A DNA stretch of 64,000 bases, from contig NZ_LQBL01000029.1 in assembly GCF_001483745.1 (NCBI RefSeq), positions 1 through 64,000 on the forward strand, written 5' to 3'. Each line of letters begins with the position of its first letter. The stretch's first letter is position 1. Below are positions 1-64,000 of the stretch, one piece after another. The notes under the pieces are model-generated. The model did not search any database, was not told the origin of the DNA, and worked only from the letters and a program-made list of their open reading frames with translations. The stretch comes from Serinicoccus chungangensis (lineage in GTDB: Bacteria > Actinomycetota > Actinomycetes > Actinomycetales > Dermatophilaceae). The position numbers were made by a program, and so were the translations under genes.

Positions 1-99
1 GCCCCAGGGAGATCAGCTGACCACGGACAGGGAGATGAACTGTCCGCCAGCAAGGAGATCTACTGTCCGCCTACAGGGAAGTCCCACTGTCCCTTGACA
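1..99. mobile_element. Outer end of an IS21-family-like insertion sequence
   Basis: Four tandem related units begin at 5, 28, 51 and 74, an exact 23-bp period, each starting CAGGGAGAT or close to it and containing ACTGTCC. The last unit ends in TTGACA at 94-99, so the element reads TGTCAAGGGACAG inward from its tip. Multiple short repeats at the termini and a TGT tip are typical of IS21 elements, whose IstA transposase binds them. The body of the element (istA/istB) would lie left of the window. The HEAT-repeat gene loses its homology exactly where this block starts, which fixes the junction near 99/100. The family call is inference from the terminal architecture only. Confidence 0.65.
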
Positions 100-645
100 C
101 ATCCGAACGCTCGGGTTGCTGTCGGTGAGAGCCGTGACCAGCGGAGGTACCGCTGAGGCGCCGAACTGGGCCAGTGTGCTCGTCAGACTGTCTCTGCCTG
201 CCAGGTCGGTCTGGCCCAGCCGAGTGATCAGCACTGGCAGCACCGAAGGATCACCGATTCGGGCTAGGGCCCACTGCGCCCTTTCTGCGACCGCCGTGTC
301 CTGGTCGTCTAGACACGCCTTCACGGCGGCGGCGCTGTCGGGGTGCTTGATCTTGCTCAGCACGTGCAGGGCTTGGGTGCGTACTGCCGGGTCGGGGTCC
401 GTTAGGGCCTGGGTGGCGGCATCGACTGCGGTGGTTGGAGTGCGGGTGAGAACCCACGTAAGGGTCTCGCGCACAAAGAAGTCGCTCTCCCCCCACAGTA
501 GAGATGCGACTGCAGGAGTGAGAAGCGGGTCCGCGCGCGATCCGAGGGCGACTGCCGTCTGCTGGCGCACGTCCTTGTCCGGGTGCGTCAATCCTGCCAG
601 TGCGGGGTGCGCGTCGTGCTGTCGTCTGTGGTCGGACTGATTCAT
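100..645 (-). pseudogene. HEAT-repeat protein, 3' end removed by an insertion sequence
   Basis: About 181 residues of helical HEAT/PBS-lyase type repeats remain, with recurring units such as DPDPAVRTQALHVL, DQDTAVAERAQWALARIGD and DSNPSVRM. HEAT proteins are usually protein-interaction scaffolds, so no reaction is assigned. The reading frame runs on into the IS end and stops at 13, adding about 30 unrelated residues; the natural C-terminus is missing from the window. The ATG start at 645 is supported by a TAACTT hexamer ending 6 nt upstream, which suggests a leaderless transcript. It may still make a truncated chimeric protein. What the intact protein bound cannot be told. Confidence 0.7.
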
Positions 646-651
646 GGTGTG

Positions 652-682
652 AAGTTAGGGCCTCACGTCGTGTGAGGGTCAA
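652..682 (-). promoter_or_regulatory. Promoter of the HEAT gene with palindromic operator in its spacer
   Basis: On the minus strand TTGACC (682-677) and TAACTT (657-652) form a -35/-10 pair 19 bp apart, and the ATG follows after 6 nt. The spacer holds a perfect inverted repeat, CCTCAC-5 nt-GTGAGG at 661-677, which is well placed for a repressor. The repressor is unknown. Confidence 0.5.
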
Positions 683-1030
683 CCGCTCCTTCAGCCAGCC
701 CAACGACAAGGGCGGTGCGCGGGGTTGAGCCAGACGCGATGAAGATACGGGGAGGGTCGGCTTTGACGGGACTACCCGCGAACCGTGCCCCTGCCCCCAT
801 CCGGGTTCATAACCTCGTGCTCTGGCATCCGGGACGCGTCGCGCAACCTGGTCCGGTGACGACCGTTTTCGAGCCGCGCTCGCGGCCACGCCTCTGGCCC
901 TTCACCGCAGGTGGTGGTCAGGCTCAAAACCCCGACTCGAAAGGGGCATGGCTCGGAAACCGTCACAGGACGGACTTTCGGGCCGAGACCCGAGGTGAGC
1001 GGCTCTGCCCCCTCGCCCGGGCGAGTTCAC
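683..1030. other. Intergenic stretch without a supportable gene
   Basis: This stretch lies between the HEAT gene promoter and the end of crtY. Open frames exist on both strands, but none has a recognisable domain, a ribosome binding site or consistent codon structure. A small inverted repeat, TCGGG-6 nt-CCCGA at 978-993, could be a weak terminator for crtY on the minus strand. No tRNA fold was seen. Confidence 0.4.
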
Positions 1031-2146
1031 TCAGGGCCCCAGGGTGGCCCGCACCAGCGCCGTCCGTCCGGCAGCGGGCATGGCGGCGAACATCCCCCAC
1101 ATGGCCGCCCCCAGCGCCCCGGCCCCGGCGTCCCGGGCCATGACGGCCCGCTGGCGGTGGGCCGGCAGGGTACCGAAGGCCTCGAAGAGCGCGACCGTGC
1201 CGGCGGTGTCGAGCCGCAGCAGCGCCCGCAACCCGGCCCGGCGCAGCAGGTCGCCCGGCCGGGCAGGGTCGGCGGCCGACGGCGGGTCGTCGGCGAGGAG
1301 AGCATTGGCCATCGACCGCGCCGAGCGCAGCGAGTGCGCCACCGAGTAGCCCGTGACCAGGTGGCCGCCTCGGCCGGCCGTGCCGACGGCGAGGGTCCCC
1401 GGGGGTGCAGGCTCGTCCCGTCCCCGCATGGGGATCCAGACCGTCTCCCGGGCGAGCGGGTCCTCGATCGCTGCCGTCCGCACGCCACGCCGCAGCAGCC
1501 GCCGGTGCAGGCGCTCGCGCAGCTCGGGCACCGGCATCGCGGGAGAGGCGGCTAGGCAGGTCTCCTCCAGCAGCACCCGGTCCTCGTCCAGCGGGAGGGC
1601 GTAGAGGAAGCTCGGCACGCCCCGAGGGGAGTCGGGGTCGTCCGACCAGTCGGTGCTCCAGTCCATGAGGACCCCCTCCGCCCCGGCCAACGCCGGTGCC
1701 GCGTCCTCGGGGGCGACGACGATGCCGGAGGCGGTCTGCGCCGGCGCCGGGTCCTGCGACCGGCGTCCGTCCGGACGGGCCCCCCGAGCGTCCACCACGA
1801 CCCTCGCCTCGGCGGACAGCGCGCTCACCCCGGCGTCGTCCAGCCGGGCCTCGCGCAGCTCCACCGCGTCCAGCGGCAGGGCGGCCTGCAGCGCCGGGTT
1901 GTCGAGCACGGCATACGCCCGGGGCAGCCGGTGGCGGCCCCGTGCCCACAGCTCGGGCACCTCGATCCGCTGCCGCACGACCCCCGGTGGCAGACCGACC
2001 AGCTCCTCGGTCCACGCGCCATAGGTCGGGGTCCAGTCAGCTCCCGGTCGCGGGTCGACCGCGAGCACCGACAGGCCCCGGGCCGCGCAGGCCGACGCCA
2101 GGGCTCGTCCGGCCGGGCCGAGCCCGACGATCGCCACGTCCTTCAC
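1031..2146 (-). CDS. crtY: Lycopene beta-cyclase (CrtY/CrtL type)
   Basis: This 371-residue flavoprotein is predicted to cyclise the ends of lycopene to beta-ionone rings, giving beta-carotene. It opens with a dinucleotide-binding VGLGPAG motif (residues 8-14), followed by the family region PTYGAWTEEL near residue 40 and the cyclase signature LLEETCLA near residue 190. Length is normal for the family. The GTG start at 2146 has a good Shine-Dalgarno (GGAGGTGAG) just upstream. The gene is divergent from crtB across only 47 bp, so both are likely expressed together. Beta-carotene is the substrate of the CrtU-like enzyme encoded nearby, which supports the role. Confidence 0.88.
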   Translation of the reverse strand: MKDVAIVGLGPAGRALASACAARGLSVLAVDPRPGADWTPTYGAWTEELVGLPPGVVRQRIEVPELWARGRHRLPRAYAVLDNPALQAALPLDAVELREARLDDAGVSALSAEARVVVDARGARPDGRRSQDPAPAQTASGIVVAPEDAAPALAGAEGVLMDWSTDWSDDPDSPRGVPSFLYALPLDEDRVLLEETCLAASPAMPVPELRERLHRRLLRRGVRTAAIEDPLARETVWIPMRGRDEPAPPGTLAVGTAGRGGHLVTGYSVAHSLRSARSMANALLADDPPSAADPARPGDLLRRAGLRALLRLDTAGTVALFEAFGTLPAHRQRAVMARDAGAGALGAAMWGMFAAMPAAGRTALVRATLGP

Positions 2147-2193
2147 GCGCGTCTCACCTCCGGCGCCGACCCTAGCCGCACTAGGCTGACGCC
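2147..2193. promoter_or_regulatory. Compact divergent promoter crtY/crtB
   Basis: The crtB side has TAGGCT at 2182-2187 followed by 6 nt and the ATG, a leaderless arrangement. The crtY side has TAGGGT (2174-2169 on the minus strand) and a short leader with a ribosome binding site. Both -10 elements sit in one inverted repeat, CCTAG-5 nt-CTAGG at 2171-2185, so polymerase or a regulator bound on one side may exclude the other. Confidence 0.55.
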
Positions 2194-3117
2194 ATGCATT
2201 CCGGAGCGTCGGCGGCCGACCCCCACCTGGAGCTCGGCTACGAACGGTGCAGGGAGCTGACGAAGAAGCACGGGACCACCTACTACTGGGGTGCCCGGTT
2301 GCTGGCCCCGGAGCAGCGCCGCGACGTCTACGCCGTCTACGCGCTCTGCCGCCTGGCCGACGACATCGTCGACGAGCCCGAGACGGTCGACGTGCCCGTG
2401 CCCGCCGACCCCGACCCGGGGGTCCGGCTGCGCGGCTTCGAGCAGCTCTTCACCGACGCGCTCGTGCAGGGCGGCTCCGCCGACCCGGTCATGGCGGCGG
2501 TCGCCGACAGCCTGCGTCGCCGCGGCACCGACCCCGAGTGTTTCGACCGCTTCTTCCGCGCCATGGAGCTCGACCTCACCCGGGAGACCTGGGCCAGCTG
2601 GGAGGAGCTGCGCGACGGCTACATGGAAGGCTCGGCCGCCGTCATCGGCGAGATGATGCTGCCGGTCCTCGAGCCGCACGACCCGGCCGCCAAGGGCCCG
2701 GCCCGCTCCCTCGGGCTGGCCTTCCAGCTCACCAACTTCCTGCGCGACGTCGGCGAGGACCTCGACCGGGGGCGCGTCTACCTCCCGCAGGACGACCTCG
2801 CCCGGCACGGCGCCGACCCGCACGAGCGTCGGGTGACGCCGCAGTGGCGCACGATGATGGCCGAGCAGATCGAGCGCAACCGCGGTCTCTACGCCCACGC
2901 CTCGCAGGGCGTCGCCATGCTGCCGCCGCGCAGCGCCCGGTGCGTGGCGACGGCGCTGCGCATGTACGCCCTCATCCTCGACCGGATCGAGGCGGCCGAC
3001 TACGACGTCTTCACCGAGCGCCGCCGGGTGCCGCGCCCGGTGAAGGTTGCGCTGCTCGCCGACGTGCTGGCCCGTGGCCCGCTGCGGCGGCTCCCCGGCC
3101 CAGTGGACGCGCGGTGA
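2194..3117 (+). CDS. crtB: Phytoene synthase
   Basis: This 307-residue protein of the squalene/phytoene synthase family is predicted to condense two geranylgeranyl diphosphates head-to-head into phytoene. Both aspartate-rich regions are present: DDIVDEPE near residue 54, and RDVGEDLDRGRVYLPQDD near residues 184-201. The YMEGSAAVIGEMMLP segment is also typical. The ATG follows a -10 hexamer by 6 nt, so the mRNA is probably leaderless. It stands next to crtY and upstream of a small membrane protein. No GGPP synthase (crtE) or phytoene desaturase (crtI) is in the window, so these steps must be encoded elsewhere. Confidence 0.92.
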   Translation: MHSGASAADPHLELGYERCRELTKKHGTTYYWGARLLAPEQRRDVYAVYALCRLADDIVDEPETVDVPVPADPDPGVRLRGFEQLFTDALVQGGSADPVMAAVADSLRRRGTDPECFDRFFRAMELDLTRETWASWEELRDGYMEGSAAVIGEMMLPVLEPHDPAAKGPARSLGLAFQLTNFLRDVGEDLDRGRVYLPQDDLARHGADPHERRVTPQWRTMMAEQIERNRGLYAHASQGVAMLPPRSARCVATALRMYALILDRIEAADYDVFTERRRVPRPVKVALLADVLARGPLRRLPGPVDAR

Positions 3118-3122
3118 GAGGT

Positions 3123-3536
3123 ATGCCCTCGCTCCCCCCGCTGCCGCACCCGCACCTCGTCGTGCTGCGCTCGGCGGCGACGCTCGTGCTGAGCGCGGTC
3201 GTGGCGCAGGCCGGGTGGGCAGCGGCCTTCATCGGCGGTGAGCCCGGCTACCGCGCCTTCCACGAGGTGGGGGCCTGGGTCACCCTGGTGCTGACGGTGG
3301 CCTGCGCGCTGGTCTACCTCGTCCTGCGCGCCTCGGCCGGGCCGGTCAACGTCACCCTGGCGGTCCTGCTTGCGGCGCTGGTCGCGGTCCAGACCGGGCT
3401 GGGGTCCTCCGGCGTCGTGGCCCCCCACGTCTTCCTCGGCGTGCTCATCGCCATGGTGGCCACCGCGCTGACGTCGTGGACCTACCGTCACGCGCTCCCG
3501 GAGGGGAGCGTCAGCTCGAAGCCCCGTAGCCAGTAG
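3123..3536 (+). CDS. Small four-helix membrane protein of the carotenoid cluster
   Basis: This 137-residue protein shows about four hydrophobic segments (roughly residues 12-34, 46-66, 74-94 and 99-118) and a short charged C-terminus. No family was recognised. The ATG lies 6 nt after the crtB stop, with GAGAGG over the stop codon as ribosome binding site, so it is probably translated from the crtB message. Its last 49 nt overlap the convergent P450 gene. Position suggests a membrane role connected with carotenoids, such as holding the synthase or placing the pigment, but that is inference. Confidence 0.65.
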   Translation: MPSLPPLPHPHLVVLRSAATLVLSAVVAQAGWAAAFIGGEPGYRAFHEVGAWVTLVLTVACALVYLVLRASAGPVNVTLAVLLAALVAVQTGLGSSGVVAPHVFLGVLIAMVATALTSWTYRHALPEGSVSSKPRSQ

Positions 3537-4756
3537 CCCTCGATGAGGTGGTCCCAGCCCAGCTCGGGCTCGGCGACCAGCCGGGGCTCGTGCGCGAGCA
3601 GCCGCACCAGCAGCGCGTCGGACTCCAGCAGTGCCAGGGGCTGCCCCGGGCACTTGTGCTCGCCGTCGCCGAAGGCGAGGCCGTAGCCGGCGGTGCCCCG
3701 CGGCATACCGCGGCCGGGGCACAGCTGCTGGGGGTCGGCGCCGACCGCCTGGGGGTCGGTGTTGGTGGCGCGCACGCACACGTCCACGAGGTCTCCGGGC
3801 GGGATCGTCCAGGTCTGCTCGCCGTCGGTGATCTCGACGGGCTGACGGACCCGGCGGTAGAGGTGGCCGACGACCGGCTCGAGCCGGATGATCTCCTCGA
3901 GGACGGCCAGCCGCTCAGGCTGCTCCGCCGCCAGGTAGCGCTCCCGCAGGGCGTCGTCCCCGAGCAGGTGCCAGGCGGCCATGACGATGAACTCCCGCGT
4001 CGTCACCATGCCCGCGGTGCCGTAGGTGACGCACTCGACGAGGATGCTCGTGCGGCTGTAGCCCTCGTCGAGCAGGTGGCTGATGATGTCGGTGCGGCGC
4101 CGCCGGCGCCGCGCCCGGATGGCCGGACGGACGTCGTGCCACCACAGCCGGGCGACCGGCCACAGCCCGTTGCGGGCCGCCCGGGCCCAGTCCAGGCGGC
4201 TACGCCCCAGGTCGTCGCGGGCGATGTCGAAGGGCGGCTGGTTGAAGAACGACACCAGCCTCCGCGAGAGCCCCGGCACGTCGGACTCGGTCAGCCCGAC
4301 CAACTCGGCGGTGACCTCGACGGTGTAGTGCAGCGCGGCCTCGTCGAGCCGGCACCGGCCGCTCTCCAGGGCCTGCGCCACCGTGCGGTCGGCCACCTGG
4401 GCCATGAGGTCGCCGTAGCGCTCGGTCACGACGGCGGGGGCGAGGAACCGCGCCACCTTGCGCCGCTGGTCGTCATGCGTGGGGCCGTCCGAGACGAGGA
4501 TCGGGTGGTGCTCGAGACGGCCCTGGGGGATGGCCTCGGCGGTGAACCCGGCCTGGGTCGTCGCGTGCCGCGCCCGGAGCAGCTGGCGTGCGGGCTGCAG
4601 CGCGCGCAGCCGCCACACCGTGCTCACGCCGGGGCGGCCTCCCGCGTCCACGCGTTCGACCCGGGGGGTCGCCGGCTCCTCGGGGCGGCGGGCCCGCCGG
4701 GCCCCCTCGGCGCCCGCACCCTGGTCACCCCCGCCGGGGTGGGCCGGGCAGCTCAT
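3488..4756 (-). CDS. Cytochrome P450, probable carotenoid-modifying
   Basis: This 422-residue P450 has the heme-ligand signature FGDGEHKCPGQ with Cys near residue 369, the ExxR motif EEIIRLEP of helix K, and the I-helix segment GTAGMVTT. It is a soluble bacterial-type P450 that would need a ferredoxin and reductase from elsewhere. The ATG overlaps the stop of crtU (ATGA), so translation is coupled and the enzyme very likely acts on the same pigment, for example as a ring hydroxylase. Substrate and position are inference. The 3' end overlaps the convergent small membrane gene. Confidence 0.88.
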   Translation of the reverse strand: MSCPAHPGGGDQGAGAEGARRARRPEEPATPRVERVDAGGRPGVSTVWRLRALQPARQLLRARHATTQAGFTAEAIPQGRLEHHPILVSDGPTHDDQRRKVARFLAPAVVTERYGDLMAQVADRTVAQALESGRCRLDEAALHYTVEVTAELVGLTESDVPGLSRRLVSFFNQPPFDIARDDLGRSRLDWARAARNGLWPVARLWWHDVRPAIRARRRRRRTDIISHLLDEGYSRTSILVECVTYGTAGMVTTREFIVMAAWHLLGDDALRERYLAAEQPERLAVLEEIIRLEPVVGHLYRRVRQPVEITDGEQTWTIPPGDLVDVCVRATNTDPQAVGADPQQLCPGRGMPRGTAGYGLAFGDGEHKCPGQPLALLESDALLVRLLAHEPRLVAEPELGWDHLIEGYWLRGFELTLPSGSA

Positions 4757-6330
4757 CGGGAGCGGTAGCGCCCGGGGCGCAGGATCCCCTGCAGCGGCAC
4801 GGTCCAGACGTCCTCGCCCTGCGCGCCCCAGCCGCCGAGCAGCTCGTTGGCGGCCAGGACCCCGGTCACGGCGGCGCGCTCCATCAGCGCCACCGGCCAG
4901 TCCACGCGCACCCCGTCGCCGGCCAGGACGAGACCGGGGTATGGCGTGGAGACGGTCGGCCGGTCGCGCCAGGGACCGGTGCCCACCAGGCCGCAGTCGT
5001 CCTCGACGAGCAGCTCCTCGTGACGGACCGCCAGCGCGGCCGTCTCGGGGTACACCTCGTGCAGCGAGCGCAGGAGCCGCTCCCTTACCGCGGCGATGTC
5101 GACCCCCCGCTCGCCGGACCCGCCGTCCGCGGCCAGCGACGGGTCGCGGGACGGGTCCACGGCATACGCGTGCAGCTCGACGACCGAGCCGCCGTGCTCG
5201 TCCGACCACCGTGCCGCGCCGGCCTCGAAGCGCTCCAGCACGGTGACGTTGTCGAGCAGGTCGAAGCCGCTGGTGCCGAGGAAGGCCTCCCGACCCGCCT
5301 CGACGAGGCCGTCGAGCCACAGCCGCAGCACGACGAAGGGCGGAGCGTTGTGGCCCGCGGCCAGCCTACGGTGCCAGTCCTGCTGGTCGGGACCGGCGGC
5401 GGAGAGCTCGCCGGCCAGGGCCCGGGTCGTCCTCGGGTCGGTGGCCAGGACCACGGCGTCGGCGTCCAGCGTCTCGCCGGCCCCGAGCCGCACCTGCCAC
5501 GGCGCCCCCTCCTCGCCCGGCGCCCCCAGGTCCTGGACCCGAGTGCCGGTCCGGACGTCCGCGCCGCGGGCCAGGAGGTAGCGGTGCAACGGCTCCCAGA
5601 GCACGGTGTCGTAGTCGTCGTCCGGGACGTCGAAGAGCAGCCCCTCGGAGGAGCCGGTGAAGTAGGCGTGGAACATGCCCACGAGCTCGCCCGCGCCGAA
5701 GTCGTCCGGGTGGGCGAAGAAGGACCGCGCGAAGACCTCCAGCGCGAGGTGCCGGGCGCCCTCGGGGAAGCGCAGCCGGTCCAGGAACGCCTCCGCCGAC
5801 TCCCCGTCGTAGCGCTCGTGGCTCTCCGGGTAGGACACGTTGATGAGCTCGATCGCGCTCGGCAGGTGGACCGAGGCCAGGCCGCTCAGCGGGAAGGTAG
5901 GGCTGCGGACCACGAAGGTCGCCAGGTTGGCCGGCGGGCTCGGCGGCAGCACCGCGAAGGAGTCGGTCAGCCCGTCGCCCCGGCGCAGCGGGTAGTCGGG
6001 CACCGGCACGAGGTGGGCCAGGGTCGGGTCGGCACGACGCAGCAGCGAGCGCAGCGTGTAGTACTGCCGGAAGAAGGCGTGGAACCCGCGTGACATGGTC
6101 CGGTCACCCTCGAGCGGCCAGGCGCGCACCCGGCCCCCGAGCTGGTCCTGGGCCTCGACGAGCGTCACCTGCACACCCCGCTCGACGAGCACGGTCGCCG
6201 CGGCGATGCCCGCGATGCCGCCGCCGACGACCACCACCCGCCGCTGTTCCTGCACCCTGGCCGCCCCGGCGGGGCCGGGGTGACGCACCGCTCGCCGATC
6301 GCGTCCGGGGGGGATCGGCCGCGGGCTCAT
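4753..6330 (-). CDS. crtU: CrtU-like carotene desaturase/methyltransferase (isorenieratene synthase family)
   Basis: This 525-residue FAD oxidoreductase has the nucleotide-binding VVVVGGGIAGIAAA near residue 34 and a second FAD signature, GLVLAGDGVRVDWPVALMER, near the C-terminus. The SRGFHAFFRQYYTLRSLLRR segment resembles actinobacterial CrtU, which turns beta-ionone rings of beta-carotene into aromatic rings with methyl migration, giving isorenieratene. CrtI is a relative, but these segments fit CrtU better. The ATG at 6330 overlaps the crtT stop, and the stop overlaps the P450 start, so three genes are coupled. About 30 extra residues precede the FAD motif. Confidence 0.8.
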   Translation of the reverse strand: MSPRPIPPGRDRRAVRHPGPAGAARVQEQRRVVVVGGGIAGIAAATVLVERGVQVTLVEAQDQLGGRVRAWPLEGDRTMSRGFHAFFRQYYTLRSLLRRADPTLAHLVPVPDYPLRRGDGLTDSFAVLPPSPPANLATFVVRSPTFPLSGLASVHLPSAIELINVSYPESHERYDGESAEAFLDRLRFPEGARHLALEVFARSFFAHPDDFGAGELVGMFHAYFTGSSEGLLFDVPDDDYDTVLWEPLHRYLLARGADVRTGTRVQDLGAPGEEGAPWQVRLGAGETLDADAVVLATDPRTTRALAGELSAAGPDQQDWHRRLAAGHNAPPFVVLRLWLDGLVEAGREAFLGTSGFDLLDNVTVLERFEAGAARWSDEHGGSVVELHAYAVDPSRDPSLAADGGSGERGVDIAAVRERLLRSLHEVYPETAALAVRHEELLVEDDCGLVGTGPWRDRPTVSTPYPGLVLAGDGVRVDWPVALMERAAVTGVLAANELLGGWGAQGEDVWTVPLQGILRPGRYRSR

Positions 6331-7091
6331 GCCGCCTCCCCCTCGTGCGGGCGTCGGGCGAGGACGGTGTGCAGGATGCCGCGCTGCCACCCTCGGGGGG
6401 TGCTCCACCTCAGGTCCACCAGGCCGGCCCGGCGCAGCCGCGCCTCCAGCTCGCCGGTGGAGTCGTTGTCGAGCACGCTGCGTCGCAGGTAGGCGTAGAT
6501 CGCCGGGTTGCCGCGAGTCAGCGCCGCGAGCGGGGTGACGACGAGACGACACACCGCCGACCAGGTCAGCGCCGCCCGGCGGTCGCCCTTGACGTGGTAG
6601 TCCTGGAGCGCCACCCAGCCGCCCGGGCGCACCTGGTCGACGATGGCGCCCACGACCTCGTCCCGCTGCTCGGCCGGCACGTTGCGCAGCAGGTATGCCG
6701 CCAGCACCCCGTCGGCGGTCTCGTCCAGCTCGGCTGCGGCCACCGTCGGCAGGTCCTGGGCGGGCGCGTGCACAAAGCTGACGCCGGCCGGCCACTCCTT
6801 GGCACGGGCCTGGGCCAGCATCCCCGCGGACGCGTCCAGCCCGACGATGCGCGCCCGGGGTCCGGCGGCGCCGACGAGCGCGCTGGTGGACAGTCCGGAT
6901 CCGCACCCGAGGTCCCACAGCACGAGGGGTCCGTCCGGCAGGGCGCCCACCAGATCGGCGGCCGCGCCGGCCAGGGCGTCGTGGTAGCCCGGGTTGAGCC
7001 GGGTCAGCAGGTCGTAGCGGCCCGCCGCACGGTCGAACTCCTCGTCCAGCCGCGGCCTCGCCCTGCGCCCGGTCCTCGATACGTCTGCCAC
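6327..7091 (-). CDS. crtT: SAM-dependent methyltransferase of the carotenoid operon (CrtT-like)
   Basis: This 254-residue class I methyltransferase has the SAM motif VLWDLGCGSGLSTS near residue 65 and LQDYHVKG after the fourth strand. In streptomycete carotenoid clusters a methyltransferase called CrtT accompanies crtU and crtY, though its reaction is not well defined. The GTG at 7091 is chosen because TAGGCT lies exactly 7 nt upstream, matching the leaderless promoters of crtB and pxpA. It is the first gene of the coupled crtT-crtU-P450 operon. Confidence 0.72.
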   Translation of the reverse strand: MADVSRTGRRARPRLDEEFDRAAGRYDLLTRLNPGYHDALAGAAADLVGALPDGPLVLWDLGCGSGLSTSALVGAAGPRARIVGLDASAGMLAQARAKEWPAGVSFVHAPAQDLPTVAAAELDETADGVLAAYLLRNVPAEQRDEVVGAIVDQVRPGGWVALQDYHVKGDRRAALTWSAVCRLVVTPLAALTRGNPAIYAYLRRSVLDNDSTGELEARLRRAGLVDLRWSTPRGWQRGILHTVLARRPHEGEAA

Positions 7092-7196
7092 ACGGCTCAG
7101 CCTATGCTGCCGTCCCGCGAGAGAGCCGCAGGTCACCCTGCAAGCACGACAGATGTCATCGGCGCCACCGCCCCCGCACGTCCTAGGTTGGTCGCC
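7092..7196. promoter_or_regulatory. Divergent leaderless promoters crtT / ABC exporter
   Basis: On the minus strand TAGGCT (7104-7099) is followed by 7 nt and the GTG of crtT. On the plus strand TAGGTT (7184-7189) is followed by 7 nt and the ATG of the ABC ATPase. Neither start has a convincing Shine-Dalgarno. Confidence 0.6.
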
Positions 7197-8144
7197 ATGA
7201 CGACTCCCGTGCTCCAGGTCGAGGCGCTGCGTCGCTCCTTCGGCCCCGCCACCGTGGTCGACGGGGTGAGCCTGCGCATCGACCCCGGGGAGACGGTCGG
7301 CCTCCTGGGCCCCAACGGCGCGGGCAAGACGACGACGATCTCGATGATCGCCGGGCTGCTGCGACCGGACGGCGGGTCGGTGCGCATCCAGGGGGTCGAC
7401 GTGGCGAGCGACCCGCTGTCCGCCAAGCGTTACCTCGGCCTCGTCCCGCAGGACCTCGCCATCTACCCCGAGCTCTCGGCCCGCAGCAACCTGTCCTTCT
7501 TCGGCCGGCTGCAGGGGATGCGCGGGGCGGCCTTGCGCCGGCGGGTCGCCGAGGTGCTCGAGGTCGTCGGCCTCACCGACCGGGCCACCGGCCCCAGCAA
7601 GACCTTCTCGGGTGGGATGAAGCGCCGGCTCAACATCGCGATCGGCCTGCTGCACGAGCCCCGGCTGCTCATCCTCGACGAGCCGACGGTCGGCGTGGAC
7701 CCGCAGTCGCGCAACGCCATCCTGGAGTCCGTCGAGGCGTTGTCGGGGGAGGGGATGGCCGTGCTCTACACCACCCACTACATGGAGGAGGCGGAGCGGC
7801 TCTGCGACCGCATCGGCATCATCGACGCCGGGCGGGTGATCGCCGAGGGCACGAGGGAGGAGCTCGTCGAGCTCACGGGACGCACCGACACCGTGACCCT
7901 GGCCGGCGACGGACCGCTGGAGGAGATCGAGGCGGCGGTGAGCCGCATACCCGCCGTGCGCGAGGTGCACCGGATCCCCGGTGAGCGACGGCTCGTCATG
8001 GTGGTGCAGGGCGCCCCGCAGGCGGTCAGCGCCATCGTGGCGACCGCGACCGGGGCCGGGATGACGCTGCGCGACGTGGAGATCAGCCGCCCGGATCTCG
8101 AGTCCGTCTTCCTGCACCTCACCGGCAAGGCCCTGCGGGACTGA
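7197..8144 (+). CDS. ABC-2 type exporter, ATP-binding protein
   Basis: This 315-residue nucleotide-binding subunit energises the two permeases that follow. It has Walker A GPNGAGKTTT near residue 40, the signature FSGGMKRRLN near residue 139, Walker B LLILDEPTVGVD and the switch His in TTHYMEE. The C-terminal 90 residues match the extension common in drug/antibiotic (DrrA-like) exporters. The ATG at 7197 follows its -10 by 7 nt. Substrate is unknown; the position beside the pigment operon does not prove a link. Confidence 0.85.
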   Translation: MTTPVLQVEALRRSFGPATVVDGVSLRIDPGETVGLLGPNGAGKTTTISMIAGLLRPDGGSVRIQGVDVASDPLSAKRYLGLVPQDLAIYPELSARSNLSFFGRLQGMRGAALRRRVAEVLEVVGLTDRATGPSKTFSGGMKRRLNIAIGLLHEPRLLILDEPTVGVDPQSRNAILESVEALSGEGMAVLYTTHYMEEAERLCDRIGIIDAGRVIAEGTREELVELTGRTDTVTLAGDGPLEEIEAAVSRIPAVREVHRIPGERRLVMVVQGAPQAVSAIVATATGAGMTLRDVEISRPDLESVFLHLTGKALRD

Positions 8145-8146
8145 GC

Positions 8147-9316
8147 ATGGGACGTGTCCTGGTCATGGTGGGGTCGGACCTGCGCCAGCAGGTGCTGGAC
8201 CGGTCGATCTTCATCTTCGGGCTGGCGGTGCCGCTGGCGCTCATGTGGGTCTTCTCGCTCGTCTTCGCGCCGCTCGCCGAGGAGCTCGAGCCGGTGACCG
8301 TCGCCGTGAGCGGGCCGGCGGAGGACCCGCTCACGGGGACCCTCGCGGAGACGCTGGACGGACTCGACGACGCCGTCGACACGACGGTGCTCGAGGTGGA
8401 CGCCGCCGAGGTGCCGACGCTCCTCGCGGACGCCGAGGTCGGGGCCGCCGTCCTCGTCCCGGACGGCTTCTCCGCCGCGCTCGCCGAGGGGGACGCCCCG
8501 CAGGTGCAGGTGCGGCTGCCCGAGTCCCCCGGCCTGGAGGGCGAGGTCGTCACCGCGGTCGTCGACGGGGTGCTGCGGCAGTTCACCGCGACGGCGCGCA
8601 CCGCCGCCGCGGCGGAGGAGCTGGGTGCGCAGCCCCAGGAGGTCGACGCCGTCCTGGCCGAGGACGCGGCGACCGGCCCTGCCGTGCTCTGGGCCCCGGG
8701 CGAGACGGCCGACGAGCAGCTGTCCGCCCGGGAGTCGATCGTCGCCGGCCAGGCCGGGTTCTTCCTGCTCTTCACCGTCGGCTTCGGGGTGCTGGGGCTG
8801 GTCGTCGAGCGGGAGTGGGGCACCCTGGCCCGGCTGCTGTCGATGCCGATCCCCTCGTGGTGGGTGCCGCTGTCCAAGGGGCTCTCCAGCTGGGCGCTGG
8901 GGGTCGTGGCGACCGGGGTGCTGCTCCTGGCCGGCTCCCTCCTCTTCGACGACGTCCACCTCGGGTCGCCCGGGGTCATCGCCGTGCTGCTCCTGGCCGT
9001 GGTGGCCGCCGCGACCTCGATCATGTTCGTCATCGCCAAGGTCGCCCGCACCGCGGAGCAGGCGGGGGTGGCGCAGACCATCGTGGCGATCACGCTGGGG
9101 ATGAGCGGTGGAGCCTTCTTCCGGGTGGGCTCCGAGGGGCTTCTCGGCACCGTGCTGCAGCTCAACCCGGTCACCGCGCTGGGCCGCGGCCTCGGCATCA
9201 CGGCCGGCGGCGGCGGGGTGGCCGACCTCACGCCGGTCCTGGTGGCGATGGGGCTGATGTGCGTGGTGATGGCGACGCTCGCCGTGCTGGTGCCCGGGCG
9301 GAGGGACGTGCTGTGA
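8147..9316 (+). CDS. ABC-2 type permease, first subunit
   Basis: This 389-residue membrane protein starts 2 nt after the ATPase stop. It has one N-terminal hydrophobic helix (about residues 22-40), a large external segment of about 150 residues, then about five helices in the C-terminal half, the usual ABC-2 layout. The conserved central FTVGFGVLGLVVEREWGTL segment is the coupling region. It is likely one half of a heterodimeric channel with the next gene, whose GTG overlaps its stop. Confidence 0.8.
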   Translation: MGRVLVMVGSDLRQQVLDRSIFIFGLAVPLALMWVFSLVFAPLAEELEPVTVAVSGPAEDPLTGTLAETLDGLDDAVDTTVLEVDAAEVPTLLADAEVGAAVLVPDGFSAALAEGDAPQVQVRLPESPGLEGEVVTAVVDGVLRQFTATARTAAAAEELGAQPQEVDAVLAEDAATGPAVLWAPGETADEQLSARESIVAGQAGFFLLFTVGFGVLGLVVEREWGTLARLLSMPIPSWWVPLSKGLSSWALGVVATGVLLLAGSLLFDDVHLGSPGVIAVLLLAVVAAATSIMFVIAKVARTAEQAGVAQTIVAITLGMSGGAFFRVGSEGLLGTVLQLNPVTALGRGLGITAGGGGVADLTPVLVAMGLMCVVMATLAVLVPGRRDVL

Positions 9317-10479
9317 GGGTCGTGCTGGCGATCGCCTGGGTGGAGCTGCGGCGCTTCCTCGCCGACCGGTCCAACCTCTTCTTCGTGCTCATCCTGCCGT
9401 TGGCCATGGTGGCGGTCATCGGCTGGCAGTTCGGCAGCGACCGGTCCGGCGCGCCGGTCGCGGTGCAGGGCCCGGGGGGCGCGGCCACGCAGGCCCTGGT
9501 CGCCGGGTGGGAGGACGCCGAGCTCGGGGTCACCGTCCGCGACACACCGGAGCTCGTGCAGGAGGACGTCTCCCGGGGCAGCGCCGAGGTCGGCGTGCTC
9601 CTGGACGCCGAGGCGGAGGCGGCCTGGCGTGACGGCATACCGATGGAGCTGGAGATCATCACGGGGTCGTCGTCCGAGGCTCCGGCGGTGGCGCAGGTGG
9701 TCCGTGCCCGGGCGGAGGCGGTCGCGACGGAGGAAGGGCAGGTCAGGCTGCTGGAGACCGTCGGCGACGAGGCGGAGGCGCGGGCTGCGCTGGACGACGC
9801 CTCGACCCTCGTGCCCCCGGCGCAGCTGCTCGTGCAGCAGCCCGAGGACCCGGTGGCCGTGGCCTTCGAGGGGGTCGAGCAGTTCGACAGCGGGGCGGTC
9901 GCGCAGCTGCTGCTCTTCGTCTTCCTCAGCACCCTCAACGCCGCGCCGGCCCTCATCAAGGCCCGACGGGACGGGGTGGTCCGGCGCACCATGGCCGCCC
10001 CGGTGACGACCGCCCAGGCGATGGCGGGGCTGACGACGGGGCGGGTCGTCATCGCCCTGGTCCAGGGCGCCTACATCATGCTGGCCTCCAGCCTGCTCTT
10101 CGGGGTCCGGTGGGGCTCGCTCGGGGTGGCCGTCGTCGTGCTGCTCGTCTTCGGGCTGGTCGCGGCCGGGGTCGCGATGGTCATCGGGGTCCTGGTCGAC
10201 AGCGAGGGGGCCGCCAGCGGGCTGGCCGTGGGGGGCGGGCTGGTGCTCGGGGCGGTCGGCGGCTCGATGGTGCCGCTCGAGTTCTACTCCGACACCCTGC
10301 GGCAGGTCGCCCAGCTCACCCCGCACGCCTGGGCCAACGAGGCCATGGCGCAGGTCCAGCGCCAGGGTGCGGGGATCGTCGACGTGCTGCCCCAGCTCGG
10401 CGTGCTCGCGGCGATGGCCGTCGGGGTGCTCGTCCTCGGCTCGCTGCTGCTCCGGCGCAGCCTCGCCCGGGCGATGTAG
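9313..10479 (+). CDS. ABC-2 type permease, second subunit
   Basis: This 388-residue homologue of the preceding permease has the same plan: an N-terminal helix, an external domain, and five C-terminal helices. The FLSTLNAAPALIKARRDGVVRRTMAAPV segment, here given in part, is the coupling region. The GTG at 9313 overlaps the previous stop (GTGA), so synthesis is coupled. Together the three genes form one exporter of unknown substrate. Confidence 0.8.
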   Translation: MRVVLAIAWVELRRFLADRSNLFFVLILPLAMVAVIGWQFGSDRSGAPVAVQGPGGAATQALVAGWEDAELGVTVRDTPELVQEDVSRGSAEVGVLLDAEAEAAWRDGIPMELEIITGSSSEAPAVAQVVRARAEAVATEEGQVRLLETVGDEAEARAALDDASTLVPPAQLLVQQPEDPVAVAFEGVEQFDSGAVAQLLLFVFLSTLNAAPALIKARRDGVVRRTMAAPVTTAQAMAGLTTGRVVIALVQGAYIMLASSLLFGVRWGSLGVAVVVLLVFGLVAAGVAMVIGVLVDSEGAASGLAVGGGLVLGAVGGSMVPLEFYSDTLRQVAQLTPHAWANEAMAQVQRQGAGIVDVLPQLGVLAAMAVGVLVLGSLLLRRSLARAM

Positions 10480-10489
10480 GGCTGACCGA

Positions 10490-10523
10490 CCGGGGTATGC
10501 GCGCCCCGGCCGTGGTTCCACGG
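10490..10523 (+). terminator. Probable terminator after the ABC-2 exporter
   Basis: Two consecutive hairpins follow the stop: CCGGGG-8 nt-CCCCGG (10490-10509) and CCGTGG-TT-CCACGG (10510-10523). No T run follows, which is common in very GC-rich genomes. Confidence 0.45.
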
Positions 10524-10584
10524 TCGCCGGGACTGCCGCCGCGACGTCATACCTCGATCGCCGAGCCCTCCGTCGCCTCCCCGC

Positions 10585-10730
10585 GCGTTCGGAGTGCACC
10601 CACCGCGCGTCCGGTGGAGTCCCGACACGCGTCCGGTGGAGTCCCACCGCGCGTCCGGTGGAGTCCCACCGCGCGTCCGGTGGAGTCCCGACACGCGTCC
10701 GGTGTGGTCCGTCCGCACGTCCGGTGCAGG
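10585..10730. repeat. Tandem array, 22-bp unit, seven copies
   Basis: The core GCGTCCGG or a close variant starts at 10585, 10607, 10629, 10651, 10673, 10695 and 10717, exactly 22 bp apart. Units of the form CGGTGG-AGTC-CCACCG can fold into hairpins; others have GACAC in place of ACCGC and fold less well. The array lies between two convergent genes, so it is downstream of both. Confidence 0.85.
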
Positions 10731-10736
10731 GGAGGG

Positions 10737-12710
10737 CTACTCGTCGTCCACCAGGACGGCGGCCCCGCTGAACTGCGCGGCGTGCAGCCGCGCGTAGGCG
10801 CCGTCGCGCTGCACCAGGTCGTCGTGCGTGCCCTGCTCGACGATGCGGCCCGCCTCCATGACGAGGATGAGGTCGGCGTCCCGGATCGTCGAGAGCCGGT
10901 GGGCGATGACGAAGCTGGTGCGGTCGGCCCGCAGGCGGGCCATCGCCTCCTGGACGAGCAGCTCGGTGCGGGTGTCCACCGAGCTGGTCGCCTCGTCGAG
11001 GATGAGCAGCGAGGGCTGGGCCACGAACGCCCGGGCGATGGTGATGAGCTGCTTCTCCCCGACGGACACCGCGCCGGCGTCGTCGTCCAGGACCGTGTCG
11101 TAGCCGTCGGGCAGGTGCTGTACGAACCGGTCGACGTAGGCCGCCTCGGCGGCCGCGCGCACCTCCTCCCGGCTGGCGCCCGGACGCCCGTAGGCGATGT
11201 TGTCGGCGATGCTGCCCTCGAAGAGCCAGGTGTCCTGCAGGACCATCCCGACCCGGGACCGCAGGTCCTCGCGGGTCATCGTGGTGACGTCCCGGCCGTC
11301 GAGGGTGATGCGGCCGCCGTCCAGCTCGTAGAAGCGCAGGATGAGGTTGACCAGCGTGGTCTTGCCCGCCCCCGTCGGACCCACGATCGCCACCGTCTGA
11401 CCCGGCTCCGCGACGAGCGACAGGTCCTCGATGAGCGGCTCCTCGCCGTAGGAGAACCGCACGTCCTCGAAGACGATGCGCCCGCTGCGGCCCCGGGGGG
11501 CGGGTGGCGCGTCGGCCGGGTCAGGGGACTGGCGCGGTGCGTCCAGCAGCTCGAAGGTGCGCTCGGCGGAGGCCACGCCCGACTGCAGCAGGTTGGCCAT
11601 GGAGGCGACCTGGGTCACCGGCTGGGTGAACTGGCGGGAGTACTGGATGAACGCCTGCACGCTGCCCAGCGACAGCGTGCCCGAGGTGACCCGCAGCGCT
11701 CCCACGACCGCGACCAGGACGTAGCCGAGGTTGCCGATGAGGAACATCGCGGGCATGATCACGCCGCTCATGAACTGCGCCCGCCAGGTCACGTCGTAGA
11801 GCTGCTCGTTGATCTCCCGGACCCGCCCGGCCACCTGTTCGCGGCGCCCGAACACGGTGACCAGCTCGTGGCCGGTGAAGGCCTCCTCGATCTGCCCGTT
11901 GAGGGTGCCGGTGTGCGCCCACTGGGCCTTGAAGAGCTTCTGGCTGCGGCGCGCGATGAGCACCGTCACCAGGACCGAGACCGGGACGGACAGCACCGCG
12001 ATGAGGGTGAGCGTGGGGGAGATCCACAGCATCATGGCGAGGATCGCGACCACCGTGACGAGGGCGTTGAGCAGCTGGCCGAAGGTCTGCTGCAGGGTCT
12101 GCTGCAGGTTGTCCAGGTCGTTGGTGACCCGGGAGAGGATCTCCCCGCGCGGGCGGCCGTCGACATAGGCCAGGGGCAGCTCGTGCAGCTGGTCCTCGGC
12201 GTCGGACCGCAGGTCGCGGACGGTCCGCATCGAGATGCGGTTGACCAGCCGGGTCGAGACCCACATGAGCACCGCGGAGCCGGCGTAGAGCGCGATCACC
12301 AGCAGGACCGTGCGTCCGACGGCCCCGAAGTCGATCCCCTGGCCGGGCACGAGGTGGGGTGTCCCCGCCACCAGGTCGGCCATGGTGTCCTGCCCGTCGG
12401 CCCGCAGCCCGCGCACCACCGAGTCCACGCTCGCACCCGAGGGCAGCCGCGAGCCCAGGAACCCGGCGAAGATGTAGTCGGTGGCCCGGCCCAGCACGCG
12501 CGGCCCGAGCACGCTGAGCACCACGGCGACGAGGGTGAGCAGGACGGACAGCGCGACGTAGGCGCGGTAGGGGGACAACCGGCCGGCGAGCCGGCGGGCC
12601 GAGGCCGCGAAGTCGCTCGGCTTCTCGACCGGCACCGCCGCCCCGACCGGTCCGCCCGGCCCGCGCCGCGGCGGCGGGCTGGGGGTGCGGTCCTCGTCCT
12701 CGTCGCTCAC
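10737..12710 (-). CDS. Heterodimeric ABC exporter, half-transporter with catalytic Glu
   Basis: This 657-residue half-transporter has a Pro-rich cytoplasmic N-terminus, a six-helix ABC transmembrane domain (about residues 50-370) and an ATPase domain with Walker A GPTGAGKTTL and Walker B LLILDEATSSVD, which keeps the catalytic Glu. Its signature is non-canonical: SVGEKQ in place of LSGGQ. Paired with the upstream gene, which shows the opposite pattern, this makes one complete and one degenerate ATP site, as in TM287/288-type exporters. GTG at 12710 overlaps the previous stop. Substrate is unknown (drug or lipid exporter family). Confidence 0.85.
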   Translation of the reverse strand: MSDEDEDRTPSPPPRRGPGGPVGAAVPVEKPSDFAASARRLAGRLSPYRAYVALSVLLTLVAVVLSVLGPRVLGRATDYIFAGFLGSRLPSGASVDSVVRGLRADGQDTMADLVAGTPHLVPGQGIDFGAVGRTVLLVIALYAGSAVLMWVSTRLVNRISMRTVRDLRSDAEDQLHELPLAYVDGRPRGEILSRVTNDLDNLQQTLQQTFGQLLNALVTVVAILAMMLWISPTLTLIAVLSVPVSVLVTVLIARRSQKLFKAQWAHTGTLNGQIEEAFTGHELVTVFGRREQVAGRVREINEQLYDVTWRAQFMSGVIMPAMFLIGNLGYVLVAVVGALRVTSGTLSLGSVQAFIQYSRQFTQPVTQVASMANLLQSGVASAERTFELLDAPRQSPDPADAPPAPRGRSGRIVFEDVRFSYGEEPLIEDLSLVAEPGQTVAIVGPTGAGKTTLVNLILRFYELDGGRITLDGRDVTTMTREDLRSRVGMVLQDTWLFEGSIADNIAYGRPGASREEVRAAAEAAYVDRFVQHLPDGYDTVLDDDAGAVSVGEKQLITIARAFVAQPSLLILDEATSSVDTRTELLVQEAMARLRADRTSFVIAHRLSTIRDADLILVMEAGRIVEQGTHDDLVQRDGAYARLHAAQFSGAAVLVDDE

Positions 12711-14458
12711 GCCGCCACGTCCCCGTGCTGCTGCGACCGGACGATCTCGGCATACGTCGGGCAGGTCTCGACCAGCTCGCTATGCCGTCCGGTGCCGACC
12801 ACCCGGCCCTCGTCGAGGACGACGATCTGGTCGGCGTCGGCGATGGTGGAGACGCGCTGCGCGACGACGAGGACGGTGGCGTCGCGGGTGAGGGGACGCA
12901 GGGCGGCGCGCAGCCGCGCGTCGGTGGCCAGGTCCAAGGCGGAGAAGGAGTCGTCGAAGAGGTAGACCGACGGTCGCGCGACGAGCGCCCGCGCGATGCA
13001 CAGGCGCTGCCGCTGGCCCCCGGAGACGTTGCTGCCGCCCTGGGCGACCGGGTGGTCCAGCCCCTCCGGGAAGGCGCGGACGAAGTCGTCGGCCTGGGCG
13101 ACCCGCAGCGCCTCCCACAGCTGCTCGTCGGTGGCCTCGGGGTCGCCGAAGCGCAGGTTGGTGGCCACGGTGCCGGAGAAGAGGTAGGGCCGCTGCGGCA
13201 CCAGGCCGACCCGGGACCAGAGCTGCTCCGGCGCGAGGTCGCGCACGTCGACGCCGTCCACGAGCACCGCGCCGCCGCTGACGTCGGCCAGCCGGGGCAG
13301 CAGCCGGACGAGGGTGGTCTTGCCCGACCCGGTGGCCCCGACCACCGCCGTGGTGGTGCCCGGTCGGGCGACGAGGTCGATGTCCCGCAGGACGGGGTGC
13401 TCGGCGCCGGGGTAGGTGAAGGAGACACCCCGCAGCTCGACCAGGCCACGGGCGTCGGGCCGCGGCTCGCGCGGCTGCGCAGGGGCGACGACGCTCGTGC
13501 CGGTGCCGAGCACCGCACCGATGCGTTCGGCCGAGACGGTGGCGCGCGGGATCATCGTCGCGACCATCGTCGCCATCATGATCGACATGAGGATCTGGAT
13601 GAGGTAGCTGATGTAGGCGGTCAGCGCGCCGACCTCCATCGCCCCGGAGGCGACGCGCTGCGCCCCGAACCAGATGACGCCGACGCTCGAGAGGTTCATG
13701 ACGAGCATGACGAAGGGGAACATCAGCGCCATGAGGTCGCCGAGCCGGAGGCCGATGCCGGTGAGCTCGGCGTTGGTCCGGGCGAAGCGCTCCCGCTCCT
13801 GCGGCTCCCGCGTGAAGGCGCGGATGACGCGGATGCCGGTGATCTGCTCGCGCATGACCCGGTTGACGGCGTCCAGCTGACGCTGGTTGGCCCGGAACAG
13901 CGGCACCATCCGCGCGATGATGACCCCCATGCCGGCGAGCAGCACCGCGACGGCGACGGCGATGAGCGGGGAGAGGCCGACGTCCTGCCGGACCGCCATG
14001 ACGACACCGCCGACGGCGGTGATCGGGGCGGCGACGAGCATGACGAGCGCCATGAAGGTGACCTGCTGCACCTGCTGGACGTCGTTGGTGCTGCGGGTGA
14101 TGAGCGAGGGGGCGCCGAACTCGCCGAGCTCCCGGGTGGAGAAGGACAGCACCCGCTCGACCACCGCGCCGCGCACGTCGCGACCCACCCCCATCGACGT
14201 CCGCGCCGCCGCCCAGGTGGCCGCGATCTGGGCGGTGGCCTGGACGGCGCTCACCGCGAGCATGATGCCCCCGACCCGCCAGATGTAGGGCAGGTCGGTC
14301 TGGACGATGCCGCGGTCGATGATGTCGGCGTTGAGGCTGGGGAGGTACAGGCTGGCCAGGGTCGCCACCAGCTGAAGGGCCAGCACCGTCACGACGAGCC
14401 CGGTGTAGGGCCGCAGGTGGCGGCGCAGCAGTCGGGTGAGCACCTCCTGATTGTGCAC
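12707..14458 (-). CDS. Heterodimeric ABC exporter, half-transporter with degenerate Walker B
   Basis: This six-helix transmembrane domain plus ATPase has Walker A GATGSGKTTL and a normal signature, VSGGQRQRL, but Walker B reads VYLFDDSFSALD, with Asp where the catalytic Glu normally follows. It is the partner of the next gene. The start is uncertain: GTG at 14458 is given, GTG 14443 would begin VLTRLLRRHLRP like many relatives, and an ATG at 14512 is also in frame; none has an ideally spaced ribosome binding site. Confidence 0.83.
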   Translation of the reverse strand: MHNQEVLTRLLRRHLRPYTGLVVTVLALQLVATLASLYLPSLNADIIDRGIVQTDLPYIWRVGGIMLAVSAVQATAQIAATWAAARTSMGVGRDVRGAVVERVLSFSTRELGEFGAPSLITRSTNDVQQVQQVTFMALVMLVAAPITAVGGVVMAVRQDVGLSPLIAVAVAVLLAGMGVIIARMVPLFRANQRQLDAVNRVMREQITGIRVIRAFTREPQERERFARTNAELTGIGLRLGDLMALMFPFVMLVMNLSSVGVIWFGAQRVASGAMEVGALTAYISYLIQILMSIMMATMVATMIPRATVSAERIGAVLGTGTSVVAPAQPREPRPDARGLVELRGVSFTYPGAEHPVLRDIDLVARPGTTTAVVGATGSGKTTLVRLLPRLADVSGGAVLVDGVDVRDLAPEQLWSRVGLVPQRPYLFSGTVATNLRFGDPEATDEQLWEALRVAQADDFVRAFPEGLDHPVAQGGSNVSGGQRQRLCIARALVARPSVYLFDDSFSALDLATDARLRAALRPLTRDATVLVVAQRVSTIADADQIVVLDEGRVVGTGRHSELVETCPTYAEIVRSQQHGDVAA

Positions 14459-14564
14459 CCTTGCACCGACACAGAGCTGTGACCTGTCTCGTGACGGTGA
14501 GGTAAAGGGCATACCCGCAGGTCAAGACCCCTTGACGCAGCGTCCGACAGGCCGTCGTCGTGAC

Positions 14565-14674
14565 CTGATCGTGATCTGATCGTGACGTCGCTCCCCTGGT
14601 ATGCCGTCCCCCAGCGCCTAGGGTCGAAGGCGGCCCTCACAACGACCTGTCGGGGCCGAATCATCGAAGGAGAT
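14565..14674 (+). promoter_or_regulatory. Upstream region of the subtilase gene
   Basis: CTGATCGTGA occurs twice, at 14565-14574 and 14576-14585, one helical turn apart, a plausible activator or repressor site. TAGGGT at 14619-14624 is a candidate -10. AAGGAGAT at about 14666-14673 is a strong ribosome binding site for the GTG start at 14680. Confidence 0.45.
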
Positions 14675-14679
14675 CATTC

Positions 14680-18351
<3,672 letters not shown>

Positions 18352-18377
18352 GGCCCCTGGCCTGACGGACCATCGAC

Positions 18378-18412
18378 GAGGCCCCCGGCGCGCATCGCGT
18401 GCCGGGGGCCTC
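18378..18412 (+). terminator. Rho-independent-type terminator after the subtilase
   Basis: A perfect 12-bp stem, GAGGCCCCCGGC / GCCGGGGGCCTC, with an 11-nt loop lies 26 nt after the stop. It can serve both this gene and the convergent lacI-family gene. Confidence 0.75.
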
Positions 18413-18428
18413 TCGGTGCGGTCGATTC

Positions 18429-19454
18429 TCAGGCCGGTATCTCTCCCGATCCTCGCCGCACGAGTCGCGTCGGGAGATCGGTCACCGTCGCCGGATCGTC
18501 CCACCCGGCCAACCGGGCGACGAAGCGCTGGGCGGCCAGGGCGCCGATGCGGTCCGTGTCCTGGACGACACAACTGACCCCCGGCACGATGAGGTCGGCC
18601 ATCTCCAGGTCGTCGAAGCCGATAAGCGCCACGTCGTGCTGCCGTCCGCGCTGCTGCAATGCGCGGATGGTACCCACGCAGATAGTGTTGCGCGCGGCGA
18701 GCAACGCGGTGGGTGGCTCGGATCCGTCGAGCAGTTCTAGCGTGGCCCGGAGCGCCTGCTCCTCGGTGCGGAGGTCGGTGAGCTCGGTGCAGCCGGTGAC
18801 GCCCCCCGCCACCTGCCGGAAGCCGTCGCGCCGTTCCTGCATGGTCGGCAGCGGCTCCAGATCGCCGAGGAAGGCGATGCGGCGGTGCCCGTGGTCCCAG
18901 AGCTGCCGAGTGGCGGTGACCGCACCGCCGACGTTGTCGCTGCGGACCACGTCGGCGGTGATCCCTCTGGGCAGCCGGTCGACGAAGACCACGGGGAGGC
19001 CGCGGGCGCGCTCGGGTGCCAGGTGGCTGTGGTCGTCGCGGCTCGTCGTGAGGATGAGGCCGTCCACCCGGCGCTGGAGGAAGGCGTTGATCCGGCTGAG
19101 CTCGGTGGCGGGCTCGTCGTCGCTGCTGGCGGCGAAGGTCACCATGCCGTGCTCGTTGGCCACCCGCTCCACGGCCGCGTGCACCTTGCTGTCGAAGGCG
19201 TTGCCCACGCTCGAGAGCAGCAGACCGAGGGTATTAGTCCGACTATTGGCCCGCTTGAGCATCGCCGCCCGCTCGTCGAGCTGGTAGTGGAGAGAGCTCG
19301 CCGCGTGCAGGACGCGCTCGCGCATCGCCTCCGAAACATTGCGTTCACCGTTGACAACGCGAGAAACTGTCTTGAGTCCCACTCCGGCGAGGGCGGCCAC
19401 GTCCTTCATCGTGGGACGGGAGGTGGCGGCGGACTCGCCTGACAACGATGTCAC
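18429..19454 (-). CDS. LacI-family regulator of the fructan/fructose locus
   Basis: This repressor of about 341 residues has an N-terminal helix-turn-helix (TMKDVAALAGVGLKTVSRVVNG) and a periplasmic-binding-like sugar domain. The GTG at 19454 is preferred over an upstream ATG (19490) because AAGGAGAT lies just before it. It is divergent from a fructose-type ABC importer. A palindrome TGACAACGATGTCA overlaps its own start codon and a second lies 65 bp away, so it probably represses both itself and the importer until fructose or a phosphate derivative binds. The ligand is inference. Confidence 0.85.
   Translation of the reverse strand: MTSLSGESAATSRPTMKDVAALAGVGLKTVSRVVNGERNVSEAMRERVLHAASSLHYQLDERAAMLKRANSRTNTLGLLLSSVGNAFDSKVHAAVERVANEHGMVTFAASSDDEPATELSRINAFLQRRVDGLILTTSRDDHSHLAPERARGLPVVFVDRLPRGITADVVRSDNVGGAVTATRQLWDHGHRRIAFLGDLEPLPTMQERRDGFRQVAGGVTGCTELTDLRTEEQALRATLELLDGSEPPTALLAARNTICVGTIRALQQRGRQHDVALIGFDDLEMADLIVPGVSCVVQDTDRIGALAAQRFVARLAGWDDPATVTDLPTRLVRRGSGEIPA
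19440..19453. promoter_or_regulatory. LacI-type operator O1 over the regulator start codon
   Basis: TGACAACGATGTCA has TGACA/TGTCA arms around a central ACGA and overlaps the GTG start. It resembles O2 at 19519-19532, which argues for the same protein binding both. Confidence 0.65.
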
Positions 19455-19518
19455 GATTTGATCTCCTTGTGGCTCGGGTGGGTTGACCATAGCGAAGACA
19501 TGTGGCTTGACTGTCTCT

Positions 19519-19532
19519 TGACAACGTTGTCG
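19519..19532. promoter_or_regulatory. LacI-type operator O2 upstream of the fructose importer
   Basis: TGACAACGTTGTCG is a near-perfect palindrome with the central CG usual for LacI-family sites. It overlaps a TTGACA -35-like hexamer (19518-19523), so binding would block polymerase. A further half-site, TGACAACGC, lies at 19352-19360 inside the regulator gene. Confidence 0.7.
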
Positions 19533-19568
19533 GTCGTTGCCGGCAACCCGTATCGGGAGGACACCATC

Positions 19569-20666
19569 ATGCGCACGACAACGACCACGAGCCTGGCCCT
19601 GGCCCTCGGCCTATCCCTCACCCTGGCCGCCTGCGGCGACGACGCGAGCAGCACCAGCGCCAGCGGCGGAGACACCGCCGACACCTCCTCCGGGGAGGAG
19701 GTGGCGGTCTCGCTGATCGTCAAGACCACGACCAACCCCTTCTTCGTCGCGATGCAGGAGGGGGCCGAGGCGGCGGCTGAGGAGCACGGCGTCAAGCTCA
19801 CCCTGGCGGCCGGCACCGAGGACGGCGACGAGCAGACCCAGATCGAGGCGATCGAGAACGCCGTGGCCCGTGGCGACCAGGGCATCCTCATCACGCCGAA
19901 CGGCCCTGCTGTGGTCGACGCCATCGACCGTGCCCGGCAGGACGGCGTCTACGTGATCGCTCTCGACACCCCGCCGGACCCGGCCGATGCCGTGGACATC
20001 ACCTTTGCTACCGACAACCGTCTTGCCGGTCAGCTCATCGGTGAGTGGACCGCTGGCCAGCTCGACGGGGAGAAGGCCACGATCGCCCTCCTGGACCTCT
20101 TCGACGACAAGATCGTCTCGGTCGACTACAACCGCGACCAGGGATTCCTCGAAGGAATGGGCATCGACGTCGCCGACCCCAACACCAACGGCGACGAGGA
20201 GGCGACCGGCGAGTACAGCGGCGGTGAGTACGAGATCGTCGGCAACGAGGCCAGTGACGGCGCCGAGGACGGCGGCCGCACCGCGATGGAGAACCTGCTG
20301 GCCAAGAACTCCGAGATCAATGTCGTCTACACCATCAACGAGCCGGCTGCTTACGGCGCCGCCCAGGCCCTCGAAGCCGCAGGGATGTCGATGGACGACG
20401 TGCTGATCGTGTCGATCGACGGCGGGTGCGCCGGGGTCGAGAACGTCAAGGACGGGCTGATCGACGCCACCAGCCAGCAGTACCCGGTGAAGATGGCCGA
20501 GCTCGGAGTCGAAGCGATCGTCACCCTCGTCCGGGACGGCACCGCGCCGGAGACCTCCGAGGGCCTGGACTTCTTCAACACCGGCGTGGAGCTGGTCACC
20601 GATGCTCCCGTGGAAGGGGTCGAGTCCATCGACGCCGAAGCCGCGGCCGACATCTGCTGGGGCTGA
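19569..20666 (+). CDS. Sugar ABC importer, substrate-binding lipoprotein (fructose type)
   Basis: This 365-residue protein has a lipoprotein signal peptide with lipobox LAAC (Cys near 22) and an acidic Ser-rich linker, then a periplasmic-binding fold of the ribose/fructose class (segments IVKTTTNPFF, GILITPNGPAVVDAIDRA, YTINEPAAYGAAQAL). Such proteins of the FrcB group bind fructose. A GGGAGG ribosome binding site precedes the ATG. It is the first gene of an importer operon controlled by O2 and followed by an exo-fructosidase, which supports fructose as ligand. Confidence 0.85.
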   Translation: MRTTTTTSLALALGLSLTLAACGDDASSTSASGGDTADTSSGEEVAVSLIVKTTTNPFFVAMQEGAEAAAEEHGVKLTLAAGTEDGDEQTQIEAIENAVARGDQGILITPNGPAVVDAIDRARQDGVYVIALDTPPDPADAVDITFATDNRLAGQLIGEWTAGQLDGEKATIALLDLFDDKIVSVDYNRDQGFLEGMGIDVADPNTNGDEEATGEYSGGEYEIVGNEASDGAEDGGRTAMENLLAKNSEINVVYTINEPAAYGAAQALEAAGMSMDDVLIVSIDGGCAGVENVKDGLIDATSQQYPVKMAELGVEAIVTLVRDGTAPETSEGLDFFNTGVELVTDAPVEGVESIDAEAAADICWG

Positions 20667-20671
20667 GGCGC

Positions 20672-21736
20672 ATGACTGGAGACACGGTTGCCGCCGGCGA
20701 CGCCGCCGGGGCTGGTCCCGGCGGCCCGTCAGCTCACGACACGGCGGCGCAGTTCCTCGATCGGCGGACGCCTCTCCAGCGCGCTCGTGGCCTGTTGCAC
20801 AAGTACCCGGCGCTCTCGCCGGCGCTGGTGCTACTGATCTCGGTGATCGTCTTCGGCTCGCTGAACGACCGGTTCCTGAACCCGACGAACCTGTCCCTGA
20901 TCACCCAGCAGGTGGCCGTCGTCGGCACGTTGGCCCTCGCACAGACCCTGATCATCCTCACCGCAGGCATCGACCTGTCGGTGGGCGCAGCCATGGTGCT
21001 GTCCTCGATGGTGATGGCCCAGGTGGCTGCCAACCAGGGGGCTCCCGCTGTGCTCGCCCTCGGGATCGGGCTGCTGGTCGGCGTCGGGACGGGAGCGCTC
21101 AACGGGGTGCTCGTCACTCGGCTCAAGCTGCCGCCCTTCATCACGACCCTGGGCACCCTCAACGTTTTCACGGCGCTCGCGCTGCTCTACTCCGGAGGCT
21201 CGACGGTGCGCGGCGGGGAGATGCCGAGCCTGCTGCCCTGGACCGGACTCTCCTTCGAGCTCGCCGGGATCCGGGTCAGCACCGGAGTCCTGGTGATGAT
21301 GCTGCTCTACACCCTTATCGCGGTGGCCCTGACGCGCACCGCCTGGGGACGGCACGTGTACGCCGTCGGCGACGACAAGGAGGCCGCGCGCCTGGTCGGG
21401 ATCTCCCCGCGGCGCGTGCTCCTGTCCGTATACGTCGTGGCCGGGGCCATCATCGCGGCGGCCGCGTGGATCCAGATCGGTCGGGCCAACGCCGCCAGTC
21501 CCAACATCGTGGGCGATCTCAACCTGGACTCCATCACGGCCGTGGTCATCGGGGGCACCAGCCTGTTCGGGGGTCGGGGCACGGTTTGGGGCAGCCTGCT
21601 CGGCGCGCTCATCGTCGGCGTGTTCCGCAACGGCCTCTCGCTGGCCGGGTTGGACGTGCTCTACCAGACGCTCGCCGTCGGCCTGCTCGTGCTCGTCGCC
21701 GTCGCGCTGGACCAGTGGATCAGAAAGGCACCGTGA
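20672..21736 (+). CDS. Sugar ABC importer, permease (fructose/ribose type)
   Basis: This 354-residue permease has about nine to ten hydrophobic segments and the conserved GIDLSVGAAMVLSSM motif of the ribose/fructose (RbsC/FrcC) family, with EAARLVGI as coupling region. It starts 5 nt after the binding-protein gene; its TGA overlaps the start of the ATPase. It forms the channel for the sugar delivered by the lipoprotein. Confidence 0.87.
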   Translation: MTGDTVAAGDAAGAGPGGPSAHDTAAQFLDRRTPLQRARGLLHKYPALSPALVLLISVIVFGSLNDRFLNPTNLSLITQQVAVVGTLALAQTLIILTAGIDLSVGAAMVLSSMVMAQVAANQGAPAVLALGIGLLVGVGTGALNGVLVTRLKLPPFITTLGTLNVFTALALLYSGGSTVRGGEMPSLLPWTGLSFELAGIRVSTGVLVMMLLYTLIAVALTRTAWGRHVYAVGDDKEAARLVGISPRRVLLSVYVVAGAIIAAAAWIQIGRANAASPNIVGDLNLDSITAVVIGGTSLFGGRGTVWGSLLGALIVGVFRNGLSLAGLDVLYQTLAVGLLVLVAVALDQWIRKAP

Positions 21737-22524
21737 TGAGTGAGCAGCAGCATGACTCCACCCCCGTCCTGCAGGCGAACGGGCTGGTCAAGGCCTTCGG
21801 CCGGGTCGTCGGGCTCGATGGTTGCGACCTGGAGCTCTACCCCGGCGAGGTGCTCGCCGTCATCGGCGACAACGGCGCCGGCAAGTCCACCCTCATCAAA
21901 TGTCTGACCGGGGCTGAGATCCCGGACGCCGGTCGGCTCCAGGTGCACGGCAAGGAGGTGCGCTTCACGTCCCCGCAGTCCGCGCGTGACGTCGGCATCG
22001 AGACGGTGTATCAGACCCTGGCGGTGGCCCCGTCGCTAGACATCGCGGCGAACCTCTTCCTGGGCCGGGAGGAGCGCCGGGCCGGGCCCCTCGGGTCGGT
22101 CCTGCGGATGATGGACCGGGCCGGGATGCGGGACAAGGCGCGGCGGGAGCTGACCGCACTGGGGATCTCGACCCTCCAGGACGTCACGGTGCCGGTGGAG
22201 AACCTCTCCGGCGGCCAACGGCAGGCGGTGGCGGTAGCCCGCGCCGCCGCCTTCGGCTCCAAGGTGGTGATCCTGGACGAGCCCACGGCGGCGCTGGGCG
22301 TGCGTGAGTCCAAGCAGGTGCTCGGGCTGATCGACACGCTGCGCTCGCGAGGCATACCGGTGATCCTCATCAGCCACAACATGCCCCAGGTCTTCGAGAT
22401 CGCGGACCGGATCCACGTCCAGCGGTTGGGGCGCCGAGCCGCGGTAATCACCCCGCAGTCGCACTCCATGACCGACGCGGTGGCCATCATGACCGGCGCG
22501 AGCGCCGGCGACAAAGCCGCGTAG
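21736..22524 (+). CDS. Sugar ABC importer, ATP-binding protein (single-domain, FrcA type)
   Basis: This 262-residue protein has a single ATPase domain, unlike the double-domain RbsA type, as is typical for FrcA. It has Walker A GDNGAGKSTLIK, signature LSGGQRQAV and Walker B VVILDEPTAAL. The ATG at 21736 overlaps the permease stop; a GTG one codon earlier is an alternative. It is the last gene of the importer, followed by a strong terminator hairpin. Confidence 0.88.
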   Translation: MSEQQHDSTPVLQANGLVKAFGRVVGLDGCDLELYPGEVLAVIGDNGAGKSTLIKCLTGAEIPDAGRLQVHGKEVRFTSPQSARDVGIETVYQTLAVAPSLDIAANLFLGREERRAGPLGSVLRMMDRAGMRDKARRELTALGISTLQDVTVPVENLSGGQRQAVAVARAAAFGSKVVILDEPTAALGVRESKQVLGLIDTLRSRGIPVILISHNMPQVFEIADRIHVQRLGRRAAVITPQSHSMTDAVAIMTGASAGDKAA

Positions 22525-22530
22525 CACCAC

Positions 22531-22559
22531 GTCCGCCCCGGCCCCGTGCCGGGGCGGAC
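22531..22559 (+). terminator. Hairpin between importer operon and GH32 gene
   Basis: A perfect 12-bp stem, GTCCGCCCCGGC / GCCGGGGCGGAC, with a 5-nt loop lies 6 nt after the ATPase stop. Read-through could still supply the GH32 gene, which has only 32 bp of further upstream DNA. Confidence 0.7.
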
Positions 22560-22591
22560 CTGTATCCATCCCCCAGGACAAAGGAGTCCTC

Positions 22592-25285
22592 ATGTCTGGT
22601 CCGTCCACCCGCGCCTCCCGGATCGCGTCGACCCGTCGCCGCCTGATCGCGGCCGCGACCCTCGTCCTCGCCCCCGCCGTGACGCTCGCGCCGTCGGTGG
22701 CAGCCGTCGAGCCCCCGGTCGGCGAGGAGCCGCACCGCCCCCTGGTCCACTACACGCCCGAGCAGAACTGGATGAACGACCCCAACGGACTGGTCTACCG
22801 GGACGGCACCTACCACCTCTACTACCAGCACAACCCCGAGGGCGACGTCTGGGGCAACATGTCGTGGGGGCACGCCACCAGCACCGACCTCGTGACCTGG
22901 ACCGAGCAGCCGCTGGCCATCCCGCAGACGCGGGACGCGACCGGACGCAGCATCGAGGACATCTTCTCCGGCTCGGTCGTGGTGGATCACGGCAACACCA
23001 GCGGCCTGGGCGACGGCGGCGAGGCACCGATGGTCGCGGTCTACACCAGCGCCTACACCGATGCCCACCCCACGCTCGCGGGCCGCCAGGCCCAATCGTT
23101 GGCCTACTCGGTGGACGGCGGGACTACGTGGACCAAGTATGCCGGGAACCCGGTCCTGGACCGGGAGTCGCCGAACTTCCGGGACCCGAAGGTGTTCCGC
23201 TACACGCCGGAGGACGGCGGTGAGCCTTACTGGGTCATGGTGGTGGTCGAGGCGATCGACAAGGAGGTCCTCATCTACCGCTCCGAGAACCTCATCGACT
23301 GGACCTACCTGTCGACCTTCGGTCCGGTCGGCGCCACCGGGGGCATGTGGGAGGTGCCCGACCTGGTGGAGCTGCCGGTGGACGGGGACACCGACGACAC
23401 TCGCTGGGTGATGCTGGTCTCGATGAATCCCGGGGCGGTCGCGGGGGGCTCCGGGGTGCAGTACTTCGTCGGTGACTTCGACGGGACGACGTTCACCCCG
23501 GAGCAGCTGCCCGACCCGGGGACGACCCCGGCGCCGGGTCGGGTCGTGGCCGACTTCGAGGCAGAGACCTGGGCGCAGACGGGGTGGGACGTCACCGTCG
23601 ACCCGGCGGTGGAGTCCGGCCCCTTCGGTGCCGCCCCGCAACCGGGCGCCTGGCCCGGTCAGCAAACCGTGAGCGGCTACCTCGGGGAGCGCCTGCTCAA
23701 CAGCTTCGTGGACGGCGACGCCGCCGTCGGGACTGCCGAGTCACCGGAGTTCACCATCGACCAGCCCTATCTCAACGTGCTGCTCGGCGGTGGCCGCCAC
23801 GCGCGCATCCCGGGTGGGCAGCTGGGCAACGAGCCGCCGTCCGGAGCGCTGCTGTGGGACGGTTTCGAGGGCGACGACACCGGGGGCAGCTCCCTGGCGG
23901 ACCTGGGTTGGACCGGCGAGGGCGATCTCGCGGCGTCCGACAGCCCGAGCGCGGCTGGAGGCGAGTATGCCTTGGGTCAGCGGCGGATCAACACCTGGGA
24001 GGGTGGGCCGCACGGCGACGCCAACACGGGGTCGCTGACGTCCGGGCCGTTCACGGTGTCTGCGGACCACCTCAGCATGCTCGTGGGAGGCGGCCGTCAG
24101 GACGGCGACCCGCTGCTGCAGGTGCAGCTGCTCATCGACGGTGAGGTCGCCCGGTCCCTGACCGGCCCCGAGGACGGCGCGATGCAGTGGCGCTCCTGGG
24201 ACGTCGCCGACCTCGTGGGGCAGCAGGCGCAGCTCCGGGTCGTGGACGAGGAGACCGAGGGGTGGGGCCACCTGACCCTCGACCACGTCGTCCTGGGCGA
24301 CGAGCCGGCCCGCCCACGCAGCGACGAGACGACCGTGAACCTCGTGGTGGACGGCGACGTGGTGCGCAGCGCCACCGGTCAGGACAGCGAGGAGCTGGAC
24401 TGGGTGAGCTGGGACCTGGCCGACCTCCAGGGGCAGCGGGCCTCCGTGCGGGTGGTGGACAACCACCGCGGCGGTTGGGGGCACGTGCTCGTGGACGACG
24501 TCGTGCTGTCAGGGCAGCCGCAACCGCGAGGTCTGGAGCGACACCAGTGGTTGGACTGGGGCCAGGACTTCTACGCCTCCATCTCCTTCGCCGACATGCC
24601 GGACGACCGGACGGTCCTCATCGGCTGGATGAACAACTGGCTCTACGGCACGGCCATACCGACCTCGCCGTGGCGGTCGGCGATGAGCCTGCCGCGCGAG
24701 CTGCGGCTGGTCCGGGAGGACGGGCAGGTGGAGCTGCGTCAGGAGATCGTGGCGGAGGTCGAATCGCTGCAGGCTCGTCGTGACTCGGTCCGCTGCGGCG
24801 GGCTCCGGGTCCGGGACGGACGCACCGTGGCTCTGGACCCGCGGGCGGAGGCCTATACGATGCAGGTCCGGCTCAGGCAGCGGGACGCCCGTCGCTCCTC
24901 GGTCGTGGTGCAGGCCGACGCGGCCGGCACCGGGACCGAGATCGTCGTGGACTGGGAGCAGGAGCGGCTCACGGTGGACCGCAGCACCTCCGGTGAGGTG
25001 GACTTCCACCCGACCTTCGCCGGGTCCGCCTCGGCGCCGATCCAGGTGCGTCGCGGCGCGGTGGACCTGACGGTCTATGTCGACCGGTCTTCGGTGGAGG
25101 TCGTCGTCGGCGACGGCGAACGGGTCCTGACCAGCCAGGTCTTCCCACGCCTGGGGCAGGACGGCGTGCACCTGGGCAGCGAGGGAGGAACGACGACGGT
25201 GTCGCGGCTGCGGGTGAGGCCGCTGGAGCAGGTCGAGACCCGACCGGTGCGCGGGCGGGAGTGCCGTGCCAGCGGTCGCGGGTGA
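22592..25285 (+). CDS. Secreted GH32 beta-fructosidase (levanase/inulinase type) with large insertion
   Basis: This 897-residue enzyme has a signal peptide (to about residue 38) and the GH32 catalytic triad: nucleophile Asp63 in WMNDPNGL, stabilising Asp198 in FRDPKVF, and acid/base Glu254 in WEVPDL, where the usual Cys after Glu is Val. The propeller is interrupted from about residue 317 to 648 by about 330 residues containing two related beta-sandwich-like halves, then resumes with RHQWLDWGQDFYAS and ends in the GH32 C-terminal sandwich. It should release fructose from levan, inulin or sucrose outside the cell. AAAGGAG precedes the ATG. It follows the fructose importer, which fits its product. 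Confidence 0.88.
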   Translation: MSGPSTRASRIASTRRRLIAAATLVLAPAVTLAPSVAAVEPPVGEEPHRPLVHYTPEQNWMNDPNGLVYRDGTYHLYYQHNPEGDVWGNMSWGHATSTDLVTWTEQPLAIPQTRDATGRSIEDIFSGSVVVDHGNTSGLGDGGEAPMVAVYTSAYTDAHPTLAGRQAQSLAYSVDGGTTWTKYAGNPVLDRESPNFRDPKVFRYTPEDGGEPYWVMVVVEAIDKEVLIYRSENLIDWTYLSTFGPVGATGGMWEVPDLVELPVDGDTDDTRWVMLVSMNPGAVAGGSGVQYFVGDFDGTTFTPEQLPDPGTTPAPGRVVADFEAETWAQTGWDVTVDPAVESGPFGAAPQPGAWPGQQTVSGYLGERLLNSFVDGDAAVGTAESPEFTIDQPYLNVLLGGGRHARIPGGQLGNEPPSGALLWDGFEGDDTGGSSLADLGWTGEGDLAASDSPSAAGGEYALGQRRINTWEGGPHGDANTGSLTSGPFTVSADHLSMLVGGGRQDGDPLLQVQLLIDGEVARSLTGPEDGAMQWRSWDVADLVGQQAQLRVVDEETEGWGHLTLDHVVLGDEPARPRSDETTVNLVVDGDVVRSATGQDSEELDWVSWDLADLQGQRASVRVVDNHRGGWGHVLVDDVVLSGQPQPRGLERHQWLDWGQDFYASISFADMPDDRTVLIGWMNNWLYGTAIPTSPWRSAMSLPRELRLVREDGQVELRQEIVAEVESLQARRDSVRCGGLRVRDGRTVALDPRAEAYTMQVRLRQRDARRSSVVVQADAAGTGTEIVVDWEQERLTVDRSTSGEVDFHPTFAGSASAPIQVRRGAVDLTVYVDRSSVEVVVGDGERVLTSQVFPRLGQDGVHLGSEGGTTTVSRLRVRPLEQVETRPVRGRECRASGRG

Positions 25286-25303
25286 GCTGCCAGGTCCGCC
25301 CGG

Positions 25304-26986
25304 TCAGCCGGTCCTGGTGGGCTCGGCCACCCGCAGCGGGGTGACGGAGATCTCGCGCAGCTCCACGGTGCCTCGCTCGGCATACGCGACCGGGGTGCTC
25401 GGGCGTGAGTCGCCGTAGCTGAGCATGCTCAGCGCAGCCTGGCCCTGGTTGACGAAGGCCTCGACCGAGGCGACGTCGACGACGACGTCCAGCTCGACCT
25501 GGCCGTCGACCGGGGCGACGTCCGCGGTGCTGATCTCCTGGTAGGTCGGGGGCATCTGGGCGGCGGCGGCGTCGGCGTCCCGCGCGACGAAGGCCTGGCC
25601 TGCCGCGAAGTCGTAGCCAACGGTGCTGAACGTGCCGTCCTCGTGCTCGATCCGGAGCCGGAGCTCGGCGTCCGGCTCGGGTGCGGAGGCCACGACGCGC
25701 AGCCGGTAGGCGTCCGCCGCGGGGGTGCCGAGCGTGGTGGAGCCGCCGGCGTCCAGGCTCACCGCGGGAGCACGTTGGGCCGGTCCCTCCAGACCGGCCA
25801 GGCTGTCCACCGGCATCGAGGTGAGCATCGGCCCGTCCTCGGTCCCGCGCAGGCTCAGTTCCCGGACCACGCTCGCCGAGCCGCCGTGCCACTCCTCAGT
25901 GGGCAGAGACCCGGCATACGCCCAGTTGTTGAGCCAGCCGATGCTGTAGCGGCCGGCCAGCTGCTCCTGCGGCGTGAGCCGCGGATCGCTCCAGGTGACG
26001 GCGGCGTAGTAGTCCGGACCGCGGTCCAGCCACTGGTGCCGCTCGTCGTCCGGAGCGAAGCTCTGCCCGTCCCAGGTGCCGGTCCAGTAGGCGGTGCCGG
26101 TGGTCATGCCGTCGGCTGCCCCGTTGGCGCCGGTGAGCAGCACCCAGCGCACGTCCTCCTGATTCCCGTCCACCGCCATGGGGAAGAGGTCGGGGCATTC
26201 GAGCACCCCGAGGCCCGGCGCGCTGAAGTCGGAGGCATACGTCCAGTCGCGCAGGTTCGCGGAGGTGTAGAAGCCGATCCGGTCACCCTCGGCGAGCGCC
26301 ATCACCCACTGGTCGCGCGCGTCGTCCCAGATCACCCGTGGGTCTCGCCAGGCGTCGACCCCCGGGTTGTCCATGACCGGGTTGCCCTCAAAGGACTCGA
26401 AGGTGAACCCGCCGTCGCGGGAGACGAAGAGCGACTGCCGCTGCACCCCGTCGACCTGCTGGGTCACTAGGGCCACCACGGCACCCGCACCGAAACCGGC
26501 CGTGTCGTGCTGGTCCACGACCGCGGTGCCGGTCCAGATGTCCCCCAGACCGTTCTGGTATTTCCCGATCGCGACGCCCTGGTCGACCCAGTGGACCAGG
26601 TCGGTGGAGGTCACGTGGTACCACTCGGTGCCGTTGCCCTCCGGGTAGTCGGCGTTGTAGAGGTAGTAGTAGTGCCACTGCCCGTCGAGGAAGAACGGCC
26701 GCTGCGGGTCGTTCATCCATCGTTGTTCGGGGGTGAGATGCACCGCGGGTCGGTATGCCGCGCTGCCGTCCGCGCGGCGGAAGGGATCGGGGGCAGGGTC
26801 CTCGGTCCGCTGCTCGTCGTCCGGAGCTGTGGTCACGGCGTTCTCGGCCGGGCCGGCCACCCGGTCATCTCCGGGTCCCAAGATATGCGGTCGCAGGAGA
26901 GCGACGGCGGCCACGGCGAGCAGCAGGCCGGTCACGATGATGAGCCTGGCTCTGGTCCGTCGTGGCTGGAGGGTCTTCTCGGGCAT
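25304..26986 (-). CDS. Membrane-anchored GH32 beta-fructosidase
   Basis: This 560-residue enzyme has a single N-terminal transmembrane helix (about residues 14-33) without a cleavage site, so it is probably tethered on the outer face of the membrane. The triad segments are WMNDPQ near residue 91, WRDPRV and LECPDLF, and a normal C-terminal beta-sandwich follows. It has no insertion, unlike the convergent GH32 18 bp away. The ATG at 26986 has a GAGGAGAGG ribosome binding site. It lies downstream of the levansucrase gene beyond a strong hairpin. The role is likely exo-hydrolysis of levan or its oligosaccharides near the importer. Confidence 0.87.
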   Translation of the reverse strand: MPEKTLQPRRTRARLIIVTGLLLAVAAVALLRPHILGPGDDRVAGPAENAVTTAPDDEQRTEDPAPDPFRRADGSAAYRPAVHLTPEQRWMNDPQRPFFLDGQWHYYYLYNADYPEGNGTEWYHVTSTDLVHWVDQGVAIGKYQNGLGDIWTGTAVVDQHDTAGFGAGAVVALVTQQVDGVQRQSLFVSRDGGFTFESFEGNPVMDNPGVDAWRDPRVIWDDARDQWVMALAEGDRIGFYTSANLRDWTYASDFSAPGLGVLECPDLFPMAVDGNQEDVRWVLLTGANGAADGMTTGTAYWTGTWDGQSFAPDDERHQWLDRGPDYYAAVTWSDPRLTPQEQLAGRYSIGWLNNWAYAGSLPTEEWHGGSASVVRELSLRGTEDGPMLTSMPVDSLAGLEGPAQRAPAVSLDAGGSTTLGTPAADAYRLRVVASAPEPDAELRLRIEHEDGTFSTVGYDFAAGQAFVARDADAAAAQMPPTYQEISTADVAPVDGQVELDVVVDVASVEAFVNQGQAALSMLSYGDSRPSTPVAYAERGTVELREISVTPLRVAEPTRTG

Positions 26987-27003
26987 CCATTCCTCTCCTC
27001 GGC

Positions 27004-27043
27004 ACGGGTCGGCCCGGTGGCCTGAGCCACCGGGCCGACCCGT
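27004..27043 (-). terminator. Terminator of the levansucrase gene
   Basis: A perfect 18-bp stem with a 4-nt loop (CTGA), left arm 27004-27021 and right arm 27026-27043, lies between the levansucrase stop and the next gene. It is one of the longest perfect hairpins in the window. Confidence 0.75.
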
Positions 27044-27066
27044 CCTGCGTGGTGACTGCTAGCTGT

Positions 27067-29586
27067 TCACTCCAGGGTGCGCAGCTCGGTCAGGACGGTG
27101 TCCTCGATGGCGCCGTCACCACCGAGAACCTCCACGTCCCAGGGGCCGAGGGCCTCCAGCGCGTCCCAGGTCTCCAGCGGCACGGCAGTCGGCTCCACGA
27201 GCAGCAACGGGGTGTCCTCGGAGGCCGCCCGGGCCGATCCGGCCAGAGCGTCCGGCCAATTCTGGCCACTCGCGACGTAGGCGGTGTCGGACTCGGCGAT
27301 GTCCGCCGACAACGCGGCTGCGGTGCCGTAGCGGTTGCGTCCCGAGACGCGGTTGACCGAGGCGTAGCTCTCCAGCGTCTCCTCGACGGTCTCGTCGACC
27401 GCGCCCTCGCCTCCGACGAGGACGATCTCGGAGACGCCCAGCTCGGTCAGCGCGTCGGCGGTCGCCGTCGGCACCCCGTCGGACTTCACCAGCAGGACCG
27501 GGGCACCCTCGGAGCCCGCCCGCGCCGAGGCGGCGAGCGCGTCGGGAAAGGTCTGCCCGGTCGCGACGTAGGCGACGTCGACCTCGCCGAACTCCGCCGC
27601 CAGCAGGGCTGCGGTCTCCCACCGCCCGGTGCCCGCGATCCGACGCGTGGGAGCGCCGGCCGCATCCGCGATGTCACCGACCACGTCGTCCTCGATGGCA
27701 CCGTCTCCGCCGAGCACCACCACCTGGCCCGGGTTGAGCCTGTCCAGCTCGCGCAGGGTGGAGTATGGGGCGCTGTCATCCCGCGTCAGCAGGACCGGGG
27801 CGTCGATGCTACCGGCTCGTGCCGCCGCCGCCAAGGCGTCGGGGAAGTTGTCCCCCGTCGCGACGAAGACGGTGCCGACACCCGGGTCGTAGACCTGGGA
27901 CAGCGCGACCGCGGTGCTGTATCGCGTGGTGCCGAAGATGCGACCGACGTAGATCGGCACGGTGGTCGAGAGGTTGGCCGGGATGTCTGCCCAGCCGCCC
28001 AGCCCGCCGTCGCCGTAGGACCGATCCACGGTGGAGGTGTCGCCCTCCAGGTCGATCCGCACCGTCGGGCCGAGCGTCCCACCGCGGATGAAGTCGTCGG
28101 TGGTGCCGATCGTGTCGATGAAGGACTGCACCAGACCGCCGGGCATGATGTAGTGCGAGTACGCCTGGAAGGCGCCCGGGTGCTGGTTGAAGTCGGGGTC
28201 GTAGGGGAAGCCCTGGAGGAAGTTGAGGTTCGTCGGGTTCCCCAGGGCCAGACCGGACCCGGCGTTCAGCGGCTGGAAGTCGCTGCGGATGCCGTCACCC
28301 ACGAAGCCGTAGACGCCCTCTGGCCCGTCGATCCCCGCCGCGTAGGTGTTGCGGTGGCTGATCGTGAACAGGTAGGTCTTGCCGTCCTTGAAGACGAACT
28401 GCGGCCGCTCGGTCTGGTCGGTGACACAGTTGGCCGACAGGACCGGGGGCAGGAACTCCCACTCGGTGAGGTCCTCGTTGGTGGCGCGAGCGAGTCCCAC
28501 GTTGCCGATCTGGTAGGTCGCGCCGGAGGCGTTGACCTCGTCGACGGTCTCGGCGTACGGGTCACCCTCCTGGTAACCGAGGTCCTCCTGGGTGCACCGG
28601 GCCTCCTCCCGCGGCATGGCCGTGTTGCCCTCGAAGAGCATGTAGGTCTCGCCCGGGTGGTCCGGGTGCTCGAAGGTCCACGGGTCGCGGAAGTTGAAGA
28701 ACTCGTTCTGCTCCCCGTCCTGGTAGTACTCCCCGTCGGCCTGCAGCAGGTCGTAGACGTTGTCCAGGCCCTTGAAGTAGACGCCGTTCTCGTCCGCGTG
28801 GATCGTGCCCTCGCTCAGGGCCAGCCGCGGGTCGTAGGGCTTGATGTTGGAGCCGTCCGGGTTGCGGTAGAACGCGACGTCGGTGAAGAAGATCTTGATC
28901 TTGCCGTCCTCGAAGATCCGCGCCGATCCGGACCACTCGGTCTGGTGGCTGAAGGACTGGTCCTCGAAGATCTGTCCGGTGAGGCCGTCCTCGAAGACGA
29001 GTCCTCCGTAGGTCCAGCCGCCGTCCTCGGGGCGCTCGTCCCAGGGGATGTCGGCGGGGCGGTAGAAGTAGCCGATCCGCGCGTACTGGTGCCTCTCGTC
29101 GAAGCCGAGGTCCCGGTCGGCTACCAGGGAGAAGATGACCTCCCAGCCGTTGATGGAGTACTGGTTGGCGTCCTCGTCGGTGAGCGGCCAGGTGTCCCAC
29201 ACCCAGACTTGCTCGTCGGACATGTCGGGGAAGTCCTGCGGCACCGTCGGCATGGTGACCTCGGTCGGCATGGAGTTCTCTCGCGAGCCCGCGTCCGGAT
29301 CAGACATCCGGGTGATCTGGCGGGCGTCGGCGCGCGTCCACTTCGAGGTGAAGTCCGCGTCCGGAGCGTAGGTCTCCTGGGTGTGCGTCGAGGGCTCGGG
29401 CCCCGGCTGCAGGTCGAAGTCGTCGGCGACGTCCACCGCCGAGACCGGTGCCGCCGGCACCGCGCTCGGTGCCGGCTCCGCTACTGCTGCCGACGTCCCC
29501 AGCAGGGTCGTCGTGACGAGCGCCGCCGCGGTGGCGACGCCCAGCGCGAGGCGGGAACGCCGCCTCGCGGGATGGGTTGTTCTCAT
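27067..29586 (-). CDS. GH68 levansucrase with three C-terminal cell-wall-binding (CWB2) repeats
   Basis: This 839-residue protein is predicted to make levan from sucrose on the cell surface. After a signal peptide (to about residue 37) comes a GH68 domain with nucleophile Asp131 in WDTWP, the WSGSARIF motif, stabiliser Asp301 in FRDPWTFE and acid/base Glu393 in ERPQF. Residues about 547-839 are three CWB2 repeats (GTTRYST, GRWETA and GRNRYGTA openings, each followed by FPDAL/WPDAL). The ATG at 29586 fits the AGGTGGAG ribosome binding site; a GTG three codons upstream is possible. Levansucrases are normally freely secreted or held by other anchors, so this fusion is unusual. Confidence 0.88.
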   Translation of the reverse strand: MRTTHPARRRSRLALGVATAAALVTTTLLGTSAAVAEPAPSAVPAAPVSAVDVADDFDLQPGPEPSTHTQETYAPDADFTSKWTRADARQITRMSDPDAGSRENSMPTEVTMPTVPQDFPDMSDEQVWVWDTWPLTDEDANQYSINGWEVIFSLVADRDLGFDERHQYARIGYFYRPADIPWDERPEDGGWTYGGLVFEDGLTGQIFEDQSFSHQTEWSGSARIFEDGKIKIFFTDVAFYRNPDGSNIKPYDPRLALSEGTIHADENGVYFKGLDNVYDLLQADGEYYQDGEQNEFFNFRDPWTFEHPDHPGETYMLFEGNTAMPREEARCTQEDLGYQEGDPYAETVDEVNASGATYQIGNVGLARATNEDLTEWEFLPPVLSANCVTDQTERPQFVFKDGKTYLFTISHRNTYAAGIDGPEGVYGFVGDGIRSDFQPLNAGSGLALGNPTNLNFLQGFPYDPDFNQHPGAFQAYSHYIMPGGLVQSFIDTIGTTDDFIRGGTLGPTVRIDLEGDTSTVDRSYGDGGLGGWADIPANLSTTVPIYVGRIFGTTRYSTAVALSQVYDPGVGTVFVATGDNFPDALAAAARAGSIDAPVLLTRDDSAPYSTLRELDRLNPGQVVVLGGDGAIEDDVVGDIADAAGAPTRRIAGTGRWETAALLAAEFGEVDVAYVATGQTFPDALAASARAGSEGAPVLLVKSDGVPTATADALTELGVSEIVLVGGEGAVDETVEETLESYASVNRVSGRNRYGTAAALSADIAESDTAYVASGQNWPDALAGSARAASEDTPLLLVEPTAVPLETWDALEALGPWDVEVLGGDGAIEDTVLTELRTLE

Positions 29587-29690
29587 GTGCTCCACCTGTG
29601 CTCTCCGTGAGTTGCGTTTCGGTCCGGTGCGAAGACTCCGACGGTCACGGTGGCGGAGCGATTTTCTCCATCATGGCCGAGACGATGCGG

Positions 29691-29704
29691 TTCCCGCAAG
29701 GGAA
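29691..29704. promoter_or_regulatory. Inverted repeat upstream of levansucrase
   Basis: TTCCC-GCAA-GGGAA lies about 105 bp before the levansucrase start and may be an operator or a leader hairpin. It does not match the TGACAACG operators of the adjacent LacI regulator, so control may differ. Confidence 0.3.
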
Positions 29705-29746
29705 AGTTGGTGGAGAGGGCCTCTTCTCGGCGCGAGGGCGAGTCAA

Positions 29747-29762
29747 CCACCCTTTGGGGTGG
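29747..29762 (-). terminator. Small hairpin after the ArsA-like gene
   Basis: CCACCC-TTTG-GGGTGG lies 14 nt beyond the stop of the minus-strand ATPase gene. Confidence 0.45.
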
Positions 29763-29775
29763 ATCGAGCACAGCC

Positions 29776-30810
29776 CTACGACGGGAGCCGGTCCAGGTAC
29801 TGTGCCAGATGCAGCAGCGCCTGCTCCCCGACGAGCTCCCCCGGGAGAAGCGGCACCTCGACGAGCGGCAGGTCCGGGAGCGAGGCGCCTACCTGCTCGA
29901 CATATCCCTGCTCGACCCGGTGCCGGTCGGCCAGCAGCGGACCGGCGTCGGCGGGGGAGCGCTTGTTGACCACGAGCGCGCCGACGCCCATGCCGGCCCG
30001 GGTGAGCTGCTCGTGCAGCTCGACGGTCTCCAGGACGGGCAGGCGCTCGGCGGCGAGCACGATGACGAAGGCGCTGCGCGCCGGGTCCTGCAGCACCGAT
30101 CGCAGCTGGGCGAAGCGGGCCTGCCGCCGGTCCAGGATGCGGCGGATCTCCGCGTCGCGGCGTGAGCGGCGGTCGGGCGTCGCGGTCTCGCCGCGACCCC
30201 GCGAGCTGCCCAGGACGTCGGCGGCGGCCCGCTCCCCGGCGTCCTGGCGCGGCCGGCCCTGCAGCCCGCGCAGGGCCGCCCCGAAGCGCGCCGAGCGGTC
30301 CTGGCGCCGCAGCAGCCCCTCGGTCCACGCCTGCATGAGCTCGGGCAGCGCGACGAGCCGGGAGGTGTGCCCGGAGGGTGCGGTGTCGAAGACGACGAGC
30401 TCGTCCGGGTGACGGCCCTCCAGCACCTCGGCGATCCGCTCGAGCACGGCGGCCTCGTGGGTGCCCGGGGCGTCGCGGGCCAGCTCCAGGTGCCGGCTGA
30501 CCTCCCCCTGCAGGTGCTCAGGCATGAGGCGGTGCATGGTCTCGCGCACGGCCCGCAGGTGCTCGTCGGTGGTGCGGGCCGGGTCGATCTCGAGGCCGCG
30601 CAGCAGCGGGGCGAGCTCGACGGTCTCGTCGCCCACGGGCCGCCCCCACAGGTGGCCCAGGTTGTGCGCCGGGTCGGTCGAGACGACGAGTACCCGGCGC
30701 CCGCCGCGGGCGAGGGCGAGACCGAGCGCGGAGGCGACCGCGGTCTTGCCGACCCCGCCCTTGCCGCCGACGAAGAGGACCTCGCGCCCGTCCGCCAGCC
30801 CCCTCAGCAC
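29776..30810 (-). CDS. ArsA/Get3-family ATPase
   Basis: This 344-residue soluble ATPase has the deviant Walker A GGKGGVGKT (residues about 15-23), the switch I segment STDPAHNLGHLWG, and DTAPSGHTSRL, the switch II-like motif of ArsA and Get3. It lacks the tandem duplication of arsenite-pump ArsA and its cysteines, and no ars genes are near, so arsenite export is unlikely. The GTG start at 30810 lies 13 nt after the stop of a small CC-tail protein that itself follows cstA, suggesting a conserved cassette in which the ATPase helps assemble or regulate the transporter. That role is inference. Confidence 0.78.
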   Translation of the reverse strand: MLRGLADGREVLFVGGKGGVGKTAVASALGLALARGGRRVLVVSTDPAHNLGHLWGRPVGDETVELAPLLRGLEIDPARTTDEHLRAVRETMHRLMPEHLQGEVSRHLELARDAPGTHEAAVLERIAEVLEGRHPDELVVFDTAPSGHTSRLVALPELMQAWTEGLLRRQDRSARFGAALRGLQGRPRQDAGERAAADVLGSSRGRGETATPDRRSRRDAEIRRILDRRQARFAQLRSVLQDPARSAFVIVLAAERLPVLETVELHEQLTRAGMGVGALVVNKRSPADAGPLLADRHRVEQGYVEQVGASLPDLPLVEVPLLPGELVGEQALLHLAQYLDRLPS

Positions 30811-30823
30811 GCGCGTCCCTCGG

Positions 30824-31051
30824 TCAGCAGCACGAGAAGTGGTCCAGCGGGCTGCGGTCCAGGCCCATCCGGCGGTGCCAGTCGTGCACCTGGTCGTAGA
30901 CCACCGGCAGCAGCTCGACGGTGTAGTAGCTCGCCGGGTTGGGCACGCCGAGCGCCTCGGCCATGACGACGACCATGAAGAGGTCGTCCTCGTCCTGCTG
31001 CGCCCGGGCGAAGGTCCGCGCGTAGGGCCCGGCGAACACGTCGCGCAGCAC
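30824..31051 (-). CDS. Small CC-tail protein (cory-CC-star type) next to cstA
   Basis: This protein of at least 75 residues contains ARAQQDEDDLFMVVVMAEAL, then PNPASYYTVELLPV, and ends in SPLDHFSCC. A terminal Cys-Cys and the position between cstA and an ArsA-like ATPase match my recollection of the cory-CC-star family; YbdD/YjiX proteins beside CstA elsewhere also end in CC. The GTG at 31051 is the best visible start, but the same frame stays open into the cstA 3' end (LTRSGAPSPTARLRSAAG upstream), so the true N-terminus may be longer. Function is unknown; the cysteines could bind metal or be modified. Confidence 0.65.
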   Translation of the reverse strand: MLRDVFAGPYARTFARAQQDEDDLFMVVVMAEALGVPNPASYYTVELLPVVYDQVHDWHRRMGLDRSPLDHFSCC

Positions 31052-31101
31052 CCCGGCTGCCGACCGCAGGCGCGCGGTCGGCGACGGGGCTCCGGACCGG
31101 G

Positions 31102-32841
31102 TCAGCTCTCGTCCGACCGGGTCCGGTCCATCTCGCCCGAGGAGGCCACCTCGGCGGCGGACAGCTGCTCGAGCTCGGCGTCATCGTCGCCCTGGAAGTC
31201 CCGCGCCTTGCGCATGGCCCCCAGCGCCTCGACCATCACCCACAGCGAGGCGACGAGGATGACGATGTCGAGGACGAGCAGCAGCCAGTTGCCCTCGGAC
31301 CAGAAGGTGCCCAGCTGGATGAAGAGGGCGTAGAGGGTCATGACGCCGACGAACCCGAGCGGGATGAGCGCGGGCAGCGCGGTGCGGCCGCGGCGCAGCA
31401 GCATGATCGCCACGATCGACAGGGTCAGGGCGGCGAGCAGCTGGTTGGTGGTGCCGAAGAGCGGCCAGATGAGCATGCCGCCCGAGCCGTCGACGCCGGC
31501 CCCGAAGGTCAGCGCGAGGGCGACACCGACGGCCACGATGGTCGCGAGGCCCTTGCCGAGCCGCACGCCGGCGATCTCGCCGATCTCCTGCACGACGAAG
31601 CGCTGCAGCCGGACACCGGTGTCCATGGTGGTGGCGGCGAAGAGGATGGCGGTCGTCGCCAGGATGGTGGCGGCCAGCGACTGCGGCAGGCCCAGGCCTC
31701 CCTCGACGATGGCGCCGCCGCCGGACACGAAGGCACCGACGCTGCCCTGCCCGAAGGCCGAGTAGACCTCCTCCCAGGCGGCGAGCGTCTGGAAGCCGGC
31801 GGTGGCCGCGATGATCGCGCCCAGGGCCAGCAGACCCTCGCCGACGGCACCGAAGTAGCCGACGAACCGGGCGTCGGTCTCCTTGTCCAGCTGCTTGGAG
31901 CTGGTGCCGGAGCTGACCATGCCGTGGAAGCCGGAGATGGCGCCGCAGGCGATGGTGACGAACAGCAGCGGGACGATCGAGGGGGTGCCCTCGGGGACGT
32001 TGCCGTTGACGGCCGGCGCGACGATCTCCGGGCGGGCCAGCAGCACCGACCCGTAGAGGATGCCCAGGGCGATGAAGAGCTGGAGCCCGTTGATGTAGTC
32101 GCGCGGCTGCAGCAGCACCCAGACCGGCAGCATCGAGGCGATGCCGGCGTAGACGAAGAGCAGGATGATCCAGACCGCGTTGGCCGGGAGCCCGGCGACG
32201 GTCTCCGGCAGGGCCAGCGGCACCTGGTCACCGACCCAGATGAGCGCGTAGAGCGCGACGACGCCGACGACCGAGACCAGCGGAAGGCTCCAGCGCAGCC
32301 GGTAGATCGCCTGGCCGACGAGCAGGGCCACGAGCAGCGCGCCCCAGGTGGGGATGACGGCGGTGGGGGTGCTGACGAGCAGCCCCGCGATGACCACCGC
32401 GAAGGCCGCGTTGACCATGAGCAGCAGCAGGAAGATGACGACGAGGAAGAGGTTGCGGCCGCGGGCGCCGATGTAGCGGCCGGACAGCGCCCCCATCGAC
32501 TGGCCCTTGTTGCGGACCGAGGCCCACAGGGCACCCAGGTCGTGCATGCCGGCGAAGAAGACGGTGCCGATGGTCACCCAGAGGAAGGCCGGCAGCCAGC
32601 CCCAGATGACCGCGATGGCCGGGCCGACGATGGGTGCCGCCCCGGCGACGGAGGTGAAGTGGTGGCCCCAGAGGACGTACTTGTTGGTGGGGACGTAGTC
32701 GACCCCGTCCTCGAGCTCGTGGGCCGGCGTGCGCCGGGAGTCGTCGAGGGCGTAGATCTTGGTGGCCAGGAAGCGCGAGTAGAGCGCGTACCCGGCCAGG
32801 ATCATGGTCACCCCGATGAGGGCGAGGACGAGCGAGTTCAT
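31102..32841 (-). CDS. cstA: Carbon starvation CstA-family transporter
   Basis: This 579-residue membrane protein has about 16 hydrophobic segments. Family segments include HHFTSVAGAAPIVGPAIA near residue 62, the GMHDLGALWASVRNKGQS stretch near 100, and GFHGMVSSGTSSKQL near 305. CstA proteins import pyruvate or peptides under carbon limitation; which applies here cannot be told. A ribosome binding site CGGAG precedes the ATG. It is the first gene of a cassette with the CC-tail protein and the ArsA-like ATPase. A candidate operator overlaps its promoter. Confidence 0.87.
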   Translation of the reverse strand: MNSLVLALIGVTMILAGYALYSRFLATKIYALDDSRRTPAHELEDGVDYVPTNKYVLWGHHFTSVAGAAPIVGPAIAVIWGWLPAFLWVTIGTVFFAGMHDLGALWASVRNKGQSMGALSGRYIGARGRNLFLVVIFLLLLMVNAAFAVVIAGLLVSTPTAVIPTWGALLVALLVGQAIYRLRWSLPLVSVVGVVALYALIWVGDQVPLALPETVAGLPANAVWIILLFVYAGIASMLPVWVLLQPRDYINGLQLFIALGILYGSVLLARPEIVAPAVNGNVPEGTPSIVPLLFVTIACGAISGFHGMVSSGTSSKQLDKETDARFVGYFGAVGEGLLALGAIIAATAGFQTLAAWEEVYSAFGQGSVGAFVSGGGAIVEGGLGLPQSLAATILATTAILFAATTMDTGVRLQRFVVQEIGEIAGVRLGKGLATIVAVGVALALTFGAGVDGSGGMLIWPLFGTTNQLLAALTLSIVAIMLLRRGRTALPALIPLGFVGVMTLYALFIQLGTFWSEGNWLLLVLDIVILVASLWVMVEALGAMRKARDFQGDDDAELEQLSAAEVASSGEMDRTRSDES

Positions 32842-32862
32842 GGCGGTCTCCGTTGACGGCGC

Positions 32863-32883
32863 GGCACTGGCGGTGCCAATCTA
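32863..32883 (-). promoter_or_regulatory. cstA promoter with overlapping inverted repeat
   Basis: TAGATT (32883-32878 on the minus strand) is a candidate -10. Directly downstream, around the expected start of transcription, lies GGCAC-5 nt-GTGCC (32863-32877), a possible repressor site. Confidence 0.4.
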
Positions 32884-32933
32884 CCCGACGCCGCTCCTCG
32901 TGCGTCACTCCCGTCCCGCCCGTCACACGGTAT

Positions 32934-32948
32934 GCCGTGGGGCACGGC
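32934..32948 (-). terminator. Short hairpin after the DUF4097 gene
   Basis: GCCGTG-GGG-CACGGC, 25 nt past the stop of the minus-strand operon, is a probable terminator. Confidence 0.4.
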
Positions 32949-32972
32949 GCGGCGGGGGAGCCCCGAGGCTGG

Positions 32973-33749
32973 TCAGAGGGTCGGGGCGGGCGCGATCTCG
33001 ATGTCCCCGAGCGTCGTCTCGACGTCGATGACGGACGGGGCGTCCTGCGCCTCGTCGACCCGTACGTCCCGGTCGCCCTGGCTGGTGGCGGTGGTCACGG
33101 CATACTCCTGCGACCCGGGCAGCTCGACGTCGACGTCACCGAGGGTGGTGCGCACCCGCAGCAGCTCAGGGGCCTCCTCGCCGGTGTGCTGCACGGTGAC
33201 GTCGCCCAGCGTGCTGCGGACCGCCGCGCGCGTCGGCGCGCCGGAGAGCTCGATGTGCCCCCCGGTGACCTCGACCTGCACCTCACCGGTGCTGGAGACG
33301 TCGACGTCGCCGAAGGTGCCGTCGATCTCAAGCGCCGTCCCCGCCGGCACCCGCACCAGCAGGTCCTGGGAGCACACGCCGAGGTTGCTGCCGGTGCAGG
33401 GGGCCTCGACCTGCACCGTGCCCGACCCGCCCGGCTCCTCGATGCGCACCTCCGGCCGGTTCAGCGTCCACCGCGCGGTGGCGGTCACGCTGGGGTCCTC
33501 GCCCGCCGCCAGCTCGCGGACCTCCACGTCGCCGCGGGGCGCCACGAGGACGAGCCGGGTCATCGACGCGGGCAGCGCCGAGGTCCGCGACCCCTCCTGC
33601 GTCATCATGGCGGGCGCGGTGCTGAGGGCGCCGCCGGCGACGAGGACCGCCGTCAGCGCACCCCCCACGGCCCGCAGCGTGGGGTAGGGCGCCCGCGCGC
33701 GGACCGCTCGAGCCTGCGCCCGGGCCTCGCGCCGGTCGGCGGCGCTCAT
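32973..33749 (-). CDS. DUF4097-type (putative adhesin) repeat protein with N-terminal membrane helix
   Basis: This 258-residue protein has a basic N-terminus, one hydrophobic helix (about 28-48) and then repeated beta-strand units built around GDV (FGDVDV, LGDVTV, LGDVDVELPG, LGDIEI), the parallel beta-helix-like pattern of DUF4097. The ATG at 33749 overlaps the stop of the response regulator gene. In related operons such proteins follow two-component systems and may feed back on the sensor or be a target of it. The biochemical role is unknown. Confidence 0.75.
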   Translation of the reverse strand: MSAADRREARAQARAVRARAPYPTLRAVGGALTAVLVAGGALSTAPAMMTQEGSRTSALPASMTRLVLVAPRGDVEVRELAAGEDPSVTATARWTLNRPEVRIEEPGGSGTVQVEAPCTGSNLGVCSQDLLVRVPAGTALEIDGTFGDVDVSSTGEVQVEVTGGHIELSGAPTRAAVRSTLGDVTVQHTGEEAPELLRVRTTLGDVDVELPGSQEYAVTTATSQGDRDVRVDEAQDAPSVIDVETTLGDIEIAPAPTL

Positions 33750-34447
33750 CCGCCCTCCCCGTGCTCGAGCCACTGCAGGACGGCCAGCACCCGGCGGTGG
33801 TCGTCGTCGGTGGGCGGCAGGTCGAGCTTGCCGAAGATGGAGGAGACGTTCTTCTCCACCGCTCCCTCGCCGATGAACAGCTCCCGGCTGATGGCGCTGT
33901 TGGTGCGGCCCTGGGCCATGAGCCGCATGACGTCGCGCTCGCGGGGGGTCAGGCGCTCCAGCGGGTCGACGTTGCGGGCCCGCGACATGAGCTGGGAGAC
34001 GACCTCGGGGTCCAGGGCCGTGCCGCCCGCCGCCACCGTGCGCAGGGCCTCGACGAACTCCTGGGTGTCGGCCACCCGGTCCTTGAGGAGGTAGCCGACG
34101 CCCCTCGGGCGGCCGGCGAGCAGCTCGGTGGCGTACCGCTCCTCGACGTACTGGCTCAGGACGACCACGGCGACCTCGGGCAGCTCGGCGCGCACGGCGA
34201 GGGCGGCCTGCAGGCCCTCGGCGGTGAAGGTCGGGGGCATGCGCACGTCCACGACGACGAGGTCCGGGCGGTGCTCGCGCACCGAGACGGCGAAGGTCTC
34301 GGCGTCGGGGCAGGCGTCGACGACGTCGAAGCCGGTGGCCCCGAGCAGCCGCACGATGCCGTCCCGCAGCAGCACGGAGTCCTCGGCCAGGATGACCCGC
34401 AGCGGTGCCGGGGAGCCGGCCGGGCGGGAGGCCGCGACGCCGCTCAT
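33746..34447 (-). CDS. NarL/LuxR-type response regulator
   Basis: This 233-residue regulator has a receiver domain with the acidic pocket VILAEDS and phospho-acceptor Asp in VVVDVRMPP near residue 60, Ser/Thr and Lys in VVLSQY and YLLKDRVAD, and a C-terminal LuxR-type helix-turn-helix (RLTPRERDVMRLMAQGRTNSAISREL, in part). The ATG at 34447 overlaps the kinase stop, and its own stop overlaps the DUF4097 start, so all three are translationally coupled. Targets are unknown; autoregulation of this operon is likely. Confidence 0.88.
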   Translation of the reverse strand: MSGVAASRPAGSPAPLRVILAEDSVLLRDGIVRLLGATGFDVVDACPDAETFAVSVREHRPDLVVVDVRMPPTFTAEGLQAALAVRAELPEVAVVVLSQYVEERYATELLAGRPRGVGYLLKDRVADTQEFVEALRTVAAGGTALDPEVVSQLMSRARNVDPLERLTPRERDVMRLMAQGRTNSAISRELFIGEGAVEKNVSSIFGKLDLPPTDDDHRRVLAVLQWLEHGEGG

Positions 34448-35874
34448 CGCGGCTCCCGGGCCCGCAGGGGCAGGGTGATGGCGACGGTGGTGCCGGTCCC
34501 CACGGGGGAGTGCACGTGCAGCTCGCCGTCGACGGCACCGACCCGGTGGCGCAGCCCGGTGAGGCCGCTGCCGCCGCCGACGACCGCCCCGCCCGACCCG
34601 TCGTCGGTGACCGTGATGGCCAGCAGGTCGCCGCTCAGGCCACGGGCGGTGCCCAGCTCGACACCGGCCCGGGTGGCCCGCGCGTGCTTGGCGACGTTGG
34701 TGAGGGCCTCGGAGACGGAGAAGTAGGCGATCGCCTCGGTCGTCGGGTCCAGCCGGCCGGCGGGCAGCCGCGAGGTGACCGTCACGGGGACGGGGCTGCG
34801 GGCGGCCAGCGCCGACACCGCGGCGTCCAGCCCGCGGTCGGTGAGGATGGGCGGGACGATGCCCCGCGCGACCTGCCGCATCTCGGTGATGGCCTCCTTG
34901 CTCGAGGCGTGCGCCTCGTCGAGCAGCTCGCGCACCTGCCGGGCGGCCTCGCGGTCGTCCGGGTTGCGGTCCAGGGCGTCCCGGGCCAGGCCGAGGGTCA
35001 TGGCCACCGAGACGAGACGCTGCTGCGGACCGTCGTGCAGGTCGCGCTCGATCCGCCGGCGTTCGGCCTCGACCGAGTCCAGGGTGTCCTCGCGCGAGGT
35101 GGTGAGGGTGTCGACCCGCTCGCTCATCCGGCGCAGCTGGGCCTGCGGGTCCTCGCCCACCAGCCACCGGGCCAGGACGACGTCGACGCTCGCCAGACCC
35201 CGCGCGACCCACGGCATCCCCAGCACGAGCACGACGCCGACCAGCCAGGCGAGCGTCATACCGAGGAAGGACTCGACCCGCAGCCCCCAGAGCACGGTGA
35301 CACCACCGGCCAGCGGCCCCCACAGCGGCAGGGTCGCGAGCAGGACCCCCTGGACCAGCAGGGTGAGGGTGAGGCCGCCGGCGACGATCCCCCAGAGCCC
35401 GTGCAGACCGACCCAGCCCAGGGCCCGCAGCCGCCGCTCGTCCAGGCCGAGGGCGCGGCGCCAGCCCGGGGCGGTCGACGGTGCCCGCTGCCCGATGTCC
35501 AGGCCGAGGAAGGCGGCGATGCGGTGCCGTTCCAGCACGGCGAGGCCGTAGGACCCCCAGATCGCCGGGACCAGCACGAGGATGCCCACCCCGGCGCCCA
35601 GCATCCCGAAGAAGCCGCCGATCGCGAGGCCGGCCAGCGCCAGCGCCGCCACGGCGGTGACCAGGCTGGTCACCAGGTAGCAGACGGTCCACCAGTGGTC
35701 GAGGAGACGGGAGGCCCGCTCCGCTGCGCCGCTCCGGGAGGGTGCGGCCCCAGGCCGGGCGGGCAGGGCCGGCGCGTCGTCCTCGACGCCGTCGTCGGGA
35801 CCGCTCACCAGGCGGGGCATGCGGGCCGGGTCGGCCCCTGGGGCCCCGGGGGCCTGCATCGACGGACTGCTCAT
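34444..35874 (-). CDS. Sensor histidine kinase (NarX/DesK-like, HisKA_3)
   Basis: This kinase of about 476 residues has a Pro/Ala-rich N-terminus, about six membrane segments in two groups (roughly residues 60-120 and 155-225), a dimerisation helix with the phospho-His in ERRRIERDLHDGPQQRL, and an ATPase domain with N-box SEALTNVAKHA and G-box DDGSGG and GSGLTGLRHRV. No extracellular sensor domain is visible, so it may sense a membrane signal. ATG 35874 is preferred since TACCGT lies 7 nt upstream; an in-frame GTG at 35883 is the alternative. Confidence 0.85.
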   Translation of the reverse strand: MSSPSMQAPGAPGADPARMPRLVSGPDDGVEDDAPALPARPGAAPSRSGAAERASRLLDHWWTVCYLVTSLVTAVAALALAGLAIGGFFGMLGAGVGILVLVPAIWGSYGLAVLERHRIAAFLGLDIGQRAPSTAPGWRRALGLDERRLRALGWVGLHGLWGIVAGGLTLTLLVQGVLLATLPLWGPLAGGVTVLWGLRVESFLGMTLAWLVGVVLVLGMPWVARGLASVDVVLARWLVGEDPQAQLRRMSERVDTLTTSREDTLDSVEAERRRIERDLHDGPQQRLVSVAMTLGLARDALDRNPDDREAARQVRELLDEAHASSKEAITEMRQVARGIVPPILTDRGLDAAVSALAARSPVPVTVTSRLPAGRLDPTTEAIAYFSVSEALTNVAKHARATRAGVELGTARGLSGDLLAITVTDDGSGGAVVGGGSGLTGLRHRVGAVDGELHVHSPVGTGTTVAITLPLRAREPR

Positions 35875-36000
35875 GCCGACCACGGTAGCCAGGACCGGGA
35901 CCCCCGGTCAGCCGGTGCGCCCCCGGGACGACGGGGGGATAACCCCCCGGGCCCCTCGGCTCGACCGGCCCGGGCGGCGGTTCACGCCTAGGCTGGCGTC
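35875..36000. promoter_or_regulatory. Divergent leaderless promoters: histidine kinase / pxpA
   Basis: On the plus strand TAGGCT (35989-35994) is followed by exactly 6 nt and the pxpA ATG. On the minus strand TACCGT (35887-35882) is followed by 7 nt and the kinase ATG. Confidence 0.55.
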
Positions 36001-36759
36001 ATGCGCATCGACCTCAACGCCGACCTCGGGGAGTCCTTCGGGACGTGGACCCTCGGCGACGACGACGCGATGCTCGGCCTGGTCACCAGCGCCAACGTCG
36101 CCTGCGGCTTCCACGCCGGGGACGCCCGCACGCTGGAGCGGACGGTCGCCGCGGCGGCCGACCGCGGGGTGGCCGTGGGTGCTCAGGTGTCCTACCGCGA
36201 CCTCGCGGGCTTCGGCCGCCGGTTCGTCGACGCCGACCCGGCCGACCTCGAGGCCGACGTGCTCTACCAGATCGGTGCGCTGGAGGCCCTGTGCCGCGTG
36301 GCCGGGACCCGCGTGGCCTACCTCAAGCCGCACGGCGCGCTCTACCACGCCGTCGGGAGCCACGAGGGGCAGGCGCGGGCCCTGGTGAGCGCCCTGTCCC
36401 GGTACGACGCCACCCTCCCCCTCCTGCACCAGGAGGGGTCGCTGGTGTCCCGGCTGGCGCAGGAGGCCGGGGTGCGGGTGGTCGCCGAGGCCTTCGCCGA
36501 CCGCGGATACCGCCCGGACGGCACCCTCGTGCCGCGCTCCGAGCAGGGTGCGGTGCTGCACGACCCCGAGGACGTGGCGGCCAGGATGCTGCGGCTCGTG
36601 CGCGAGGGCGTGGTGGAGGCCGTGGACGGCACCGACGTGCCCGTGCGGGTCGCCTCGATCTGCACCCACGGCGACTCCCCGGGCGCCGTCGCCATGGCCC
36701 GCGCGGTGCGGACGGCTCTGGAGGCGGACGGTGTGCAGCTGGCGGCCTTCGCGGGATGA
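36001..36759 (+). CDS. pxpA: 5-oxoprolinase subunit A (LamB/YcsF family)
   Basis: This 252-residue subunit works with PxpB and PxpC in the ATP-dependent opening of 5-oxoproline to glutamate, which clears a spontaneous damage product of glutamine. Family motifs are IDLNADLGESFG at the N-terminus, SANVACGFHAGD near residue 30 and YLKPHGALYH near residue 107. A leaderless start is likely. The pxpB gene follows after 7 nt. The complete pxpABC set and order support a housekeeping role. Confidence 0.93.
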   Translation: MRIDLNADLGESFGTWTLGDDDAMLGLVTSANVACGFHAGDARTLERTVAAAADRGVAVGAQVSYRDLAGFGRRFVDADPADLEADVLYQIGALEALCRVAGTRVAYLKPHGALYHAVGSHEGQARALVSALSRYDATLPLLHQEGSLVSRLAQEAGVRVVAEAFADRGYRPDGTLVPRSEQGAVLHDPEDVAARMLRLVREGVVEAVDGTDVPVRVASICTHGDSPGAVAMARAVRTALEADGVQLAAFAG

Positions 36760-36766
36760 GGTGCTG

Positions 36767-37420
36767 ATGGACGTCACGCTGCTGCCGATGGGCCCGGAGG
36801 CCGTGCTGGTCGAGGTGGCCGGCACGGGGGAGGTCCTGGCGCTCGCGGACGCCCTGCGGGCCGGGGGGTGGGGGGTGGACCACTGGGCATCGGCGGTGAC
36901 CGAGGTCGTGCCGGCCGCCCGCACCCTGCTGGTGCGGGTGGCGGACCCGTCCGACCTGCCGGTGGTGCGGGAGGGGCTGGTCGCCCTCGCCGCGGGCCTG
37001 GACGCCCCGCCGGACGTCGCCGCGACCCCGCACGCCCCCGAGGACGCGGTGGTCGTCCCGGTCACCTACGACGGCGCCGACCTGGCGGAGGTGGCCCGCC
37101 TGACCGGGCTCGCGGAGGAGGAGGTGGTGCGGGCGCACACCGGGTCCGTGTGGCGGGTGGGCTTCATCGGCTTCGCGCCCGGGTTCGCCTACCTCGTCGG
37201 CGGTGACGAGCGGCTGCACGTGCCGCGCCGGGACAGCCCGCGCACGACGGTCCCGGCCGGGTCGGTGGGCCTGGCCGGCGAGTTCGGCGGGATCTACCCC
37301 CGGGAGTCCCCGGGCGGCTGGCAGCTCATCGGCCGCACGGACGCCCTCCTGTGGGACGTCGAGCGCGACCCGCCCGCGCTCCTCGCACCGGGCGCCACCG
37401 TCCGTTTCGAGGAGGCCTGA
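36767..37420 (+). CDS. pxpB: 5-oxoprolinase subunit B (KipI family)
   Basis: This 217-residue protein has the conserved VTYDGADLAEVARLTGLAEEEVV region, in part, and FIGFAPGFAYLVG near residue 138, followed by PRRDSPRTTVPAGSVGLAG. It pairs with PxpC to form the kinase-like half of 5-oxoprolinase. The ATG at 36767 is used; a GTG two codons upstream is in frame. It lies between pxpA and pxpC with 7-nt and 1-nt gaps. Confidence 0.92.
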   Translation: MDVTLLPMGPEAVLVEVAGTGEVLALADALRAGGWGVDHWASAVTEVVPAARTLLVRVADPSDLPVVREGLVALAAGLDAPPDVAATPHAPEDAVVVPVTYDGADLAEVARLTGLAEEEVVRAHTGSVWRVGFIGFAPGFAYLVGGDERLHVPRRDSPRTTVPAGSVGLAGEFGGIYPRESPGGWQLIGRTDALLWDVERDPPALLAPGATVRFEEA

Positions 37421-37421
37421 G

Positions 37422-38312
37422 ATGGCCGCCCTCGAGGTGCTCGACGTCGGCCCGCAGGTCCTCGTGCAGGACCTGGGCCGGCCCGGTCTGGCCGCCCTCG
37501 GCGTCGGCCGGTCCGGTGCCGCCGACCGCGCGGCCCACCGGCTCGGAGCCCGGATCCTCGCGCAGGACGAGGCCCTCGCCGGCCTGGAGGTCCTGCTCGG
37601 CGGGTGCCGGGTACGCGCCCACGGTGCGGTGACCGTCGCGGTCACCGGCGCCGAGGGACCGGTCGTCGTGGACGGGCGGGCGGTCGGCTGGGGCGCGCCG
37701 GTGCGCCTCGAGGACGGCCAGACCCTCCAGCTCGGGGCACCCACGACCGGCCTGCGCACCTATCTCGCCGTGCGCGGTGGTCTCGACGTGCCCGAGGTCC
37801 TCGGCTCGCGGAGCCGCGACACGCTGGCCGGGCTCGGCCCCGAGCCCCTGCAGCCCGGCGACGTGCTGCCGGTCGGCCGCCCTCCGACGCAGACCCCGAC
37901 GGTCGACCAGGTGGCGCCGCCGGTGGAGTCTCCCGCCGCCCTGGTCCTCCACCTCACCCCCGGGCCGCGCGGCGAGTGGCTGGAGGACCTCGAGGCGCTG
38001 ACCACCCAGGTCTGGACGGTCAGCGACCGCTCCGACCGCGTCGGCACCCGGCTCACGGGGCAGGCGCTGACCCGGGCGTCGGCCTACCGCGACCGCGAGC
38101 TGCCGAGCGAGCCGATGGTGCGCGGGTGCGTGCAGGTGCCCGCCGACGGCCAGCCCGTGGTCTTCGGCGCCGACCACCCGGTGACCGGCGGCTACCCGGT
38201 GGTGGCCGTCGTGGAGCCCGCGGACATGGACCGCCTCAGCCAGCTGGGCCCCGGGACCGAGCTGCGCCTGACCTGGGCCCCCGGGACCCAGCCCGGCCCG
38301 GCTCGTCCCTGA
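37422..38312 (+). CDS. pxpC: 5-oxoprolinase subunit C (KipA family)
   Basis: This 296-residue protein has the family start VLDVGPQVLVQDLGRPGLAALGVGRSGAAD, in part, then AYLAVRGG-like LRTYLAVRGGLDVPEVLGSRSRD and a C-terminal region with EPMVRGCVQVPADGQPVV and HPVTGGYPVVAVV. It completes the PxpBC subunit that activates 5-oxoproline. It is the last gene of the operon, followed by a direct repeat and a strong terminator. Confidence 0.92.
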   Translation: MAALEVLDVGPQVLVQDLGRPGLAALGVGRSGAADRAAHRLGARILAQDEALAGLEVLLGGCRVRAHGAVTVAVTGAEGPVVVDGRAVGWGAPVRLEDGQTLQLGAPTTGLRTYLAVRGGLDVPEVLGSRSRDTLAGLGPEPLQPGDVLPVGRPPTQTPTVDQVAPPVESPAALVLHLTPGPRGEWLEDLEALTTQVWTVSDRSDRVGTRLTGQALTRASAYRDRELPSEPMVRGCVQVPADGQPVVFGADHPVTGGYPVVAVVEPADMDRLSQLGPGTELRLTWAPGTQPGPARP

Positions 38313-38321
38313 CTGCCTGAC

Positions 38322-38466
38322 CGGCCCTGCCTGCTCCCGGCTTGACGTCTTCGTGTGCGGTTCTGGCCCTCCTGGGGCCACCATCGCGCACAGTCGGCCC
38401 TGCCTGCTCCCGGCTTGACGTCTTCGTGTGCGGTTCTGGCCCTCCTGGGGCCACCATCGCGCACAG
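38322..38466. repeat. Direct repeat, two 72-bp identical copies
   Basis: Copies at 38322-38393 and 38395-38466 are identical by eye and separated by one base (73-bp period). Each holds TGGCCC-5 nt-GGGCCA, a hairpin. The array begins 10 nt after the pxpC stop. Short open frames across it are artefacts of the repeat. Confidence 0.88.
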
Positions 38467-38507
38467 ATCCACAGGGTCAGGGTCTGCACCCGCCCCTGGA
38501 CGCAGAG

Positions 38508-38546
38508 GAAGGGCGCGTCGGTCCCGTGACAGCCGACGCGCCCTTC
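38508..38546 (+). terminator. Strong terminator of the pxpABC operon
   Basis: A perfect 14-bp stem, GAAGGGCGCGTCGG / CCGACGCGCCCTTC, with an 11-nt loop lies about 195 nt after pxpC, beyond the direct repeat. Confidence 0.7.
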
Positions 38547-38717
38547 TCGCCAGGCACGCAACCCTCCCGATGACCTGTGGCGGGCGCGCAGGGGGGTGTG
38601 CCCACCACCAGTCACATTGCTCTCGTGCCTGATCGACCGGACGGCGCTCACGCGGCGCCTGGTCGATGTCTCCACGCTAACGGCGCACCGGCAAAGGGCG
38701 GGTATGCCGCGGGTAAG

Positions 38718-38731
38718 GACTTGGTCAAGTC
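38718..38731. promoter_or_regulatory. Palindrome upstream of the DNA ligase gene
   Basis: GACTTG-GT-CAAGTC lies 67-80 bp before the ligase start and may be an operator. Between the terminator at 38546 and this site, and from here to the gene, nothing else was recognised; CAGACT 7 nt before the ATG could be a poor leaderless -10. Confidence 0.35.
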
Positions 38732-38797
38732 TGTGACGGTTGGGGCGGGGCGCCGGTGGCCGCGACGGGTCCGCCCGGGTGCGCCAGACTGCACGGT

Positions 38798-40318
38798 ATG
38801 CATCTGGCCGAGGTGACCTCGACGTCCGCCGCGGTGGCGGCGACCCGTTCGCGCACCGTCAAGACCACCCTGCTCGCGCAGGCCCTCACGGACGTGTCCG
38901 GCGGGGAGCCGCGCGAGGTCGAGGTGGTCGCCGACTACCTCGCCGGCACCCTGCCGCAGCGCACCGTCGGGGTCGGCTGGCGCTCGCTGCGAGACCTCCC
39001 CGACCCGGCCGCGGACCCGTCGCTGTCCGTGCTGGAGGTGGACGCGGCGCTCAGCGACCTCAAGCAGCTGGCGGGCGCGGGCTCGGCGGCCACCCGCAGC
39101 GCGGCGCTGCGCGACCTCCTCGGCCGCGCCACCGCCCAGGAGCAGCAGTGGCTCGTGGGCCTGCTCACCGGGGAGCTGCGCCAGGGGGCCGGCGACGGCG
39201 TGCTGCTGCCGGCCATCGCCCGGGCCGCGGACGTGCCCGAGCCGCTGGTGCGCCGGGCCGTCATGCTCGCCGGCTTCCCCGGCCCGGTCGCCCGCGCCGC
39301 GCTGACCGGCGGGTCGGCGGCGCTGGAGGAGGTCCGGCTGGAGGTCGGGAGGCCGCTGCGGCCGATGCTGGCCGGCTCCGAGCCCGACGTCACCGCAGCG
39401 GTCACCGGGGAGCGCGAGGTGGCCCTCGACCTCAAGCTGGACGGCATCCGCGTCCAGGCCCACCTCGACCGCGACGCCGAGCAGCCGGTGCGCCTGTTCA
39501 CCCGCAGCCTGGAGGAGATCACCGACCGGCTCCCCGAGGTGGTCGAGGCGGTCGGGGCGCTCCCGGCAGGGTCCGCCGTCCTCGACGGCGAGGTCATCGT
39601 GCTCGGCCCCGACGGCCGCCCCGAGCCGTTCCAGGTCACCGGTGCCCGGACCGCCTCGCGCACCGACCCGGCCGAGCTCGCCCGCACGACCCCGGTGACG
39701 ACATACCTCTTCGACCTGCTGCACCTCGACGGCCGCGACCTCGTCGACGAGCCCGCGACCGAGCGGTGGGCGGCGCTCGGCGACCTCGCGCCCGGCCTCG
39801 TCGTGGAGCGGGTGAGCACCGACGACCCGGCGGTGGCCCAGGAGTTCTTCGACCGGGTGGTCGACCAGGGGCACGAGGGCGTCGTGGTCAAGGACCCGCA
39901 GGCGCCCTACGCCGCCGGCCGGCGCGGCGCCGGGTGGGTCAAGGTCAAGCCGCGCCGCACCGCCGACCTCGTCGTCGTCGCCGTCGAGTGGGGCAGCGGG
40001 CGCCGTCAGGGGTGGCTGTCCAACATCCACCTCGCGGCCCGCGGCGCCGACGGCGAGCCGGTCATGGTCGGCAAGACGTTCAAGGGCATGACCGACGAGC
40101 TGCTCGCCTGGCAGACCGAGCGCTTCCTGGGCCTGGAGACCGCACGCGAGGGGCACGTGGTGCACGTGCGGCCCGAGCAGGTGGTCGAGGTCGCCTACGA
40201 CGCGGTGCAGACATCGAGGAGGTATGCCGGCGGCGTCGCCCTGCGCTTCGCCCGGGTCCTGCGCTACCGAGACGACAAGCCGGTCGAGGAGATCGACACG
40301 GTCGAGGCGCTGCGCTGA
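38798..40318 (+). CDS. ATP-dependent DNA ligase (LigB-type)
   Basis: This 506-residue ligase has an N-terminal helical DNA-binding domain, the adenylation motif LKLDG with Lys near residue 213, downstream EGVVVKD, and AGRRGAGWVKVKPR (motif V), then an OB-fold. Length and start (MHLAEVTSTSAAVAATRSR) resemble mycobacterial LigB, which seals nicks in repair rather than replication; replication relies on the NAD-dependent LigA. It lies alone between repeats with no partner genes such as Ku. Confidence 0.88.
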   Translation: MHLAEVTSTSAAVAATRSRTVKTTLLAQALTDVSGGEPREVEVVADYLAGTLPQRTVGVGWRSLRDLPDPAADPSLSVLEVDAALSDLKQLAGAGSAATRSAALRDLLGRATAQEQQWLVGLLTGELRQGAGDGVLLPAIARAADVPEPLVRRAVMLAGFPGPVARAALTGGSAALEEVRLEVGRPLRPMLAGSEPDVTAAVTGEREVALDLKLDGIRVQAHLDRDAEQPVRLFTRSLEEITDRLPEVVEAVGALPAGSAVLDGEVIVLGPDGRPEPFQVTGARTASRTDPAELARTTPVTTYLFDLLHLDGRDLVDEPATERWAALGDLAPGLVVERVSTDDPAVAQEFFDRVVDQGHEGVVVKDPQAPYAAGRRGAGWVKVKPRRTADLVVVAVEWGSGRRQGWLSNIHLAARGADGEPVMVGKTFKGMTDELLAWQTERFLGLETAREGHVVHVRPEQVVEVAYDAVQTSRRYAGGVALRFARVLRYRDDKPVEEIDTVEALR

Positions 40319-40331
40319 CCCCCCACCCACC

Positions 40332-40466
40332 GAGCGCCGCGCGTGGTTGCCCTGGACCCCACCGAGCGCCGCGCGTGGTTGCCTTGGACCTCACCGAGCG
40401 CCGCGCGTGGTTGCCTTGGACCTCACCGAGCGCCGCGCGTGGTTGCCCTTGACCTGACCGAGCGAG
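40332..40466. repeat. Tandem array, 32-bp unit, four copies plus a partial
   Basis: GAGCGCCGCGCGTGGTTGCC begins at 40332, 40364, 40396 and 40428, with a degenerate fifth unit at 40460, an exact 32-bp period. The array starts 14 nt after the ligase stop and lies between convergent genes. Apparent reading frames through it are repeat artefacts. Confidence 0.87.
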
Positions 40467-40516
40467 GCGCCGTCCTCGGGGTCCGCGGCGAGGGCCTGGC
40501 GCCCGGTCTGGTGGGA

Positions 40517-41059
40517 TCACCTGACGCGCTGTCCCTGTCCGTCGAAGCACGGTGACTCGACGTCGAGGTTGACGCGGGCGTCGAGCTGCGGTGCGACGGT
40601 GACCGTGAACCCCTGGTCGTTGCGGTGGTACGTCACCGGGCTGGAGTCGGGTGCCGGGTTGTCGAGACGTTCCCAGCCGTTCGCGTCGAGCCAGTCACGA
40701 ACGAGCTGCGCCTGCTCGGCCTCCAGCTCGGGGTCCGCCTCTTCCGAGACGCGCAGCTGTGTCCCCTCGGCCCAGGCCGAGATGTCGGACTTGGCGTCCA
40801 GTGTGCACGCCCGGATGGTCCCCTCGCCGGGTTTGTCCTCCAACGGTGGCTTGTCCTCGAGGTCGAACTGATCCCACAGGTCCTGCAGGATCTCCCGGAC
40901 GCGGGGCTGCTGCTCCCTCGCCGCTGCCTCGTCGGCGCTTCCGCTCACGCTGGCTTCCTCCGTCGTCGTGGAGCCTTCCGGGGTGGTCGCACCACCCAGG
41001 TTCTGACATCCTGCCAGCGTCACCGCGGCCAGCGCGAGCACCGATCCCAGGAACCTCAC
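40517..41059 (-). CDS. Lipoprotein of the first WXG-like operon
   Basis: This 180-residue protein starts with a lipoprotein signal peptide (VRFLGSVLALAAVTLAGC, Cys near residue 18), then a Thr/Glu/Ser-rich linker and a small alpha/beta domain without a recognised family. Two Cys (in IRACTLD and ESPCFDG) may form a disulfide. GTG 41059 overlaps the stop of the hydrolase gene (GTGA). It is the last gene of a coupled three-gene operon, so it probably acts with the hydrolase at the cell surface. The function is unknown. Confidence 0.72.
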   Translation of the reverse strand: MRFLGSVLALAAVTLAGCQNLGGATTPEGSTTTEEASVSGSADEAAAREQQPRVREILQDLWDQFDLEDKPPLEDKPGEGTIRACTLDAKSDISAWAEGTQLRVSEEADPELEAEQAQLVRDWLDANGWERLDNPAPDSSPVTYHRNDQGFTVTVAPQLDARVNLDVESPCFDGQGQRVR

Positions 41060-43308
41060 GCGGGCTCCCCTCCCTGCCCGAAGCTGCCGTCCAGCGGGCC
41101 GGGCGCCATGATCTCGGGCTGCGACTGCTCCCACGGGGACTCCAGATCGTCGACAGGGACGGGGTCGGTGCCAGGGTAGTCCGGCTCGTCGTAGACGTTG
41201 TCCGGGCCGATCCAGTCGCCGTCCTCCCGGTACGGGATGACCTCACCGCCGGTGATGACGCCGACGATGTTGGTCCATGCGTCCGTCCCGGGGGTCACCA
41301 CGTGGCTGTGCGCGTCGAAGCCCTCCAGGCGTTCTCCGGCGTGCTCCCCTCCTGTCCAACGCCCGGTCTCCAGCCGGATGAACTGGTCGGAGCTGTTCGG
41401 GTTGTCCCCGTGCCCCCAGTCCTCGGGAAGGCCGACCCACCAGCGCACGTCCTCCGAGGCCTGGGCCACGGCGATGCTGTCGCCCGGGGCGGTCTGGGTG
41501 AAGCGCTGGACGTTACGGTCATGGCCGTCCCAGGTCTGCCGTGGGTATGTGTCCGGGGTGGAGGGCTGCTCGCCCCACGGGTCGAGCGGCCAGGGGAGCG
41601 GTCGGTGCAGCCCCAGACCGGAGCCGGAGGGGGCGACGAGCATCGTGCGGTCCACGTCCATGCCGTAGACGTCGGCGAAGCCGACGATCCCGCCTCCCGC
41701 GGAGTGGCCGACCGCGGTGACCGTGCGGTCCGCCATGCCCAGGCCCTCGACGAAGCGCAGCAGCGCCTGCCCGCCGTCCTCGGACCAGCGCGTCTGGGTG
41801 GCGTCGGAGGCCACCGAGTTCGGCAGGTCGATGCCCATCCAGGTCACGCTGCTCGTGTCGGGGTCCTCAGCGAGCTGCTGCACCCGGTCGACGTAGCTGC
41901 TGATGTTCGACAGGTCCGTCGTCGTCCCCGGCACGAAGATCCCGACGTTCTCGCTGTCCAGCTCCCCGTGCCACTCGGCATACCGACCGTCCCCACGGGG
42001 GTCGAAGAGCAGGACGGCCCGCGCATCGGCGGGCAGCACCGTGCCGGCGGCGTCCTCCACGTCGGCGAAGCGGGGACGCTCCAGGGGCTCCGTCAACCCC
42101 TCGTAGAGCTCCAGCCGGGCGAGGGAGCGCTCGACCTCCTGGTCCCGCAGCCGGAAGTCGTGGAGCAGCGTCTGGGCGTCCTCGCCCATCAGACCTTCGA
42201 GGATCGTCTCGCCCAGCCAGTCGGGATACCACCCGGGCAGCGCGTCGAGCGCCTCCTGGCGGGTCGCGGCGTTGTCCGGCATCGCCTGCAGGACCGCCAG
42301 CCGCTGCTGCTCGACGTCGATCGCGCTCTCGACCAGCAACCGGTTGGCCGCCGCCCGGTGCTCCACCGGTATGCCGTCCAGGCTCCCGATGAGCGTCGGG
42401 TAGAGCAGCCGCATCCGCTGCTGCTCCAGCGGGCTCAACCCGGCCCAGTACTCCCGGATGCCCTCGATCGCGTGGGGGTCGGCGACCTGGCCGTCCTCGA
42501 GCTCGCCGATCGCCTCCCACAGGCCGGACAGCACCGGGTCGTCGGCGTCGCGCGGCTCGTGGTCCGTCGCCAGCGCGGCCATGACGTGCGGGTTGCGCTG
42601 CAGGAAGCCGGCCAGCCGTTCCTGGTCGAGCTCGTCCAGCAGGGCGCGCACGGCATTCGGGTCCTGCGCCCCCGCGATGCGAGCCAGCAGGGTCTCATCG
42701 GCCCGGCTGTTGACCAGGCCGTGGTCGCGGAAGATTCGCCACGTCCCCTCCGGTGCCTGCGAGCGGGTGAAGCTCGCGGTGGACGAGCCGGGCTCCAGGC
42801 CGGCCAGGGAGGACCGGACCTGGGCGAGGGTGTCGCGGCACCCCCGATCTGTGGTGCGCAGCATCTCCTTCGGATGGTCGGTGCGCCCGCGCAGGGTGTC
42901 CTCCTGACGCCGCACCTCCTCCCAGTCGATGACGCTCACCTGCTCGCCGACATCGCCGCGGACCTCTGTGCGCGGCCGGTCGGCGTGCAGCGCGTCCCAG
43001 TCCCGCTGGATGTCGCGCAACGTCGGGCCGTGGTCGGCCAGCGCTCGCGCCAGGGTGTCGAGAGCGCCGCCCGCCGCACGGAGGTCCTCCTGCAGGATCC
43101 GTAGTCCGTCCTGAGCCGGGTCGGCAGCCTCGTCGGCGCGGTCGGTGATCTGACCCTCCCAGCCCAGGGCGGAGGCCGCCTGACCGAGCGTGCGGCGCAG
43201 ACCCGCCCGCTCGTCGTCCACGACGTCGGCGGCGTCGCGCAGCCCCCGTGCGGCCGTCCGCAGCGGCTCGGCGTCGGCGACCATCCAGTCGGGGATCTCC
43301 AGGCTCAT
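41056..43308 (-). CDS. Large WXG-linked protein with C-terminal DUF1023-type alpha/beta hydrolase
   Basis: This 750-residue protein has helical N-terminal 130 residues typical of ESX/WXG-like partners, a helical middle region, and from about residue 420 a DUF1023-type hydrolase with nucleophile elbow GHSAGGG (Ser near 534) and a likely catalytic His in DAHSHVVTPG near 690. No signal peptide is present, consistent with type VII export or a cytosolic role. The ATG overlaps the stop of a small WXG-like gene and the stop overlaps the lipoprotein start. A toxin or wall/lipid esterase exported with the small protein is plausible but not shown. Confidence 0.75.
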   Translation of the reverse strand: MSLEIPDWMVADAEPLRTAARGLRDAADVVDDERAGLRRTLGQAASALGWEGQITDRADEAADPAQDGLRILQEDLRAAGGALDTLARALADHGPTLRDIQRDWDALHADRPRTEVRGDVGEQVSVIDWEEVRRQEDTLRGRTDHPKEMLRTTDRGCRDTLAQVRSSLAGLEPGSSTASFTRSQAPEGTWRIFRDHGLVNSRADETLLARIAGAQDPNAVRALLDELDQERLAGFLQRNPHVMAALATDHEPRDADDPVLSGLWEAIGELEDGQVADPHAIEGIREYWAGLSPLEQQRMRLLYPTLIGSLDGIPVEHRAAANRLLVESAIDVEQQRLAVLQAMPDNAATRQEALDALPGWYPDWLGETILEGLMGEDAQTLLHDFRLRDQEVERSLARLELYEGLTEPLERPRFADVEDAAGTVLPADARAVLLFDPRGDGRYAEWHGELDSENVGIFVPGTTTDLSNISSYVDRVQQLAEDPDTSSVTWMGIDLPNSVASDATQTRWSEDGGQALLRFVEGLGMADRTVTAVGHSAGGGIVGFADVYGMDVDRTMLVAPSGSGLGLHRPLPWPLDPWGEQPSTPDTYPRQTWDGHDRNVQRFTQTAPGDSIAVAQASEDVRWWVGLPEDWGHGDNPNSSDQFIRLETGRWTGGEHAGERLEGFDAHSHVVTPGTDAWTNIVGVITGGEVIPYREDGDWIGPDNVYDEPDYPGTDPVPVDDLESPWEQSQPEIMAPGPLDGSFGQGGEPA

Positions 43309-43568
43309 CGCTCGCCGGTGGCCTCGGCGGTGTGGTCAGCCAGCGTCACCATGCCCTCCTCCAGCGTCGCGAGCTCCCGCCCGGCGTCCACCAGGCGCTG
43401 ACGACCGACGGCCTGGAGGTCGGCGAGGGTGGCGGCGGTCGAGGAGCCGGCCAGTGGCCCGGCCAGTCCCGCCACGGCCACGTCGTCCGAGGCACCCTGA
43501 AGAGCGACGCCGCCCACGCCCAGCGCCTCGGCGGCTTCCCGCGTCGCGGTGATGTCGATCCGTGGCAT
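43305..43568 (-). CDS. Small WXG100-like helical protein
   Basis: This 87-residue Ala-rich helical protein lacks Cys and signal peptide and has the size of ESX substrates. No clear WxG turn is visible (a GVALQGASDD loop lies near the centre), so membership is by size, composition and context. GGGAGG precedes the ATG at 43568, and TATCAT (43592-43587) is a candidate -10. Its stop overlaps the start of the large hydrolase gene, the usual layout for a small partner and its large effector. Confidence 0.65.
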   Translation of the reverse strand: MPRIDITATREAAEALGVGGVALQGASDDVAVAGLAGPLAGSSTAATLADLQAVGRQRLVDAGRELATLEEGMVTLADHTAEATGER

Positions 43569-43586
43569 CAGCCCTCCCTGCCCCGC

Positions 43587-43592
43587 ATGATA
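43587..43592 (-). promoter_or_regulatory. -10 element of the first WXG-like operon
   Basis: TATCAT on the minus strand, 18 nt before the ATG at 43568. No convincing -35 was seen. Confidence 0.4.
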
Positions 43593-43703
43593 GGTCGATC
43601 GGGGCCACGCGCGCTCGTCGTCCGTGCCGTGGGCGGCCGCCGACAGGACACGCCGCCGCGCGTTTGGGACGATCAGAGCCCAGCCGCCCACAGGAGGTCG
43701 ACG

Positions 43704-45230
43704 ATGACCCGAGCCAGCGCCAACCTTGCCCACAACCTCGCCACCACGGCGCAGGACCACCCCGACGCGCGGGCGGTGATCCTCGACGACATGGTGCTGA
43801 CGTATGCCGACGTCGAGCAGTCCGCCCGTCAGCTGGCCGGGTGGCTGCGTGCGCAGGGGGTCGGCGAGGGCGACCGGGTGGCGCTCATGCTCCCTAACGT
43901 CCCCGCCTTCCCCGTCCTCTACTACGCGACGCTGCGGCTCGGGGCCGTCGTGGTCCCGATGAACCCGCTGTTCAAGAAGCGCGAGATCCAGTTCTACCTG
44001 GAGGACTCCGGCGCCTCGCTGCTCGCCGCGATGCCCGGCGACGATGCAGTCGCCGCCGCGGAGGCGACCGGCACCCAGCTGCTCACGGTGGGCCCGGAGG
44101 GGCTGAGCGCCTACGTCCACGGTGCGGAGGCGACCGACCCGGTGGAGGAGATCGTGGAGCGCGCCGCCGACGACACCGCCGTCATCCTCTACACCTCCGG
44201 CACCACGGGTCGGCCCAAGGGTGCCGAGCTGACCTGCGACAACCTGCAGTCCAACCAGCTCGCGACGACCGAGACCCTGCTGCACCTCGACTCCTCCGAC
44301 GTCGTCATGGGCTGCCTGCCGCTCTTCCACGTCTTCGGCATGACGTGCGGCATGAACACCGCCTTCGCGACCGGCGCCGCGCTGACGATGATCCCGCGCT
44401 TCGACCCGGCCAAGGCGCTGCAGGTCATCGAGCGCGACAAGGTCACCGTCTTCGAGGGGGTGCCGACGATGTATGGCGCGATGCTGGCCGCCGCGCGCGC
44501 CGCCGAGCAGGCGCCGGACCTGTCGACGCTGCGCACCGCCGTGTCGGGCGGCGCCAGCCTGCCGCTGGAGGTGATGAAGACGTTCGAGGACACCTTCGGG
44601 GCGACCATCCTCGAGGGGTACGGCCTCTCCGAGACCTCCCCCGTCGCCTCCTTCAACCACCCGGACGTCGAGCGCAAGGCCGGCTCGATCGGCATACCGA
44701 TCCGTGGGGTGGAGCTGAAGCTGGCCGGGCCCGATGGCGCCGAGGTCGGCTCCAGCTCTGCGGACGACCCGCAGATCGGTGAGATCTGCATCCGCGGCGA
44801 GAACATCATGAAAGGCTACTGGCAGCGCCCGGACGCGACCGCCGAGGCGATCGACGACGACGGCTGGTTCCACTCCGGGGACCTCGCGCGGCGCGACGAG
44901 GACGGCTACTACTTCATCGTCGACCGCAAGAAGGACATGATCATCCGCGGCGGGCTCAACATCTACCCGCGGGAGATCGAGGAGCTGCTCTATGAGCACC
45001 CCGCGGTCGCCGAGGCCGCGGTCGTCGGGGTGCCGCACGAGGAGCTCGGCGAGGAGGTCGCGGCCTACGTCGTGCTCGCCCCCGACGCCTGCGCCACGGA
45101 GGAGGAGCTGATCCAGCACGTCAAGGACCAGGTCGCGCCCTACAAGTACCCGCGCACCGTGACCCTCATCGAGGAGCTGCCCAAGGGCGCGACCGGCAAG
45201 ATCCTCAAGCGGGAGCTGCGCGGCTCCTGA
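43704..45230 (+). CDS. Long-chain fatty acid-CoA ligase (AMP-binding)
   Basis: This 508-residue member of the ANL family activates a carboxylic acid via the acyl-adenylate to the CoA thioester. It has P-loop YTSGTTGRPKGAEL near residue 158, GYGLSETSP near 308, and the hinge/C-terminal Lys motif LPKGATGKILKREL. Length and motifs fit medium/long-chain acyl-CoA synthetases. CAGGAGG precedes the ATG. It is the only plus-strand gene between the two WXG-like operons; whether that is chance is unknown. Confidence 0.88.
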   Translation: MTRASANLAHNLATTAQDHPDARAVILDDMVLTYADVEQSARQLAGWLRAQGVGEGDRVALMLPNVPAFPVLYYATLRLGAVVVPMNPLFKKREIQFYLEDSGASLLAAMPGDDAVAAAEATGTQLLTVGPEGLSAYVHGAEATDPVEEIVERAADDTAVILYTSGTTGRPKGAELTCDNLQSNQLATTETLLHLDSSDVVMGCLPLFHVFGMTCGMNTAFATGAALTMIPRFDPAKALQVIERDKVTVFEGVPTMYGAMLAAARAAEQAPDLSTLRTAVSGGASLPLEVMKTFEDTFGATILEGYGLSETSPVASFNHPDVERKAGSIGIPIRGVELKLAGPDGAEVGSSSADDPQIGEICIRGENIMKGYWQRPDATAEAIDDDGWFHSGDLARRDEDGYYFIVDRKKDMIIRGGLNIYPREIEELLYEHPAVAEAAVVGVPHEELGEEVAAYVVLAPDACATEEELIQHVKDQVAPYKYPRTVTLIEELPKGATGKILKRELRGS

Positions 45231-45245
45231 GGTCGGCGGGAGGGC

Positions 45246-45554
45246 TCAGCCCTCGCCCGCCTCGGTGGCCTCCTGGGTGTCGGCCTGGTCCTCGAGGTCC
45301 TGGGCGCGGTCCCGGCAGTCCTGGGCGTAGTCGAGCACGTCGGTGCGCAGGGTGCGCACGTCGCGTCGCACGTCGCGGACCCCGTCGTAGAACTCCGCGG
45401 CGCTCGTGCCCCACCAGACGCCGTCGGGGTTCTCGGGGTAGCGCTCCAGCAGGGTGTCGATGTCGTCGTCCAGCAGCTCGGCCTTGTCGCTGATCGTGCG
45501 CGCGACCTCGCGCAGCTGACGCGCACGCTCCCGCTTCTGCTCCGGCGTCGTCAC
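45246..45554 (-). CDS. WXG100-like small protein
   Basis: This 102-residue helical-hairpin protein carries a central W-W-G (GVWWGTSAAEFYDGVRD), the WxG-type turn of ESX substrates. Charged helices flank it and the tail is acidic. GTG 45554 overlaps the stop of the preceding gene (GTGA). It is the last gene of a five-gene operon. The most probable role is as type VII secretion substrate or partner for the large protein encoded first in the operon. Confidence 0.7.
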   Translation of the reverse strand: MTTPEQKRERARQLREVARTISDKAELLDDDIDTLLERYPENPDGVWWGTSAAEFYDGVRDVRRDVRTLRTDVLDYAQDCRDRAQDLEDQADTQEATEAGEG

Positions 45555-46345
45555 AGCAGGCTTATCCCCACGAGGATGGCGAAGAGCGGCTCGGCCGGGA
45601 GCGGGGAGAGGACCACCTCGTCGCTCTCGTCGGTGAGCCGCAGGTGGCCGTGCCGACCGGCGTGGACGCCAGCGACCCGGTGCTCGGTGTCCGAGGTGAG
45701 GGTCCAGGTGAACCACGGCTGGCCCCAGATCTCCCGCAGGTGCTCGTCGGCCCCGAAGGGTGGTGGGGCCGTGGCGTCGTCGGTCCGCTGCGCCACCAGC
45801 TCGCGGGGAAAGCGGTTCGGGGAGATGGCCATCGGCCACGCCGGCCCGACCTGCAACCACGCCGCCAGATCGGCCGCCAGGTGCATCGTGGGCAGCCACA
45901 TGAGTGTGCCCGTCGTCGCCGAGGCCAACCGGTCTCTGCCGACCGGCTCGGTGCCGGCCCACGTCTGCGGGGAGTCCGTCGCCCAGACGACGACGCTGCC
46001 GCGCACCCGGGCCGCCTCGTAGGTGCCCGGCACCCCTGCCGCCGCGCTCTCGACCCGGATCCGGCGGTCTGCCGAGCGCAGGAGGGTATGCGTCGAGCGC
46101 CCGTCCTCGGTGAGTCGGCCGGAGCGCTCGACCAGGCCGGCGTGGTGCAGCTCCTCCACCGCCGCCTCGTCGCTCACCCGGGGGCCGCGCAGGAGGCCAG
46201 CCTCCGCGGCGGCGAACGTCGTGAACGCCGAGCGCGACAGCGGCATACCCTCCGAGGTCCAGGGCTGGGCGTCGTGCAGCCGGGAGAGATCCTCGAGCTC
46301 CTCCCCCTGGCCGCTCCAGAACGGGTCGGTGCGGGGCTCAGCCAC
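45551..46345 (-). CDS. EspG-like (type VII secretion-associated) protein, tentative
   Basis: This 264-residue cytosolic protein has no signal peptide. An N-terminal winged-helix-like stretch (MPLSRSAFTTFAAAEAGLL), a variable Trp-rich middle, and a C-terminal strand-loop segment with GHLRLTDESDEVVLSPL resemble the plan of EspG chaperones that escort ESX substrates. The match is by overall pattern only, so it may be an unrelated family. Its stop overlaps the start of a WXG-like gene, which supports a chaperone role. Confidence 0.5.
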   Translation of the reverse strand: MAEPRTDPFWSGQGEELEDLSRLHDAQPWTSEGMPLSRSAFTTFAAAEAGLLRGPRVSDEAAVEELHHAGLVERSGRLTEDGRSTHTLLRSADRRIRVESAAAGVPGTYEAARVRGSVVVWATDSPQTWAGTEPVGRDRLASATTGTLMWLPTMHLAADLAAWLQVGPAWPMAISPNRFPRELVAQRTDDATAPPPFGADEHLREIWGQPWFTWTLTSDTEHRVAGVHAGRHGHLRLTDESDEVVLSPLPAEPLFAILVGISLL

Positions 46346-46808
46346 GGCCGTCCTCCTCCCGGGTCGGGCGGACGCGCAGACCGTCGACGGCGGCGCCGAT
46401 GAACGGCATGACCCGCAGGTAGCGGTCGGCGTCCACGGTGGCGGTGACCGACAGCGGCCGGCCGTCCTCGAGGCGCATCCACGTGGTGGTGCAGATCAGG
46501 GCGTCGCCCGAGGGCCAGGTCGAGAGCAGCCGACGACCGCCCTCGTCGCGCCACAGGTCCCACGAGACGAGGCGGTGACCCTGCTCGAGGGCGATGAGCG
46601 TCGCCGCCGTCTGCGTCGCGACGGCGCCGATGCTCTCCTCCGACTCCGGGCCGAGGCCGATGACGAGGTTGGGGCGCACGCCCAGGTCGGCCGCCCAGTC
46701 GGTCGGTGCCAGCGCGAGCAGGACGGTCCCCTCGTCGTCCGGCTCCTGCTCGATCGGGCCCCAGCCGGGGGGCGGGTCGAGCTCGACGGTGAGGTCAGGA
46801 GTGCTCAT
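46338..46808 (-). CDS. Conserved small protein of the second WXG-like operon (LpqN/PsbP-like fold)
   Basis: This 156-residue soluble protein opens with LTVELDPPPGWGPIEQE and continues with alternating strands, ending in YLRVMPFIGAAVDGLRV, reminiscent of DUF1795/LpqN-type domains but without their lipobox. No function is assigned. It overlaps both neighbours by 8 and 14 nt, so it is part of the coupled operon. Confidence 0.6.
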   Translation of the reverse strand: MSTPDLTVELDPPPGWGPIEQEPDDEGTVLLALAPTDWAADLGVRPNLVIGLGPESEESIGAVATQTAATLIALEQGHRLVSWDLWRDEGGRRLLSTWPSGDALICTTTWMRLEDGRPLSVTATVDADRYLRVMPFIGAAVDGLRVRPTREEDGRG

Positions 46809-47139
46809 GCGGGTCCTTCCACGGCGGGGCGTCCCGCAGCCAGCGGGGGGTGAGCGGGCGCGGCAGCCACCAGACCGCCAGCACGCCGAGGGCGAAGGCC
46901 ACCAACGCCACGACGAGTATGAACGTCCCGACGACCGGGCCGACCAACGGCGACAGGGTCGTGAGGACGAGCGCGATCCCGAGGAACAGCGGCGCCAGGT
47001 GCAGGGTCCTGCTCGGCCACGAGCGGAGCATGATCGCGCGGATCCGACCGGACCAGGCGATGAGGCCCACGACGATCATCGCCAGGCCCAGGGCGAGCAG
47101 GATCGGGGAGAAGACGAGCGCGCTGTCGGGGGAGGTCAT
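46795..47139 (-). CDS. Small membrane protein of the second WXG-like operon
   Basis: This 114-residue protein has three to four hydrophobic segments (about residues 8-28, 44-60 and 66-90) and a basic C-terminus WLPRPLTPRWLRDAPPW. The ATG at 47139 overlaps the stop of the first gene in the operon. No family was recognised; it may be a membrane partner or immunity-type protein for the glycine-zipper protein. Confidence 0.65.
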   Translation of the reverse strand: MTSPDSALVFSPILLALGLAMIVVGLIAWSGRIRAIMLRSWPSRTLHLAPLFLGIALVLTTLSPLVGPVVGTFILVVALVAFALGVLAVWWLPRPLTPRWLRDAPPWKDPHEHS

Positions 47140-48176
47140 CCGAAGAGCGACCCCCACACCTCTTTGGCCCCGTCGGCGATGGCGCTGCCGGCCTCCTTGA
47201 GGGCGGTGCCCGCGGCCTTGCCGGCCTTGGAGCCGATGAAGGCGCCGATCGCGCCGCCGATGAGGGCGCCGCCGACGGTGCCGACGACGGGGATGGGGAT
47301 GAAGCTGCCCGCGATGGCGCCGTAGTGGGCCCCGACGAGCCCGCCGGCGATCGCTCCGCCGCCTTCGGTCGCGACGTTGTAGCCCGCCGAGGCGACGCGC
47401 TGACCGGTGCTGTACTCGGGGTGGTACTGCTGGTCGTGCTCCCACTGGCTCGCCGCCGAGTCCCACACGGTGAGGGCGACGCCCGCGCCACCGAGGAGGC
47501 GGCCACCGGTGCGCGCCCACGTGGGGGGACGCCCGAGGTCCGGGCTGGTGGTGACGTTGGGGCCCGGCCGGTAGGTGGCCTCGTCGGTCAGGGTGCTGAT
47601 GCGGGGCAGCCTCGGGTCTGCCGAGCTGCCCTGGGGGACGAGGATCCCGCTCGGGCGGCGCACCAGGTTGGTGCCCTCGTGCACGTCGTCGGCGCTCCCC
47701 AGGAGGGACGTGAGCTCGTCCAGGGCCCCGGCGGCGGTGACGGTGTCGACCTTGGGCACGTAGAGACGGAAATTGCGGTAGCGCTCCAGCAGCCCCTGCC
47801 CGACACCGAGGGGGAGGGCACCGAACTCGTCGCTCCGGGCGATCTGCTCGATGTTCTCGGTGACCGTCCGGTCCTCGTCCGGCAGGAGGTTGCCGAAGTC
47901 AGGGAGCCAGTAGCCGGCCTCGCGCAGCTCCTGGATCGGCTTCTCGTGGTCGACGTAGTGGATGGCGTGGTCCTTGGCGGCACCGGCCAGCATCGACAAC
48001 GTCTCGGCGAGGGTGCTCGTCCGACGCCGGGCGTCCGGCGCCCCGGCCGACACCCACAGGTCCACCTTCTCGACCTGCGTCGTGATGTCCCCGCCGATCG
48101 TCGACAGGCTGGTGGCCACGCCCAGCGTGGCACCACTCATCGCGATCACACCGTCCGGATCGATGCGGACCGTCAC
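47136..48176 (-). CDS. WXG-like protein with C-terminal glycine zipper
   Basis: This 346-residue protein has a helical N-terminal 130 residues in ESX-substrate style, a linker, then a long Gly/Ala stretch (about 270-330) with repeated GxxxG, such as GGAIAGGLVGAHYG and GGALIGGAIGAFIGSKAG, typical of membrane-inserting glycine zippers. No signal peptide is present. The GTG at 48176 has a GGGAGG ribosome binding site. It is the first of five coupled genes that include a membrane protein and a WXG-like protein. A pore-forming, type VII-exported effector is one reading; a structural surface protein is another. Confidence 0.65.
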   Translation of the reverse strand: MTVRIDPDGVIAMSGATLGVATSLSTIGGDITTQVEKVDLWVSAGAPDARRRTSTLAETLSMLAGAAKDHAIHYVDHEKPIQELREAGYWLPDFGNLLPDEDRTVTENIEQIARSDEFGALPLGVGQGLLERYRNFRLYVPKVDTVTAAGALDELTSLLGSADDVHEGTNLVRRPSGILVPQGSSADPRLPRISTLTDEATYRPGPNVTTSPDLGRPPTWARTGGRLLGGAGVALTVWDSAASQWEHDQQYHPEYSTGQRVASAGYNVATEGGGAIAGGLVGAHYGAIAGSFIPIPVVGTVGGALIGGAIGAFIGSKAGKAAGTALKEAGSAIADGAKEVWGSLFG

Positions 48177-48243
48177 CCCGTGCCTCCCTCATGATCGACC
48201 GCCGGAGCACTCTACCCAGGCCGAGATGGGGCAGCATGGACGG

Positions 48244-49671
48244 GTGCCCGCCCCTCAGCGCCCCCACATCCTGCTGATCCTCACCGACGATCACGCGGCC
48301 CACGCCGTGAGCGCCTACGGCTCGCGGATCAACACCACCCCGCACATCGACGGGATCGCCGAGCGTGGCGTGCGGTTCGACCGCTGCTTCGTCACCAACT
48401 CGCTGTGCACCCCGAGCCGGGCCAGCATCCTCACCGGCACCTACAGCCACGTCAACAGGGTGCGGACCCTGTCGACGCCCATCGACCCGAGCCAGCCGAC
48501 CTTGGTGTCGCTGCTCGAGGAGGCGGGCTACCGCACCGGCCTCGTCGGCAAGTGGCACCTGGGCGAGGGCCCGGCCCACCAGCCCCAGGGCTTCGACCAC
48601 TGGGAGATCCTCGTCGACCAGGGGGAGTACGTCGACCCCACCATCGTCAGCCCGGAGGGCACCCGCACCGAACCGGGCTACGCCACGGACGTCCTCACCG
48701 ACCTGGCCCTGGGCTGGCTGGACTCCCTCGAGGGGGACGAGCCGTGGTGCCTGCTGCTGTGGCACAAGGCCCCGCACCGGCCCTGGGTGCCGGCGCCACG
48801 GCACACCGAGCTCTTCACCGACCCGATCCCGCTGCCGGTGACCTTCGAGGACGACCACACCGGTCGGTCGCAGGCGGTGCAGGACGTGTGGATGAGCGTG
48901 GCCGAGCACCTGAACGCGGAGGACCTCAAGGTCGACCCGCCGGAGGGCCTGGCGGGGCCCGCCCTCACCCGGTGGAAGTACCAGCGGTGGATGGAGGACT
49001 ACCTGCGCTGCGTGCAGGCGGTCGACGAGAGCGTGGGACGGGTGGTCGAGGCGCTCCGCGCGCGCGGCGAGCTGGACGACACCGTGCTCGCCTACAGCTC
49101 GGACCAGGGCTTCTTCCTGGGCGACCACGGGTGGTTCGACAAGCGGCTGATGTTCGAGGAGTCGATCCGGATGCCGCTCGTGCTGTCCTGGCCGCGCGGC
49201 CTTCCCGGCGGTGGCGTGCACGACGGCATCGTGTCCAACGTCGACCTCGCGCCGACGATCCTCGAGGCCTGCGGGGTCCCGGCGCACCCCCGGATGCAGG
49301 GCCGCAGCTTCTGGCGCGACCTCGTCGGAGGCGACGCCCCGCCCCCGGCCGACGGCCTCTACTACCGCTACTGGGAGCACGCGGACGGCAACCACCACGC
49401 GCCGGCGCACTACGGCTACCGCACCGAGCGGCACAAGCTCGTCTACTACTACAACGACCCGATGGGGCTGCCCGGCACGACCGGTGGCCCCGGCGAGCCG
49501 GAGTGGGAGCTCTACGACCTGCGGGCCGACCCCCTCGAGCTGCGCAACGTCGCCGACGACCCCGGCTACGCGGAGGTCCGCGAGGAGCTGGAGGCCCGGA
49601 TGTGGCGGGCGCAGGCCGAGCTGGGGGACGAGCCGCACCCGAGCCAGCCGGTGCCCCGCCTGCTGGGCTGA
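48244..49671 (+). CDS. S1-family sulfatase
   Basis: This 475-residue sulfatase has the formylglycine signature CTPSR with Cys near residue 55, metal-binding Asp pair at the N-terminus (ILTDDH), GKWHLG near 102 and the C-terminal metal site SDQGFFLGDHGWFDKRLMFEES, given in part. No signal peptide is seen, so it is likely cytosolic. An anaerobic or aerobic maturase must act on it but none is nearby. The start is GTG 48244; ATG 48226 is an alternative. It precedes a LacI regulator and glycan-import genes, suggesting desulfation of an imported sugar. Confidence 0.85.
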   Translation: MPAPQRPHILLILTDDHAAHAVSAYGSRINTTPHIDGIAERGVRFDRCFVTNSLCTPSRASILTGTYSHVNRVRTLSTPIDPSQPTLVSLLEEAGYRTGLVGKWHLGEGPAHQPQGFDHWEILVDQGEYVDPTIVSPEGTRTEPGYATDVLTDLALGWLDSLEGDEPWCLLLWHKAPHRPWVPAPRHTELFTDPIPLPVTFEDDHTGRSQAVQDVWMSVAEHLNAEDLKVDPPEGLAGPALTRWKYQRWMEDYLRCVQAVDESVGRVVEALRARGELDDTVLAYSSDQGFFLGDHGWFDKRLMFEESIRMPLVLSWPRGLPGGGVHDGIVSNVDLAPTILEACGVPAHPRMQGRSFWRDLVGGDAPPPADGLYYRYWEHADGNHHAPAHYGYRTERHKLVYYYNDPMGLPGTTGGPGEPEWELYDLRADPLELRNVADDPGYAEVREELEARMWRAQAELGDEPHPSQPVPRLLG

Positions 49672-49725
49672 GACCGGGCGGTAGCCTTCCGGGGAGTCCG
49701 GGCAGGCCGGCAGGAGGAAGGGCCG

Positions 49726-50733
49726 ATGGTGGAGAGCACGGGGCGACGCCCCACGATCTACTCGGTCGCCGACCGCGCAGGGGTCTCGATCGCCACCGTC
49801 TCCCGGGTGCTGCGCCGACCCGGCGAGGTGCGCGCGTCGACCCGTGACCGCGTGCTCGCGGTCGTCGAGGAGCTGGGCTACGTCCCCGACGGTGCCGCGC
49901 GCTCGCTCGCGGTGAAGTCGCACGAGGCCCACGGCCTGGTGCTGCCCGAGCTGCGCGGGCCCTACTACGCCGACCTGCTCACCGGCTACGAGCAGGGTGC
50001 GGCCGAGGGTGGCGCCAGCGTCGTCGTGCTGCTCACCCACGGCAAGGACGACGTGGACCTGCTCGTGCGCCGGCTGGCCGGCCGGGTCGACGGGATGGTG
50101 CTCATGGGCGCGGTGCCCGTGTCCACCGGCACGGTCGCCGCGGTGCGCGCCAAGCTGCCGGTGCTCGTGCTGGCCGACCGGCACCAGGTCTCGGTCGAGA
50201 GCTTCAGCACCGAGAACGTCCGCAGCGCCGAGCAGCTGACCCGGCACCTCATCGACGTGCACGGGCGGCGCACGCTGCGCTTCGTCGGGTCGCCGGAGTT
50301 CGCCGACGACGTCCGGGAGAGGTATGCCGGCTTCGTCGCCGCCCACGAGGCGGCGGGCCTGGTGCCGGCCGAGCCGGTGCCGGCCACCTTCCGCGAGGAC
50401 GACGGTCCCCGGGTGGCCTCGTTGCTGGTCGAGGACGGGCTCGGGGCGGACGGCGTGGTCTGCGCCAACGACGAGCTGGCGCTGTCGGTGATGCAGCGGC
50501 TGCTGGCGGCGGGCGTGGACGTGCCGGGGCGGATCAGCGTCACCGGGTGGGACGACGTCATGGCCGCCCGGTACGTCACCCCGGGGCTGACCACGGTGAG
50601 CCAGCCGGTGCGCGAGCTCGGCCGTGAGGTGGCGGTGCGGATGCGCGCGCTGCTGGAGGACCGGCACTCGGCCCCCGAGCAGCACGTGCTGCCGACCCGG
50701 CTGGTGCTGCGGCAGTCCTGCGGGTGCGCCTGA
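49726..50733 (+). CDS. LacI-family regulator of the glucan locus
   Basis: This 335-residue repressor has a helix-turn-helix (YSVADRAGVSIATVSRVLRR) and a sugar-binding core; the C-terminus ends SCGCA. AGGAGGAAGG precedes the ATG, and TAGCCT at 49682-49687 is a candidate -10. A perfect palindrome 48 bp after its stop is the likely operator controlling the importer and the two glycosidases. The inducer is unknown, presumably a product of the GH144/GH3 pathway. Confidence 0.86.
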   Translation: MVESTGRRPTIYSVADRAGVSIATVSRVLRRPGEVRASTRDRVLAVVEELGYVPDGAARSLAVKSHEAHGLVLPELRGPYYADLLTGYEQGAAEGGASVVVLLTHGKDDVDLLVRRLAGRVDGMVLMGAVPVSTGTVAAVRAKLPVLVLADRHQVSVESFSTENVRSAEQLTRHLIDVHGRRTLRFVGSPEFADDVRERYAGFVAAHEAAGLVPAEPVPATFREDDGPRVASLLVEDGLGADGVVCANDELALSVMQRLLAAGVDVPGRISVTGWDDVMAARYVTPGLTTVSQPVRELGREVAVRMRALLEDRHSAPEQHVLPTRLVLRQSCGCA

Positions 50734-50737
50734 CCCC

Positions 50738-50792
50738 TTGTGCTGACCCGGGGGCGGGTGTATCTTCGGCGGGACGCGATGTAAGCGCTTAC
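50738..50792 (+). promoter_or_regulatory. Promoter and LacI operator of the glucan importer operon
   Basis: TTGTGC (50738-50743) and TATCTT (50761-50766) are 17 bp apart, a good -35/-10 pair. The perfect palindrome GTAAGCGCTTAC at 50781-50792 follows about 14 bp downstream, where bound LacI-type repressor would block elongation. The central CG is typical. Confidence 0.75.
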
Positions 50793-50810
50793 GACGACGA
50801 AGGAGTCCTC

Positions 50811-52103
50811 ATGCGACGTTCCACCCTGCTGGTCGCCCTCACGACCACGACCGCCCTGGCCCTCTCCGGGTGCGGCCGGGACGACGGCGGTGCGGGTGAC
50901 GCGGGTGCCCCCCAGACCGGGGAGGCGGTCTCGACCGACGACCTGTCCGGCGAGCTGGAGGTCTGGGCGATGGGTGCCGAGGGGGAGGCGCTCCCCGAGC
51001 TGGTCGCCGGTTTCGAGGAGCAGTACCCCGAGGTGAGCGTCAACGTGACCCCGGTCCCGTGGGACTCGGCGCACGACAAGTTCGTCAACTCCATCACCGC
51101 CGGCACCACGCCCGACGTCGCGATGATCGGTACCACGTGGATGGGCGAGTTCGCCGGCATGGATGCCCTGGACCCCACCCCGGGCTCCATCGACACCTCG
51201 GCGTTCTTCGAGGGGGCGCAGGGCACGACCGAGGTGGAGGGTACGTCCTACGGCGTGCCGTGGTACGTCGAGACCCGGATGGTCTACTACCGCACCGACA
51301 TCGCCTCCGAGGCCGGCTACGACGAGGTGCCCACCGACCAGGAGGGCTTCCAGGAGATGGCGGCCGCCATGCAGGAGCAGGAGGGGGTCGACTGGGGCAT
51401 CAGCCTGCAGCCCGGCCAGACCGGCTCCTGGCAGACCGTGGTGCCCTTCGCCTGGTCCCGCGGCGCGGAGATCGCGACCGAGGACGCCTACACGCTGGAC
51501 ACCCCGGAGACCGTCGCCGCCGTCGACTACTTCGGCAGCTTCTTCGACGAGGGGATCGCCGACGCCAACCCGCCGGAGGGCCAGACCGAGGCCACCTTCA
51601 CCGACGGCAGCGTCCCGATGTTCGTCTCCGGGCCGTGGATGATGAGCCTCGTCGAGGACTTCGCCGCCGAGGGCGGGGAGGAGGACTTCGGGTCGATGTA
51701 CGACGTCGCCCCCATCCCCACCGCCGACGGCGGGGAGTCCAGCTCCTTCATCGGCGGCTCCAACCTCGGCGTCTTCGCCGACACCGAGAACCGCGACGCC
51801 GCGTGGGCGCTCGTCGACTGGCTGACCCAGCCGGAGACGCAGGTGGAGTGGTACGACATGACCAGCGCGCTGCCCTCGGTGCAGTCCGCCTGGGACGACG
51901 AGGCGCTGACCGAGGACGAGAAGCTCGCGAAGTTCGGCGAGCAGCTCACCACCGCCCAGGCCCCGCCGTCGTTCCCCACGTGGGAGCAGGTCGCCGCCGC
52001 CTTCGACGCCGAGATGGAGAAGGTCGCCAAGCAGGACCTCTCCGGCGAGGAGGCCGTCCAGACCGCCCAGCAGCAGGCGGAGTCCATCGGCACCGGGCAG
52101 TAA
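50811..52103 (+). CDS. Sugar ABC importer, extracellular substrate-binding lipoprotein
   Basis: This 430-residue family-1 solute-binding protein has lipobox LSGC near residue 20, then a two-domain binding fold with the usual GTTPDVAMIGTTWMGEFAG and SGPWMMSLVED regions. Ligands of such proteins with MalF/MalG-type permeases are oligosaccharides. GAAGGAG precedes the ATG. It is first in the operon and followed by two permeases and two glycosidases; no ATPase gene is present, so a shared MsmK/MsiK-like ATPase encoded elsewhere is expected. Confidence 0.87.
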   Translation: MRRSTLLVALTTTTALALSGCGRDDGGAGDAGAPQTGEAVSTDDLSGELEVWAMGAEGEALPELVAGFEEQYPEVSVNVTPVPWDSAHDKFVNSITAGTTPDVAMIGTTWMGEFAGMDALDPTPGSIDTSAFFEGAQGTTEVEGTSYGVPWYVETRMVYYRTDIASEAGYDEVPTDQEGFQEMAAAMQEQEGVDWGISLQPGQTGSWQTVVPFAWSRGAEIATEDAYTLDTPETVAAVDYFGSFFDEGIADANPPEGQTEATFTDGSVPMFVSGPWMMSLVEDFAAEGGEEDFGSMYDVAPIPTADGGESSSFIGGSNLGVFADTENRDAAWALVDWLTQPETQVEWYDMTSALPSVQSAWDDEALTEDEKLAKFGEQLTTAQAPPSFPTWEQVAAAFDAEMEKVAKQDLSGEEAVQTAQQQAESIGTGQ

Positions 52104-52107
52104 GCCG

Positions 52108-53067
52108 GTGAGCGCCGTCACCGGGACGCGCCGAGGCGCCCCGCAGACCAGCCGTGAGGCCAGGAAGGCCGGCTCCTCGCGCCCGCCCGGCGCGGGACGT
52201 GAGGAACGGGCCGGCTGGCTGCTGACCCTGCCCTTCCTGCTCCTCTTCGGCGTCTTCACCGCCTGGCCGGTGGTCCAGTCCGTCTTCTTCTCCGTCACCG
52301 ACATCACCAACCGGGACCTGCGCACGCCGTTCCAGGTGAACTTCGTCGCCTTCGAGCAGTACGCCAAGGCCTTCGGCGACCCGGTGTTCCGGCAGGCGGC
52401 GCTCAACACCGCATACTTCGTGCTCGTCGGGGTGCCGCTGACGATGACCATCGCGCTGGCCGCGGCCATCGCGCTCAACACCGGGATCACCCGCTTCCGG
52501 GCGGTCTACCGGCTCGGCTTCTACACCCCGGTCATCACCTCGATCGTGGCGGTCGCCGTGGTGTGGCGGTTCCTGCTGCACCCCGACAGCGGCCTGGTCA
52601 ACACCGTCCTGGCGTGGGTCGGCATCGACGGGCCCAACTGGCTCGGGTCGACGACCTGGGCGATGCCCTCGCTCATCGCCATGGCGACCTGGCGCAACTT
52701 CGGCACCGCCATGATCATCTTCCTGGCCGGCCTGCAGGCGGTGCCCCAGCAGCTGCACGAGGCGGCGGCGATCGACGGGGCCAACGCGTGGCAGCGGTTC
52801 CGCAACGTCACCGTCCCGGTCCTGCGGCCGACGATCCTCTTCGTCTCGGTGACCACCGCGATCGGCTACCTGCAGTTCTTCGAGGAGCCCTTCGTCATGA
52901 CCCAGGGCGGTCCCCTCAACAGCACGATCTCGGCGTCGATGTACACCTACCAGCAGTTCAGCTTCGGCAACTACGGGTATGCCGCCGCGCTGAGCTACCT
53001 CATCTTCCTCGTCATCGCGATCGTCACCGCGCTGCAGTTCCGCTTCCTCTCCGAGAAGGAGGACTGA
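52108..53067 (+). CDS. Sugar ABC importer permease, MalF/UgpA type
   Basis: This 319-residue protein has a basic N-terminus and about six membrane helices, with the EAA loop HEAAAIDGANAWQRFRNVTVP near residue 215. The GTG at 52108 lies 4 nt after the binding-protein stop. It pairs with the next permease to form the channel. Confidence 0.88.
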   Translation: MSAVTGTRRGAPQTSREARKAGSSRPPGAGREERAGWLLTLPFLLLFGVFTAWPVVQSVFFSVTDITNRDLRTPFQVNFVAFEQYAKAFGDPVFRQAALNTAYFVLVGVPLTMTIALAAAIALNTGITRFRAVYRLGFYTPVITSIVAVAVVWRFLLHPDSGLVNTVLAWVGIDGPNWLGSTTWAMPSLIAMATWRNFGTAMIIFLAGLQAVPQQLHEAAAIDGANAWQRFRNVTVPVLRPTILFVSVTTAIGYLQFFEEPFVMTQGGPLNSTISASMYTYQQFSFGNYGYAAALSYLIFLVIAIVTALQFRFLSEKED

Positions 53068-53070
53068 ACG

Positions 53071-53892
53071 ATGATCGGCACCCGGTCGCGCTGGTGGCTC
53101 TACGTGCTGCTCACGGTGGCGCTCGTCCTGGTCATCACCCCCTTCGCGTGGATGGTGCTCGGCTCGTTCAAGACCAACGCCGAGCTGCGGCAGATCCCCC
53201 CGACGTGGTGGCCGCAGAACCCGACGCTGGACAACTTCACCCAGCTCTTCAGCCGGCTGTCCTTCGGGACCTACTTCAGCAACTCCACGATCGTCGCGGT
53301 GGTCGTCACGGCGGGCAACCTGCTCTTCTGCTCGATGGTCGGCTACGCCCTGGCCATGCTGCGCTTCCGCGGCCGCAGGCTCATCTTCGCCCTCATCCTG
53401 GGCACCCTGATGATCCCCGGGGTCGTCACCTTCGTGCCGCTGTTCGTCCTCGTCGCCAACCTCGGCCTCGTCGACACGCTGCCCGGGCTGTTCCTGCCCT
53501 TCCTCGTCGCGCCGTTCGGCGTCTTCCTCATGCGTCAGTTCGTCCTCGGGCTGCCCCGCGACCTCGTGGAGGCGGCCCGGATCGACGGTGCCGGGGAGTT
53601 CCGGATCTTCTTCCAGGTCATCCTGCCGCTGCTGACGCCGGCCCTGGCCACGCTGGGGATCCTCACCTTCCTGGGCAGCTGGAACAACTTCCTCTGGCCC
53701 CTCGTGGTCGCCCAGAGCAACGACACCTACACCCTGCCGGTGGCGCTCGCGCTCTACTCCACCGGGCAGAACGAGCAGCAGTACGGCCTGCTCATGGCCG
53801 GCGCGACGATCGTCGTCCTACCCGTGCTGGTCGTGTTCCTCATCTTCCAGCGGCGGTTCATCCAAGGGATCGCCACGACCGGGATCAAGTGA
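53071..53892 (+). CDS. Sugar ABC importer permease, MalG/UgpE type
   Basis: This 273-residue protein has six membrane helices and the EAA loop LVEAARIDGAGEFRIFFQVILP, given in part. It starts 3 nt after the first permease. Together with the binding protein it makes an importer lacking a local ATPase. Confidence 0.88.
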   Translation: MIGTRSRWWLYVLLTVALVLVITPFAWMVLGSFKTNAELRQIPPTWWPQNPTLDNFTQLFSRLSFGTYFSNSTIVAVVVTAGNLLFCSMVGYALAMLRFRGRRLIFALILGTLMIPGVVTFVPLFVLVANLGLVDTLPGLFLPFLVAPFGVFLMRQFVLGLPRDLVEAARIDGAGEFRIFFQVILPLLTPALATLGILTFLGSWNNFLWPLVVAQSNDTYTLPVALALYSTGQNEQQYGLLMAGATIVVLPVLVVFLIFQRRFIQGIATTGIK

Positions 53893-53939
53893 GTCCCGGG
53901 CCTCCCTCCCTCCCCTCCATCCCCCACGAAGGAGCACCG

Positions 53940-55523
53940 ATGCACCCGCTCGACGCACGTCATACCTCGCTGTCCCGCCGCACCATGCTGGCCGGAGGGC
54001 TGGCCGGGGGCGTCGCCCTCGGTATGCCCTCGGCCGCCCTCGCCACCCCGCCCGGCCACGCGCGCCCCGGCCGCCCCGGCCGCCCGGGTCGGCCCGGGCC
54101 GGCGCCGGAGGGCACCGACGCCGCCACCCTCCGGCGGTGGACGCGGGACACGTGGGCCTCGATGGTCGCGATGACGCCGCAGGACACCGGGCTGGTGTCC
54201 GACAACATCACCGGCGACCTGTCCACGCCGGGCGTCTACACCTCGCCGACCAACATCGGCGGCTACCTGTGGTCGGCGATCGTCGCCCGCGACCTGGGCC
54301 TCATCACCCCCGGTGAGGCGACCCGCCGGATCCGGCGCACCCTGCGCACGCTGCAGGGGATGGAGCACCACGAGCCCAGCGGGATGTACTTCAACTGGTA
54401 CGACCCGCGGGACGGCTCGGTCATCTACGACTGGCCCGAGAGCGGCGACCCGGTCGTGCCGTTCGTCTCCAGCATCGACGCCTCCTGGCTCGGCGCCGCG
54501 CTGCTCGTCGTGCGCAACGCGGACCGGCCCAACGCCCGGCTCGCCGGCCGGCTCTTCGACCGGATGCGCTTCGACGTCTTCGCCGACCCCACCTTCGACA
54601 AGCCCTACCTCAACTACGGCGGGTTCTACCTCGAGGAGCCCACCCGGTTGCTCTCGCCGCCGCGCACCGAGGCCCGCGACCTCATCGACGCGGGCACGCC
54701 GGTCTGGTACACCGCCGACCACCACTACGACACCATCGTGTCCGAGACCCGCATCACCACCTACCTCGGCATCATGAAAGGCCAGGTGCCGCCGGAGGCC
54801 TACTTCCAGGCGTGGCGGACCTTCCCGCCGGAGTGGACCTGGCCGGAGATGCCGCCGGTCGGGCAGTGGCGGACCTACCTGGGCGTCGACGTCTTCGAGG
54901 GCGCCCACGACTACCTCGGCCACCGCACGGTCCCCGGCTGGGGCGGCTCGATGTTCGAGGAGCTCATGCCCAACGTCTTCGTGCCCGAGGAGAGCTGGGC
55001 GCCCGACTCCTGGGGCCGCAACCACCCCAACCACGTCGCGGTGCAGGCCGCGCACGGGCTGGCCGAGTACGGCTACTGGGGGTTCTCGCCCGCGAGCCAC
55101 CCCGCCGGTGGCTACGCCGAGTGGGGCGTGGACGCCCTCGGGCTGAACCCGGAGGGCTACTTCTCCGACGTGGAGCGCACCGACCGGGTGCACGGGCAGC
55201 CCGAGCCGGACTACGGCCAGGGTGTCGTCACCCCGCACGCGGCCTTCCTGGCGATGATGCACGCCCCGGCGCAGTCCTACGACAACCTCGTCGCGATCGA
55301 GGCCGACTTCGACTCCTACGGGCCGGGCGGCTTCTACGACGCGGTCAACACCAGCTCGGGGCAGGTCGCCACCCGCTACCTCTCGCTGGACCAGGCGATG
55401 ATCCTCGGGGCGCTCGGCAACGTCCTGGGCGGCGGTCTGCTGCAGCGCTACTTCACCACCGGCGCGGCCGAGCGCGTGCTGCGCCCGGTGCTGGCCATGG
55501 AGGAGTTCGGGGCGAGCGCATGA
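53940..55523 (+). CDS. Tat-secreted glycoamylase-like hydrolase (GH144-like, possible beta-1,2-glucanase)
   Basis: This 527-residue protein has a signal of Tat type (SRRTMLAGGLAGG), a linker of repeated PGR, and an (alpha/alpha)6-type domain with GVYTSPTNIGGYLWS near residue 98 and GWGGSMFEELMPNVFVPEE near 337, segments of the Glycoamylase domain (PF10091) that includes GH144 endo-beta-1,2-glucanases. Substrate is inferred from the family and is uncertain because the domain is broad. An ATG with upstream GAAGGAG starts it 48 nt after the permease. Its stop overlaps the GH3 start. Confidence 0.72.
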   Translation: MHPLDARHTSLSRRTMLAGGLAGGVALGMPSAALATPPGHARPGRPGRPGRPGPAPEGTDAATLRRWTRDTWASMVAMTPQDTGLVSDNITGDLSTPGVYTSPTNIGGYLWSAIVARDLGLITPGEATRRIRRTLRTLQGMEHHEPSGMYFNWYDPRDGSVIYDWPESGDPVVPFVSSIDASWLGAALLVVRNADRPNARLAGRLFDRMRFDVFADPTFDKPYLNYGGFYLEEPTRLLSPPRTEARDLIDAGTPVWYTADHHYDTIVSETRITTYLGIMKGQVPPEAYFQAWRTFPPEWTWPEMPPVGQWRTYLGVDVFEGAHDYLGHRTVPGWGGSMFEELMPNVFVPEESWAPDSWGRNHPNHVAVQAAHGLAEYGYWGFSPASHPAGGYAEWGVDALGLNPEGYFSDVERTDRVHGQPEPDYGQGVVTPHAAFLAMMHAPAQSYDNLVAIEADFDSYGPGGFYDAVNTSSGQVATRYLSLDQAMILGALGNVLGGGLLQRYFTTGAAERVLRPVLAMEEFGASA

Positions 55524-57358
55524 GTGATCCAGGATTCCGTACCGGACCCGACGGCGTGCGCTGGCGCGACCTCAACCACAACGGCGTCATGGACCCCTTC
55601 GAGGACCCGCGCCTGCCGGACGCCGTGCGCGTCGACGACCTCCTCGGCCGGCTGGGCCTGGACGAGAAGATCGGGCTGCTCTTCCACACGGTCATCGAGA
55701 CCGGACCGGGCGGCAGCGTGCTCGACGGGCCGGGGGCCATCAGCAAGACCGGCACCCGGCACGTCGTCGTCGACAAGCGCGTCAACCACTTCAACGTCCA
55801 CCAGCTCGGCCCGGCCCACGAGGCGGCCCGCTGGCACAACACGGTCCAGCGCCTGGCGCAGGAGACGCCGCACGGCATACCGGTCACCATCTCGACCGAC
55901 CCCCGGCACGGGTTCAGCGAGAACGCCGGCGCCAGCTTCTCGGCCGGCTCCTTCTCCCAGTGGCCCGAGCCGCTGGGCATCGCCGCGCTGCGCGACGAGC
56001 AGGTGTGCCGGGAGTATGCCGAGGCCGTCCGCTCCGAGTACGTCGCGGTCGGCATCCGGGCGGCGCTGCACCCCACGCTGGACCTCGCCACCGAACCCCG
56101 GTGGGCGCGGCAGCTGCACACCTTCGGGCAGGACCCGCAGGTGGTCACCGAGCTGGGTCTGGCCTTCCTGGAGGGCCTGCAGCGCGGCCGGCTCGGACCG
56201 GGGAGCGTGGCCTGCACGGCCAAGCACTTCCCCGGCGGCGGGCCGCAGGCCGACGGGGAGGACGCGCACTTCCCCTACGGCCGGGAGCAGGTCTACGGCG
56301 GCGGGCACTTCGCCGACCACCTGGCGCCGTTCCGGCCGGCCGTCGAGGCCGGCGTGGCCGCGATGATGCCCTACTACGGCATGCCGGTCGGGCTGCAGCT
56401 GGACGGCGAGGCGGTGCCGGAGGTCGGCTTCGGCTTCAACAAGCGCATCGTCACCGGCCTGCTGCGCGACGAGCTCGGCTACGACGGCGTCGTGCTCACC
56501 GACTGGGAGCTGGTCAACGACAACCACGTCGGCGACCAGGTGCTGCCCGCCCGCGCCTGGGGTGTCGAGCACCTCGACGCGGCCGGGCGGATGGAGCTGC
56601 TCCTGGAGGCCGGCTGCGACCAGTTCGGCGGTGAGGAGTGCGTCGAGGTGCTGGCCGGCCTCGTGGCCGACGGCCGGGTCAGCGAGCAGCGCCTCGACAT
56701 CTCGGTCCGGCGGCTGCTCATGGTCAAGATGCAGCTCGGCCTGTTCGACGACCCGTTCGTGGACGAGGCCCTCGCCGACGAGCGGGTCGGCACGCCCGCG
56801 ACGGTCGAGGCCGGCCTGGCCGCCCAGGCCGCCTCGGTCACCGTGCTGGCCGACGAGGGCGGGCTGCTGCCGTTGTCCGGGTCCGGGCGGGCGGTCTACG
56901 TCGAGGGCCTCTCGGCGCAGGACGCCGCCGCGCTGGGCCGGGTGGTGGAGCGGCCCGAGGAGGCCGACCTGGCGGTCATCCGCCTGGCCGCCCCGCACGA
57001 GCCCCGCTCCGACCTCTTCCTGGAGGCGTGGTTCCACCAGGGGTCGTTGGAGTTCCCGCCCGGGCTGCCGGTGCGGCTGCGGCGGATCCGGGAGCACTGC
57101 CCGGTCGTCGTCGACGTCACCCTCGACCGCCCCGCGGTCCTCGGCCCGGTCATGGAGGCGGTCGACGCCGTCGTCGGCAGCTACGGCAGCGGCGGGCCCG
57201 CGCTGGTCCGCGCCCTGCGGGGCGAGGCCCGGGGCCGGCTGCCCTTCGACCTGCCGCGCTCCATGGAGCAGGTGCGTACCCACCACCCCGACCAGCCGGG
57301 GCTGGGCGACCCGCTCCTGCCCTGCGGGCACGGCATACCTCTGGGCGCCCGGGTCTGA
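55520..57358 (+). CDS. GH3-family glycosidase (beta-glucosidase-like)
   Basis: This 612-residue two-domain GH3 enzyme shows the substrate-binding KHFPGGG near residue 235 and the nucleophile Asp in VVLTDWEL near 325. The N-terminus DLNHNGVMDPFED looks like a calcium-binding EF-hand loop. No signal peptide, so it is probably cytosolic and cleaves imported oligosaccharides. ATG 55520 overlaps the GH144-like stop. In other bacteria GH3 enzymes finish degradation of sophoro-oligosaccharides made by GH144 enzymes, which fits but does not prove the assignment. It is the last gene of the operon. Confidence 0.85.
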   Translation: MSDPGFRTGPDGVRWRDLNHNGVMDPFEDPRLPDAVRVDDLLGRLGLDEKIGLLFHTVIETGPGGSVLDGPGAISKTGTRHVVVDKRVNHFNVHQLGPAHEAARWHNTVQRLAQETPHGIPVTISTDPRHGFSENAGASFSAGSFSQWPEPLGIAALRDEQVCREYAEAVRSEYVAVGIRAALHPTLDLATEPRWARQLHTFGQDPQVVTELGLAFLEGLQRGRLGPGSVACTAKHFPGGGPQADGEDAHFPYGREQVYGGGHFADHLAPFRPAVEAGVAAMMPYYGMPVGLQLDGEAVPEVGFGFNKRIVTGLLRDELGYDGVVLTDWELVNDNHVGDQVLPARAWGVEHLDAAGRMELLLEAGCDQFGGEECVEVLAGLVADGRVSEQRLDISVRRLLMVKMQLGLFDDPFVDEALADERVGTPATVEAGLAAQAASVTVLADEGGLLPLSGSGRAVYVEGLSAQDAAALGRVVERPEEADLAVIRLAAPHEPRSDLFLEAWFHQGSLEFPPGLPVRLRRIREHCPVVVDVTLDRPAVLGPVMEAVDAVVGSYGSGGPALVRALRGEARGRLPFDLPRSMEQVRTHHPDQPGLGDPLLPCGHGIPLGARV

Positions 57359-57385
57359 CCCGGGGCACCACCCGGACGGAGGGGC

Positions 57386-57425
57386 GTGGTGGCTGCGGGT
57401 CGCCCTGACGACCCGCAGCCACCAC
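57386..57425 (+). terminator. Very strong terminator of the glucan operon
   Basis: A perfect 17-bp stem, left arm 57386-57402 and right arm 57409-57425, with a 6-nt loop lies 28 nt after the GH3 stop. Confidence 0.82.
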
Positions 57426-57432
57426 GGGTGCC

Positions 57433-57504
57433 GGCCGCCCGCTGAGGGTGGGTGCCGGCCGCCCGCTGAGGGTGGGTGGCGGCCGCCCGCTGAGGCTGGC
57501 GCCC
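57433..57504. repeat. Tandem array, 24-bp unit, three copies
   Basis: GGCCGCCCGCTGAGGGTGGG begins at 57433 and 57457, with a slightly changed copy at 57481: an exact 24-bp period. It directly follows the terminator of the GH3 operon. Confidence 0.85.
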
Positions 57505-57724
57505 AGCGGCCCGAGAAGCTCGCCCTCCCTCTGCAGTCCCGTGGGGGTCGTCGGCAGTCACACCAGCCACATCAGACGCACGAGCACCACGGTGCGGGGA
57601 CGGTGACGGATGCCGGGGATATATCCCGTGGTTCTGTACACGTCTCCGCACGGTGTGACCACGGTGACGCAGGGGGCGCCTGCGGCGGCCCACCTGCGAC
57701 CGGCCCGCCGACCGGCGCGCGGGC
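57505..57724. other. Intergenic stretch with a 12-bp AT-rich palindrome
   Basis: This lies between the ends of two convergent genes. GGGATATATCCC at 57616-57627 is a perfect palindrome and is notably AT-rich for this DNA. ACGGTGACG occurs twice (about 57600 and 57662). Short open frames are present on both strands but none is convincing; a small RNA or a protein-binding site is possible. Confidence 0.4.
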
Positions 57725-58987
57725 TCAGCCCTGGTGGGCCAGCTCGCCCGCGCGGCGCTGCAGGTAGCCCTCGGCCGCCCGCCGCCCGGAGACCATGGCG
57801 CCCTGGATGGAGCCGGTGTCCAGGTGGTCGCCGGCCATGATGAGGCCCGGCTCGACCTCGAGCGCCTCCCGCACGTTCAGCGGCGCGGGCTGGGCGGGCA
57901 GGGCGTAGGGGATGTCGTCGCGCCGCAGCAGCTCCCAACCCTCCGTGGGGACGCCGTAGATCCCGGCGAGCTGGGCCGACACCTGCGCGTCGGTGACCGG
58001 CTCCTGCCCGGGGCGCAGCAGGCAGCTCGACACCACCAGGTGCCGCCCCGGCGGGGCGTAGGACGGGGCGGCGTTGCTCAGGACCGCGGTGTTGATGACG
58101 GGGCCCGGGTCGGTCCGCTGGTCGACGACCAGCATGGCGTGCTCCGTGGGCGCCTCGTCCACCGCGAACCAGTGGGTCGTCACCCCCTTGCCGGGTGCCG
58201 TCTCCCGACCCGTGAGGGCGGCGGCGGCCTCGGCCCCCGTCGCGACGACCACCAGGTCGGCGGTGATCTGCTCCCCCCCGGCCGTCTCCACCCGGCCCGG
58301 ACCGACCGAGACCACCTCGGTGCCGAGCTCCACGGGGGTGTCCAGGCCGGCCGCCAGCTGCTCGGGCAGCGCCTGCATGCCACGCTCGGGCAGCCCCGGC
58401 TTCCCCCGGGCGAACATGCGCGTGAGCATGTGGGTGAAGGCCGTGGAGGTGCTCCCGTCGTCCTCGAGGACGACGCCGGACAGGAAGGTGTCGACCACCC
58501 GGCGCAACGGCCCCTGCAGGCCTGCCCGGTCCATCGACTCCCGGCGCGAGAGGTCCTCCCGCTCGTTGCGCAGGGCCCAGTCCACCCGCAGGGCGGGTGC
58601 GGCCCAGCGGGCCAGCGCGCCCAGCGCGGCGGGGTGCAGCTTGCCCGAGCGCATGGTCTGCCCGATGAGCTGGGGCTCCCTGCGCGGGTCGGCCATGACG
58701 AGCAGGGACTCCGTCCGCTCGCTGCGGATGGCCAGCCCGGCCCGGAAGGACTGCAGGTCCAGGGCGTCGAGGTCGACGTGGGGCCGCAGCGCCGGGTAGG
58801 CCGGGTTGAGCACCTGGAAGCCGCGGTCGAGCAGGAAGCCGTCGACTTCGTCGGTGCGGATGCGCCCCCCGACGGCGTCACCCGCCTCGAGCACGCGCAC
58901 CCCCACCCCCTGGTCCTGCAGCGCGCGGGCGCAGGTGAGCCCGGCGAGTCCGGCTCCGACGACGACGACTTCGACAGATGGGGACAT
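57725..58987 (-). CDS. FAD-dependent amine-oxidase-like oxidoreductase
   Basis: This 420-residue flavoprotein has the N-terminal dinucleotide motif VVVVGAGLAGLTCARAL, the GGRIRTD arginine segment, and a C-terminal FAD motif LIMAGDHLDTGSIQGAMVSGRRAAEGYL, given in part. It belongs to the phytoene desaturase/amine oxidase superfamily but lacks close CrtI features, so the substrate is open; protoporphyrinogen-oxidase-like or carotenoid-related roles are alternatives. ATG 58987 follows TATCGT by 6 nt, a leaderless layout. It is divergent from a glycosyltransferase operon. Confidence 0.78.
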   Translation of the reverse strand: MSPSVEVVVVGAGLAGLTCARALQDQGVGVRVLEAGDAVGGRIRTDEVDGFLLDRGFQVLNPAYPALRPHVDLDALDLQSFRAGLAIRSERTESLLVMADPRREPQLIGQTMRSGKLHPAALGALARWAAPALRVDWALRNEREDLSRRESMDRAGLQGPLRRVVDTFLSGVVLEDDGSTSTAFTHMLTRMFARGKPGLPERGMQALPEQLAAGLDTPVELGTEVVSVGPGRVETAGGEQITADLVVVATGAEAAAALTGRETAPGKGVTTHWFAVDEAPTEHAMLVVDQRTDPGPVINTAVLSNAAPSYAPPGRHLVVSSCLLRPGQEPVTDAQVSAQLAGIYGVPTEGWELLRRDDIPYALPAQPAPLNVREALEVEPGLIMAGDHLDTGSIQGAMVSGRRAAEGYLQRRAGELAHQG

Positions 58988-59211
58988 GCCCTCACGATAG
59001 GACCGCACGCGGCGCGCGTCATGTCGTGGTGAGGGGACCCGACCCGGCACGCCCGGCCACCGCAGCACCCACCCCCACGGGGGAGGTGCCGGTCCAGACG
59101 GCGCGATCGCCGGACTCGGCCTAGTGTCCAGACTGACGTTCGATGGCCGAGCATGTCGGCGCAGGCGTATGCCCACGTCACGTCGCCCACCCGATGACTG
59201 GAGGTTCTGCT
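58988..59211. promoter_or_regulatory. Divergent promoters: FAD oxidoreductase / glycosyltransferase operon
   Basis: On the minus strand TATCGT (58999-58994) is 6 nt from the oxidoreductase ATG. On the plus strand TAGTGT at 59122-59127 is a candidate -10, and GGAGG about 8 nt before 59212 is the ribosome binding site of the first glycosyltransferase, leaving a leader of about 80 nt. Confidence 0.5.
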
Positions 59212-60453
59212 ATGCACGTCGTGGTCGTCGCCCACGCCCGGCACCCGTTGGCCGAGCCCTTCGCCGGCGGCCTGGAGTCGCTGACGGCGCACCTCGTCGC
59301 GGGTCTGGCCACCCGGGGGCACCGGGTCAGCGTCTTCGCGGCCCGCGGCAGCCAGGAGATCCCCGGCGTGGACTACCTGTGGCCGGAGCGCCTGGAGCTC
59401 AGCGCCGCGGCGCAGACCGACGTCTCCATGCCCGAGGCGGGGTGGATGCAGCAGCACCACGCCCACCTCAGCCTCATGATGCACCTGGCCCAGCGGACCG
59501 ACGTCGACGTCGTGCACACCCACGCCCTGCACTACCTCCCCGTGGCGATGGCGCCCCTGCTGCCCGCGCCGACGGTGCTCTCGCTGCACACCCCGCCGAC
59601 ACCCTGGTTGGAGTCCGCGCTGCGGGCGGCCCAGGGCATACCGGGTCGCCAACCGGTGGTCACGGCCGTCAGCCGGCACACCGCCCGGGCCTGGTCGGAC
59701 CTGGTCCGCCCCCAGCTCGTGCCGAACGGCATCGACACGCGGGAGTGGCGCGCCGGGCCCGGCGGCCCGGCCCTCGTCTGGTCCGGGCGGATCACCCCCG
59801 AGAAGGCGCCGCACCTGGCCGTGGCCATCGCCCGGCGCGCGGGCCTGCCGCTCGTGCTGGCCGGCCCGCTGTCCGACGAGACCTACGCGCGGCAGGTGCT
59901 GTGGCCGCTCCTGGGAGACGGCATCACGTATGCCGGTCACCTGCGCACCTCCGAGCTCGCCTCGCTCGTGGGGCGCAGCGCGGCGGCGCTCGTCACCCCC
60001 GACTGGGACGAGCCCTTCGGGCTCGTGGCCGCCGAGGCCCTGGCCTGCGGCACCCCGGTGCTGGCGCTCGACCGGGGTGGGCTCGGCGAGGTCGTGGGGG
60101 AGCACGTCGGACGGCTCGTCCCGGTGCAGGACCGCGCCGGTCACCCGCTCCCGGAGACCGAGCTGGTGCGCAGCGGCGCCGAGCTGCTGGGCGAGGTGCT
60201 GGGGCTCTCCCGCCCGCTCGCCCGGGCCCATGCCCTGGAGCACCACTCGGTGGACGCCATGGTCGAGCGCTTCGAGCGGGTCTACGAGTCGGCCGCACGG
60301 CTGGGCCGCCGCTCCCTGCGTCAGCCCCGGGGGGCCGGCCGGGCCGCGCAGCGGGTGGGTCGCCGGGAGCGCGCCCTCGTCGAGCGCACCCCGCGCCCCA
60401 GGACAGTGGGGTCGCTGGCCCTCTCCGAGGCCGAGGCAGAGCCCGGCCGGTGA
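59212..60453 (+). CDS. GT4-family glycosyltransferase
   Basis: This 413-residue GT-B enzyme has an N-terminal acceptor domain starting HVVVVAHARHPLAEPFAGGLES, and a donor domain with VPNGID, VWSGRITPEKAP and the ExxxxxxxE motif in DEPFGLVAAEALACGTPV. It transfers a sugar from a nucleotide donor with retention, here onto an unknown glycan. ATG 59212 has a GGAGG site; an in-frame ATG at 59143 would add 23 unlikely residues. It begins a run of five coupled genes. Confidence 0.87.
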   Translation: MHVVVVAHARHPLAEPFAGGLESLTAHLVAGLATRGHRVSVFAARGSQEIPGVDYLWPERLELSAAAQTDVSMPEAGWMQQHHAHLSLMMHLAQRTDVDVVHTHALHYLPVAMAPLLPAPTVLSLHTPPTPWLESALRAAQGIPGRQPVVTAVSRHTARAWSDLVRPQLVPNGIDTREWRAGPGGPALVWSGRITPEKAPHLAVAIARRAGLPLVLAGPLSDETYARQVLWPLLGDGITYAGHLRTSELASLVGRSAAALVTPDWDEPFGLVAAEALACGTPVLALDRGGLGEVVGEHVGRLVPVQDRAGHPLPETELVRSGAELLGEVLGLSRPLARAHALEHHSVDAMVERFERVYESAARLGRRSLRQPRGAGRAAQRVGRRERALVERTPRPRTVGSLALSEAEAEPGR

Positions 60454-61577
60454 TCGGCTACTACCTGCACCACCAGGGGTCGGGCCACCGGCGCCGCGCC
60501 ACCGCCGTGGCCCGCCGCACCCGGCACGCCGTCACCGGTCTCGGCAGCGGGCCGGCCCCGGAGGGCTGGCCGGGGGACTGGGTCGAGCTGGCCCGGGACG
60601 ACGACCCGCCCGTGGACCCCGAGGGGGCCGACGTCACCGCCCGCGGGGTGCTGCACTGGGTGCCGCTGCACCACCCCGGCCTGCTGCGGCGGCACGCGCA
60701 GCTGCTCGCCTGGCTCGAGCAGGCCCGCCCCGAGCTGCTCGTCGTCGACGTGTCGGTGGAGGTATGCCTGCTCGCGCGGCTGTGCGGGGTGCCCGTGGTG
60801 GTGGGAGGGATGCCGGGCCGGCGCACCGATGCGGTGCACGCGCTGGGCTACGACGTGGCGGAGGCCATCCTCGCCCCCTGGCCCGCCGGTGCGCACCCCC
60901 GGGACGACTGGCCCGCACGCTGGCGCCTCAAGACCTGGGAGGTCGGGGGGATCAGCGCGCTCGCCGCGGCACCGCCGTCCCCCACCGACGCGTCCGCCCC
61001 GGCCCCGTCCCGGGCGACCCGGGGGGCGGGCGGGCCCGACGGGGCCGCCCGGCAGGTGCTGGTGCTCTGGGGTCACGGAGGAGAACCGCTGCACCCGGCC
61101 CAGCTGCAGCAGGCGCGGGCCGCGACCCCCGGGTGGACCTGGGTGGTCCGCGGGGGCGGGCACCCCGCGTCGCCGGACCTGCCGGCCGAGCTGTCCCGGG
61201 CCGACGTCGTGGTCTGCCACGCCGGCCAGGGCGCGGTGGCCGACGTCGCGCTGGCCCGCCGCCCGGCGGTCGTCCTGGCGCAGACGCGCCCCTTCGACGA
61301 GCAGGTCGCCACGGCCGCCGCGCTGTCCCGCCTCGGTATCGCCGCGACGGCGGACGGGTGGCCCGACGGCCCGCGGTGGCCCGGGCTGCTGTCACGCGCC
61401 CTGGAGCTCGGCGGGCAGGCGTGGTCGCGCTGGGGGCAGGACGGCCCGGGAGTCGCCGCTGGCCACCTGGACGCGCTGGCCGACTCGCTGGCGCGGCCGG
61501 TCGATGTCGACCACGAGGGCGTGGCCCGCACCCCGACCGGTCCGGCGGTCCACCCCGGCGTGGAGCGGGGCGCATGA
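60450..61577 (+). CDS. GT-B glycosyltransferase (MurG/GT28 C-terminal-like)
   Basis: This 375-residue protein starts IGYYLHHQGSGHRRRA, a glycine loop like those of UDP-sugar transferases and their relatives, and contains a GT28-like C-terminal domain with VVCHAGQGAVADVALARRPAVVLAQTRPFDEQ, given in part. It likely uses a UDP-sugar. A Pro/Ala linker of about 30 residues splits the two domains. GTG 60450 overlaps the previous stop (GTGA). Product is unknown. Confidence 0.75.
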   Translation: MIGYYLHHQGSGHRRRATAVARRTRHAVTGLGSGPAPEGWPGDWVELARDDDPPVDPEGADVTARGVLHWVPLHHPGLLRRHAQLLAWLEQARPELLVVDVSVEVCLLARLCGVPVVVGGMPGRRTDAVHALGYDVAEAILAPWPAGAHPRDDWPARWRLKTWEVGGISALAAAPPSPTDASAPAPSRATRGAGGPDGAARQVLVLWGHGGEPLHPAQLQQARAATPGWTWVVRGGGHPASPDLPAELSRADVVVCHAGQGAVADVALARRPAVVLAQTRPFDEQVATAAALSRLGIAATADGWPDGPRWPGLLSRALELGGQAWSRWGQDGPGVAAGHLDALADSLARPVDVDHEGVARTPTGPAVHPGVERGA

Positions 61578-62479
61578 GCGTCGCGGTCCTCACCCTGGCG
61601 CACGGTCGGCACGACCACCTGCGCGGTCAGATCGCCGGGCTCGCCGCGGGCCTGCGCCGCCCCGACCTCCACGTCGTGGCGGCCATCGACGACCCGGAGG
61701 TCGCCCGGGTGGCGCGGGAGGCCTGGGACGAGCACGGCCAGCCCGCCCGGCCCGCCGCCCCGGGAGGGGGGCCGCGACCGGGGCCCGGGCCCGCCGCCCC
61801 GCGGCTGCAGGTGGTCGAGGTCGGGGCCGACCCGCGAGGGCTGCCGCTGGCGCTCGCACGCAACGCCGCAGCCGCCACGGCCGTGCGGCAGGGCGCGCAG
61901 ACCCTCGTCTTCCTGGACGTGGACTGCATACCCGGTCCTGGCACGGTCGCGACGTATGCCGCGGGGCTGGCCGCCCCGCGGGTCGAGGCCGGGCCGCTGG
62001 TCCTGGGCGGGGACGTGGCCTACCTGCCTCCCCGACCGCAGGGGTGGTCCGACCCGGCGCAGCTCGCGCGGCTGGGCGAGCACCGGCCCGACCGGGTGCG
62101 GCTGCCGGAGGGGGAGCAGCGGCACGAGCCCGACCTCACCCGGTTCTGGTCGCTGAGCTTCGCGACGACGGCCGAGGACCTGGAGGCCGTGGGCGGGTTC
62201 TGCACCGACTACGTCGGCTACGGCGGGGAGGACACCGACTTCGGCCAGCTGCTCGGGGCGCGCGGCGGGAGGCTGGTCTGGGTCGGCGGGGCGACCGCCT
62301 ACCACCAGCACCACGCCTCGGCCTCCCCGCCGGTGGCGCACCTGGAGGCGGTGGTGCGCAACGCGGGCGTCTTCGCCGACCGCTGGGGGTGGTGGCCGAT
62401 GGAGGGCTGGCTCGAGGCCTTCCGCCGGCTCGGCCTGGCCGAGCAGGACGGGTCGGGGCGATGGGTGGTCAGCGGGTGA
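61574..62479 (+). CDS. GT-A (GT2/GT27-like) glycosyltransferase
   Basis: This 301-residue protein has a Rossmann-like start SVAVLTLAHGR, a DxD motif in VFLDVDCIPG near residue 119, and GGFCTDYVGYGGEDTDFG near 215, the galactosyltransferase-type C-terminal motif in which GGxDxD-like residues bind acceptor and metal. A Gly/Pro/Ala-rich stretch interrupts the early domain. ATG 61574 overlaps the previous stop. It probably adds one sugar in the same glycan. Confidence 0.78.
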   Translation: MSVAVLTLAHGRHDHLRGQIAGLAAGLRRPDLHVVAAIDDPEVARVAREAWDEHGQPARPAAPGGGPRPGPGPAAPRLQVVEVGADPRGLPLALARNAAAATAVRQGAQTLVFLDVDCIPGPGTVATYAAGLAAPRVEAGPLVLGGDVAYLPPRPQGWSDPAQLARLGEHRPDRVRLPEGEQRHEPDLTRFWSLSFATTAEDLEAVGGFCTDYVGYGGEDTDFGQLLGARGGRLVWVGGATAYHQHHASASPPVAHLEAVVRNAGVFADRWGWWPMEGWLEAFRRLGLAEQDGSGRWVVSG

Positions 62480-63591
62480 GCCCCGTCCGCGTGCGGCACG
62501 TCCCCGCCGCCCATCCCTACGTCGAGCACGTGCAGCCACCGCCGGCGGCGTCCCCGCCCGCCGTGAGCGTGCTGCCGGACCCGCCGGTCCCCGGTGCGCC
62601 CGCGGGCCGGTGGTGGCCGCACCCCGCGCTGGAGGAGGCCTGGGTGCGCGAGCACGCGCACGACCAGGACGTCCTGCACGTCCACTTCGGGGTGGAGGGG
62701 CGCAGCCTGCCCGAGCTGCGCGCGTGGTTGGACGCGCTGGCCGACCTCGGCCTGCCGCTCGTCCACACCGTCCACGACGTCGACCACCCCCACCTGCACG
62801 ACCAGACCCACCACCGGGACCAGCTGGCCCTGCTCGTCGAGCGCTCCGACGGCCTGCTGACCCTCAGCGAGGGAGCGGCGGACCGGGTGGAGCGCGAGCA
62901 CGGGCGCCGCCCGCTCGTCCTGCCGCACCCGCACGTGGTCCCGCTGGCGCTGCTGGACGGGCCGCGCCCGGTGCACGAGGAGCTGCGCGTGGGGCTGCAC
63001 CTCAAGAGCCTGCGGACCAACCTGGCGCCGATGCGGGTCCTGCCGGCGCTGCTCGAGGCCCTGCCGGACCTCCCGGCGCGGACCGGGCGCCCGGTCGTGC
63101 TGGAGGTCCGGGCGCACCCCGAGGTGCTGGACCCGGACTTCCCCCGGCACGACGAGGCGCTCGCCGGGCTGGTGCGCCGGTTGCTCGACGACCCGCCGCC
63201 CGGGGTGGAGGTGGTCGTCGGCCCCCGCCTGGACGACGCGCAGCTCTGGTCCGCCCTGCAGGCGCTGGACGTCTCGGTCCTGCCCTACGCCTGGGCGACG
63301 CACTCGGGCTGGGTCGAGGCGTGCCGCGACCTCGGCACCTGGGTGCTGGCGCCGCAGGTCGGTCACCTCGAGGAGCAGGGGGGCGGGATGGTCCGGACCT
63401 GGGGGCCCCCGGGCCGGGCGCCCGCCGCCGCGCGGCTGTCCGATCTGCTCGCACGGTGCGCGGACGGACCCCCCGCCCGCCCCGGTCGGGCGGCGCGGTC
63501 CGCGGAGCGGGCCGAGCTGGCGCGACGGCACGCCCAGGTGTATGCCGGTGTCCTCGAGGGACGACGGATCGACGGAGGGAGCCCACCGTGA
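62476..63591 (+). CDS. GT-B-fold glycosyltransferase-like protein
   Basis: This protein of about 371 residues has the acceptor-side motif VLHVHFGVEGRSLPEL and LVHTVHDVDHPH, a linker LLTLSEGAADRV, and a donor-side domain with WSALQALDVSVLPYAWATHSGWVEACRDLG, given in part. The usual ExxxxxxxE is changed to HSGWVEACRDLG, which may weaken or alter donor binding. GTG 62476 is preferred because it overlaps the previous stop as elsewhere in this operon; ATG 62461 is an alternative. Confidence 0.68.
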   Translation: MSPVRVRHVPAAHPYVEHVQPPPAASPPAVSVLPDPPVPGAPAGRWWPHPALEEAWVREHAHDQDVLHVHFGVEGRSLPELRAWLDALADLGLPLVHTVHDVDHPHLHDQTHHRDQLALLVERSDGLLTLSEGAADRVEREHGRRPLVLPHPHVVPLALLDGPRPVHEELRVGLHLKSLRTNLAPMRVLPALLEALPDLPARTGRPVVLEVRAHPEVLDPDFPRHDEALAGLVRRLLDDPPPGVEVVVGPRLDDAQLWSALQALDVSVLPYAWATHSGWVEACRDLGTWVLAPQVGHLEEQGGGMVRTWGPPGRAPAAARLSDLLARCADGPPARPGRAARSAERAELARRHAQVYAGVLEGRRIDGGSPP

Positions 63592-64000
63592 GCGAGGACG
63601 GACGGCGTCGCCACTACGGCGGCTTCTACGGGCTGGAGGAGCTGCCCGCGACCGGACGGCCGCGGCTGGCGGTCTTCGGCAACTGCCAGGCCGAGGCGCT
63701 GCGCGTCGCCCTCGACACCGCCGACGTCCTCGACACCGTGCGGATGCCGCCGGTGCACGAGCTGGAGGAGGCGGACCTGCCGCACCTCGACCGGCTGCTG
63801 GGGTGGGTCGACGTCCTCGTCGCCCAGTCGGTGGCCGACGGCTACCGGGGTATGCCGCTCGGCACGGACCAGGTCGCCGCGCGGCTGCGGGCGGGGGCGC
63901 GCGTGGTGGCCGTGCCCAACTACTTCTTCACCGGGCTCTACCCCGAGCAGGTGCTGGTGCGCCACCCCGACGTCGAGGACCCGCCCGTCGTGCCCTACCA
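63588..64000 (+). CDS. WcbI-like polysaccharide biosynthesis protein (partial, cut by window end)
   Basis: The reading frame is open from GTG 63588 to the window end, so at least 137 residues are visible and the C-terminus is missing. It contains LAVFGNCQAEALRVAL, the N-terminal signature of WcbI, an acetyltransferase-like enzyme first known from capsule clusters, followed by segments VDVLVAQSVADGYRGMPLG and VVAVPNYFFTGLYPEQ. GGAGGG precedes the start and GTGA overlap couples it to the previous gene. It supports a surface-polysaccharide role for the whole operon. Confidence 0.72.
   Translation, partial: MSEDGRRRHYGGFYGLEELPATGRPRLAVFGNCQAEALRVALDTADVLDTVRMPPVHELEEADLPHLDRLLGWVDVLVAQSVADGYRGMPLGTDQVAARLRAGARVVAVPNYFFTGLYPEQVLVRHPDVEDPPVVPY

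Follow-up and report, generated by a model that had tools for sequence, protein, structure and literature searches.

Wall attachment of fructansucrases is already known. The inulosucrase IslA of Leuconostoc citreum consists of a GH68 enzyme with an added C-terminal region that was shown to keep the enzyme cell-bound and that, according to its authors, was perhaps acquired for this attachment; the fructansucrases Inu and Lev of Lactobacillus reuteri 121 are also reported to be held at the wall (PMC2270844). In the actinobacterium Cellulosimicrobium cellulans MP1, a GH68 gene is clustered with GH32 levanase genes in the sacC1-levB-sacC2-ls operon, and levan was described as being formed and later lost (PMC8325422). 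In C. difficile, the ligand of CWB2 repeats is reported to be PSII, and three is given as the usual number of repeats per CWB2 protein (PMC5817068, PMC8056022).

The window (the whole stretch of 64,000 nucleotides from Serinicoccus chungangensis that was analysed) carries a GH68 gene whose product ends in CWB2 repeats, set in a fructan cassette (Table 1). The first-pass annotation had described one fructan block made up of a regulator, an importer, two GH32 enzymes and a CWB2-tagged GH68 enzyme, and the Pfam domains bear this out: all seven genes, coding for a LacI regulator, the binding protein, permease and ATPase of an importer, two GH32 enzymes and one GH68 enzyme, were confirmed in place. 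Two of the genes, those for GH68 and for the tethered GH32, run leftward as a group of their own, which converges with that of the importer and secreted GH32 genes. Between these two leftward genes lies a hairpin with an 18-bp stem, and the stretch that was folded (26986-27066) has a folding energy of -52.1 kcal/mol (z -6.36). A predicted secreted subtilase (Pfam) is encoded next to the cassette.

Table 1 Features of the fructan cassette, with positions in the window
Feature	Position	Strand	Basis or remark
LacI-family regulator	18429..19454	-	Pfam LacI and Peripla_BP, run on 18429-19490; start in the ORF list, 19490
Operator 1, TGACAACGATGTCA	19440..19453	.	Counterpart in L012, L013, L022 and L097
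Operator 2, TGACAACGTTGTCG, 79 bp from operator 1	19519..19532	.	Motif scan
Sugar-binding protein of ABC importer, probable lipoprotein	19569..20666	+	Peripla_BP_4
ABC permease	20672..21736	+	BPD_transp_2; start set by script
Single-domain ABC ATPase	21736..22524	+	ABC_tran; start set by script
Secreted GH32, exo-inulinase-like, insert in catalytic domain	22592..25285	+	Pfam; PDB match 8i12
GH32 with predicted N-terminal membrane anchor, endolevanase-like	25304..26986	-	Pfam; PDB match 9h8i
Strong hairpin between GH68 and GH32 genes	27004..27043	-	Folding of 26986-27066
GH68 fructansucrase, signal-like N-terminus, C-terminal wall-binding repeats	27067..29586	-	Pfam
CWB2 repeat 3	27094..27351	-	Profile match
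CWB2 repeat 2	27382..27642	-	Profile match
CWB2 repeat 1	27682..27942	-	Profile match

The binding protein, which is 70-72% identical to its Agromyces counterparts, has an N-terminus that looks, by eye, like a lipoprotein signal (LAAC). With one permease and a single-domain ATPase (Pfam), the importer has the make-up of the FrcABC type, FrcA being a single-domain ATPase. It had been called fructose-type, a name that its domain type fits and that makes fructose a putative substrate; in an NCBIfam search of the importer, no equivalog reached the cut-off. Both GH32 enzymes carry the GH32 N and C domains (Pfam). The secreted one has an exo-inulinase (8i12) as its best PDB match, and the insert in its catalytic domain is kept in the Agromyces loci L012, L013 and L022. 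The tethered one best matches the endolevanase LevB1 (9h8i, 385 bits), followed by levan fructotransferases; with both GH32 domains and this nearest solved enzyme, it is a putative endolevanase. Its membrane tether, also proposed earlier, is borne out as a prediction by a hydrophobic N-terminal segment. Among the counterparts in 16 relatives, 12 have such a segment, 3 have a lipobox (by eye), and that of L017 shows neither clearly.

The GH68 protein (839 aa from the ATG at 29586) scores 469.2 bits against the GH68 domain, for which the Pfam cut-off is 27. The stretches VWVWDTWPL, NFRDPWTF and DQTERPQ, beginning at residues 127, 298 and 390, contain what we take to be the catalytic motifs of the family (WD.W, RDP and TERP), and from its sequence the enzyme is likely a levansucrase. 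A structure of the full GH68-CWB2 protein predicted with AlphaFold was too poor for use (mean pLDDT 42.2). The nearest solved enzymes are a beta-fructofuranosidase (3vsr, 897 bits) and a levansucrase (1w18, 615 bits), the former, which produces lactosucrose, being the closest. The locus had been read as a cassette that makes, degrades and imports fructan, and genes for synthesis, breakdown and uptake are indeed present, but this closest relative lends no support to levan as the main product. It is also an argument for sucrose and fructan scavenging with no levan store, a possibility to which we give limited credence: GH68 would then be mainly a wall-held invertase and oligosaccharide maker whose sugars stay close to the importer, and the two GH32 enzymes would eat fructans of plants or neighbours. 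His411 of GH68, which we presume to match SacB Arg360, points the same way. Such a change has been linked to the formation of oligosaccharides over levan, with exceptions, and an enzyme of Vibrio natriegens, modelled on the lactosucrose-producing beta-fructofuranosidase, is reported to catalyse hydrolysis more efficiently than transfer, but the same enzyme yielded up to 85 g/L of levan-type product (PMC7432509). Scavenging also sits poorly with C. cellulans MP1, which makes levan with its levansucrase-levanase operon (PMC8325422), and with the endolevanase and levan fructotransferase matches of the tethered GH32, whose type neighbours GH68 in 16 of the 19 related loci.

Three CWB2 repeats fill the last ~290 residues of GH68, as had been stated (164.5 bits, Pfam); all three are intact and over the cut-off, and their nearest solved structures are those of Cwp6 and Cwp8. 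Three tandem repeats and a secretion signal, the latter recognised by hydropathy and by eye, give the protein the features of a CWB2 wall protein. The supposed rarity of the pairing was upheld when the GH68 set was searched for CWB2: the window gene is the only one with it among 68 distinct full-length GH68 genes, a figure that applies to the examined set (Bacillota genomes lie outside it) and to a profile made from the six repeats of the window itself, by which very distant repeats may be missed. This count was reached from 77 distinct frames by removing 8 partial ones and 1 at a contig edge. Outside it are L008-L011, L045-L047, L051, L087-L090 and L120-L123, which gave no match to the window GH68 at 1e-10; L008, L010, L051 and L087 among them are marked as over the Pfam cut-off. 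GH68 was also found in 78 plasmid records, all below 60% identity, with tails outside the CWB2 survey. A limited search of the literature on this pairing found no natural GH68-CWB2 example.

A pairing seen in 1 of 68 genes, and in a draft assembly of 33 contigs, might be an assembly artefact in which an unrelated CWB2 gene was joined to the GH68 gene. We consider this very improbable: the junction lies well within a 127.6-kb contig, the frame is open, and the CWB2 part is 68% identical at the DNA level to the nearest in-genome copy, so that a collapsed repeat is unlikely. CWB2 repeats are present in all 31 genomes of the host genus and in 14 frames of the host genome, 13 besides GH68, with three repeats each; host CWB2 proteins include proteases and SpoIID-type, amidase and 5'-nucleotidase proteins. 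The nearest kin of the GH68 triplet is that of a protease in the same genome (61%, mutual best; next by score, 46%). We know of no CWB2 ligand from Actinobacteria. The tail could also be without a wall-holding role, GH68 being released or clipped and acting in the medium. The adjoining predicted subtilase could do the clipping, and one other GH68 enzyme has an unrelated long tail, so GH68 tails come and go; we nevertheless find this reading unlikely, as the repeats here are intact and in the number usual for CWB2 proteins (PMC5817068, PMC8056022), and the triplet has diverged from its nearest genomic kin yet stayed intact.

In the tree, the window GH68 lies inside an 11-row clade (support 100/98) whose named members are Microbacteriaceae; its pairing with L012 is weakly supported (80/96). 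The tree was built without L021, L023, L043, L044, L048-L050, L052-L055 and L086 (partial, distant or duplicate), and L099-L123 postdate it; its long-branch warnings (L085, L042 and others) include none in the window's clade. Among the 31 genomes of the host genus, this GH68 is the only one. The nesting among Microbacteriaceae and this sole occurrence make it likely, on sequence grounds, that the cassette was gained horizontally. Base composition was rejected as proof of transfer: GC3 is 0.86-0.94 in the cassette, 0.93-0.98 in ten of eleven other stretches and 0.73 in one (frame unconfirmed), which is too weak a support for foreign origin. All seven gene types also occur together in Agromyces humatus and one more genome (L013, where the ATPase is cut by the locus end, and L097). 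The L022 locus ends before an ATPase, and the contig of L012 stops at the place expected for the tethered GH32. Other Actinobacteria thus share the cassette, which is not unique to this genome.

The palindromic operators noted earlier are real (4 strand-matches against 0.41 expected) and the whole 3.56-Mb assembly has no further site with one mismatch or none, but the two operators are confined to the lacI-importer gap. In L012, L013, L022 and L097, the operators are 78, 78, 78 and 80 bp apart, respectively. The probable lacI start is the GTG at position 19454. This start overlaps operator 1, and an identical GTG-operator overlap in the Agromyces loci L012, L013 and L022 argues for it. A scan that allowed up to four mismatches found no operator in 29500-29800, ahead of GH68, in 26980-27070, between the GH68 gene and that of the tethered GH32, or in 22500-22600, ahead of the secreted GH32. 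Operators are thus not present at every transcription unit, the GH68-GH32 unit having none, and the first-pass view of a self-contained circuit under a single LacI is weakened. A levan store under one LacI switch was discounted on the same operator positions. This absence is not special to the window, because the operator is missing upstream of 55 of the 67 distinct GH68 genes with enough upstream sequence, the window gene included, and present at 12 (the list held one gene twice). It is likewise missing at the GH68 genes of L016, L017 and L098, the three related loci in which GH68 stands directly ahead of GH32 on one strand, so the window need not have lost an operator there.

The explanation that we prefer, and regard as reasonably probable, is that a levan-type fructan cassette was acquired and that its GH68 was later given the host lineage's own CWB2 wall tag. 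A cassette for the synthesis and use of such fructan would have arrived horizontally, and the CWB2 triplet would have been drawn from the lineage's pool of wall-binding proteins. The secreted GH68 would split sucrose and build fructo-oligosaccharides and levan, and the triplet would tie the enzyme to the cell wall, probably along with some of what it makes. Near the cell, the polymer would be cut by the membrane-anchored endolevanase-like GH32, and the secreted exo-acting GH32 would release fructose, to be taken up by the ABC importer. LacI, through its two operators, would repress the importer and, by read-through, the exo-acting GH32, and the GH68-endo-GH32 unit would stand outside LacI control in the window. 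More speculatively, the host "address tag" may have made a formerly released levan-maker private, wall-held and outside LacI control, with the polymer kept on the cell and not a public good. The location of the synthase decides whether an exopolysaccharide is shared or private, and an enzyme untagged in the examined relatives and tagged here is a natural pair for a shared-versus-private test. If true, CWB2 would be a portable wall address in Actinobacteria.

The Agromyces cassette (L012, L013, L022) has the same gene types and operator, but its GH68 is without CWB2; in L013 and L022, GH68 and GH32 are divergent with an operator between them, whereas in the window they share a strand and have none. 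A laboratory SLH-levansucrase fusion, reportedly described by Mesnage in 1999, also places levansucrase on the surface by means of wall-binding motifs, but it is man-made and uses SLH in place of CWB2. IslA is attached by GW-type repeats, unlike the CWB2 repeats here, and the parts of its report drawn on here mention no importer/GH32 cassette; Inu and Lev carry an LPXTG motif, in contrast to the non-covalent repeats of the window enzyme (PMC2270844). The levansucrase of C. cellulans MP1 has 616 aa, and the sections of that report used here mention no CWB2, importer or LacI (PMC8325422). The Cwp proteins of C. difficile, as described, join a functional protein to three CWB2 repeats, as does the window GH68, but with other enzymes (PMC5817068, PMC8056022).

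A single protein in the seven-gene fructan cassette joins a signal-like N-terminus and a complete GH68 catalytic domain to three CWB2 wall-binding repeats, and its tail matches the solved Cwp6 and Cwp8. GH68 genes were collected from the genome's family (186 genomes), from samples of the order (396) and the phylum (396), from four more family searches (398, 197, 47, and 181 genomes; the sets overlap), and from one genome-contig scan (12 loci). The 77 distinct frames included 68 of full length, and a recount by catalytic part also gave 68. A C-terminal CWB2 region, the search proposed in the first-pass annotation, was found in one of these 68 genes in the sets surveyed, that of the window. Four other GH68 genes have C-terminal tails of more than 30 residues. 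The longest (289 residues; locus L075, genome G959) shows sub-threshold similarity to an Ig-like domain and is an unrelated, independent extension. The window's genome encodes 42 CWB2 repeats in 14 frames, three per frame, and the repeat occurs in 31/31 genomes of the genus, numbering just 1, 3, and 6 in three of these.

In a GH68 tree of 49 rows, the window's relatives are Actinomycetota. Its GH68 falls within a clade of 11 rows, supported at 100/98. The rows with names come from Agromyces and a Microbacterium MAG; the remaining ones share one family, which we infer to be Microbacteriaceae. All six rows of the window's own family (L002-L007) lie outside this clade, and GH68 is absent from every other genome of the genus (31 genomes surveyed). 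Compared within this genome, the GH68 CWB2 triplet is nearest to that of a 1794-aa protease frame (61%); the two are reciprocal best matches, and the next triplet by score reaches 46%. Because of the tree position, the absence of GH68 elsewhere in the genus, and the CWB2 kin within the genome, we read the gene as probably acquired by transfer and then CWB2-tagged inside the host lineage. A record labelled Vibrio sp. J1-1 (L017) carries an actinobacterial-type GH68 and GH32, reflecting either cross-phylum transfer or a wrong label.

All seven genes first annotated are present in this 3.56 Mb, 33-contig assembly, in two converging groups. The binding protein, permease, single-domain ATPase, and secreted GH32 genes run rightward, with lacI pointing the opposite way; GH68 leads the leftward group, followed by the second GH32. 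All seven gene types were also found in an Agromyces locus (L013) and in another genome (L097), while two further Agromyces loci (L012 and L022) each miss one, at the point where the locus or contig stops. For the remaining 15 of the 19 related loci, no importer set turned up, partly due to short flanks. Between GH68 and the GH32 behind it lies a very strong hairpin, in a stretch with a folding energy of -52.1 kcal/mol (z -6.36); it is a candidate terminator, attenuator, or RNA stabiliser.

Features of the cassette and its surroundings
Feature	Position	Strand	Remark
Subtilase	14680-18351		PA domain, three CWB2 repeats; immediately adjoins cassette
Cassette	18429-29586		seven genes
Operator 1	19440-19453		lacI-importer gap; overlaps probable lacI start codon
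Operator 2	19519-19532		lacI-importer gap
Secreted (exo-)GH32	22592-25285	+	
Putatively anchored (endo-)GH32	25304-26986	-	
Hairpin	27004-27043		
GH68	27067-29586	-	CWB2 triplet at C-terminal end

The palindromic operators first annotated stand between lacI and the importer and are the sole strong ones genome-wide; an upstream scan found none near the window's GH68, which weakens the proposal of a self-contained LacI circuit. The GH68-GH32 unit is therefore probably under another regulator, or constitutive. Among distinct GH68 genes with sufficient upstream sequence (one doubled row removed), 12/67 have an operator nearby. The Agromyces loci carry further copies of this operator, ahead of the exo-GH32 (L012, L013, L022) and between GH68 and the endo-GH32 (L013, L022). 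The two lacI-importer operators are 79 bp apart in the window and 78-80 bp apart in L012, L013, L022, and L097, a conserved spacing that would suit looping.

The leftward GH32 best matches the endolevanase LevB1, then levan fructotransferases. It has a hydrophobic segment and linker, as do 12 of 16 relatives; three others (L092-L094), which belong to the same family as the window, have a lipobox, seen by eye, in place of the membrane anchor. In L017, neither feature is clear. This recurrence through two means speaks for the membrane tether first annotated, which stays a prediction, as hydropathy by itself cannot separate an anchor from a cleaved signal. The rightward GH32 best matches an exo-inulinase. 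Its catalytic domain carries an insert (residues about 313-645), kept in L012, L013, and L022 and apparently split by a second similar module (likeness by eye; self-BLAST reported none). The versions in these three loci have about 90 additional C-terminal residues that the window's lacks.

By sequence, the solved structure nearest to the GH68 is the beta-fructofuranosidase 3vsr (897 bits), followed by the levansucrase 1w18 (615 bits). PMC7432509 identifies the former as a Microbacterium saccharophilum K-1 enzyme, "lactosucrose-producing" in its reference list. Sections of that paper describe a Vibrio natriegens enzyme modelled on 3vsr, with a levan-type product up to 85 g/L and much hydrolysis; smaller levan amounts are mentioned elsewhere in it. 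As 3vsr and the enzyme modelled on it are thus linked to lactosucrose, a levan-type product, and hydrolysis, likeness does not fix the product type of the window's GH68.

Actinobacteria with clusters for making and using levan are already known, as excerpts of PMC8325422 indicate. No natural GH68-CWB2 protein is described in the accessible portions of PMC5817068, PMC8056022, and PMC12445088 (open literature), and the many published fusions that would have removed the novelty were not found in that literature. Fructansucrases held at the wall are themselves known, according to passages of PMC2270844; they are attached by GW repeats, LPXTG, or a PGST region, whereas the tag in the window is CWB2.
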